A stretch of 34,902 bases of DNA from Acidobacteriota bacterium (GTDB lineage Bacteria > Acidobacteriota > Terriglobia > Acidiferrales > UBA7541). The first letter of the stretch is position 1, and each line of letters opens with the position of its first letter. Positions 1 through 34,902 of the stretch are shown here, piece after piece. Under the pieces are notes generated by a model. That model saw only the letters and a program-made list of their open reading frames with translations. It was not told the DNA's origin and made no database searches. The translations under genes were made by a program, and so were the position numbers. The stretch covers positions 1 through 34,902 of the forward strand of contig QHYI01000106.1 of NCBI GenBank assembly GCA_003223245.1. The letters are read 5' to 3'.

Positions 1-2
1 TC

Positions 3-197
3 GCGCCTTCGTTGCTGGGAACGGGGCTGACCTTGCTGGCCACCAGCCCGGCTTACAATCGCGGCATCGATCCCAGCACGCTGCCCGGGCTGTCTTCCTC
101 CATCCTCAGCGACCTGAAGCAGTACATCTACACGGACATCAACGGCCAAGCCCGCCCGCAAGGCGGCGGCTCTGACCTCGGCGCCTATCAGCACTAG
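3..197 (+). CDS. C-terminal fragment of a surface beta-helix/choice-of-anchor-type protein (partial at left edge)
   Basis: The frame is open from the left edge and ends with TAG at 195-197, so only about the last 64 residues are visible. The tail contains SPAYNRGID, DINGQARPQGGGSDLGAYQ. Such an ending (an 'N-G-x-x-R ... D-x-G-A-x-E/Q' close) is typical of the last coil of secreted parallel beta-helix proteins of the polymorphic outer-membrane/right-handed beta-helix type. No PEP-CTERM or LPXTG sorting tail follows. Function cannot be inferred from the fragment beyond a probable extracellular repeat protein. It is convergent with the polysaccharide operon and probably not part of it. Confidence 0.6.
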   Translation, partial: APSLLGTGLTLLATSPAYNRGIDPSTLPGLSSSILSDLKQYIYTDINGQARPQGGGSDLGAYQH

Positions 198-522
198 GGG
201 GATGCGTCCCTTATATTTACATGCGTGCGAATGAGTTGATCACCGCGTTCGGCAAAAATGACTCACGGATTTATCTAGCCCCTGCCCCGTCTCAATCCCG
301 CGCGAGGGGGAGCTGAGCGCCAGTTACGAGAAGTGGCGTAGCTGGCGCGCTCCCCCCTCCACACTTTTAGTCTTCCGTTTCAGTCCGCAGATTTCAGCCC
401 TCAGATTCTGGTTTCGCCGATAAAGCCGTGGAAAAGAAAAGCGACGGGAAAGCTCCGACGGCGTTGGGGACAAGTTCCCGGGATTTGCCGACGCGTCGGT
501 GTCTACCGCGCGAGGATGAAGC
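198..522. other. Intergenic region between convergent genes
   Basis: This 325-bp stretch lies between the stop of the left-edge beta-helix gene and the stop of the last gene of the minus-strand polysaccharide operon. The only structure I see is the GC-rich inverted repeat annotated separately. Short open frames here (for example on the minus strand across 324-572) show no recognisable protein and overlap the repeat. Confidence 0.5.
304..359. terminator. Imperfect GC-rich inverted repeat, possible bidirectional transcription end
   Basis: GAGGGGGAGC at 304-313 pairs with GCTCCCCCCTC at 349-359 with one bulged base, and GCGCCAG at 317-323 pairs with CTGGCGC at 342-348, around an 18-nt loop. It sits between two convergent genes, where a shared terminator is expected. 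There is no clear T-run after the stem in either direction, so it could instead be a processing structure or a REP-like repeat. Confidence 0.35.
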
Positions 523-1689
523 TTAGTCAGCGCCTCCTGAGCGCGAAGGCAAGACGGCGGAGTCTCTGACAAGAGCGGTTTTCCTGGCGTGGGCGCCTTT
601 CTCCACGGCGCGGCGATAAACTTCCAACGTTTTTTGCGAAACTATGCTTGGAGAGCCTTCTTCTTCGACCTTGCGCTTCCCGTTCGCACCCATCCAGTGC
701 CGTAGAGCGGGATTCAGAAGCAATTTGGTCACGGCTTCTGCCAATTGCACGGAGTCTCGGGGAGCAACCAAGCATCCGGTGCAGCCGTTTTCCACCATTT
801 CGGGCAGGCCGCCAACCGTCGTGGCAACCACGGGTTTTTCCGCCGAATAGGCCATGGGGATCACGCCGCTCTGCGAAGCTTCGATGTACGGAAGAACGAC
901 AACGCTGGCGCGTTGAAAATAATCGCTGGCGCGGTCTTCCGGAATGAACTCGTTGTGAACGATAAAGCGGTGCGGATGCACCATCATGCGGCGGTAGCGT
1001 GCAAAATCTTCGCCCTCGCCGGCGATGAGAATGCGTGCTGTGGGAACGCGTGCGGTGATCAATGGCTCGGCGCGGATCAGATACTCGAGTCCTTTATATT
1101 CCCAGATGCGGCCGAAGAAGAGGATTAGATTTTCCTCCTCCTCGACCGGTGCGGATGACGGCGTGTTTCCGATCTGGATGTGCGGAATCACCGAGATTTT
1201 TTCTTTGGCGGCTGGCCATTCGCGCCCCAGCAAGTCGCGCGCGTAGTGTGTATGGACGATCCATTCGTCCGCCTGGCGGCGGGCAAAGTTTTCAATCCAT
1301 TGCGGCGTTTTTTGAGAGAGCCGATCGCCGGGGTGGGGCCGGAGGTCATGGATGGTGAAAACGACTGGATAGCGGCGTAGTACTGGCAGCGCCAGATCGA
1401 ACCAGAGATGCGCGCCTTGATAGTGGATAACATCCGGCGCGAATTGGTGAATCTGCTGCACCAGACTGTGAATGTTCCGGAGTTGCCGAATGGGCCGGCG
1501 CAACCTGGGATTCCGAAAGGCGACGAGGCGAACCGCTTCCTTCAGCTTGGCGGTGTGTGGCGCGATGATTTGTTCCGGCATGACGAGCAGGACGTCTGCA
1601 TGTTCGGCCAGCACATTGACCAGGCGAACGCAGTATTCGCCAAAGTTGTAAGAGATGAAGGCAACGCGGAGACGATTTTGTGGAGTCAT
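523..1689 (-). CDS. GT4-family glycosyltransferase
   Basis: A predicted cytoplasmic retaining glycosyltransferase of the GT-B fold, 388 residues, that would add a sugar to the lipid-linked repeat unit. The N-terminal Rossmann domain opens with LRVAFISYNF. The C-terminal nucleotide-sugar domain has ILFFGRIWEYKG, the loop VLPYIEASQSGVIPMAY and the closing VVATTVGGLPEMV, which together are the GT4 signature. The frame is open further upstream to 2103, but that extension overlaps the SGNH gene and has no GT character, so the ATG at 1689 is chosen, 11 bp after the upstream stop. It is the last gene of the operon. The acceptor and donor sugars cannot be told from sequence. Confidence 0.88.
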   Translation of the reverse strand: MTPQNRLRVAFISYNFGEYCVRLVNVLAEHADVLLVMPEQIIAPHTAKLKEAVRLVAFRNPRLRRPIRQLRNIHSLVQQIHQFAPDVIHYQGAHLWFDLALPVLRRYPVVFTIHDLRPHPGDRLSQKTPQWIENFARRQADEWIVHTHYARDLLGREWPAAKEKISVIPHIQIGNTPSSAPVEEEENLILFFGRIWEYKGLEYLIRAEPLITARVPTARILIAGEGEDFARYRRMMVHPHRFIVHNEFIPEDRASDYFQRASVVVLPYIEASQSGVIPMAYSAEKPVVATTVGGLPEMVENGCTGCLVAPRDSVQLAEAVTKLLLNPALRHWMGANGKRKVEEEGSPSIVSQKTLEVYRRAVEKGAHARKTALVRDSAVLPSRSGGAD

Positions 1690-1700
1690 GAGGCGGGAGT

Positions 1701-2660
1701 CTAGTTCTGATAGAGGGATTGCAGAAGCGTGGGGCCCAGCCTTGCGGTGAAGATAGCGGCGCCTTGCGGGTTCAAATGCGCGCCGTCCAGAAAGACGCTT
1801 CCCGGCAATTCCGCGTGTTGAAACGGCAGCAAGACAAGAATGCCTTCCTTGGCCGCCGCTGCCTGAATCTCGTTGGAAGCGTCGCGCACATCCATTGTGG
1901 GGGGAATCAGCAGAAAGAAGCGCGCGCCATATCGCTGAGCCAATTGATTCAACATGCGGAGGCGTGCAAGTGCTTTTGCGAGGATGACGTCGCTCGGCGG
2001 GAGAGACTGCTTTTCCGGACGGACATAAGGAGTCAATTTCTCGACGCTGGGCGCGGCTTTTCGCAAAAGCCAATTGTGAATCTCGGCGCGATGCCCCATC
2101 CAACTGCTGAGGCTGTCAAAGAAGTAGTCGCTGGTCATGGTGTTGTCGAGGTGGCTTGCTTTTTTGACGCGCAACAGATCGCTGCGGAGCATCAGCGTAT
2201 GGGCAAAAGAGCCTCCGTAGGTTGCGTCAGAGATTAAATCTCGCGTAGACAGACAAACGCCCACGATCGCGGGGCGGGAGCCTTCCATAAACAACTTGCG
2301 CAAGCCGAAATACCAGTCGAGATAGCTGGTCCCGGACATCGGAAGGTAAGCGATCGAAAAGGTGGGCGCAATTTCCTGCTGGAGATTCTCGCGGTTCACG
2401 CCGACTTCCAAGTAGGAGTTGCCCACCATCAGCATCGTTTCGGAATTGCTTGCCGCCGAGGGATGGAGCAAGACGGCGGTGAGATGGTCCTCGCGGATCG
2501 TGCGCCAGACATGATTGATGCGCGGAAAAGCCAGACGCGTCACGACTTCCAGCGAGCAGACGTAGACGAGCATCGCGCCCAGCAGGATGGTCAGCGCTCG
2601 CGTGGCTTTTCGGTGTTCAGAAGCGGAAATAGATAAAGGCACTTTCCTGATTGGCTCCAA
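1701..2660 (-). CDS. SGNH-hydrolase-like membrane-anchored protein, partner of MBOAT
   Basis: A 319-residue protein with one N-terminal membrane helix (about 20-45) and a predicted periplasmic SGNH-like domain. The block-I equivalent is MLMVGNS with Ser82 as candidate nucleophile, and the C-terminal DGAH supplies Asp292 and His295. These residues fit an acetyl- or acyl-transfer or esterase domain such as those that work with MBOAT proteins (AlgJ/AlgX, PatB). The gene overlaps the 3' end of the MBOAT gene by 44 bp, which supports translational coupling and a two-component acyltransferase. A paralogue with the same arrangement lies at 23438-24397. The fold assignment rests on these motifs and the neighbourhood; it has weak similarity to well-known family members. 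Confidence 0.72.
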   Translation of the reverse strand: MEPIRKVPLSISASEHRKATRALTILLGAMLVYVCSLEVVTRLAFPRINHVWRTIREDHLTAVLLHPSAASNSETMLMVGNSYLEVGVNRENLQQEIAPTFSIAYLPMSGTSYLDWYFGLRKLFMEGSRPAIVGVCLSTRDLISDATYGGSFAHTLMLRSDLLRVKKASHLDNTMTSDYFFDSLSSWMGHRAEIHNWLLRKAAPSVEKLTPYVRPEKQSLPPSDVILAKALARLRMLNQLAQRYGARFFLLIPPTMDVRDASNEIQAAAAKEGILVLLPFQHAELPGSVFLDGAHLNPQGAAIFTARLGPTLLQSLYQN

Positions 2661-4026
2661 AAAGGGTGATCAGCACGCAGAAAGCAAGACCGGTGAGAAC
2701 GCGGAAAGCGTAGGGATACGAGGCAAAGGCCTGCTCGGCGTTTGACGATTCCAATTGCAGGTCGAGCAGAAAAAGAGCTAACGCGTAAACGGACAAGAAA
2801 CCCAGAGCGGTGAGATAGACGGGATTCCATTGCCAGTTCGCCAGAGCGACAATTTGCTCCCATGCACCGCTAAAAGAAGTGATGCGGAAAAAAATCCACG
2901 CGAGACAAACAAGGTTGAAGATGAAGATTCGGCGGGCCCATCTTCCCAAGAAGGCGGAGGATGCGTCGTGCTTCTTTCCCAGGAGAAAGCGCTCGACCGC
3001 GAGGCCGGCTCCGTGGATGCCGCCCCACGCGACAAAAGTCCAATTGGCGCCGTGCCAAAGCCCGCCAAGCAGCATGGTGAGCATCAGGTTGATGTAGGTG
3101 CGGACTTTTCCCAAACGACTGCCGCCGAGCGGAATGTAGAGATAGTCGCGCAGCCAAGAGCTAAGGCTGATGTGCCAGCGGCGCCAGAAATCTTGCAAGC
3201 TTTCGGCGAGATAAGGCTGGCGGAAGTTGACCATGAAGTGGAAACCGAGAAGCTGGGCGCTGCCGCGGGCGATGCGACTGTAACCGCTAAAGTCGCCGTA
3301 AATCTGCCAGGCGAAAGCGTAGGTGCCGAGCAGCACGGTCATGGTGTTGGGGCCGCCGAAGCTTCCGGCGAAGGCGCCATTGGCGATGAGCGCGCAGTTG
3401 TCGGCGATGACCATTTTGCGAAAAAGGCCTTCGAGAATCAGGATCAGGCCGTCGAAGGCTTTCGTGGCGTCCCACGTGCGCGGCCTCTGCACTTGCGGAA
3501 GGAGATGCGACGGCCGCTGAATCGGGCCAGCGATCAAATGCGGGAAGAGGCTGACGAAGAGCGCGTAATCGACAAGAGATTCTGCAGGCGCAACTTTGCG
3601 GTGATAGACATCCACGATGTAGGCAACTTCCTGGAAGGTGTAGAAGGAAATGCCCGGCGGCAAAATGATGCGCCAGATACTGACGGGAATGCGCTTGGCC
3701 CCAAGCAGCGCCGCAAGACGCGCGCCAGAGTCCACGAAGAAATTGAAATACTTGAAGATGCCGAGGAAGGAAAAATTCAGGATGAGGGAGAAGAGCAGCA
3801 AGTAGCGGCGCGTACGCGCGTCGGAGCTTGCGGCAATCTTGCGCGCCACGATGTAGTCGACGAGCGTCGAACCGGCCATCAGGAGAAGGAATCGCCAGTC
3901 CCACCAGCCATAGAAGAAGTAGCTCGCGGCCAGCAACATGTAGTTTTGCTTGCGAAAGGGCAGGCGCCAATAAACGAGCACGACGAGAATCAAGAACAGG
4001 ATGTAGGCAGCGGAATCGAAGAGCAT
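2617..4026 (-). CDS. MBOAT-family membrane O-acyltransferase (copy 1)
   Basis: A 469-residue polytopic protein of the AlgI/DltB/PatA type, predicted to carry acyl groups across the inner membrane for O-acylation of the polysaccharide. Recognisable blocks are SYFFYGWWDWRF, LPPGISFYTFQEVAYIVDVY, HLIAGPIQRP, DFWRRWHISLSSWLRDYLYIPLGG and GGLWHGANWTF, where His325 is the family's invariant histidine. In the otherwise conserved segment GDFSGYSRIARG, residue 251 is Arg, whereas the paralogue at 22030 and typical family members have Asp. The stop lies inside the start region of the SGNH partner. Wzx lies 28 bp upstream. Confidence 0.93.
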   Translation of the reverse strand: MLFDSAAYILFLILVVLVYWRLPFRKQNYMLLAASYFFYGWWDWRFLLLMAGSTLVDYIVARKIAASSDARTRRYLLLFSLILNFSFLGIFKYFNFFVDSGARLAALLGAKRIPVSIWRIILPPGISFYTFQEVAYIVDVYHRKVAPAESLVDYALFVSLFPHLIAGPIQRPSHLLPQVQRPRTWDATKAFDGLILILEGLFRKMVIADNCALIANGAFAGSFGGPNTMTVLLGTYAFAWQIYGDFSGYSRIARGSAQLLGFHFMVNFRQPYLAESLQDFWRRWHISLSSWLRDYLYIPLGGSRLGKVRTYINLMLTMLLGGLWHGANWTFVAWGGIHGAGLAVERFLLGKKHDASSAFLGRWARRIFIFNLVCLAWIFFRITSFSGAWEQIVALANWQWNPVYLTALGFLSVYALALFLLDLQLESSNAEQAFASYPYAFRVLTGLAFCVLITLFGANQESAFIYFRF

Positions 4027-4054
4027 GCTTGTTTTCTTTTGGTGCGGTTCGAAG

Positions 4055-5497
4055 CTACTCCGACAAAAGAGGACGATACTTCTCCAGGAACTGGTGCATT
4101 CCGCCAGCGGCCCAAACCGCCAGCCCGAACAACGCGCCGCCGTAAATCAGCGTTGCCGATACACCTGTGAGAAGACTGGCTCGGCCTTCAGGAAATGCAA
4201 GGTAAACAGCCATGCACGCGGCCGCCACGACTTGCTTCCAAACCAGCTTCCAAACCGGGATACCGGAGAGCAAGTGGGCTGAAGGAATGTAGTGCTGAAT
4301 GCAATCGGTTAAGCGGGTGAGGAAGAGGGCGATCGCCGCGCCGCGCAAACCGAACAGGCTGATGAGGGGAAAGCCGACAAGCAAGTTGACCAGCGCATCC
4401 ACGATTACTATGCGCAACGAAATTTTCTCACGATGGCTCGCCAGCAACACTTGGCCCAGCACGCTGGTAAAAACCTGGAAGATCAAAATGAAAGTGATGA
4501 TGCGCAGAGCCGGGAACGCGTCAACAAATGCGGGTTTTTTGTAAAGCAAACCGATGACGTGGTCTCCCAGGAAATACAAACCTGCAACCGCGGGGAGAGC
4601 CAAGACCATGAGCAGTTCCAGGGCGTTTTCGGCAATGTGCTTCAAGCTGCGATAGCCGGGGTCGATTTTTCTGCACATCATGGGGAAAATGCTTTGCGCC
4701 AGGCTCTGATAAACGAGCAGCAGGGGAACCATCAATTGCAAAGCGGCGCTGTAAAGGCCCACTTCCGTCTCGCCGGCAAGCTTAGAGAGCAGAAGAATAT
4801 TGATGCTGCTCATGACAGCCAGCGTCCCGTCAATTCCAAGAAACGTGGATGCGGAACAAGCCGTGCTCCACGCAAAGCTGCGGTCAATTGGCGTGCGCTG
4901 TAAAGGAAATTGCCGGAACAGGATCCAAAGTTCGACCGTGGCGATGGCGAAAAACGAGCACAGAAGTACGAGGATCACCGCGTAGAGCCCGCGATCGGTA
5001 ATAAGCAGGGCGAAAGTAGCACCAACCTTCGCAATATTCACCGGTACGTTGACATACGCGATGTAGTGCATGCGTTCCCAAGCCTGAAAGATGCCTTCGC
5101 AGAGGGCCGCGAAGGTGTTCGGGAGAAGTCCGAAGGAGAGCAGCAGGATGATTACCGTGGTCGTGTGGGAGTAATGCATCAGACGCAAGAATCCCCACAC
5201 GGCGGTGATGGACATGATCGAAGTCAGTGTCACGATAGCGCAGCCATTGAAGAAGTAACGCGCGGTTTGCGCGCGGTCTTTTGCAACCTGCCGGATGACC
5301 AGGGTCTTCAGGCCTCCAACGGCAAACACCTGGAAGGCGTAGAAAAGAGTGAATGCCAGAGTGAGTTGGCCAAACTCGTGAGCGCCGAGATGCCGCGCGA
5401 CGAGCGCGTACAAGATGAAACTGGTCGCCCGGTTCATCACGTCGCTCGAAAGAATCGAGAGGGCGTTGCCGCTGGTTTTACGAAGGTTCAGGCTCAT
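4055..5497 (-). CDS. wzx: Wzx-type polysaccharide flippase
   Basis: A 480-residue protein with about 12-14 hydrophobic helices spread over its length and an N-terminus (ALSILSSDVMNRATSFILYALVARHLGAHEFGQ) typical of the MOP/PST exporter superfamily. Such proteins flip undecaprenyl-diphosphate-linked repeat units from the cytoplasmic to the periplasmic side of the inner membrane. Presence of a Wzy-like protein (11262-12761), a PCP protein and an export protein in the same operon fits a Wzx/Wzy-dependent pathway. The start ATG at 5497 follows a 103-bp gap after the FemAB-like gene. Specific substrate is unknown. The gene symbol is given by role, not by close identity. Confidence 0.88.
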   Translation of the reverse strand: MSLNLRKTSGNALSILSSDVMNRATSFILYALVARHLGAHEFGQLTLAFTLFYAFQVFAVGGLKTLVIRQVAKDRAQTARYFFNGCAIVTLTSIMSITAVWGFLRLMHYSHTTTVIILLLSFGLLPNTFAALCEGIFQAWERMHYIAYVNVPVNIAKVGATFALLITDRGLYAVILVLLCSFFAIATVELWILFRQFPLQRTPIDRSFAWSTACSASTFLGIDGTLAVMSSINILLLSKLAGETEVGLYSAALQLMVPLLLVYQSLAQSIFPMMCRKIDPGYRSLKHIAENALELLMVLALPAVAGLYFLGDHVIGLLYKKPAFVDAFPALRIITFILIFQVFTSVLGQVLLASHREKISLRIVIVDALVNLLVGFPLISLFGLRGAAIALFLTRLTDCIQHYIPSAHLLSGIPVWKLVWKQVVAAACMAVYLAFPEGRASLLTGVSATLIYGGALFGLAVWAAGGMHQFLEKYRPLLSE

Positions 5498-5600
5498 TGG
5501 GAAATTCGAATTTGCTGGCCTTGCTTTAGAAATCGGATAAAGAGCACAAATAGGTGCGGACCGGCTTCAAGGCCAGGAGCACATCCGCATGCGATTGCTC

Positions 5601-6689
5601 TCAGGTAAACAGTCGGTACAAATCTTCGCCGGCTCGCTCCGTAACGGGATCGGGCACGAGTTGATCGGTGAACCGGTTGGTCAGTTTGGAAAGGAGCGCG
5701 CGCATTTCCTTTTCCTTGGGCGACGGTGAACCGTTGGGCGCATGGCGAAGAAAGGAGATGGTCTTTTCTTCCGTGCCGAATTTGCGCTTGTAGCGGATGA
5801 GTCCCTCTTGGTCAAGATCGCTGAGGCCAAAGTCCAGGTACTTGAGGCCGCGGTTTTTTCCTTCTTGGATTCCGTGCCAGATGAGCAGATCGTTTGGCCG
5901 GTGAGATAGATCGTCGGGTATCGAGGCGTTGAACTTGTAATAGAGCGTGTCCTTCCATTCGAGAAAGAAGTCGCCCGCGACAATTCTGTGGCCATGAATT
6001 GCCAGCATCAAAAAACCGTGCTGCGGTTCCACAAAGTGGCGCCAAATGTTTTGGAAAAAGCTGTACGGCTGCGCGAGCAGACCGTATTTGTATTTGCGAA
6101 CTTTCAGGTGCATCTCGAAGAAGACGCGAAGTTCTTGTTCGGATTGCGCTATTCGAACCGTAAGGCCCTCGCGCTCCGATTTCCGAATCGCGCGGTAAGT
6201 CGAATCGTGCATTCCTTTCCAGAGAGTCTCAAGATCAGGCCGCAGGTCCAACCGGTGCCATTTGGCCTGCTTCACGAGGTTGAAGCGCGCGTCGCCCAAC
6301 GGCAGATCGTTGTGCAAGCAGCGCACCGTGATGGGATGGCGTTCGGAAACCAACTGATCGATGAGAAAGCGCCACGACTCCTCGTCGTTTACTAAGGGAT
6401 CGCAGTAATCGGAAAAAGGCAGCGCTACGATGCGTTCTCCGAGAATGTCAGAGATCCGGCAAAAGGGAATGCCTGCCTGCGGTTGCCCGTGATCATCCAC
6501 CACGATGTGGGCCGACGGCTCCCACCCGTAGGTGTCGGAGAGAACCTGCATCCATTGGGGCGAATGAAACACGCTGCTGGAAACCTGGCAGACCAACTGA
6601 CTCCACAAGGGGTCTGTTCGCGGATCAACGCTCACAACGTTGCCTACCACGTTCAATTGTCTTGCCTCCTGGAAATGGATTGTGAACAA
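5601..6689 (-). CDS. FemAB-like GNAT-fold acyl/aminoacyltransferase
   Basis: A soluble 362-residue protein with two GNAT-like halves. Landmarks are VFHSPQWMQVLSDTYGW near the N-terminus, DSTYRAIRKSEREGLTVR in the centre, and the C-terminal block LLIWHGIQEGKNRGLKYLDFGLS followed by IRYKRKFGTEE. This pattern is that of the FemAB-like proteins found in exosortase-A/PEP-CTERM-associated exopolysaccharide loci. FemAB relatives transfer amino acids from aminoacyl-tRNA to amino groups, and by analogy this protein may modify an amino sugar made by the DegT aminotransferase of the operon. The true substrate is unknown. It starts 30 bp after the GT4 stop. Confidence 0.82.
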   Translation of the reverse strand: MFTIHFQEARQLNVVGNVVSVDPRTDPLWSQLVCQVSSSVFHSPQWMQVLSDTYGWEPSAHIVVDDHGQPQAGIPFCRISDILGERIVALPFSDYCDPLVNDEESWRFLIDQLVSERHPITVRCLHNDLPLGDARFNLVKQAKWHRLDLRPDLETLWKGMHDSTYRAIRKSEREGLTVRIAQSEQELRVFFEMHLKVRKYKYGLLAQPYSFFQNIWRHFVEPQHGFLMLAIHGHRIVAGDFFLEWKDTLYYKFNASIPDDLSHRPNDLLIWHGIQEGKNRGLKYLDFGLSDLDQEGLIRYKRKFGTEEKTISFLRHAPNGSPSPKEKEMRALLSKLTNRFTDQLVPDPVTERAGEDLYRLFT

Positions 6690-6719
6690 CCGGTTTTATC
6701 AAGCTGCATGTTTTGCTGG

Positions 6720-8120
6720 TTAGTTACTCTGGACCTCTCTTGCGGGCGGTTCGCTCGCTTGCAATTCGTCTGCCGGGACATTTGCCTGCGCGAGTAGTGT
6801 GTCCTGTTTACTTGCGTGCGGGATCTCAGGGACACCAAAAGTGAAGGAAGTTTGCAGGGAAGGCGCCGGCAAGTAGGGGTTCTGTGCTTCCGGAACCTTG
6901 GCCTCGGGGAGAATCGCGCGGTAAGCGGCGAGAAGGTTCGGAATGGAATAATCCCAGGCAAGCTGCGTTTTGATGCGGCCGCTTGCGAAATTGCCAAGGG
7001 CCATCCGGCGCTGCGGATCGTCCATCAATTGGGTGAGCGCCTTTGCGAAGGCTCGCTCGTCGTTCGGAGTGACATAGACAGCGGCGCCGCGCGCCGTGAA
7101 GCGATGCTCGGGCAGATCGAATGCCACGATGGGCTTGCCCAACGACATGTACTCCATGATTTTAAACATCGTGGAGCGATCGTTGTACGGATTAGCAGGC
7201 GCGGCGTCCACACAGATATCCGCAGCGGCGAGAAGCTTTCGGAGATTTTCGCCAAAAACAGGACCAGTGAAACGCACGTAATCCTGAAGTCCCAATTCCC
7301 GCGCCAGGGTCTTTAAACTCTCCAGTGCATCGCCAAAGCCGATCAGCACGCAGTAAAAATCAGTCCGCCGGAGACGACGAACCATGTAGTCCAGGGCGCG
7401 CAGCAGATAATCCACTCCGTCCTGGAAGCCCATCACGCCGATGTAGCCAATAATTGTTTTTCCCATCTGTCGAAGCGCGTGGTCGGGTGCGACGGGAACC
7501 ATCACGCGGCTCAGTTCAATGCCGTTGCGAACGATAGTGATGCGTGATTGGGGAACACGGCCGCGTTCGATCGCCAGCTTTTTGTAGGACTCATTCGTGA
7601 CAATGACATGATTGGCGCAACGGCAGCTCAGCTTCTCCAGCCACACGAGCGCGCGATAAACCATCGTGTTTACGCCATGCCGGAAGCGGGCCAAGTACAT
7701 TTCTGGAGCAAGGTCGTGATGGTCATAGACAAAACGTTTGCCAAACATTTTGAAGAACAACGCGAGGAATACGAAGGTATCCGGCGGATTGTGAGCGTGA
7801 ATTACGTCAAAGCCCTTGCGGAACAATGCCACCAGCGACAACGTGAAGCTCGCGGCCATCGAGTACATGTATTCCCAGAGGTAGGAGAGGAATCCATGTC
7901 CCGGGGCAGGCGCGGGATAGCGGTAGACATGGACGCCATTGATGACCTCCCGAGAAGGCTGGCCCTTAGCCGAGGGACAGATCACCGTCACGAGATAGCC
8001 TGCGGAGCTCAGCGCGTAGGCCTCGCGGCGCACACGAACATCCTGGGGAAAAGGCAAGTTTTCCAGCAGCATGAGGATTCGGTTTTTGGCGACTGTCGGC
8101 ACGTCTTTTTTCGCGGTCAC
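6720..8120 (-). CDS. GT4-family glycosyltransferase, WbuB-like
   Basis: A predicted cytoplasmic GT-B glycosyltransferase. Motifs include RILMLLENLPFPQDVRVRREA at the N-terminus, HAHNPPDTF, FVYDHHDLAPEMY, and the C-terminal STMFKIMEYMSLGKPIVAFDLPEHR, all typical of the WbuB-like GT4 group. The frame is open to an ATG at 8228, but that start has no Shine-Dalgarno and overlaps asnB by 86 bp. The GTG at 8120 (23 bp after the asnB stop, 12 residues before the first beta strand) is preferred but not proven. The last ~50 residues are a low-complexity Pro/Ala/Gln-rich tail beyond the usual domain end. Donor and acceptor are unknown. Confidence 0.87.
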   Translation of the reverse strand: MTAKKDVPTVAKNRILMLLENLPFPQDVRVRREAYALSSAGYLVTVICPSAKGQPSREVINGVHVYRYPAPAPGHGFLSYLWEYMYSMAASFTLSLVALFRKGFDVIHAHNPPDTFVFLALFFKMFGKRFVYDHHDLAPEMYLARFRHGVNTMVYRALVWLEKLSCRCANHVIVTNESYKKLAIERGRVPQSRITIVRNGIELSRVMVPVAPDHALRQMGKTIIGYIGVMGFQDGVDYLLRALDYMVRRLRRTDFYCVLIGFGDALESLKTLARELGLQDYVRFTGPVFGENLRKLLAAADICVDAAPANPYNDRSTMFKIMEYMSLGKPIVAFDLPEHRFTARGAAVYVTPNDERAFAKALTQLMDDPQRRMALGNFASGRIKTQLAWDYSIPNLLAAYRAILPEAKVPEAQNPYLPAPSLQTSFTFGVPEIPHASKQDTLLAQANVPADELQASEPPAREVQSN

Positions 8121-8142
8121 CTTCGCAATTTCCGGCCGGGGT

Positions 8143-10071
8143 TCAAGCAAGCTGCCCAGCAAACGACGCTGCCGCACGCTCCGGGCGCACGTGCGAATCC
8201 ATGAAAATGCGTTGCCAAAGCTCCACATTCATTAGGCCCCAGAGCAGCTGGCCGTGATCGGCAAATCCGCTCTCGTGTTCGCCGATCAGTTTCTCCACGA
8301 ACGGAGGATGGAAAAGGCCTCGCCGCCGAATGGCTGACACAGAAAGAACATCGCGCATAAAGGAGCGGGCTTCCTTGCGCAGCCACAAGGAAGTTGGCAT
8401 AGGGAACCCCTGCTTTGTTCGGCGAAGGATTTCCGGCGGGAGCCAGGGCTTGGCTACTTTTTTGAGCAAGTATTTGCGGGTTAAATTTCTCAGTTTCAAG
8501 TTTTGCGGAAGGGTTGCGGCAAACTCAACTAATTTGTGATCCAGGAGCGGCACGCGAGCTTCGAGCGAAACTGCCATGCTCATTTTGTCTCCGCGGGCAA
8601 GCAGAAGATCGGGCAACCACAGTTTCGTGTCCAGGTACAGCATGCGGCTCAGGGGATCGACGGCATCGGTATGCGACAAGTGCTCCGCGAATACGTAGTC
8701 GGCGCCGTAGCCGCTCAGTGACTTTTTCGACTCCGCGGACAGCAGCGATTGCCTCATCTCGTAGTTGAAGAGCGGAAACCAGTTCACGAAGCGACTGGTT
8801 TCGTCCGGTTGGCTTAATGCAAAAAGGGCAAGCTTTTGCCGCCGCATTCCCGGGAGCCGCGAGCAAATTGCAAGAGCAACGGATTTCACTGATTCGGGAA
8901 TGGCGCGAAACAGTGGCGAGAGTCTTTCGCCCGAATAGCGTGCGTAGCCGGCAAATAGTTCGTCGCCGCCTTCGCCCGTAAGAACCATCTTGACGTCGCG
9001 CGCAGCCAGTTCCGCAACCATGTAATTGGCCAGCGTGGCGTGCTCGGCGAGCGGCTGATCCAAATGCCAAATCACTTTTTCCGCTAGCTCGGCCAGGTGC
9101 CAGGGGCGAATGATGACCTCGTGATGATCCGTGTGAAACTTCTTTGCCACGCTGCGCGCATAGGAGAGTTCGCTGAATGCTTCGCCCTCGCCTGCAAATC
9201 CAACCGAATAGGTTTTGACCGGCTCGTTCAGGAATTGACTCATCAGCGCGACGATTGTGCTCGAGTCCACGCCTCCGCTTAGGAATGCGCCGAACGGAAC
9301 GTCGCTCATCAAATGCTGCTGGACGCATTCGCGAAGCAGCGCTGCCAGTTGCTCGGCATAAGCCTCTTCCGGGAGTTCGCGGCTGCGGTGATTGGCAAAA
9401 GAGAGGTCCCAATAGCGCCGGACTCGCAATCCATGGCTATCGCAAGTGAGGCTGCAACCTGGTGGCAGCGAACTGATTCCGGTGAAGATCGTCTGCGGAG
9501 ATGGAACGTATTTTAGCGCCAGATAATTGTTGAGCGCTTCGACATTCAGCTCCACCTTTACGGCCGGATGCTGCAAAATCGCTTTGATTTCCGAAGCAAA
9601 AATGAGCGCTCCACCCGCCTCGGTAAAATACAAAGGTTTGATTCCCAATCGATCGCGAGCGACGAACAGGCGGCGTCCGCGCGCATCCCAGACGGCAAAC
9701 GCAAACATGCCCCGCAAATGGTGCGTGCAGTTTTCACCGAAATCCTGGTACAAATGAACGATGACTTCCGTGTCGCTCTCGGTGGCCAGCGTGTGGCCTC
9801 GGCTTTCGAGCTCCTCGCGAAGCTCACGATAGTTGTAGATCTCGCCGTTGAAAACGGTAACGATGGCCCCGTCTTCGTTGCGGATGGGCTGCTTGCCGCC
9901 GCTCAGGTCAATGATGCTGAGCCGGCGCATTCCCAGAGCCAGATCTTTGTCGAAATGCGCGCCGGAATCGTCGGGTCCGCGGTGATGCAAGACACGCAGC
10001 ATGTCGCTGAGAATTTCCCGGCTGGCAGGCTTGTGCGTCTTGTATTCGTAGAAGCCGCAAATACCGCACAT
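8143..10071 (-). CDS. asnB: Asparagine synthetase-type glutamine amidotransferase (EPS-associated AsnB)
   Basis: A full-length 642-residue class-II amidotransferase. Cys2 (MCGICGFY) is the N-terminal nucleophile, the glutaminase domain runs to about residue 215 (HHRGPDDSG, FNGEIYNY, ARDRLGIKPLY), and the synthetase domain has the ATP-pyrophosphatase loop SGGVDS at 265-270 plus LTGEGGDELFAGY. Such enzymes use glutamine ammonia and ATP to amidate a carboxylate. In exopolysaccharide clusters, including exosortase-A-linked ones, AsnB homologues are thought to amidate uronic acids or another polymer carboxylate rather than make free asparagine. Placement between two GT4 genes supports that role; housekeeping asparagine synthesis cannot be excluded. 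Confidence 0.93.
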   Translation of the reverse strand: MCGICGFYEYKTHKPASREILSDMLRVLHHRGPDDSGAHFDKDLALGMRRLSIIDLSGGKQPIRNEDGAIVTVFNGEIYNYRELREELESRGHTLATESDTEVIVHLYQDFGENCTHHLRGMFAFAVWDARGRRLFVARDRLGIKPLYFTEAGGALIFASEIKAILQHPAVKVELNVEALNNYLALKYVPSPQTIFTGISSLPPGCSLTCDSHGLRVRRYWDLSFANHRSRELPEEAYAEQLAALLRECVQQHLMSDVPFGAFLSGGVDSSTIVALMSQFLNEPVKTYSVGFAGEGEAFSELSYARSVAKKFHTDHHEVIIRPWHLAELAEKVIWHLDQPLAEHATLANYMVAELAARDVKMVLTGEGGDELFAGYARYSGERLSPLFRAIPESVKSVALAICSRLPGMRRQKLALFALSQPDETSRFVNWFPLFNYEMRQSLLSAESKKSLSGYGADYVFAEHLSHTDAVDPLSRMLYLDTKLWLPDLLLARGDKMSMAVSLEARVPLLDHKLVEFAATLPQNLKLRNLTRKYLLKKVAKPWLPPEILRRTKQGFPMPTSLWLRKEARSFMRDVLSVSAIRRRGLFHPPFVEKLIGEHESGFADHGQLLWGLMNVELWQRIFMDSHVRPERAAASFAGQLA

Positions 10072-10101
10072 TACCGGGGCCCTCGATTTTCGTTAGCTGG
10101 T

Positions 10102-11127
10102 CTACTTGGTTCGAACATAAATATCTGGTTGCGCGCAGCCTGCGAGGCGTTTCTCGCGATTTCTCAAAACTTGTTCGTATACTCCAACGATTCTTTCGCA
10201 TACTGCTTCCGCGTTCAGGTGACGAATATGCACCCGCCCGTCGGTTCTCGGCCGACGCGCAAGAATCTCGCTGATCCTCGAGGCAAATTCCAGGACATCA
10301 GGGCGGCAAATGTGACAATCCCGCGCCGGGCCAATCACCTGACGCACATCGCCGACGTCTGTCGCAACAATCGGAAGATTGCAAGCCATAGCCTGCTTGA
10401 TGATGTTTGGCGAGCCTTCTTGATAAGACGGAAAAACCAAAACGTCGCTAGCGCTCATGTACAGAGCGAGCCGCTCCTGCGTCTCTTTGTGAACCACAAG
10501 CAACTCAAGGGAGGGATCCTGTTGCGCCAGCGCGTGCGCCGCGGCCTTTGCCAACGGAAAACGTTTGACTGGGATTTCCGGATTAGCGGCAAAGAGCAGA
10601 TATTTCTTTTCCGGACGCAAGCCGAGCGCGGCTCGGGCCTCCCTCCTTTCCGTGGGCTTAAAAACTTCGAAATCCACTTCATGCGGGATGACATGAACGT
10701 TTGACTTTTTCAGCTGCCTCGCCATTTCCCGAGACTGAACAATCGCGGCGTCCACCTGCTGCGCCAGCCGCTTGCAAGCCGCGGCAGCAACAAGGCTCCA
10801 GAGAGCCTTTTTGCCGCTCTCGTTGATGGTTCCGAGCAAATCGTCGCCGTGATAGGTGACCACGACGGGAACTCTCCACTGCGTGCGGGCAATCAGACCG
10901 ACGTAGCCAAAATGCGCGTGCACGAGGTCAAACGAACCTTGCCGGAGACGCTTCCGCAACTCGAAAATCGCTTTCGGGTAAAGCAATTTGCGTATGCGCC
11001 CGCGCATCACCAGAAGTTCCACGTCGACGCCCGCGCGCTTGAGAGATTCCGCCTGTGTTCGAACAAACGAACCAAAGGCGGGATTCTCGGGCGTCGGATA
11101 GATCGCCGTCATGATCAAGACTTTCAT
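10102..11127 (-). CDS. GT4-family glycosyltransferase
   Basis: A 341-residue GT-B glycosyltransferase starting MKVLIMTAIYPTPENPAFGSF. The segments DLVHAHFGYVGL, VVVTYHGDDL, KYLLFAANPEIPVKRFPLA and VFPSYQEGSPNIIKQAMACN match the GT4 layout. In the E-x7-E element the second acidic residue is Gln (EGSPNIIKQ), although the rest of the active-site loop is conserved. It lies 30 bp upstream of asnB and 134 bp downstream of the polymerase gene. Predicted cytoplasmic, acting on the lipid-linked repeat unit; substrate unknown. Confidence 0.88.
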   Translation of the reverse strand: MKVLIMTAIYPTPENPAFGSFVRTQAESLKRAGVDVELLVMRGRIRKLLYPKAIFELRKRLRQGSFDLVHAHFGYVGLIARTQWRVPVVVTYHGDDLLGTINESGKKALWSLVAAAACKRLAQQVDAAIVQSREMARQLKKSNVHVIPHEVDFEVFKPTERREARAALGLRPEKKYLLFAANPEIPVKRFPLAKAAAHALAQQDPSLELLVVHKETQERLALYMSASDVLVFPSYQEGSPNIIKQAMACNLPIVATDVGDVRQVIGPARDCHICRPDVLEFASRISEILARRPRTDGRVHIRHLNAEAVCERIVGVYEQVLRNREKRLAGCAQPDIYVRTK

Positions 11128-11261
11128 GGAGACGGTCCGTATCCCTTAGGTCGCGAAATCAACGAAATCTATAAACAAAGTAATCGTGAGTTCCGGCGAT
11201 GCGAATCGGCTGCCGCGTGCCGGTCGTTTTTCGTGTAATCTCAGAGAGAGAAATCGGAGGC

Positions 11262-12761
11262 TCAGGTTACATTCGCGAAAGAATCTTGTCCTGCTGGCTT
11301 CGTCCCTATGCGGTACATCGCCACCAGCAAGCCCGCAATCAACCAAACTAATTGCTGAGTGGGGCGGCCGCGAAAAACGTCAACGGTCATGTGCACCATA
11401 TGACCGACAATGCCCGCTGCGAAGCCCAAGGCAAGAGGTGAGAGCAAGGGGTCGCGAAAATCCCAGCATTGGAACCCTTTGCGCACCGTGCCGCCGAAAA
11501 ATGCGAGAAAGGCTACCAGCCCGCCGATTCCCGTTTCCGCCAGGACCAGCAGATATTTGTTGTGCACAGCAAACAGAAAGCCTTCTCGAAACTCGGTCGT
11601 CAGATAGTTGCCCATGACAACCGTAAAGTTGTTCACGCCCACGCCGAAAACCGGGTGGGCTTCGATGATTCGAAACGCCAGATGCATCAGAGGAATGCGA
11701 GATTCCGCTGATCCGCGATCATCTCCGAACAAGCGCGCCGAAATCGCGGAGTGAAACGGCAGATAGAGCAACGTTAGAAGCAGAAGGACTGCAACGGGAG
11801 TCTTGAGCGAAAGTCCTCTCGGTCGCCAACTCACCAAACAGAGCAACGCAAGTGACAGGGCCAAGGCGAGCCATCCGCCCCGCGAAAAAGTGAAAATCAG
11901 CGCGATCCCTCCCAATCCCAGAACCGCGATTGCTAACGCCTTGTATAAGCGGCCAAGGTTCGTCAGCAACACACTAGCCGCACAGGTCAAGGAAATACTG
12001 AGGTATGCCGCAGCGAAATTGGACGACCCCACGGTGCCGCCGATGCGCATGAACCCGGTCTTGGGATCGCTCTCCATGTGGATGTGCGTCGGAGCTCCCC
12101 AAATCGTGGACGGCAGCCCGGTGAACCGGAGGATGATCATCACCACGCTCTCGAGCAAGCAGGCCACGAGGAGAACCGAAACGACGAAAATAATGTCTTC
12201 CTTAGTGCGAAGGTTACCCGCCACGTAGAAGTAAGCCAGGCAAGCTTCCAGGAGGAGACAGATTTCGAAAAGGCTCAGACTCACGTCCTGCGCGACAAAA
12301 ACAGAGAACGCGGTGACGGCGCAATACGCGATGAGCGGCCAATGGAGATCAGCACCCACTCGCTGCGCGGAATTGCGATTGGCAAACGAACGGAGAAACC
12401 AGCCCAGATACAAACCGATGAGAGCGATCGTCGTCGCAGAGATACTTAGGCCGCCCAAAGCCCCCATCGCGGCGTCACTCTCGCGATAAAAGAGGTGGGT
12501 CCCGAATTGAAAAGGGATATCCACAATGACCACCGCTAACAAAGCCCGCTGCACCTTTGCAGAGGTAAGGGCAAGAAACGGGCTAAGAAGCGCGACGACA
12601 AGAGCGTCTGCGCCCAGAGAGCGCAGAGTTGTTGCCCTTCCCTGCGCTTCTATGCGGTTCTGCAGAAAGCGAACGTCCCGCGGCTGAACCACGAAGTTTC
12701 TTTCGGGTTGCAACACCATGCGGGCATCGGTTCCCCGTGCGCGCATTCCTGCAGAACTCAT
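11262..12761 (-). CDS. O-antigen polymerase/ligase-type membrane protein (Wzy-like)
   Basis: A 499-residue polytopic protein with a ~70-residue soluble N-terminus then about 11-12 membrane helices. The Wzy_C-like loop is visible as [26 protein letters not shown] and [18 protein letters not shown], with the long periplasmic segment between helices carrying the conserved His/Arg residues. Members polymerise lipid-linked repeat units in the periplasm or transfer finished glycans (WaaL). In this operon, next to PCP, Wzx and export genes, polymerisation is the more likely role. Its ATG overlaps the DegT stop by four bases (12758-12761), indicating coupling. Confidence 0.88.
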
Positions 12762-13951
12762 ATCGATGGGCTGGCCCCTCGCGCTCGAGATTCAGAAACT
12801 ACCTCGCCGGTTCCATGCGAGGACTGGAATTCCGAAACGGTTTCGGCGATGTACTCGATCTCCTGGTCCGACAGTTCCGCGTACATCGGCAAAGATAGGA
12901 TTCTGCCGGCATACGCCTCCGTCACGGGAAAATCTCCGCGTTTGTGACCCAGGTCCTGATAGGCGGGTTGCAGGTGAATCGGAACGGGATAATGAATGCC
13001 GACGTTGATGCCTTTGCTATCGAGGTGCTCTTTCAAAGCGTCACGTTGCTCGGTGCGAATCACGTAAAGATGCCAAACGGCTTCCGCGCCACCTGCTTCT
13101 CCCGGCACGAAGACTCCGCTGCCCTTGAGATGCTTTTGATAGAGCTTGGCATTCCGGCGACGCCCCGCATTCCACTGTTCCAGATATTTCAATTTAACGC
13201 GGAGAATCGCAGCTTGCATCGTGTCAAGCCGCCGGTTATGGCCTCGGAAAAGATGTTTGTATTTCTCCTGCTGCCCATAGTTCCGGATCATTTGGAGGCG
13301 TTCGGCAACTTTGCCGTCATTGGTGACCACCATGCCGCCATCGCCATAAGCTCCCAGATTCTTTCCGGGGTAAAAGCTGAAAGCCGCCGCGTGGCCCAGC
13401 GAGCCCACGCGCTTGCCCTGGTATCGCGCGCCGTGAGCCTGGCAGGCGTCTTCAATCACCAGCATTCCGTGCTTGTCGGCAAGTTGGCGGATAGGGTCCA
13501 TATGCGCGGGATGCCCGTACAGATGTACCGGAAGAATGGCTTTCGTGCGGCGCGTGATGGCTCGCTCCACGGCCTCGACGTCTACCGTGTAAGTGCAAGG
13601 ATCAACGTCGACCAATACCGGGTTGGCGCCAACGTGGGAAATGCCCAATGCAGAGGCGATGAAACTGTTGGCGGCAGTAATGACTTCGTCGCCTGGGCCG
13701 ATATCAAACGCACGAAGAGCGAGTTCAAGCGCGGATGTGCCGGAGTCGACCCCGACCGCGTAGCGTGCCTCGCAGAACGCGGCGAATTCTTCCTCAAAAA
13801 GGCGCACTTCGCGACCCAGGATGAAATCTGTTTCCTGGATTACTTTCGATATCGCGTGGTTGATTTCCGCTGCGATGGCTCGATATTGGGCTCCTAAATC
13901 AACGAAGGGAACATTCGCGTGCTCTGGGCGCATCGAAATTTGCGTGGACAT
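12758..13951 (-). CDS. DegT/DnrJ/EryC1/StrS PLP-dependent sugar aminotransferase
   Basis: A 397-residue fold-type I aminotransferase that would convert a nucleotide-linked keto sugar to an amino sugar. Seen are the phosphate-binding [19 protein letters not shown], the PLP-contacting Asp in [11 protein letters not shown], and the Schiff-base lysine in [16 protein letters not shown], a form common in sugar C3-aminotransferases (QdtB/FdtB/WbpE-like). The upstream neighbour is a Gfo/Idh dehydrogenase that could supply the keto sugar, as in the WlbA/WbpB plus WbpE pathway for 3-amino sugars. The start overlaps the Gfo/Idh 3' end by 53 bp; an in-frame ATG at 13933 is an alternative. Confidence 0.92.
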
Positions 13952-15026
13952 AGTCCGCCTTATCCTCCACTGGGAGTTGCAGTCCTTTGCGTTCGATCGA
14001 ACGATCTATGGCTTCTAGCACTCGCACGACATCTCGCCCTTCCACTCCACTACTTACTGGCTGCTTCCCGGTCCTTACGCACTCGAGAAAATGACGGCAC
14101 TGATTCTTGAGGGGCTCGGCAGGTTGGATCCGCGGGCTGATGATGTCGCCTTCCCGGATCTGAAAGCGAGATTCGCCGTAATTCAAGGGTTCCTCTTCGA
14201 CAGGGCTCACGCCTTTATCAAACACGCGGACTTGTTCTCCGCCGTTGAGGTCGTTGAAGAGAATCCTTCGGTCGCTCTTGACGACCACAACCTCGCGAGC
14301 TTTGTCGGGATCCGCCCAACTGACGTGCACGTGAGCGAGAATATTGTCGGGATAACCGAGCGAAACAAAGCCCACATCGTCCCGGCAATTTCCGAGGACT
14401 TTTCCGCCAACGGCGCTGACCCACACTGGCGTTGCGTCCAGCAGATAATTGAAGATGGCGATGTCGTGCGGCGCGAGGTCCCACAAAGCGTTGACATCGC
14501 AACGGATGGGACCGAGATTGGTTCTGCGCGCATAAAGATAGTAGACGCGCCCGCCATTGTCCTTCACGTACTCTTTGACTTTTTGGATACCCGCGTTGAA
14601 GATAAAAGTGTGGCCCACCATCAAAGTGGCGGAACGCGAATCCGCCAGTTCAAGCAATTTCCCCGCGTCAGCCGAGGCCGTGGTGAGTGGCTTTTCGACC
14701 AGCACGTGCTTCCCCGCCAACAACAAACGGCGCGTCACATTGAAGTGCGAAGTGGCTTCCGTGCAGACCACCACCGCCTGCACGTCCGGTTGCGAGATCA
14801 CATCATCGATCTGCGTCGTTAGGTACACGTTGGGAAAGCGGCGCGCGACTTCTTTCAGACGCTCCGGACTCTGCTCGCAAACCGCAACGACCCGCGACTC
14901 CGCCAGTTCGTTGAAGATGCGCACGTAGTTCATTCCCCAATACCCGCACCCGATCACGGCGATGCCCATGGTTTTTGTATTTGCGGAATCTTCCTTCACT
15001 CCGAGCGGAAGGACAGCGATGTTCAT
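13899..15026 (-). CDS. Gfo/Idh/MocA-family NAD(P)-dependent sugar dehydrogenase
   Basis: A 375-residue oxidoreductase with an N-terminal Rossmann fold ([16 protein letters not shown]) and the family signature [10 protein letters not shown], whose lysine is normally catalytic. The C-terminal half supplies the sugar site ([14 protein letters not shown]). It resembles WlbA/WbpB-type dehydrogenases that oxidise C3 of nucleotide-linked sugars, which fits the aminotransferase just downstream. The ATG at 15026 is favoured over an internal ATG at 14969 because AGGAGAGG lies six bases upstream of it, and because it overlaps the sugar transferase stop as ATGA. Exact nucleotide sugar is unknown. Confidence 0.9.
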
Positions 15027-15751
15027 TCTGCACCTCTCCTGGAAATAACGGCCGGGATCGTAAGAAATAGAAGTTTCAGATCAAACGACAGGGACGCGTT
15101 GCGGATGTATTCCACATCCATGCGAATCATTTCTTCGAAAGAGACCTGGCATCTACCTTTTACTTGCCATAAACCGGTGATCCCAGGCAGAGCCGCAAAA
15201 CGGTTGTGGTGGCGAGCCTGGTAGCTGGCGACTTCGTAGGTCGGAACGGGACGCGGGCCTACTAAACTCATGTCGCCTTTCAATACATTGAAAAGTTGAG
15301 GAAGCTCGTCCAAACTGAATTTCCGCAGAAAGCCTCCAACTGGCGTCACCCGCGGATCATTGATGAGTTTGAATTTCCCGCCGTTTTCGGGCGAGAGCTG
15401 CGCGCGGCCCTCGACGAAGTCTTTGATGTACGCCTCGTGCAAGGACGAATCCGCGTCTCGCACCATGGAACGGAACTTGTAAATCCTGAAATTTTGGACC
15501 ACCCAAACAGAGTGGCGCCCAAGGCGTTGGCGTTTTGCTCCCACGCGTTCCTGCGTAAAGATCACCGGACCTGGCGAGTCAAGTTTGATCAGCAGTGCGA
15601 TCACCAGGAGCACGGGAAGCAGAAAAATGATGATCCCCAACGCTAGAAAAAAGTCCATGGCGCGCTTCAAGGTGCTGTAGAAAATCGTTTCCGATGCATC
15701 TGCCGTCACCGCAATTTGGGACGACCATTGCCATACTTGTTGTTCGGCCAT
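15023..15751 (-). CDS. Initiating sugar-phosphate transferase (polyprenyl-phosphate glycosyl-1-phosphate transferase)
   Basis: A 242-residue membrane protein that would transfer a sugar-1-phosphate to undecaprenyl phosphate, the first step of repeat-unit assembly. One hydrophobic re-entrant/membrane helix (about residues 29-51) is followed by the catalytic block DSPGPVIFTQERVG, FRIYKFRSM, then DELPQLFNVLKGDMSLVGPRP and GITGLWQVKGR, the bacterial sugar transferase signature. The frame remains open to 16171, but that part overlaps the previous gene and is not transferase-like, so ATG 15751 is used. It is short (PglC/catalytic-core type), lacking the extra N-terminal membrane domain of WbaP. Confidence 0.93.
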   Translation of the reverse strand: MAEQQVWQWSSQIAVTADASETIFYSTLKRAMDFFLALGIIIFLLPVLLVIALLIKLDSPGPVIFTQERVGAKRQRLGRHSVWVVQNFRIYKFRSMVRDADSSLHEAYIKDFVEGRAQLSPENGGKFKLINDPRVTPVGGFLRKFSLDELPQLFNVLKGDMSLVGPRPVPTYEVASYQARHHNRFAALPGITGLWQVKGRCQVSFEEMIRMDVEYIRNASLSFDLKLLFLTIPAVISRRGAE

Positions 15752-15869
15752 TTCGTTCGATCCTGACGTTCGTGAATTTAAGTAATGAAAATGGTTCTGA
15801 CTAAAAGGGTCTTTGCGCCGCGATATTGATGGCGGGTAGTGAAAACTTTCTTGAGTTTTGAGGTCTTTC

Positions 15870-17180
15870 CTATAGGCGACTGTAGAGTGATTCTGGTATG
15901 GGATAGCGGCGGTTGTTGAGCACGACGCCCAGCACTTTGGCGTTGGCCACGGCCAAACCCTCCTTGATCCGCCGGGCCGTATCGCGCCGCGTGGAATTCG
16001 CTTCCAAAATGAGCACGACGCCATCGGTCCACTTGCCGAGCAGCATCGCATTCGCATTAAGCCACAAAGATCCCGAGTGGACAAGAACATACCGGTACGC
16101 CTCGCGAAGCTCTTCCATTCGGGACCGCAGCCGATCGGCAACCTTCGCAAAATCCAACGGCGACGCACCATGGCCGCTTGAGATTAGCCACAGATTGGCC
16201 GGGGAAAGTTGCTGCGCAAATTCTTGTATGGGCCCGGTCTCTACCGCAGCCTCCGCGAGCCCCTTGTCGTTTTGTAAGCCGAAATATTCATGCAATGAGG
16301 GCGCCCGAAAATCTGCATCCACGAGGCAAACGGTTCCCGCAGCTTGGGACGCAAGTAACTCGCCTGCCCGCACACAAATTGCGGCAGAATTCTTCTCGTT
16401 TTCGATTCCGGAAAACAACGCCATCCTCGGAGAACGCTGTTCCGCACCAAGGAAGATACGCTGGACCAGTTTGAGTTCTTCTTCCCTGGCAATCAGTTCG
16501 CGCTTTGCGTCCGTATAGATGCGTCGTGACTGGAGCTTCCTCCCCTGGCTCCTACCACCCAGCTTGTTCCTGTCGTCTACCCCAGCGGTTCCCGGGGTTC
16601 TCAAACGCGATGTTTCTGCAGCCGGCACTCGCCGCTGGCCCTGCTCTTCTTTGGCAGGAGGCTGTTCCTGAACCGCGGCCCCGTTGAGACTGTGCGTTCT
16701 CGCAAGGCCTGGAAACACGCCTGGAGCCAGAACGCCACGAACCGTCTCTGGCTCTAATTCCAACTTCAACTCAGTGCCAGGTTCGCTGATTCCAGATTCA
16801 GCCCAAGCAGGCATGACCGGAATAGAATTTAATGGCGTAGTCGGATTGCGAGACATCGGGAATCGGTTTTGAAACCTTCCGCTCGGTCCCGCCCCGTCCT
16901 TCTTGTCCTTCTTGGCAGGTTCTTCATTTAGTTTTGGTAGTTTTGGACTTCGCGCGACATCTTGAGTAAAGGAGTTAAGCGGTCCCAAACTGTCCTCGAC
17001 CGCCCGAAAAACATCCGGCAACGAAGGTTGCCACGAAGTTTTTTTGGGTGCTGCGCCTTGGGCATCAGCATTGGGCTCAGCATTTTCCGCAGCCTCAGTG
17101 AGGCCTTCCCTGTCATCGAGGGGCTGAAAGAGCCCCTTTTCGTTGCTTATGGTGTACAGGAGTTCGAAGTTCTTGCTCAT
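15870..17180 (-). CDS. CpsD/CapB-like tyrosine-kinase-fold protein with degenerate nucleotide motifs
   Basis: A 436-residue protein. Residues 1-215 are proline-, lysine- and glutamate-rich and look disordered; 225-436 resemble the cytoplasmic BY-kinase/ParA-like domain that normally pairs with a PCP protein. The Walker A' region is intact (VCLVDADFRAP, 284-294), but the Walker A position reads SGIENEKNSA (257-266) instead of PGEGKST, and the Walker B position reads VLVHSGS (365-371), with His replacing the usual Asp. No tyrosine cluster ends the protein (only ESLYSRL). Catalysis is therefore doubtful; a structural or regulatory pseudokinase is likely. It sits 36 bp after the ExeA-LysM gene. 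Confidence 0.75.
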   Translation of the reverse strand: MSKNFELLYTISNEKGLFQPLDDREGLTEAAENAEPNADAQGAAPKKTSWQPSLPDVFRAVEDSLGPLNSFTQDVARSPKLPKLNEEPAKKDKKDGAGPSGRFQNRFPMSRNPTTPLNSIPVMPAWAESGISEPGTELKLELEPETVRGVLAPGVFPGLARTHSLNGAAVQEQPPAKEEQGQRRVPAAETSRLRTPGTAGVDDRNKLGGRSQGRKLQSRRIYTDAKRELIAREEELKLVQRIFLGAEQRSPRMALFSGIENEKNSAAICVRAGELLASQAAGTVCLVDADFRAPSLHEYFGLQNDKGLAEAAVETGPIQEFAQQLSPANLWLISSGHGASPLDFAKVADRLRSRMEELREAYRYVLVHSGSLWLNANAMLLGKWTDGVVLILEANSTRRDTARRIKEGLAVANAKVLGVVLNNRRYPIPESLYSRL

Positions 17181-17216
17181 AGCCTTTTTGTGCAGGTTAA
17201 CTGTCAGCGCTCTGGT

Positions 17217-18584
17217 TTAGTTTTGTTTTGTGCTACCCAGCGGAAGGCGAATCTCTTGCCCCGCGCTGAGGTGCTTCAGGTCCTTCAAGTTTGGATTTAA
17301 CTTGCGAATCTCGTTTTGCACCGTCTCGTCATACCGGCCGACAAGGGACAGGCACAACGCGCGAAGCGTATCGTTGGGCTGCACCACATAGGTGAAGACA
17401 TTCGATGAGTTTTGCGATGCATCCGTCTGCTGGGCATCCATCGCCTGCAATCCATCGGAAGCAGTTGTAACTGGAGCGTCCCCTTCACGCTTGAGTTCGG
17501 AACTTGTCTTGGCGTTTGTCGACGGAGGATTACTCTGACGCACCGGCTGGACCGCCCCCGCTCCCGCGCGTGTCCCCAAGTAGATGGCCAAGCTCAACAG
17601 CAACAGTGCGAGAAGCGAGGTCTGAAAAACGCGCTGATGCAACAGACTCTCTTTCATCCCGGAGAAGAAGGAAGCAAATAAAGGTACGGGCGGTTGCACA
17701 GCGTATCTTTCCGTCAGCGGTTTTTTGACCTGCGAGTTCTGGGCATAAAAGCTATGAGTCTGCGGTTTCGGCGCCTGCGAATCCAACAACAAATCTCCGG
17801 CTGCCTCGCGCACAGCCTCCCTATCGATCTGTTTGGCTCGCATCGCGCATCCTAGCGACAACGCATTGAAGCAAATGTGATTGATCAGTCGCGGGATTCC
17901 CCGGCTGCGCTCCGCAACGACCGCGAAAGCCTCCTCGGTAAACAGTGGTGGTCCCTGATATCCGGACACGTGCAGCCGGTGATTTACGTAGCGAACGACT
18001 TCTGCGGCAGGCAAAGGATTGAGCCGCGTTCGCACCGCGATGCGCTGCCCCAATTGCGTCAATCCCGGACGCATTACACGCTGTTCCAGTTCCGGCTGCC
18101 CAGCGAGAACAATCTGCAACAGTTTTCTGTCCGGAGCCTCAAAGTCTGAGAGCAAACGAACCGTTTCCAACACCGAGTCGGAAAGATTCTGAGCCTCATC
18201 GACGAACAGGACGACGCGCTTCCCTGATTTTGCTTCACGAAACAGAAAATCGTTCAAATCCGCGTGCATGCGCACGATGTCCCGGTCCTGGCTGTCGATT
18301 CCCAGATCTTCCATCAAATAGCGAAGCAGTTCGCGGGAATCGCACTGCGTCTGAAACAGAAAGGCGCTGTGCACGAAGCCCTTCCACCGCTTGAGCAACT
18401 GGAAGAGCAACGTGGTTTTGCCCATCCCTGGCTCTGCCACGAGCGACAGAAATCCACGCCCCGTTTCAATTCCATAAAACAGCGAGGCCAGCGCCTCCCT
18501 ATGGCCTGGACTGAAATACAAAAAGCGCGGGTCTGGAGTCACTCCGAACGGCTGTTCGCGCAATTTATAAAAATCTAGAAACAT
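17217..18584 (-). CDS. ExeA/GspA-like AAA ATPase with C-terminal LysM domain (EPS-associated)
   Basis: A 455-residue protein opening MFLDFYKLREQPFGVTPDP, as in XrtA/PEP-CTERM-associated ATPases and ExeA. Walker A is EPGMGKTT (51-58) and Walker B is VVLFVDEAQNL (about 124-134); an AAA lid follows to about 270. A hydrophobic helix (FQTSLLALLLLSLAIYLG, roughly 320-340) separates it from a C-terminal LysM-like domain (YVVQPNDTLRALCLSLVG ... LNPNLKDL ... AGQEIRLPLG). This topology puts the ATPase in the cytoplasm and a glycan-binding LysM in the periplasm, a plausible link between energy and cell-wall or polymer binding. Three bases separate it from the PCP stop. Confidence 0.88.
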   Translation of the reverse strand: MFLDFYKLREQPFGVTPDPRFLYFSPGHREALASLFYGIETGRGFLSLVAEPGMGKTTLLFQLLKRWKGFVHSAFLFQTQCDSRELLRYLMEDLGIDSQDRDIVRMHADLNDFLFREAKSGKRVVLFVDEAQNLSDSVLETVRLLSDFEAPDRKLLQIVLAGQPELEQRVMRPGLTQLGQRIAVRTRLNPLPAAEVVRYVNHRLHVSGYQGPPLFTEEAFAVVAERSRGIPRLINHICFNALSLGCAMRAKQIDREAVREAAGDLLLDSQAPKPQTHSFYAQNSQVKKPLTERYAVQPPVPLFASFFSGMKESLLHQRVFQTSLLALLLLSLAIYLGTRAGAGAVQPVRQSNPPSTNAKTSSELKREGDAPVTTASDGLQAMDAQQTDASQNSSNVFTYVVQPNDTLRALCLSLVGRYDETVQNEIRKLNPNLKDLKHLSAGQEIRLPLGSTKQN

Positions 18585-18587
18585 CGC

Positions 18588-20078
18588 TCACTCGCCATCC
18601 CTTGGAATTGCCGCAACTACCGGGCTCCCCAGCAGCGACTCCACTTCCTCCGGAGTCCGCAACGACGGATCCCAATAATCCACAGCGAAAGCCAGCACCA
18701 CGCTCGCTACGACCGCGAGCAATCCTCCCAACAGCAGCACGAACGGCCAGCGTGCCTGCGCCTTAAAAGGAACCGCCGCAGGCTCCGCAACCACTACGTT
18801 GGAGATTCGCTGCCGGTCCAGCGCATCGGAAATTCGCGCCTCTTCCTGCTTACGCAAATAAAGCATGTAATTGTCTTCGTCGGCTTTAGCCGCACGCAGC
18901 ATGTCTTTGTGGAGAAATTCCTTGGTGTCGAGATCTTCGCTTTGCTCCCGGTATTGCCGTACAAGAGAAGCGGTCGCCGTCGCGCGTGCTTCCAAGGCCG
19001 CGAGATCCGTTTGCGCTTTGGCCAGTTGTGAACGCAGCGCCTCATAGGTCGGGTCGCGGTCTGTGGTTTCGTCGCGCAGCGGCGCTTTCTCCGCCGCGGC
19101 GATGGCCGCTTTGGTCTCGGCGATTTGCTGCTCGACTTCCTGCACCGGCCGATAGGTTGGCTCAAATTTCGTCAGCAGGTCCGTGCGCTTCAGCTCCAGT
19201 TCCAGAAGCGTGGACTTCATGCGTTCCATGAGCTGCGGATTGTCCGATGTGCGAACCTGGGTCGTCTGGCGGTTTGGAAGCGTTTTTAGCTGCGCTTCCA
19301 GCTTGCGGATGCGCTCTTGGGTCTCTACAATATTCGCTTTCGTCGTTTTCAAATCCGCTTCCACGTCTGCCAGCTTGCGGACAGTAATTTCCTTCTCGAG
19401 CGTCGGATTGACGACTCCTTCCTCCTTGCTGAAATTGGTCAGCTTGGTTTCCGCATTGATCAGGGCCTTGCGGTACTCCTCAGCCTGTTGGTGAAAAAAT
19501 TCAAATTCTCCAGGAGCTCGGTGAATGGCCAGGTGTTTTTCGAGATACAGGCTGGCCAACGTGTTCAGCACGTGCGCGGCCAACTGTGGATCTTTGGAAC
19601 TGTATTTCACGCAAATCAGATTTGTCAGCTTGATAGGCTCGACCTGAAGGTCTTTCTCCAATTTCGCAGCAGCAAGGGCGGTCAGATCCTCGCCCTCGTG
19701 CCCCAACGAATTCCAAAGCGAAGGGCCGCCGGATTTTTGTAAGCCACAAGCCAGGACCACTTTCTCCAGCAAGTCCCTTGATTTGAGCAGTTCCGCTTCG
19801 GATTGCAGTTCCTCCGCACTTACCTCGGTTCGCACTTGTACCGGTTGTTCCCGGTCCGGGGTGACCACGTTATCCGCACGTTCGTGCCTGACCAGAATCT
19901 TCATTTCCGCCTGATACTTTGCCGGCAGAAACGCGGCCACCAGAATCGCGAGCGAAAAGATTCCTAGCGACGTATTGATCATCAGCCGCTTCTGCCGGAA
20001 GCCCACGCTGAGCAAGTCTCGTAGGGTTACGGATTGCTGTTCCTCGCTTTGGTTTCCGTTCGAATTCCTTTCGAACAT
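18588..20078 (-). CDS. Polysaccharide chain-length determinant (PCP/Wzz/GumC-like)
   Basis: A 496-residue inner-membrane protein with TM1 near 37-54 (TSLGIFSLAILVAAFLP), a long periplasmic region with heptad-like charged segments (about 165-400), and TM2 near the C-terminus (FVLLLGGLLAVVASVVLAFAVDY) followed by LRTPEEVESLLGSPVVAAIP. That tail is the conserved end of GumC/Wzc-type co-polymerases, but the protein stops before a kinase domain, consistent with a separate kinase-like gene at 15870-17180. It would control polymer length and contact the export protein encoded six bases upstream. Confidence 0.92.
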   Translation of the reverse strand: MFERNSNGNQSEEQQSVTLRDLLSVGFRQKRLMINTSLGIFSLAILVAAFLPAKYQAEMKILVRHERADNVVTPDREQPVQVRTEVSAEELQSEAELLKSRDLLEKVVLACGLQKSGGPSLWNSLGHEGEDLTALAAAKLEKDLQVEPIKLTNLICVKYSSKDPQLAAHVLNTLASLYLEKHLAIHRAPGEFEFFHQQAEEYRKALINAETKLTNFSKEEGVVNPTLEKEITVRKLADVEADLKTTKANIVETQERIRKLEAQLKTLPNRQTTQVRTSDNPQLMERMKSTLLELELKRTDLLTKFEPTYRPVQEVEQQIAETKAAIAAAEKAPLRDETTDRDPTYEALRSQLAKAQTDLAALEARATATASLVRQYREQSEDLDTKEFLHKDMLRAAKADEDNYMLYLRKQEEARISDALDRQRISNVVVAEPAAVPFKAQARWPFVLLLGGLLAVVASVVLAFAVDYWDPSLRTPEEVESLLGSPVVAAIPRDGE

Positions 20079-20084
20079 AACGCT

Positions 20085-20855
20085 TTACCTCAACACACCA
20101 GGATTCGCGTACAAACCAAGCGAGGAAGTTGGAATGAACCTGGTGAATCTGGACATCGTACTTTTCGGCACATAGAGAAAATCGCCTGCCTGCAAGTAAG
20201 CGTCTTCATCCAGGTTCCCTTCTTTCAGCATTTTCTTGACGTTCAGCTTTCTCACTCGCGCCCATCCTCCTGGCACGCGGTGAAAGAGCAACACCTCGGA
20301 ATGCTTCGCGGAATCCCGGAAGCCTCCAGCAATCGCGACCGCTTCGCTTGCCGTGGTGTCTTCCCGGAGCTCAAACTTGCCCGGATGCCCCACCTCGCCG
20401 CCCACAATGAAAAAAGGCTTTTCAAAATCCTTGAGCGCCACATTGATGACTGGATCACGCAATATCTTGGAGTATGCCATCCGCAGCGCAGACGTCACTT
20501 CCGGCACCGTTTCTCCTTGCACATGCATGTTTTCTACGCCACGTAGTGTGATGTAACCATCCGGTTGCACGGTGACGGCTTGGTTGAATTCAGGTGTAAA
20601 AGGAAATTCCAACGACAGGACGTCCGCCGAATGCAGCTGATAGCGCCGGTTCCGGTGCTGCAGCACCGGGGCCTGCGAGTGACTATCGGTCACCGCTTCG
20701 CTGTCCTGAGTGACTTGCGGCGAAACTGGAGGGAGTTGATCCCGCGGGTCTTGCGCGAACGCAGCAGTGGCTCCCGCGAAGGTCAGAAGAATGGAAAGAA
20801 AAACAACTCGATGGATGAACCTCAAAGAACGGAGAGCTTCTCGATCACTTGTCAT
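20085..20855 (-). CDS. Polysaccharide export outer-membrane protein (Wza-like, SLBB)
   Basis: A 256-residue secreted protein with a signal peptide (RRVVFLSILL-type hydrophobic core ending at AAFAQD). The poly-export domain starts at YQLHSADVLSLEF and contains VQPDGYITLRGVENMHVQG; an SLBB-like segment follows (FFIVGGEVGHPGKFELRE). Such proteins form the outer-membrane exit channel or its periplasmic collar. No lipobox cysteine is seen, unlike E. coli Wza. The ATG at 20855 is preferred because GAGGAGG lies eight bases upstream; an in-frame ATG at 20891 adds 12 residues but has a poor ribosome site. Confidence 0.9.
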   Translation of the reverse strand: MTSDREALRSLRFIHRVVFLSILLTFAGATAAFAQDPRDQLPPVSPQVTQDSEAVTDSHSQAPVLQHRNRRYQLHSADVLSLEFPFTPEFNQAVTVQPDGYITLRGVENMHVQGETVPEVTSALRMAYSKILRDPVINVALKDFEKPFFIVGGEVGHPGKFELREDTTASEAVAIAGGFRDSAKHSEVLLFHRVPGGWARVRKLNVKKMLKEGNLDEDAYLQAGDFLYVPKSTMSRFTRFIPTSSLGLYANPGVLR

Positions 20856-20903
20856 CACCGGTGCCTCCTCTATCAGCGTTGGCGCGGACATTTCTCGTGC
20901 CGC

Positions 20904-21527
20904 CTAGTCCGCCTGCAGGGTCTCATCGCTAATGCCTTTCATAGCGCTTAAATGGACCACCTCGCTTGGAAGAGCAGCTTGTCGGTAATGCAATGCACCC
21001 ACTTCCGAAGGTCTTCCTGCCCGTGCGTCGCCTACCCATTCTCGCTCCACTTCCACGGCCACGGAGCGCTGGAGCAGGCTAACGGAAAGCACTAACTTCA
21101 CTCCCGACTTAATTTTGATGATAATCCCCGTCAAACCACGCAGGGGACCTTCCAGAATTTGCGCCACGTTGCCCACTTGCACGTACGGCCATGGCATGGC
21201 CGCGAGTCCGCTTTTTTGCACCCGCTCGATCGCTTCCATCTCTTCTTCTTCCACCGGGATGGGCGTCTTGCCGACTCCGACGATTTGTATGACCCCCGGA
21301 GTCATGAGAACTGTCAGACGATTGTGCGGATTCATCCGGCAGAACAAATATCCGGGAAACAACGGCACGTCGATCATTTTCGTCCGGTCCGACCAGCGGC
21401 GTGCGCTTTTGCTCACCGGCAGGAAGCATTCGTAACCTGCGTTTTCCAAAAGCAAACGGGCGCTCTTCTCTCTCCCTGTTCTCACAAGGATGGCGAACCA
21501 GGGCCACTGCTGCGATCGAATTCCCAT
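20904..21527 (-). CDS. NusG paralogue / RfaH-like transcription antiterminator
   Basis: A 207-residue NusG-family protein: an NGN domain from WPWFAILVRTGREKSARLLLE through VPLFPGYLFCRMN to about residue 105, then a KOW-type domain (VGNVAQILEGPLRGLTGIII). Specialised NusG paralogues (RfaH, UpxY, LoaP) suppress early termination in long polysaccharide operons, and this gene is first in a 17-gene, 21-kb operon. The ATG at 21527 has GGAG nine bases upstream; a GTG at 21566 would add 13 residues unlike the NGN start. A sequence resembling the E. coli ops element lies 20-28 bases before this ATG on the same strand, which supports self- and operon-level control. Confidence 0.9.
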   Translation of the reverse strand: MGIRSQQWPWFAILVRTGREKSARLLLENAGYECFLPVSKSARRWSDRTKMIDVPLFPGYLFCRMNPHNRLTVLMTPGVIQIVGVGKTPIPVEEEEMEAIERVQKSGLAAMPWPYVQVGNVAQILEGPLRGLTGIIIKIKSGVKLVLSVSLLQRSVAVEVEREWVGDARAGRPSEVGALHYRQAALPSEVVHLSAMKGISDETLQAD

Positions 21528-21542
21528 GACTTTTTTCTCCAA

Positions 21543-21555
21543 AGAAGCTACCGCC
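21543..21555 (-). promoter_or_regulatory. ops-like element in the leader of the antiterminator/EPS operon
   Basis: Read on the minus strand the sequence is GGCGGTAGCTTCT, identical over its first nine bases and matching 10 of 13 with the enterobacterial ops sequence GGCGGTAGCGTGC that recruits RfaH to paused RNA polymerase. It ends 15 bases before the preferred ATG of the NusG-like gene. Recognition by this protein is inferred from proximity and the established RfaH-ops mechanism. Confidence 0.45.
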
Positions 21556-21874
21556 GTAAGAGTCACAGGCCCGCTCGGTGACCCCCTAGGGCGACATTTG
21601 TCCGCCTTCCCTTTTAAACATCATTGCCCGCGCGCGCGGACCTGCAGTGCAATCGGGAATCCCGGCCCTGTGAGCAACCTACCCCGGGGGTGTGCACCTC
21701 ACAATCCGGTCTAAACCTTAAAAATCAAGCCAAAGAAGTACTCACGCGTGGAAGAACCTTTTTTGCAATATGTCCAGGCTCAAGAAAAGACCGAAAAGTC
21801 TACATTTTGTTGCTATTTGGGCAGCGCTTGTCTTTTGTCACATTGTTAACATCCGTGGGTATGGTAATTTTTAG

Positions 21875-21880
21875 ATTATA
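21875..21880 (-). promoter_or_regulatory. Candidate -10 hexamer for the EPS operon
   Basis: The minus strand reads TATAAT exactly, in an AT-rich setting. No good TTGACA-like -35 lies 16-18 bases upstream (AATAAG/ATAAGG), so the call rests on one hexamer and position. If used, the leader before the antiterminator ATG would be roughly 340 nt and would contain the ops-like element near its end. Confidence 0.25.
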
Positions 21881-21927
21881 AACGGTCAGGTATTTGCCTT
21901 ATTCGGATTCCGGAAATCGTCCTGATT

Positions 21928-21940
21928 GCCCGTAGCGTTC
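21928..21940 (+). promoter_or_regulatory. ops-like element upstream of the MBOAT-SGNH pair
   Basis: The plus strand reads GCCCGTAGCGTTC, matching 10 of 13 positions of the enterobacterial ops sequence, with the core GTAGCGT complete. It is about 90 bases before the MBOAT ATG and is oriented with that transcript. Together with the minus-strand element it suggests that the same NusG paralogue acts on both units. The match is weaker in its first four bases than the minus copy. Confidence 0.3.
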
Positions 21941-22029
21941 GTGGGCCCCTATTCTCAACCACGCCCAGCACGCGCGCGATTTCTGCGAGCGTAACGAAAC
22001 CCTCGTGAAGAACAAACCGACACCGCGCC

Positions 22030-23463
22030 ATGCTTTTTGATTCTCCCGCGTTCTTCTTGTTCCTGATCCCCGTCGTTTTCTTTTACTGGCGCATGAACCA
22101 CCGCGCCCAGAACGTCTTTCTTCTCCTGGCGAGTTACTTCTTCTACGGCTGGTGGGACTGGCGCTTTCTTGCGCTCATGATCGGCAGCACCACGATGGAT
22201 TTTCTGATCGCTCAGAAAATCGTTCCCGCCCGCCAAAATCCACACCGCAAACAATGGTTTATTTTTTCCCTGGTGCTGAACTTCACCATTCTCGGAATTT
22301 TCAAGTACTTCGATTTCTTTGCCGGGTCCTTTGTCGGCATGCTGGACAATCTCGGCCTTCACCATATTCCGCTGCCGCTGATTCACGTTATTCTTCCTCC
22401 GGGAATTTCTTTTTATACCTTTCAAGAAGTCGCGTACATTGTGGACGTCTACAAAGGGCGCATCGAGGATTCTCGCACCTTTTACGACTATGGCTTGTTC
22501 ATTAGTTTCTTTGCACACCTGATCGCCGGCCCCATTCAGCGGCCCGGCCACTTGTTGCCGCAAACTCAGAACGAGCGCACTTTCGATCCCGACCGGTTCT
22601 TTGACGGCCTCATGCTGATTTTTTCCGGATTGATTCGCAAGTGCATTGTCGCGGACAATTGTGCCCTCTTGGTAGACGCAGTATTTGGCGGCCAGCTCGG
22701 GCCGCCGAATTTCTGGGTCGTGCTGTTGGGAACCTATGGATTTGCTTGGCAAGTCTACGGAGATTTCAGCGGGTACAGCGACATTGCTCGCGGCTGCGCG
22801 CAGTTACTCGGTTTCCATTTCATGGTCAATTTCCGCCAGCCCTTTCTCGCGCATCGTTTGCAGGACTTTTGGCGCCGCTGGCACATTAGCCTGAGCACCT
22901 GGCTTCGCGATTACCTGTACATCCCGATGGGCGGCAGCCGCCTCGGTACCTGGAAAACCATCAAAAATCTTTTCCTGACCATGGTCTTGGCCGGTCTGTG
23001 GCACGGCGCCAACTGGACCTTTGTTATCTTCGGTGCCATCCACGGGATTGTTTTGCCCATCGAGCGCTTCTTTTTCCCTGCGAAAGCCAGGGCGGCGGCC
23101 AACTCTGTTCCCGCACCACCCACCGGCTTTTTCGCCCTGTGGGCCCAGCGCATTCTTACCTTCAACATCCTTTGCTTGAGCTTGGCATTCTTCCGCGCCA
23201 CTTCCCTGCACGCCGCCGTCCAGTTTCTTGCTGGCCTTTCCAATTTCGCCTGGCAGCCGGAGTACGCTTCGGCATTTTTCCTGCTCTGCCTCTATTCCGT
23301 TCCTCTCTTCCTCATCGACTTGCATTTGGAAGCCACCGACCAGGAATACCCCTTCGCCAATACCTCTTACGCGTTTCGCACTGCGATGGCCGCCTCAGCA
23401 TTCGCGGCGCTAGCGCTGTTCTCAGGGAGCAATCTCAATGCCTTCGTTTATTTCCAATTCTAG
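22030..23463 (+). CDS. MBOAT-family membrane O-acyltransferase (copy 2)
   Basis: A 477-residue polytopic protein clearly paralogous to the one at 2617-4026: same start (MLFDS), SYFFYGWWDWRF, LPPGISFYTFQEVAYIVDVY, HLIAGPIQRP, FWRRWHISLSTWLRDYLYIPMGG and AGLWHGANWTF with the invariant histidine. Here the conserved GDFSGYSDIARG retains Asp, unlike copy 1. Predicted to supply acyl groups to the periplasm for a polymer or lipid-linked saccharide. Its 3' end overlaps the SGNH gene by 26 bp, repeating the arrangement of copy 1. It is transcribed away from the EPS operon across the shared control region. Confidence 0.93.
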   Translation: MLFDSPAFFLFLIPVVFFYWRMNHRAQNVFLLLASYFFYGWWDWRFLALMIGSTTMDFLIAQKIVPARQNPHRKQWFIFSLVLNFTILGIFKYFDFFAGSFVGMLDNLGLHHIPLPLIHVILPPGISFYTFQEVAYIVDVYKGRIEDSRTFYDYGLFISFFAHLIAGPIQRPGHLLPQTQNERTFDPDRFFDGLMLIFSGLIRKCIVADNCALLVDAVFGGQLGPPNFWVVLLGTYGFAWQVYGDFSGYSDIARGCAQLLGFHFMVNFRQPFLAHRLQDFWRRWHISLSTWLRDYLYIPMGGSRLGTWKTIKNLFLTMVLAGLWHGANWTFVIFGAIHGIVLPIERFFFPAKARAAANSVPAPPTGFFALWAQRILTFNILCLSLAFFRATSLHAAVQFLAGLSNFAWQPEYASAFFLLCLYSVPLFLIDLHLEATDQEYPFANTSYAFRTAMAASAFAALALFSGSNLNAFVYFQF

Positions 23464-24397
23464 GCATCCGGCGGTCACCTGCGCCAAGATCTTGTTCGCC
23501 ATTTGCGCGGCGCTCTCCATTTGCTTCGAGTTCCTCAGCGATTATTTGCTCAAGCATCATTCGGAAACCTACGCGCGCATCTCCCAGCAATACGCTGACG
23601 CTTTGCGCGTGCGCCCCGCCAAGCCGGGTGAACCCATGTCCGTTTTGATGGTCGGCAACTCTTTGCTTCTGGACGGGATCGACGTGGATCGCCTGCAAAA
23701 ATTAACTTCCAGCCAACTCGACATTCACCCCATTTTTCTCGAGGCTACCGGTTATTACGACTGGCTCTATGCGCTGCGACGTCTGTTTCAGGAAGGGTCG
23801 AGACCGCAGGTTGTTGTCCTCGGCGTGGGCGTGAACGCTTTTCTCTCCAACAGTGTGCGCCGGGAATATGCTCCGCTGATGTTCTTTGACTTAAAGGACA
23901 CTTACAATATCGCCTCGGACTTGAAGATGGATCGCACGGGCGCCAGCAATCTTCTACTTGAGCATTCCAGCGCATTTTGGGACACGCGCAGCGTCTTGCG
24001 CATGCAAATCTTAAAGCACATCGTTCCTCATTGCGGAGAGCTGTTTCTGCTCTTGAAGCCGCAACCGCCCGTTCCATCCGAGCCGGAATTCGGCACGATC
24101 GCGAATCCGCGCCTGCAGCAGCTGCGTCGTATGTGCGAAGCCTACGGCGCGAAACTCATCATCCTCGTTCCGCCCACTCCCGCTTCCGAGGATGCGGTCC
24201 ACGAAATGACCCTTGCTTCGCGAAGCGCCGGTGTAGAAACGCTTGTTCCATTGGACCCTGCCGTGTTGCCCGCCAACTATTACCAAGCGGATGCCATCCA
24301 CCTCAACTCCGAAGGCGCGGCCATCTTCACCGTAGCTTTGGCTACCTGTCTCCCCCGCCAATTGCTGGGCCATGATGCGGTAGCCTCGCGGGACTAG
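23438..24397 (+). CDS. SGNH-hydrolase-like membrane-anchored protein (copy 2)
   Basis: A 319-residue protein, the same length as its paralogue at 1701-2660. One hydrophobic helix (about 13-35) precedes a predicted periplasmic domain with MVGNS (Ser75 as nucleophile candidate), a central YYDWLYALRRLFQEGSRPQVVVLGV block shared with copy 1, and DAIH (Asp285, His288) near the C-terminus. It probably receives acyl groups from the MBOAT partner and places them on a sugar, as proposed for AlgJ/PatB-type proteins. Overlap with the MBOAT gene supports coupling. Confidence 0.72.
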   Translation: MPSFISNSRHPAVTCAKILFAICAALSICFEFLSDYLLKHHSETYARISQQYADALRVRPAKPGEPMSVLMVGNSLLLDGIDVDRLQKLTSSQLDIHPIFLEATGYYDWLYALRRLFQEGSRPQVVVLGVGVNAFLSNSVRREYAPLMFFDLKDTYNIASDLKMDRTGASNLLLEHSSAFWDTRSVLRMQILKHIVPHCGELFLLLKPQPPVPSEPEFGTIANPRLQQLRRMCEAYGAKLIILVPPTPASEDAVHEMTLASRSAGVETLVPLDPAVLPANYYQADAIHLNSEGAAIFTVALATCLPRQLLGHDAVASRD

Positions 24398-24407
24398 CCA
24401 GCCGATC

Positions 24408-24427
24408 TGCTCCTCTGCAGAAGAGCA
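24408..24427. repeat. 20-bp near-perfect palindrome after the MBOAT-SGNH pair
   Basis: TGCTCCTCTGCAGAAGAGCA is self-complementary except for one C/A pair. It lies 11 bases after the SGNH stop and 137 bases before the SYLF start. No T-run follows, so it may be a weak terminator stem or a dimeric operator. Confidence 0.4.
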
Positions 24428-24563
24428 TGTAATACTCATCTAACAGATAGAGCTTAAGCGAAACTCCTAATTGCCGCGTCATGGACCTTACAGTAGCATT
24501 TTGGTTGCCCTCCCTGAGCATTACCCGGCCCGCCGCGATCGATTACGCAGGGGAGAAATTCAG

Positions 24564-25247
24564 ATGTCGAAAATACCTTTCGTCTTTCTGAGCACGCTGG
24601 CGTTGGTGGCGCTGTCACCGGTGGCCTCGGCCTCCGACCGCGATGATGACGTGAGGCGCATCGACAGAGCTACTCAAGTGTTTGAGGAAATCATGAGCGC
24701 CCCGGACAAAGGCATTCCTCATAACCTCCTGGAGTCAGCCAAGTGCATCGCCATTATTCCAGGCAACATAAAGTTCGCCTTCGTCTTCGGTGGAAATTAT
24801 GGGCGGGGAATTGCTACGTGCCGGACACCGCACGGGTGGAGCGCGCCAATGTTTTTGGCGGTCGAAGAGGGCAGCATAGGCTACCAGGCCGGTGGCTCCT
24901 CCACCGACCTCGTAATGCTTTTTATGAACGATCACGCTTTGCAGAGCTTGTTAAGCGACAAGTTCAAAATTGGTGCTGACGCCACCGTGGCCGCGGGTCC
25001 TTTGGGACGAGATGCTGCTGCCGGCACGGACCTTAAGCTCAATGCGGAGATCCTGACCTATTCCCGGAGCAAAGGCGTTTTTGCTGGCGCCAGCCTGGAT
25101 GGCACCGTCGTACAGGCGGACCACAGCGGCAACCAAGCCATGTACGGTGCCAATGTCACTCGGCAGGAGATCCCGGAGGGCAAATTCCAGGTACCTAAGT
25201 CGGCCGAGCGTTTGGTACGGCAAATTTCGCACGACGCGGGAGGCTAG
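24564..25247 (+). CDS. Secreted SYLF-domain (Ysc84-like) lipid-binding protein
   Basis: A 227-residue protein with a signal peptide (KIPFVFLSTLALVALSPVASA). The mature part is an SYLF/Ysc84 domain: ATQVFEEIMSAPDKGIP, LLESAKCIAIIPG, KFAFVFGGNYGRGIATCR, WSAPMFLAVEEGSIGYQAG, LVMLFMND and SKGVFAGASLDGTVV. In eukaryotes SYLF domains bind phosphoinositides; bacterial members are secreted or envelope proteins of unclear role. An upstream in-frame ATG at 24471 exists, but AGGGGAG eight bases before ATG 24564 and the signal peptide decide for 24564. It stands alone between the polysaccharide and catabolic regions. Confidence 0.9.
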   Translation: MSKIPFVFLSTLALVALSPVASASDRDDDVRRIDRATQVFEEIMSAPDKGIPHNLLESAKCIAIIPGNIKFAFVFGGNYGRGIATCRTPHGWSAPMFLAVEEGSIGYQAGGSSTDLVMLFMNDHALQSLLSDKFKIGADATVAAGPLGRDAAAGTDLKLNAEILTYSRSKGVFAGASLDGTVVQADHSGNQAMYGANVTRQEIPEGKFQVPKSAERLVRQISHDAGG

Positions 25248-25819
25248 TCCGTGTCGAGAGAACCGTAGCACGGCAGTTTTATTAACAACGTGTCAGCAAA
25301 AGTCACCCGCGGTGGTTTCACATTTTCGGACGACCGCGCAGTCTGATCTTCTCCCGCACCACGGCTTTCTGAACATCCCGAGGCCGGGTGTGCAAACTCG
25401 GATACCCAAGAAATCCAAGATCTGCGTAAGGAAGGCATGATCTAGCCAGGCTGCCAGGAGAAGTGCTTTGGAATCGGCAGTGCACTTCAAAAATCCTCAA
25501 AATGAATAGCCGACGTAAGATCGATGAAATTTCTGAGCGGCTCGAGCCCTGGCGCGCCGCCAGATAGGCGGTTGCGGTAGAGGAGATGGCGCCGCCTATG
25601 TTGCCAACGGTATTCCTGAACCCTGATAGAAAAGCCGAAAATTCAACTGATCGCATTTCTTCGTTGCGAAGGTCTGCCTCTCTCGGCGGTTCTTGCGAGA
25701 TGCGCTTCTGGTATTTAGGCCCTGTTTAGATTTGTTAAGCTAAGTTCACCGACGCAGCCATTCGCTCAAACTTACTATGACCGGCTTGCCGTGATTCCAG
25801 CGCGCACGGGGATAAAATC
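25248..25819. other. 572-bp intergenic region, with a possible decayed transporter fragment
   Basis: No intact gene is visible. On the minus strand about 25500-25656 encodes SGFRNTVGNIGGAISSTATAY, which resembles the TM11 segment of MFS (anion:cation symporter-type) transporters, but the similarity fades on both sides and the rest of that frame (25318-25500) is unlike any membrane protein. It may be a remnant or chance. The promoter of the downstream catabolic genes should lie in the last 100 bp; I could not pick out a convincing -35/-10 pair. Confidence 0.35.
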
Positions 25820-27325
25820 ATGATGAGACGTGATCTGTTGAAAGCATCTTTGGTCGCGAGCGCCGCTACCTTGTTCAGCAGGTCAGGTGGCGGGCTGGCC
25901 GCTGCAGGCCAAAATCCCTTTCGCGAAACGACCGGCCTGACAAAATATGTTGCGCAATTCGTGCTGAACACAAAATACGAGAACATTCCATCCGACGTCC
26001 TGGCTCTTGGAAAGAAATCGATTCTGGACGGATTTGGTCTGGCCCTTGCCGGCTCGCTGGCGGAATCCGGTCCCATCAGCCGCAAATACCTTCAAAGCCT
26101 GGACGTTTGTAATGGAAAATCCACCATCATCGGTTGCGCTCTCAAATCGGCTCCGCGATTCGCCGCTTTCACTAATGGCATCTCCATTCACGCGGATGAT
26201 TTTGACGACACACAGCTCGCCGTGGCCAAAGATCGCGTCTATGGTTTACTTACACATCCGACTGCTCCGGTGTTGCCGCCTTCCTTTGCCATCGCCGAAC
26301 TCGGGAACGTCTCAGGCAAGGATTTCTTGCTTGCCTATCATCTTGGCGTCGAAGTCGAAACCAAGCTCGCCGAAGCAAGTTCTCCTCGCCATTATGAAGA
26401 CGGATTTCATTCCACTGGAACATTTGGGACGCTCGGTTCTGCGACGGCGTGCGCAAAAATGCGGGCGTTCCCTCTTGAGAAAATTCTCACCACGTACGGC
26501 ATTGCCGCTTCCGAGGCCAGCGGACTGCGCGAAAACTTTGGCACCATGACAAAACCGTTTCATGCAGGGCACGCAGCAGAAGGCGGAGTGGTCGCGGCCG
26601 ATCTAGCAAGTCTCGGCTGGACCGCGGCGCCACGAATCCTCGAGGCCCCGCGGGGCTTCTTTCACGCTTATAGCGGCACCTTCGACCCTTCCGCAATCAT
26701 GAGTAAGCTCGGCAATCCATGGACTTTCGCCGCTCCGGGTATTTCTTTGAAGCCTTATCCCTCGGGCTCCCTCACCCACCCCGCGATGACTGCTCTCTTG
26801 CGATTAATCCAGAAATATAACATCGCGCCAGCGGATGTCGACAAGATCGACGTCGGCACGAATCACAACATGCCGAACGCGCTGATTCATCACAAGCCGC
26901 AAACTGGCCTGCAAGCCAAATTCAGCATGGAATTTTGCCTTTCGGTTCTGCTCTTGGAACGCAAAGCGGTCTTGAGCCAGTTCACGGATGCATACGTGCG
27001 GCGCCCCGAAGTGCAAGACATGATCCGCCGCATCAACTTTTCTGTCGACCCCGTCGCCGAAAAGGCCGGTTTCGACAAAATGACTTCCCTCATTACCGTT
27101 CACCTCAAGGACGGAAGGACCTTGAAGGACCAAGCAGATTTCGCCAAGGGCAGCCCTGCCGATCCCATGACCTTCGAAGAAGCTACCGCGAAATTCCGAG
27201 GTTGCGCCGAATACGCCGAATGGCCACAATCGAAGACCGAGAAAATCATCGATTTCATAAAGGCCCTGGAATCTGTGCCAGATGTGAGCGTACTGTCACC
27301 CTTGCTGTCATCGGGAAATGCCTAG
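25820..27325 (+). CDS. MmgE/PrpD-family protein with twin-arginine N-terminus (1)
   Basis: A 501-residue protein. The N-terminus MMRRDLLKASLVASAATLF is a twin-arginine-type signal (RR-D-L-L-K then an alanine-rich hydrophobic stretch). The mature part is MmgE/PrpD: ILDGFGLALAG, HADDFDDTQ followed by THPTAPVLPP, and TKPFHAGHAAEGGVVAADLA with the family's Lys and His. Known members dehydrate 2-methylcitrate, decarboxylate cis-aconitate or epimerise iminodisuccinate; the substrate here is unknown. It starts the catabolic run and ends 12 bp before the tartrate dehydrogenase-like gene. It is only distantly similar to the other two PrpD-like proteins in the cluster. Confidence 0.88.
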   Translation: MMRRDLLKASLVASAATLFSRSGGGLAAAGQNPFRETTGLTKYVAQFVLNTKYENIPSDVLALGKKSILDGFGLALAGSLAESGPISRKYLQSLDVCNGKSTIIGCALKSAPRFAAFTNGISIHADDFDDTQLAVAKDRVYGLLTHPTAPVLPPSFAIAELGNVSGKDFLLAYHLGVEVETKLAEASSPRHYEDGFHSTGTFGTLGSATACAKMRAFPLEKILTTYGIAASEASGLRENFGTMTKPFHAGHAAEGGVVAADLASLGWTAAPRILEAPRGFFHAYSGTFDPSAIMSKLGNPWTFAAPGISLKPYPSGSLTHPAMTALLRLIQKYNIAPADVDKIDVGTNHNMPNALIHHKPQTGLQAKFSMEFCLSVLLLERKAVLSQFTDAYVRRPEVQDMIRRINFSVDPVAEKAGFDKMTSLITVHLKDGRTLKDQADFAKGSPADPMTFEEATAKFRGCAEYAEWPQSKTEKIIDFIKALESVPDVSVLSPLLSSGNA

Positions 27326-27337
27326 AAAGCCACATCC

Positions 27338-28405
27338 ATGCGAACTTTCAACATCGCGGTTATCCCCGGAGACGGCATTGGCAAAGAAGTTGTGCCTGAA
27401 GGCATGAAGGTGCTGGAGGCCGCGGCGAAGCGCTTTGGATTCTGCCTCACATGGCAATGCTTGGATTGGAGCTGCGAAGCCTATATTAAAACCGGCAGAA
27501 TGATGCCCGCGGATGGCATCGAGCAACTCCGGCCGTTTGACGCCATTTTCCTTGGCGCAGTGGGACACCCCGATGTTCGCGATCACATATCCCTGTGGGG
27601 ACTTTTAATCCCCATCCGCCGCAGCTTCCGACAGTACGTGAATCTCCGGCCCGTACGGCTCTTGGAAGGTATTGAGAGTCCGCTCAAGCATTGGAAGCCT
27701 GGTCAAATTGAGTTTTGCATTGTCCGAGAAAACAATGAAGGGGAATATTCGAATATCGGTGGGCGCCTGTATGAAGGAACCGAACAGGAAATGGCGGTGC
27801 AACAGACGGTTTTCACACGGCGTGGCGTCAATCGCGTGATGCGCTACGCATTCGAATTGGCGCGAAAGCGAAACAAGCATTTGACTTCGGCAACCAAATC
27901 GAACGGCATCATCCATACCATGCCCTTCTGGGATGAATGTTTTCGCGCAATGGCTGCGCAGTATCCCGACGTCCGCACGGACCAATTTCACATCGATATC
28001 TTGACCGCGCATTTCGTCCGCCATCCAGATTGGTTCGACGTCGTGGTTGGCTCGAACCTTTTCGGGGACATCCTTTCCGACCTTGGACCTGCGGTCGTGG
28101 GATCGATTGGTATCGCCCCTTCGGCGAATTTGAACCCAGAGAAGGAATTCCCTTCCATGTTCGAGCCGGTTCACGGTTCCGCACCGGACATTGCGGGAAA
28201 AGGAATCGCCAATCCGATCGGGCAAATTTGGTCCGGCGCGATGATGCTCAGGCACTTGGGAGAGTCCGCGGCAGCCGATGCCGTGGAAACCGCCATTGCC
28301 GCGGTTTTGGCTCAAGGAAGCGTGCGGACCCCCGACATCGGAGGCACCGCTTCCTCGAAGGAATTAGGGGCAGCTATTGCTTCACAAGTGAGCCGGGAGA
28401 AGTAA
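27338..28405 (+). CDS. Tartrate dehydrogenase / D-malate dehydrogenase (decarboxylating) family
   Basis: A 355-residue beta-decarboxylating dehydrogenase of the isocitrate/isopropylmalate family. Seen are AVIPGDGIGKEVVPEG at the N-terminus, LWGLLIPIRRSFRQYVNLRPVRL, the acid-binding IVRENNEGEYS, TSATKSNGI with the catalytic lysine, and the metal-binding NLFGDILSDLGP, then FEPVHGSAPDIAGKGIANP. The LWGLLxPIR block and NEGEYS point to the TtuC/DmlA group (tartrate, D-malate) rather than LeuB. TtuC-type enzymes use NAD and a divalent metal and can act on L- and meso-tartrate and D-malate. Its neighbours, a D-tartrate dehydratase-like enzyme and a dicarboxylate carrier, agree. Confidence 0.9.
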   Translation: MRTFNIAVIPGDGIGKEVVPEGMKVLEAAAKRFGFCLTWQCLDWSCEAYIKTGRMMPADGIEQLRPFDAIFLGAVGHPDVRDHISLWGLLIPIRRSFRQYVNLRPVRLLEGIESPLKHWKPGQIEFCIVRENNEGEYSNIGGRLYEGTEQEMAVQQTVFTRRGVNRVMRYAFELARKRNKHLTSATKSNGIIHTMPFWDECFRAMAAQYPDVRTDQFHIDILTAHFVRHPDWFDVVVGSNLFGDILSDLGPAVVGSIGIAPSANLNPEKEFPSMFEPVHGSAPDIAGKGIANPIGQIWSGAMMLRHLGESAAADAVETAIAAVLAQGSVRTPDIGGTASSKELGAAIASQVSREK

Positions 28406-28518
28406 GCTTCCCCGCCAAGTTTGTCTTGGGCGATGCCGACTCGAACCCCAACTTGCGAGCTCGGTATCAGCAGGCATGCTCTTATCGGTATCGGGCGTGC
28501 AGAAGTGAGCTAAGGACT

Positions 28519-30042
28519 ATGCGACATGATTCCCCGGAGGAGCCGAGAGAGCCGCGTGCCAGTCTGTCCCTGACTCGTCGCGACCTTTTCGGAATTGCCG
28601 GCCTAAGCATCGCCGCTGCCGAACTACCTTTGAAGAGGGCGTTCACGAGCTTCGCTTCCCCGGCCCCTCGCGCCGCACAAGAAACAAGCTCGGTCATGGA
28701 ACGCTTAAGCACGTATATGAGCGAAGCTCGCTCCCACGCGCTGCCAGAAGAAGTCGTTGAACAAACGAAACAGCATGTGCTCGATACCCTAGCCGCGATG
28801 ATTTCCGGTTCTGAGTTGCCTCCAGGACGCGCGGCATTGGAGTTCGCTCGCGCCTACGGTGGCCGGGAAGTAGCCATGGTGGTGGCATCGAATTTCTTAT
28901 GCGGCCCAATCGAAGCGGCGCTTACCAACGGCATGCTTGCTCACGCTGACGAGACTGACGATTCGCATTCTTCCTCGCAATCCCATCCTGGCTGTGCGGT
29001 CATTCCCGCGGCTCTTGCTGCAGGCGAGCGATTTGGCGTCAGCGGAACGCATTTCTTGCGGGCCGTGGCGCTCGGCTACGACATTGGCCCGCGCTTCACT
29101 ATGACTCTGGGCGGCCAACGGTTCGAAGCAGAAAGCCACTGGAGCACCCACAGCATTTCGCCCCTTTTTGGAGCGGCAGCCGCGGCAAGTTGCGCCGCAA
29201 GCTTGAACGCCCAGCAGATACGGTGGATGCTGGGCTACACCGCGCATCAGTCCTCCGGACTCGGAGCCTGGAACCGCGATACTGAGCATCTGCAGAAAGC
29301 TTTTCACTTCGGCGGCATGACCGCGCGCAACGGAGTCACTTCCGCCTTGCTGGTTCAAGCGGGATGGACCGGCGTCGATGACATCCTCTCCGGAACAGAT
29401 AATTTCTTCGCGGCTTACAATCCCCACGCTGATCGAGAAGGGCTGGTCGAAAAGCTTGGCGAACGCTATGAAGTGATGCATACGAACATCAAGAAATGGC
29501 CAGTAGGTTCGCCGATCCAGGCGGCTCTGGATGCCATAGCGGTTCTGCGTAAGCAGCATGCGTTTAACTCCGCTCAAGTAAAACAGGTGTCCGTTCGGCT
29601 TGCCACGGATGAAGCCGCCATTGTCAACAACCGCGAAATGCCGGACATTTGCTTGCAGCACATGCTCGCGGTGATGCTTCTCGACAACACCGTCAGCTTT
29701 GCTTCGGCGCATGACCAGGAACGCTTGAAAGACCCGGCGACTCTTCGCGAACGGGCCAAAATTCAGCTCATCCCGGACGCGGGACTGGAACGCCTCATGC
29801 CACTGCGCGTGGCCATAGTCGACCTTACGCTGACCGATGGTTCTCACCTCACTCAGCGGGTCGCCAATGTTCGCGGCACCCCCGAAAATCCCATGACCCG
29901 CGGTGAAATCATCGCCAAGGCAACTGACCTCATCACGCCAGTCCTCGGAGCGACGAGATGCTCTAGTCTGATCGACAAGCTATTCGATCTTGAAAGTGTC
30001 GGAGATATTCGGCGGCTCCGGCCCCTGTTGCAACGCAGCTAG
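28519..30042 (+). CDS. MmgE/PrpD-family protein with twin-arginine N-terminus (2)
   Basis: A 507-residue protein whose N-terminus contains LTRRDLFGIAGLSIAAAEL, a good twin-arginine motif. The MmgE/PrpD domain shows VLDTLAAMISGSELPPGRAA, HADETDDSHSSSQSHPG and LQKAFHFGGMTARNG, so the DD, HP, Lys and His positions of the family are kept. The frame is open upstream to 27937 inside the dehydrogenase gene; the extension is antisense-like filler, and ATG 28519 gives the Tat signal at the right place, though its ribosome site (AAGGA two bases away) is tight. It is a close paralogue of the protein at 31442-32989. Confidence 0.88.
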   Translation: MRHDSPEEPREPRASLSLTRRDLFGIAGLSIAAAELPLKRAFTSFASPAPRAAQETSSVMERLSTYMSEARSHALPEEVVEQTKQHVLDTLAAMISGSELPPGRAALEFARAYGGREVAMVVASNFLCGPIEAALTNGMLAHADETDDSHSSSQSHPGCAVIPAALAAGERFGVSGTHFLRAVALGYDIGPRFTMTLGGQRFEAESHWSTHSISPLFGAAAAASCAASLNAQQIRWMLGYTAHQSSGLGAWNRDTEHLQKAFHFGGMTARNGVTSALLVQAGWTGVDDILSGTDNFFAAYNPHADREGLVEKLGERYEVMHTNIKKWPVGSPIQAALDAIAVLRKQHAFNSAQVKQVSVRLATDEAAIVNNREMPDICLQHMLAVMLLDNTVSFASAHDQERLKDPATLRERAKIQLIPDAGLERLMPLRVAIVDLTLTDGSHLTQRVANVRGTPENPMTRGEIIAKATDLITPVLGATRCSSLIDKLFDLESVGDIRRLRPLLQRS

Positions 30043-30089
30043 CTGGTTTTGTTTTCTTATGGAACCGACCGAGGAGAGAATGCATCACC

Positions 30090-31256
30090 GTGCGCATCGT
30101 CGATATCCGTGAGACGGTTGTCCCCATCAAGTCGGACCTTCGCAACGCTTATATCGACTTTAGCCAGATGACCGTGAGTGTTCTGGCACTCGCCACTGAC
30201 GTCGTGCGCGACGGCAAGCCAGTCGTCGGCTACGGCTTCAATTCAAATGGCCGCTATGCGCCCAGCGGGCTCTTACGCGATCGCTTCCTTGCCCGTCTCA
30301 AAGCCGCGTCCCCGGAATCGCTGCTCGACGAGACGGGCAAAAATTTCGATCCGCATCGCATCTGGGCCACCGTCATGCGCAATGAAAAGCCCGGAGGCCA
30401 CGGCGAACGCTCTGTGGCCGTCGGCGTTCTGGATATGGCCGTCTGGGATGCCGTGGCAAAAATTGCAGGCCTCCCCCTGTATCGGCTTCTGGCGAATCGC
30501 TACCGGGGAGGACGGTTCGATGCCAAAGTGTTCGTCTACGCCGCCGGCGGCTACTACTACCCCAACAAAGATCTCTTCGCCCTGCAGGAGGAAATGCGCG
30601 GCTATCTCGCCCTGGGGTACTCTGTCGTGAAAATGAAGATCGGCGGCGCGCCACTTTCCGAAGACTTGCGGCGCATCGAAGCGGTGCTCAAAACTCTGAA
30701 ATCTCCGGACCAATTGGCGGTTGACGCCAACGGCCGCTTCGACCTGGACACTGCGGTCGCCTGTGCGCGGGCACTCGCCCCCTATGGTCTTCGCTGGTAC
30801 GAAGAACCGGGCGATCCCCTCGATTACGAACTCCAGGCCAAGCTCTCGGATCATTACTCCGGGCCGATGGCCACCGGCGAGAATCTGTTTTCCTTGCAGG
30901 ACGCGCGAAATCTTATCCGGTACGCAGGGTTGCGTCGCGATCGCGATATTTTGCAATTCGACTGCGCGCTCAGTTATGGCTTAGTGGAATACCTGCGCAT
31001 TCTGGAAATGTTGAAGGGTTACGGCTGGTCTCCCGCGCGCTGTATCCCTCATGGCGGTCACCAGATGTCGCTCAACATCGCGGCTGGTCTCGGCTTGGGC
31101 GGCAATGAATCCTACCCGGGCGTCTTCCAGCCTTTCGGCGGATTCGCGGACGGTATCCCGGTTGAAGACAGTTACGTTCAATTGCCAGGAATTCCCGGCA
31201 TCGGGTTTGAAGCCAACAACGAGCTGTACCGCGTCCTGAAGACCCTCGCGGAGTAA
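30090..31256 (+). CDS. tarD: D-tartrate dehydratase-like enolase-superfamily enzyme
   Basis: A 388-residue member of the mandelate racemase/enolase superfamily. Catalytic features are KMK (Lys181, Lys183), Asp212 in VDANGRF, Glu238 in WYEEP, Glu264 in GEN, and His321 in PHGGHQMSLNIAAGLG. This spacing and the GGHQMSLNIAAGLGLGGNE block match the Bradyrhizobium D-tartrate dehydratase as I remember it. That enzyme dehydrates D-tartrate to oxaloacetate with Mg2+. The start is GTG at 30090; GAGGAG lies 13 bases upstream, while a closer ATG (30080) is in another frame and encodes only ten residues. Cytoplasmic, unlike the PrpD-like neighbours. Confidence 0.85.
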   Translation: MRIVDIRETVVPIKSDLRNAYIDFSQMTVSVLALATDVVRDGKPVVGYGFNSNGRYAPSGLLRDRFLARLKAASPESLLDETGKNFDPHRIWATVMRNEKPGGHGERSVAVGVLDMAVWDAVAKIAGLPLYRLLANRYRGGRFDAKVFVYAAGGYYYPNKDLFALQEEMRGYLALGYSVVKMKIGGAPLSEDLRRIEAVLKTLKSPDQLAVDANGRFDLDTAVACARALAPYGLRWYEEPGDPLDYELQAKLSDHYSGPMATGENLFSLQDARNLIRYAGLRRDRDILQFDCALSYGLVEYLRILEMLKGYGWSPARCIPHGGHQMSLNIAAGLGLGGNESYPGVFQPFGGFADGIPVEDSYVQLPGIPGIGFEANNELYRVLKTLAE

Positions 31257-31441
31257 CGGACACACCTAGCAGCAATGTCATTGGAGGGTTTGCTGCTTTC
31301 TGAAAAGAAATTAATCCGTTTTTCAGGCACCGATTTGCCTGGTGACATATCGTCAGTCGCAGCGGGGGCCGCCTTCTTCACAACGCGCGTTCGTGAATCA
31401 ATTCCCTGGGGTACCATCGGTACCGAAGGAGAACCACAAAA

Positions 31442-32989
31442 ATGGGACCTGACCCTGGGAGCCAAGAGCCAAACGCCAACGCACGTGCGATTCTTACGCG
31501 ACGCGGCTTGTTCGAGTTTGCTGGCTTGGCCATTGCTTCCGCTGTTTTTCCAGCCAACGCGGCAATGGTGCGACCTTTCCGCGAGCTGGACCAGCGTCTC
31601 CGGTCTCCTGCGATCAGCCCGCTGATGGAAAAACTCAGCAGTTATATGAGTCAGGCTGCCACGCGCCCGCTTCCCGAAGAAGTCGTCGAAAAAGCCAAGC
31701 ACCATGTAGTGGACACGTTTGCCGCGATGATCTCAGGTTCCGAACTACCGCCAGGTCGCGCGGCTTTGCAGTTTGCCCAGGCGTACGGTGGAAAGGAGGT
31801 TGCGACCGTAGTTGCCTCCAAGATGATGTGCGGCCCCATCGAAGCAGCATTCGCAAATGGCGTCCTCGCTCATTCCGATGAAACCGACGATTCCCACGGC
31901 CCTTCCCGCTCGCATCCCGGCGCTTCGGTAGTGCCTGCTGCGCTCGCCGCTGGGGAGCAGTTCGGCGTCGATGGCGTTCACTTCCTTCGCGCCGTGACGC
32001 TCGGCTATGATGTTGGACCGCGCGTGACCATGAGCCTGGGTGGTCCTGCTTACCAAGTGGCCACTCACCGCAGCACGCATGGCACAGTCGCCGCGTTTGC
32101 CGCAGCCGCGGCCGCTGGTTGCGCGGCTGGGCTAAACACGCAGCAGTTCCGTTTTCTTCTTGACTATGCTGCTCAGCAAGCTTCGGGAATTGGCGCCTGG
32201 GCGCGGGACGCGGAGCACATGGAAAAAGCCTTTCTTTTCGGAGGGAAACCCGCCGCCGCCGGCGCGGCTACTGCGATGCTCATTCGCTCGGGCTGGACCG
32301 GCGTCGACGATGTCTTCTCGGGGTCGGACAATTTCTTCGACGCCTACGCTCCTAAGGAAAGTGGCGTCCTTAAAGCCGACCCGTCGCAACTCATCAATGG
32401 ACTCGGCGAGCGTTATGAAATTACCCGCACCAACATCAAGAAATGGACCGTGGGTTCCCCGATCCAAGCGCCGCTGGACGCGCTCGCTGGGTTCTTCCAA
32501 AAACGATCCTTCACTGCGGACGACGTGCAAAAGGTTGTAGTGCGCATCGCTAGCGACGAAGCCCATACCGTTAGCAACCGCGAAATGCCTGACATCTGCC
32601 TCGAGCACATGGTAGCCGTCATGCTCCTCGATAAGACGGTCACCTTTGCTTCGACACACGACAAAGCACGCATGCAAGATCCCGCGGTTTTGCGTCAGCG
32701 CGCCAAAGTAGAAGTGGTTGCCGATCCGCGCATCGACGCCCGGCGCCCACGCCGCGAGGCCATCGTCGAACTCACGCTTGCCGATGGCACATTGCTCAGT
32801 GAGTGGATTCGTGACGTCCGTGGCACGGCGGAAAATCCCATGACGCGCGATGAAGTGGTGGCCAAGGCTCGCGACCTGATCACTCCGGTGCTGGGTGCCT
32901 CTGATTGCTCCACGCTCATTGGCAAGTTGCTCTCCCTTGAGACCGTGCGCGATATTCGTGAACTTCGGCCGGCGCTGCAAAAAGGCTGA
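31442..32989 (+). CDS. MmgE/PrpD-family protein with twin-arginine N-terminus (3)
   Basis: A 515-residue protein with LTRRGLFEFAGLAIASAVFP near residue 18, a twin-arginine signal ending at about PANA. It is a close paralogue of the protein at 28519-30042: VVDTFAAMISGSELPPGRAA, HSDETDDSHGPSRSHPG, NIKKWTVGSPIQAPLDAL and VSNREMPDICLEHM line up directly. In the Lys-His block it reads MEKAFLFGGKPAAAG, so the His of the paralogue (KAFHFGG) is Leu. AAGGAG ten bases upstream supports ATG 31442. A 185-bp gap precedes it; DctA follows within three bases. Confidence 0.88.
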   Translation: MGPDPGSQEPNANARAILTRRGLFEFAGLAIASAVFPANAAMVRPFRELDQRLRSPAISPLMEKLSSYMSQAATRPLPEEVVEKAKHHVVDTFAAMISGSELPPGRAALQFAQAYGGKEVATVVASKMMCGPIEAAFANGVLAHSDETDDSHGPSRSHPGASVVPAALAAGEQFGVDGVHFLRAVTLGYDVGPRVTMSLGGPAYQVATHRSTHGTVAAFAAAAAAGCAAGLNTQQFRFLLDYAAQQASGIGAWARDAEHMEKAFLFGGKPAAAGAATAMLIRSGWTGVDDVFSGSDNFFDAYAPKESGVLKADPSQLINGLGERYEITRTNIKKWTVGSPIQAPLDALAGFFQKRSFTADDVQKVVVRIASDEAHTVSNREMPDICLEHMVAVMLLDKTVTFASTHDKARMQDPAVLRQRAKVEVVADPRIDARRPRREAIVELTLADGTLLSEWIRDVRGTAENPMTRDEVVAKARDLITPVLGASDCSTLIGKLLSLETVRDIRELRPALQKG

Positions 32990-32992
32990 GTG

Positions 32993-34309
32993 ATGCTGAT
33001 CGGGGCAGACGCTACCGCGAGAATTTCGCCTCTACGTAAAAAGCCTTTCTATATGGGCTTGTCGTTTCAAGTTTTGCTGGGTGTGGTCATTGCCATCGTC
33101 CTCGGCTATGTCAGTCCTACTACGGCTGCCGCCATGAAGCCGCTCGGCGACGCCTTTATTCGCTTGATCACCATGATCATCACCCTGGTCATCTTCTGCA
33201 CCCTGGTGACCGGGATTGCCGGCATGGAAGATATGAAGAAAGTCGGCCGTGTCGGGGGCAAGGCTCTTTTGTATTTCGAGATCGTCTCGACCATTGCGCT
33301 GCTGATCGGACTCGCCGTCGGGAACCTGGTGCATCCCGGCAGCGGCTTCAATATCAATCCCGCCACGCTCGACCCCAAGGCGGTAGCAGAATATGCGGGG
33401 CAAGCCAAAGCGCAGAGTGTTACCGAATTTCTGATCCACATTATTCCGGTAACGGTCTTCGATGCGTTCGCCAAAGGTGACATTCTTCAAGTCCTTCTTG
33501 TCTCTCTTCTTTTCGGCTTTGCCTTATCGCTCGCTGGCTCCCGAAGCAAGCCACTGGTCGATCTCTTGGATGGCCTCACGCGGATTGTCTTCGGTGTCGT
33601 CGCCATCCTGATGCGCTTCGCTCCCTTTGGCGCTTTTGGTGCCATGGCCTTCACCATCGGCAAATACGGTTTGGCTGCCCTCGGCCCTCTCGCAAAGTTG
33701 ATGGCCACTCTCTACATCACGGCCATATTCTTCGTCGTTGTTGTACTGGGGGGAATCGGCCGCGTGGCGGGTTTCGGCATTTTGCGCTTCCTTTGGTTTC
33801 TTCGCGAGGAACTCCTGGTTGTTGTAGCCACCAGCTCTTCAGAACCGGTTATGCCCTCGCTCATGGCCAAGCTTGAAAAACTTGGTTGTTCAAAGACTCT
33901 CGTCGGCCTGGTAGTCCCCACGGGTTACACCTTCAACGCTGACGGCACCAGCCTCTACATGACTCTCGCCGCCTTGTTCGTAGCTCAAGCCACAAACACG
34001 CACCTGACTGTTTTGCAGCAATTCACGATCCTGGGTGTTGCCCTTCTCACCTCCAAAGGTGCAAGCGGCGTGCAAGGAGCCGCGTTCATTGCTCTGGTTG
34101 CCACCATGATGGTCATTCCCACGATTCCGGTTGCCGGTATGGCGCTGATACTGGGCATCGACCGTTTTCTCAGCATGTGCCGCGCGGTCGTCAATATGAC
34201 CGGCAACGCCGTGGCCACGCTGGTGATTGCCCGTTGGGAAAACGAACTCGATCGGAGCGCTCTTCAGAACCATCTGCTTCGAGGAATGGCGAAGAACACT
34301 TGCTCATAA
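32993..34309 (+). CDS. DctA-type dicarboxylate/cation symporter
   Basis: A 438-residue inner-membrane carrier of the DAACS family, importing C4-dicarboxylates or acidic amino acids with Na+ or H+. The glutamate-transporter landmarks are present: the serine-rich hairpin [12 protein letters not shown], the substrate/cation motif [10 protein letters not shown] (NMDGT in most relatives), the second hairpin [15 protein letters not shown], and [18 protein letters not shown] at the C-terminal helix. A GTG at 32990 directly after the upstream TGA is an alternative start. Close coupling to the PrpD-like gene and the tartrate enzymes suggests uptake of the cluster's substrate. Confidence 0.92.
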
Positions 34310-34331
34310 AAGCGCACGCCGTCTGAGCGAT

Positions 34332-34379
34332 AATGAACCGCCTTTTTGGACAGAACACAATGAACCGCCTTTTTGGACA
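34332..34379 (+). repeat. Two 27-bp-spaced direct repeats before the TonB-dependent receptor
   Basis: TGAACCGCCTTTTTGGACA occurs at 34334-34352 and again at 34361-34379, exactly 27 bases apart, with identical bases (AA) in front of both. They are just upstream of the receptor ATG at 34387. They could be paired operator sites or the multiple terminal repeats of an IS21-like element end; no transposase is seen in the window. Confidence 0.8.
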
Positions 34380-34386
34380 CAACCCT

Positions 34387-34902
34387 ATGAGTTCTCAGCT
34401 CAGTCCAATTTCGGGAACCATCCTCGCGTTGAAAATCACGACAGCGATTGCATTATGGGTTCCTGTTATCGCTCTCGGCCAGACGCCGGGACGAAATCTT
34501 TCCGGTATGGTTAAGTCGTCCTCCGGTTCTCCCATTCCGAGCGCGCAGATTTCCGTCAAAAACCTGGTAAGCGGCAATACGTTTTCCGCAAAGGTTGGAG
34601 AGGACGGGTCCTACAAACTGATGAACCTGCCACCCGGGAACTACGAGGTTTCTGCCACCGCTCCCGGATTTGCCTCCGTCCGCACCTTCGTGACCATAAA
34701 TCCGGATCAGGACCAAGTAACCAATCTGACGCTGTCTTCTGGGAACGAACAAAGGGCTTCGTCCACCGTGAGTGGCGCAGTCAACTCGCAAAGCGTGCGG
34801 GAGCTTCCGCTCAACGGGCGTTCGGCATCCGATCTGGCTGCGCTTGAGCCCGGAGTCGAGACAGCTCGCACGCAATCCTCGGGACAGGGCAAATATGGTT
34901 TC
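34387..34902 (+). CDS. Oar-like TonB-dependent receptor, N-terminal part (runs off right edge)
   Basis: The frame is open from 34333 to the window end; 172 residues from ATG 34387 are visible. A signal peptide (ALKITTAIALWVPVIALGQ) is followed by a carboxypeptidase-regulatory-like beta-sandwich (LSGMVKSSSGSPIPSAQISV, GEDGSYKLMNLPPGNYEVSATAPGF) and the start of the plug (NSQSVRELPLNGRSASDLAALEPGV). This is the arrangement of the large Oar-like TonB-dependent outer-membrane proteins abundant in Acidobacteria. The ATG at 34387 is preferred because upstream in-frame ATGs (34333, 34360) lie in the direct repeats and would displace the signal peptide. Substrate unknown. Confidence 0.85.
   Translation, partial: MSSQLSPISGTILALKITTAIALWVPVIALGQTPGRNLSGMVKSSSGSPIPSAQISVKNLVSGNTFSAKVGEDGSYKLMNLPPGNYEVSATAPGFASVRTFVTINPDQDQVTNLTLSSGNEQRASSTVSGAVNSQSVRELPLNGRSASDLAALEPGVETARTQSSGQGKYGF

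Follow-up and report, generated by a model that had tools for sequence, protein, structure and literature searches.

Three MmgE/PrpD-family proteins with twin-arginine N-termini in a tartrate-type gene cluster of an acidobacterium

The contig QHYI01000106.1 from the genome of an Acidobacteriota soil bacterium, analysed over its whole stretch of 34,902 nucleotides (hereafter the window), carries in its 3' part genes for three MmgE/PrpD-family proteins, designated here as P1, P2 and P3, among genes related to tartrate metabolism and C4-dicarboxylate uptake (Table 1). The components named in an earlier reading of the sequence alone (the sequence-only reading) were all recovered: three open reading frames for PrpD-like proteins, each headed by a twin-arginine extension, a TtuC-like dehydrogenase and a DctA-type carrier, both scoring over the cut-offs of their models, and a TarD-like dehydratase of the enolase superfamily.

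Table 1. Genes and signal regions in the 3' part of the window.
Feature	Position	Strand	Evidence
P1, MmgE/PrpD-family protein with Tat-type N-terminus	25820..27325	+	PF03972 and PF19305; IDS epimerase active-site positions 7/7
Tat-type signal of P1, MMRRDLLKASLVASAATLFSRSGGGLAAAG	25820..25909 (end approximate)	+	PF10518 20.9 bits (cut-off 22.7); coding periodicity
TtuC-type tartrate dehydrogenase, without signal	27338..28405	+	TIGR02089 555.6 bits (cut-off 470.4)
P2, MmgE/PrpD-family protein with Tat-type N-terminus; Phe at second-base position	28519..30042	+	
Tat-type extension of P2, LTRRDLFGIAGLSIAAAELP	28519..28680 (end approximate)	+	Residues 1-44 outside predicted fold
TarD-like D-tartrate dehydratase (enolase superfamily), GTG start, without signal	30090..31256	+	Bll6730 match
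P3, MmgE/PrpD-family protein with Tat-type N-terminus; Tyr at second-base position	31442..32989	+	
Tat-type signal of P3, LTRRGLFEFAGLAIASAVFPANA	31442..31561 (end approximate)	+	Tat rule; coding periodicity
DctA-type C4-dicarboxylate carrier, GTG start immediately 3' of P3	32990..34309	+	NF002461 615.3 bits (cut-off 513)
Carboxypeptidase-regulatory-domain protein, 5' part only, continuing past the window end	34333..34902	+	

P1, P2 and P3 each scored above the gathering cut-offs for both PF03972 and PF19305, and fell far short of the NCBIfam equivalog for PrpD, 2-methylcitrate dehydratase (34.6, 27.5 and 38.9 bits, respectively; cut-off 950). The TarD-like protein gave a full-length match (597 bits over residues 1-388) to Bll6730 of Bradyrhizobium (2dw7), the D-tartrate dehydratase TarD, and all six motifs holding the catalytic residues of Bll6730 were present. 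In a relative locus (L036), the place of the truncated gene at the window end is taken by a gene for a 1054-aa TonB-type outer-membrane barrel.

Twin-arginine extensions head P1 as well as P2 (LSLTRRDLFGIAGLSIAAAELP; its ATG at 28519 lies within a frame open from 27937) and P3 (AILTRRGLFEFAGLAIASAVFPANAA). The strict and relaxed Tat rules applied here are patterns devised for this analysis. The strict rule, when demanding 13 uncharged residues, missed P1 and P2 of the window and was lowered to 12, a post hoc threshold on which the evidence from curated Tat models and alignment conservation given below does not depend. All three window proteins matched the relaxed rule and none was among the strict-rule misses. 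In the P2/P3 clade, with the window proteins themselves among the members, 94 of 96 evaluable proteins matched the relaxed rule and 82 of 96 the strict rule, versus 8.6% and 2.5%, respectively, in shuffles of the same regions. The pattern was found in 15 (relaxed) and 14 (strict) of the 17 P1 members, window P1 included, in six (one plainly spurious) and four of 41 other PrpD proteins, and, among 915 neighbouring ORFs that encode no PrpD, in 65 and 40. Left out of the Tat counts were two of the 98 P2/P3 members and two of the 43 others, which were not evaluable, together with matches of fewer than 250 aligned residues; for these and the active-site counts only identical cores were merged, and the gp2 genomes among them are close kin. 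One further computation kept 140 of 154 rows after thinning. Misbinning is possible for some metagenome-assembled genomes titled Gammaproteobacteria or Verrucomicrobia, in which gp2-like genes occur.

When 101 N-termini were aligned, the two arginines (R20 and R21) were the sole columns at ≥90%, the mean column identity being 23%. Among 20 multi-PrpD loci with several evaluable proteins, the signal state was uniform in 18 (16 all with and two all without a signal) and mixed in the remaining two (L064 and L117). We conclude that the twin-arginine extensions on P1, P2 and P3 are real and above chance; chance occurrence of the arginine pair was rejected on the basis of the shuffles and of the other-PrpD and neighbouring-ORF controls. 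The signal was gained by P1 separately from the P2/P3 clade. Absence of the extension from homologues across the whole family, named in the sequence-only reading as a finding that would refute it, is contradicted by the P2/P3 clade. Other MmgE/PrpD proteins mostly lack the extension, as do three plasmid-borne P1-type proteins described below.

Regarding curated Tat models, P1 of the window scored under both cut-offs (20.9 bits versus 22.7 for PF10518, and 11.8 versus 16.7 for TIGR01409), P2 and P3 gave no match to either model, and most P2/P3 N-termini were missed. At E values up to 0.1, TIGR01409 matched 27 of the 101 N-termini versus three of 41 other PrpD N-termini, the corresponding figures for PF10518 being 34 of 101 versus one of 41. 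One Bradyrhizobium homologue (L079) scored above the TIGR01409 cut-off (22.1 versus 16.7 bits). A TatC gene is encoded in the same genome as the window (G000:C210; 219 bits, over the cut-off).

The extensions are translated, as (i) motifs resembling ribosome-binding sites lie upstream of the starts (GGGGA for P1, a close-set AAGGA for P2 and AAGGAG for P3), and (ii) differences between relatives follow codon periodicity, with rates at codon positions 1/2/3 of 0.30/0.23/0.55 for P1, 0.28/0.23/0.48 for P2 and 0.29/0.20/0.49 for P3. A wrong choice of start codon was rejected on the same two lines of evidence.

The structural model of P2 had a mean pLDDT of 89.6, with residues 1-44 under 50. Its residues 57-504 were superimposed on the iminodisuccinate (IDS) epimerase 2HP0 with a Z score of 50.6 and an rmsd of 1.9 over 436 at 23% identity, and Foldseek gave a TMt of 0.90, in agreement with the two-domain PrpD fold. 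The fold comparison covers P2; the model obtained for P1 was of insufficient quality (pLDDT 40.6). The carboxylate-binding and catalytic residues of the MmgE/PrpD family are kept in all three window proteins, reading H D H Y H K K in P1, H E H F H K K in P2 and H E H Y H K K in P3. The seven active-site positions of IDS epimerase, including the second-base Tyr, are kept in 17/17 P1 members. The catalytic His and both Lys are kept in 65/65 P2-like members and, gaps aside, in 32/33 (His) and 33/33 (both Lys) P3-like members. In alignment columns, the second-base position is occupied by Phe in 16/16 P2-clade proteins, Tyr in 13/13 P3-clade proteins and Phe in 14/14 Bradyrhizobium proteins. A pseudoenzyme reading was rejected in view of the kept catalytic residues. 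The change of His277 of human cis-aconitate decarboxylase (CAD) to Gln in P2 and P3 was considered as a sign of lost function, and this guess was dropped because IRG1 of B. subtilis also lacks that residue (PMC7347537). The active-site residues favour isomerase or lyase activity on C4-backbone acids and single out no particular substrate.

The gene order around these proteins recurs in relatives. Of 36 genus genomes, 13 carry P1, and these 13 are also the ones with a TtuC orthologue (≥75% identity); in all 13 (one of which has a broken P1 copy) the dehydrogenase gene lies immediately 3' of P1, with a gap of 13-31 bp where coordinates were compared. TarD is found in 11 of the 36 genus genomes, all within the 13 that carry P2/P3 (Fisher p 1.3e-7, ignoring kinship), and P2, TarD and P3 are contiguous in 10 of these 11. 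In Bradyrhizobium, TarD lies within 9 kb in eight of 14 loci, with a different arrangement. Across the 79 named loci, TarD was located within 9 kb in 18, TtuC in six and DctA in five, many contigs being shorter than 9 kb; no TarD relative at 1e-60 was present in four of the 33 genomes examined.

Among known systems, IDS epimerase (2HP0), itself of the MmgE/PrpD family, ranks first or second in sequence among the solved relatives of each of P1, P2 and P3, and resembles P2 in fold and both P1 and P3 in its His/Tyr pair. No N-terminal extension was aligned, its gene neighbourhood is other than that of the window, and its Tyr is missing in P2. Cis-aconitate decarboxylase (IRG1/CAD) and 2-methylcitrate dehydratase (PrpD) share family and fold, the structural-alignment identity of P2 being 21-22% to CAD and 15-18% to PrpD/MmgE. 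TarD (Bll6730) and TtuC are the counterparts of the two cytoplasmic partner enzymes in the window cluster, and no TarD or TtuC route is known to include an exported MmgE/PrpD step. According to a 2025 study, (S)-(R)-methylsuccinate isomerase, also an MmgE/PrpD protein, has the same proposed catalytic and carboxylate-binding residues, and the Glu at its second carboxylate-site position is shared with P2 and P3. It sits in an itaconate/methylsuccinate CoA cluster and was reported as inactive with (R)-malate or citramalate; the text of the study mentions neither signal, periplasm nor cytoplasm (PMC12290011). The equivalent of His152 of this isomerase is kept in just 41 of 65 P2-like members.

Recurrence of the signal on the window proteins and on relatives from several bacterial groups suggests that part of the chemistry takes place outside the cytoplasm. 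We regard it as fairly probable that P1, P2 and P3 are exported via Tat and act before uptake as isomerases or lyases on hydroxy acids with a C4 backbone. The proteins would be catalytically intact, leave the cytoplasm in folded form via the Tat system and be active in the periplasm or at the face of the membrane, their substrates being hydroxy acids with a C4 1,4-dicarboxylate backbone. The His-Tyr pair of P1 and P3 would make them two-base enzymes that isomerise or epimerise in the manner of IDS epimerase and methylsuccinate isomerase, and P2, with Phe for Tyr, would be a one-base lyase or isomerase. The products would enter the cell via DctA, beside which a TcuC-type symporter occurs in some relatives, and TtuC, the putative partner of P1, and TarD, that of P2/P3, would process them further in the cytoplasm, towards oxaloacetate and pyruvate. 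What we infer in this scheme is export and cleavage, the type of reaction, the substrate and the sequence of the steps. A decidedly unlikely extension of the scheme is a stereochemical funnel in the periplasm, where exported epimerases of the MmgE/PrpD family would interconvert stereoisomers of tartrate or related acids, so that the carrier, TarD and TtuC meet accepted isomers only. One of them would then be a gene for tartrate epimerase (EC 5.1.2.5), an enzyme with no known gene, and exported PrpDs would have arisen at least two times and become an established element of organic-acid use among bacteria of soil and fresh water.

Several alternatives depart from export of active enzymes as proposed above. 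The proteins may instead be cytoplasmic, the extension being fortuitous or a miscalled N-terminus ahead of a start at the conserved Met that heads the domain (consensus SPVM). Such a start was called in one annotated relative (Sphingobium), and cytoplasmic versions exist among the plasmid-borne P1-type homologues. We nevertheless consider this extremely unlikely, given the codon-periodic constraint in the extension, the ribosome-site-like motifs before the upstream starts, with none seen before the internal Met, the restriction of the ≥90% columns to the arginines, and the low frequency of the pattern in shuffles. It is very unlikely, too, that the exported PrpDs are former enzymes which now bind or sense organic acids; P2 without a second base and the loss of His152 in part of the clade would suit such a role, but the near-complete retention of the catalytic His and both Lys in P2-like and P3-like members argues for catalysis. 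An uncleaved membrane anchor, by which the enzymes would be tethered and not released, is unlikely, and the domain may still lie outside in that case. P2 has no clean cleavage site directly after its hydrophobic run, the charged LKR coming next, and the AxA-like motif, scored by a crude pattern, is not universal; it is, nevertheless, present in 77 of the 98 P2/P3 members labelled as Tat, and the P1 signal ends in LAAAG, that of P3 in PANAA.

A possible, albeit doubtful, alternative accepts export but not tartrate catabolism: the substrate would be a tricarboxylate resembling tricarballylate, aconitate or citrate, or else an acid derived from plant esters, with TtuC and TarD acting on later products or side chains. 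PrpD-family enzymes are known to act on tricarboxylates, and in L036 a gene for a TcuC-type symporter (NF011656, 701 bits; cut-off 445) lies between TtuC and P2, the same cluster member being found in L037. A secreted beta-propeller, an amidohydrolase and the TonB-type barrel are also encoded near the genes in L036, carboxylesterases adjoin a Tat-PrpD in Sphingobium (L115) and the P1 cluster in Neorhizobium (L173), and TarD was not within 9 kb in 61 of the 79 named loci. The P1-TtuC adjacency and P2-TarD-P3 contiguity seen across the genus argue against this alternative, as does the linkage of TarD in Bradyrhizobium.

Characterised MmgE/PrpD enzymes are regarded as intracellular. No description of a Tat-exported MmgE/PrpD protein was found in the searched literature, which was mostly open-access and in which the slash in 'MmgE/PrpD' weakens part of the search. 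The one Tat paper found to name PrpD has it solely as the neighbour of a hydrogenase gene (PMC10924467), and the name tartrate epimerase turned up in a single paper of that literature. The 2025 study puts the MmgE/PrpD homologues in GTDB at 50,344, mostly uncharacterised (PMC12290011). A large clade with a near-universal Tat signal would give the family a further compartment and would place a periplasmic step in the organic-acid catabolism of Acidobacteriota, Bradyrhizobium and Polynucleobacter. It would also narrow the search for function to substrates that are accessible outside the cytoplasm and suit the chemistry of TtuC or TarD. Cultured Bradyrhizobium and Polynucleobacter strains with a single copy make a direct test feasible.

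The two-compartment pathway of the tartrate type put forward in the sequence-only reading fits the three twin-arginine signals, TtuC, TarD and DctA of the window, but not the P1-type proteins in comparable clusters on three alphaproteobacterial plasmids, which, like that of L022, lack a Tat signal. Therefore, a single-compartment version of the pathway seems to exist, and the reaction is not necessarily periplasmic in principle. The plasmid clusters, from Phyllobacterium, Neorhizobium and Pacificitalea, share with the window a P1-type PrpD (55-59% identity), a TtuC-type dehydrogenase (61-65%), further PrpDs and transporters; unlike in the window, the other PrpDs checked lack the Tat extension as well, and ABC or TTT transporters, PdxA and FabG are found in place of DctA and TarD.

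The three MmgE/PrpD proteins of the window (P1, P2 and P3, of which P2 and P3 are tandem paralogues) lie in one gene cluster of a 6.31 Mb draft genome of Acidobacteriota, in which the window lies on contig C75. The closest named relatives are gp2 or Candidatus Acidiferrum genomes. The tartrate-type partners claimed in the sequence-only reading stood up to comparison: besides the model matches of TtuC (tartrate dehydrogenase type) and DctA (C4-dicarboxylate carrier type), TarD (D-tartrate dehydratase type) aligned over its whole length with Bradyrhizobium Bll6730 (597 bits), a D-tartrate dehydratase, and carried motifs for all six catalytic residues. PMC10079672 names both the B. japonicum TarD and the study of Yew 2006.

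Genes of the MmgE/PrpD cluster in the window
Feature	Position	Strand	Domain or model evidence
P1, MmgE/PrpD protein	25820-27325	plus	both MmgE/PrpD Pfam domains
TtuC dehydrogenase	27338-28405	plus	passes TIGR02089
P2, MmgE/PrpD protein	28519-30042	plus	both MmgE/PrpD Pfam domains
TarD, enolase-superfamily protein	30090-31256	plus	match to Bll6730
P3, MmgE/PrpD protein	31442-32989	plus	both MmgE/PrpD Pfam domains
DctA carrier	32990-34309	plus	passes NF002461
Carboxypeptidase-regulatory-domain protein, start only	from 34333	plus	

As had been noticed from the RR-containing N-termini, the PrpD domain of P1, P2 and P3 is in each case preceded by a twin-arginine motif and, after it, an uncharged stretch; these signals are real sequence features. 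With the window proteins included, a self-written strict rule (12 uncharged residues, a threshold fixed after the data had been seen) was positive in 14/17 P1 members and 82/96 P2/P3 members at ≥50% identity, and a relaxed rule in 15/17 and 94/96 (the exceptions being loci L088 and L092). Either rule detected 4/5 P2/P3 relatives at 38-50% identity and 0/2 P1-like proteins at 38-55%. Among 41 evaluable other PrpD proteins, used as controls, the strict rule was positive in four and the relaxed rule in six, one of the six spurious; shuffling the same regions gave 1.0-3.6% and 3.4-10%, respectively. Neighbouring non-PrpD ORFs (n=915), a set containing genuine Tat and Sec proteins, were positive in 40 and 65 cases. 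In an alignment of 101 N-termini, with starts placed near the motif, the two arginines were the only columns at ≥90%, the mean column identity being 23%. The curated Tat models agree in part: at E ≤0.1, TIGR01409 matched 27/101 N-termini versus 3/41 controls, and PF10518 34/101 versus 1/41; the window P1 fell just under the cut-off of both, and P2 and P3 matched neither. Codon-position rates and ribosome-site-like motifs indicate that the N-terminal extension is translated. A TatC gene is present in the source genome.

P1 (E ≤1e-40) was found in 13 of the 36 genomes of the genus, and a TtuC orthologue (≥75% identity) in the same 13, directly downstream; four others carry weaker TtuC relatives (~52%). 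In genome G030 the P1 copy next to TtuC is broken, lacking residues 165-371 (G030:C235:12584-13406; L139, L140); G030:C47 carries another copy that is intact. TarD occurs in 11/36 genomes, all within the 13 having P2/P3-type proteins (Fisher p 1.3e-7, genomes treated as independent and complete). P2-TarD-P3 is contiguous in ten of these 11, G002 having TarD on a separate contig, and DctA follows P3 in some of them. TarD lies within 9 kb in 18/79 named loci (10 gp2-like and 8/14 Bradyrhizobium), and a TarD relative was present in 29/33 genomes examined, one partial and one only 51% identical. Loci L036 and L037 have a TcuC-cluster symporter between TtuC and P2.

Evidence on the fold concerns P2, the P1 model being unusable. 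The AlphaFold model of P2 (mean pLDDT 89.6, residues 1-44 <50; 50-row alignment) superposed through residues 57-504 on iminodisuccinate epimerase 2HP0 (Z 50.6, rmsd 1.9, 436 residues; Foldseek TMt 0.90). Residues were mapped on iminodisuccinate epimerase and methylsuccinate isomerase, with roles as given in PMC7347537 and PMC12290011. By this mapping all seven active-site positions are kept in 17/17 P1 members. None of the 65 P2-like members has lost the catalytic His or either Lys, and 41 of them retain His152. The second base is Phe in 16/16 gp2 P2-clade and 14/14 Bradyrhizobium proteins, and Tyr in 13/13 P3-clade proteins; P2 and P3 therefore differ lastingly at one catalytic position. The two-base site kept in P1 and P3 favours isomerisation by these proteins, and P2 might work with a single base, as a lyase or an isomerase.

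In a quick-method tree of 140 proteins, P2/P3 relatives formed a single clade of 88 (SH-aLRT 100; signal in 85) and P1 members a distinct clade of 17 (support 100). A third group of seven has the signal in four (L060, L114, L145, L160); its proteins at L060:95-1633 and L114:9521-11011 are tandem partners of a P2/P3-type protein. On this tree the signal state requires at least seven changes, a count that does not separate gain from loss. Among 20 loci with at least two evaluable PrpDs, 16 have the signal in all, two in none (L116, L023) and two are mixed (L064, L117). This uniformity in 18/20 loci, many of them close kin, suggests a common compartment for the PrpDs within a cluster. Both members of a Caballeronia tandem pair carry the signal.

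The parsimonious account of these sequence patterns is that intact PrpD-fold enzymes would be exported and act, outside the cytoplasm, on a hydroxy-acid with a C4 backbone, which P1 would prepare for TtuC and P2/P3 for TarD. Tartrates, related malates or tricarboxylates could be the substrate. Caution is needed because most P2/P3 loci have no TarD nearby, because the characterised methylsuccinate isomerase did not turn over (R)-malate, according to PMC12290011, and because cytoplasmic counterparts exist. Plasmids of Phyllobacterium, Neorhizobium and Pacificitalea encode P1-type proteins (55-59% identical; only that of Pacificitalea is counted among the 17 P1 members) which, unlike P1, have no signal; a P2-type protein of Pacificitalea (45%) likewise lacks one. 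The clusters around these plasmid P1-type proteins hold TtuC-type dehydrogenases (61-65%), PdxA, FabG, another protein resembling isopropylmalate dehydrogenase, and transporters of the ABC or TTT type. No description of an exported MmgE/PrpD enzyme was found in the literature searched, which covers few subscription papers.

Several further observations concern individual loci. At G000:C99:19290-19832 (L004, L123), a P1 paralogue is truncated to residues 1-173 (75% identical), carries an MMRRDLFK signal of its own and adjoins an inverted TtuC fragment (residues 1-53). The segment is a partial and rearranged duplicate of P1 and TtuC. Eleven loci, the majority from Bradyrhizobium, have an amidase gene close to the Tat-PrpD (cluster c4; PF01425 in L080:12671-14071). 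Three MAGs titled Gammaproteobacteria or Verrucomicrobia hold the gene set described here (identity to P2 72-75% in L038 and L040, 61% in L052), possibly through binning errors or transfer. P1-like MmgE/PrpD proteins (~35-39% identity; matches H47-H56) occur on halophilic-archaeal plasmids. On plasmid pEP1 of Sphingobium sp. EP60837 (L115:7878-9488), the upstream open frame carries the Tat motif LSRRDLGLGAAAGGVAIAGRALG, and the annotated MmgE/PrpD start (8049) is probably too late. In the window itself, the minus strand at 526-21566 is an exopolysaccharide cluster with glycosyltransferases, MBOAT, polysaccharide flippase, asparagine synthase, O-antigen ligase, sugar transferase and AAA ATPase, as well as GumC/Wza/NusG-like proteins recognised by eye.
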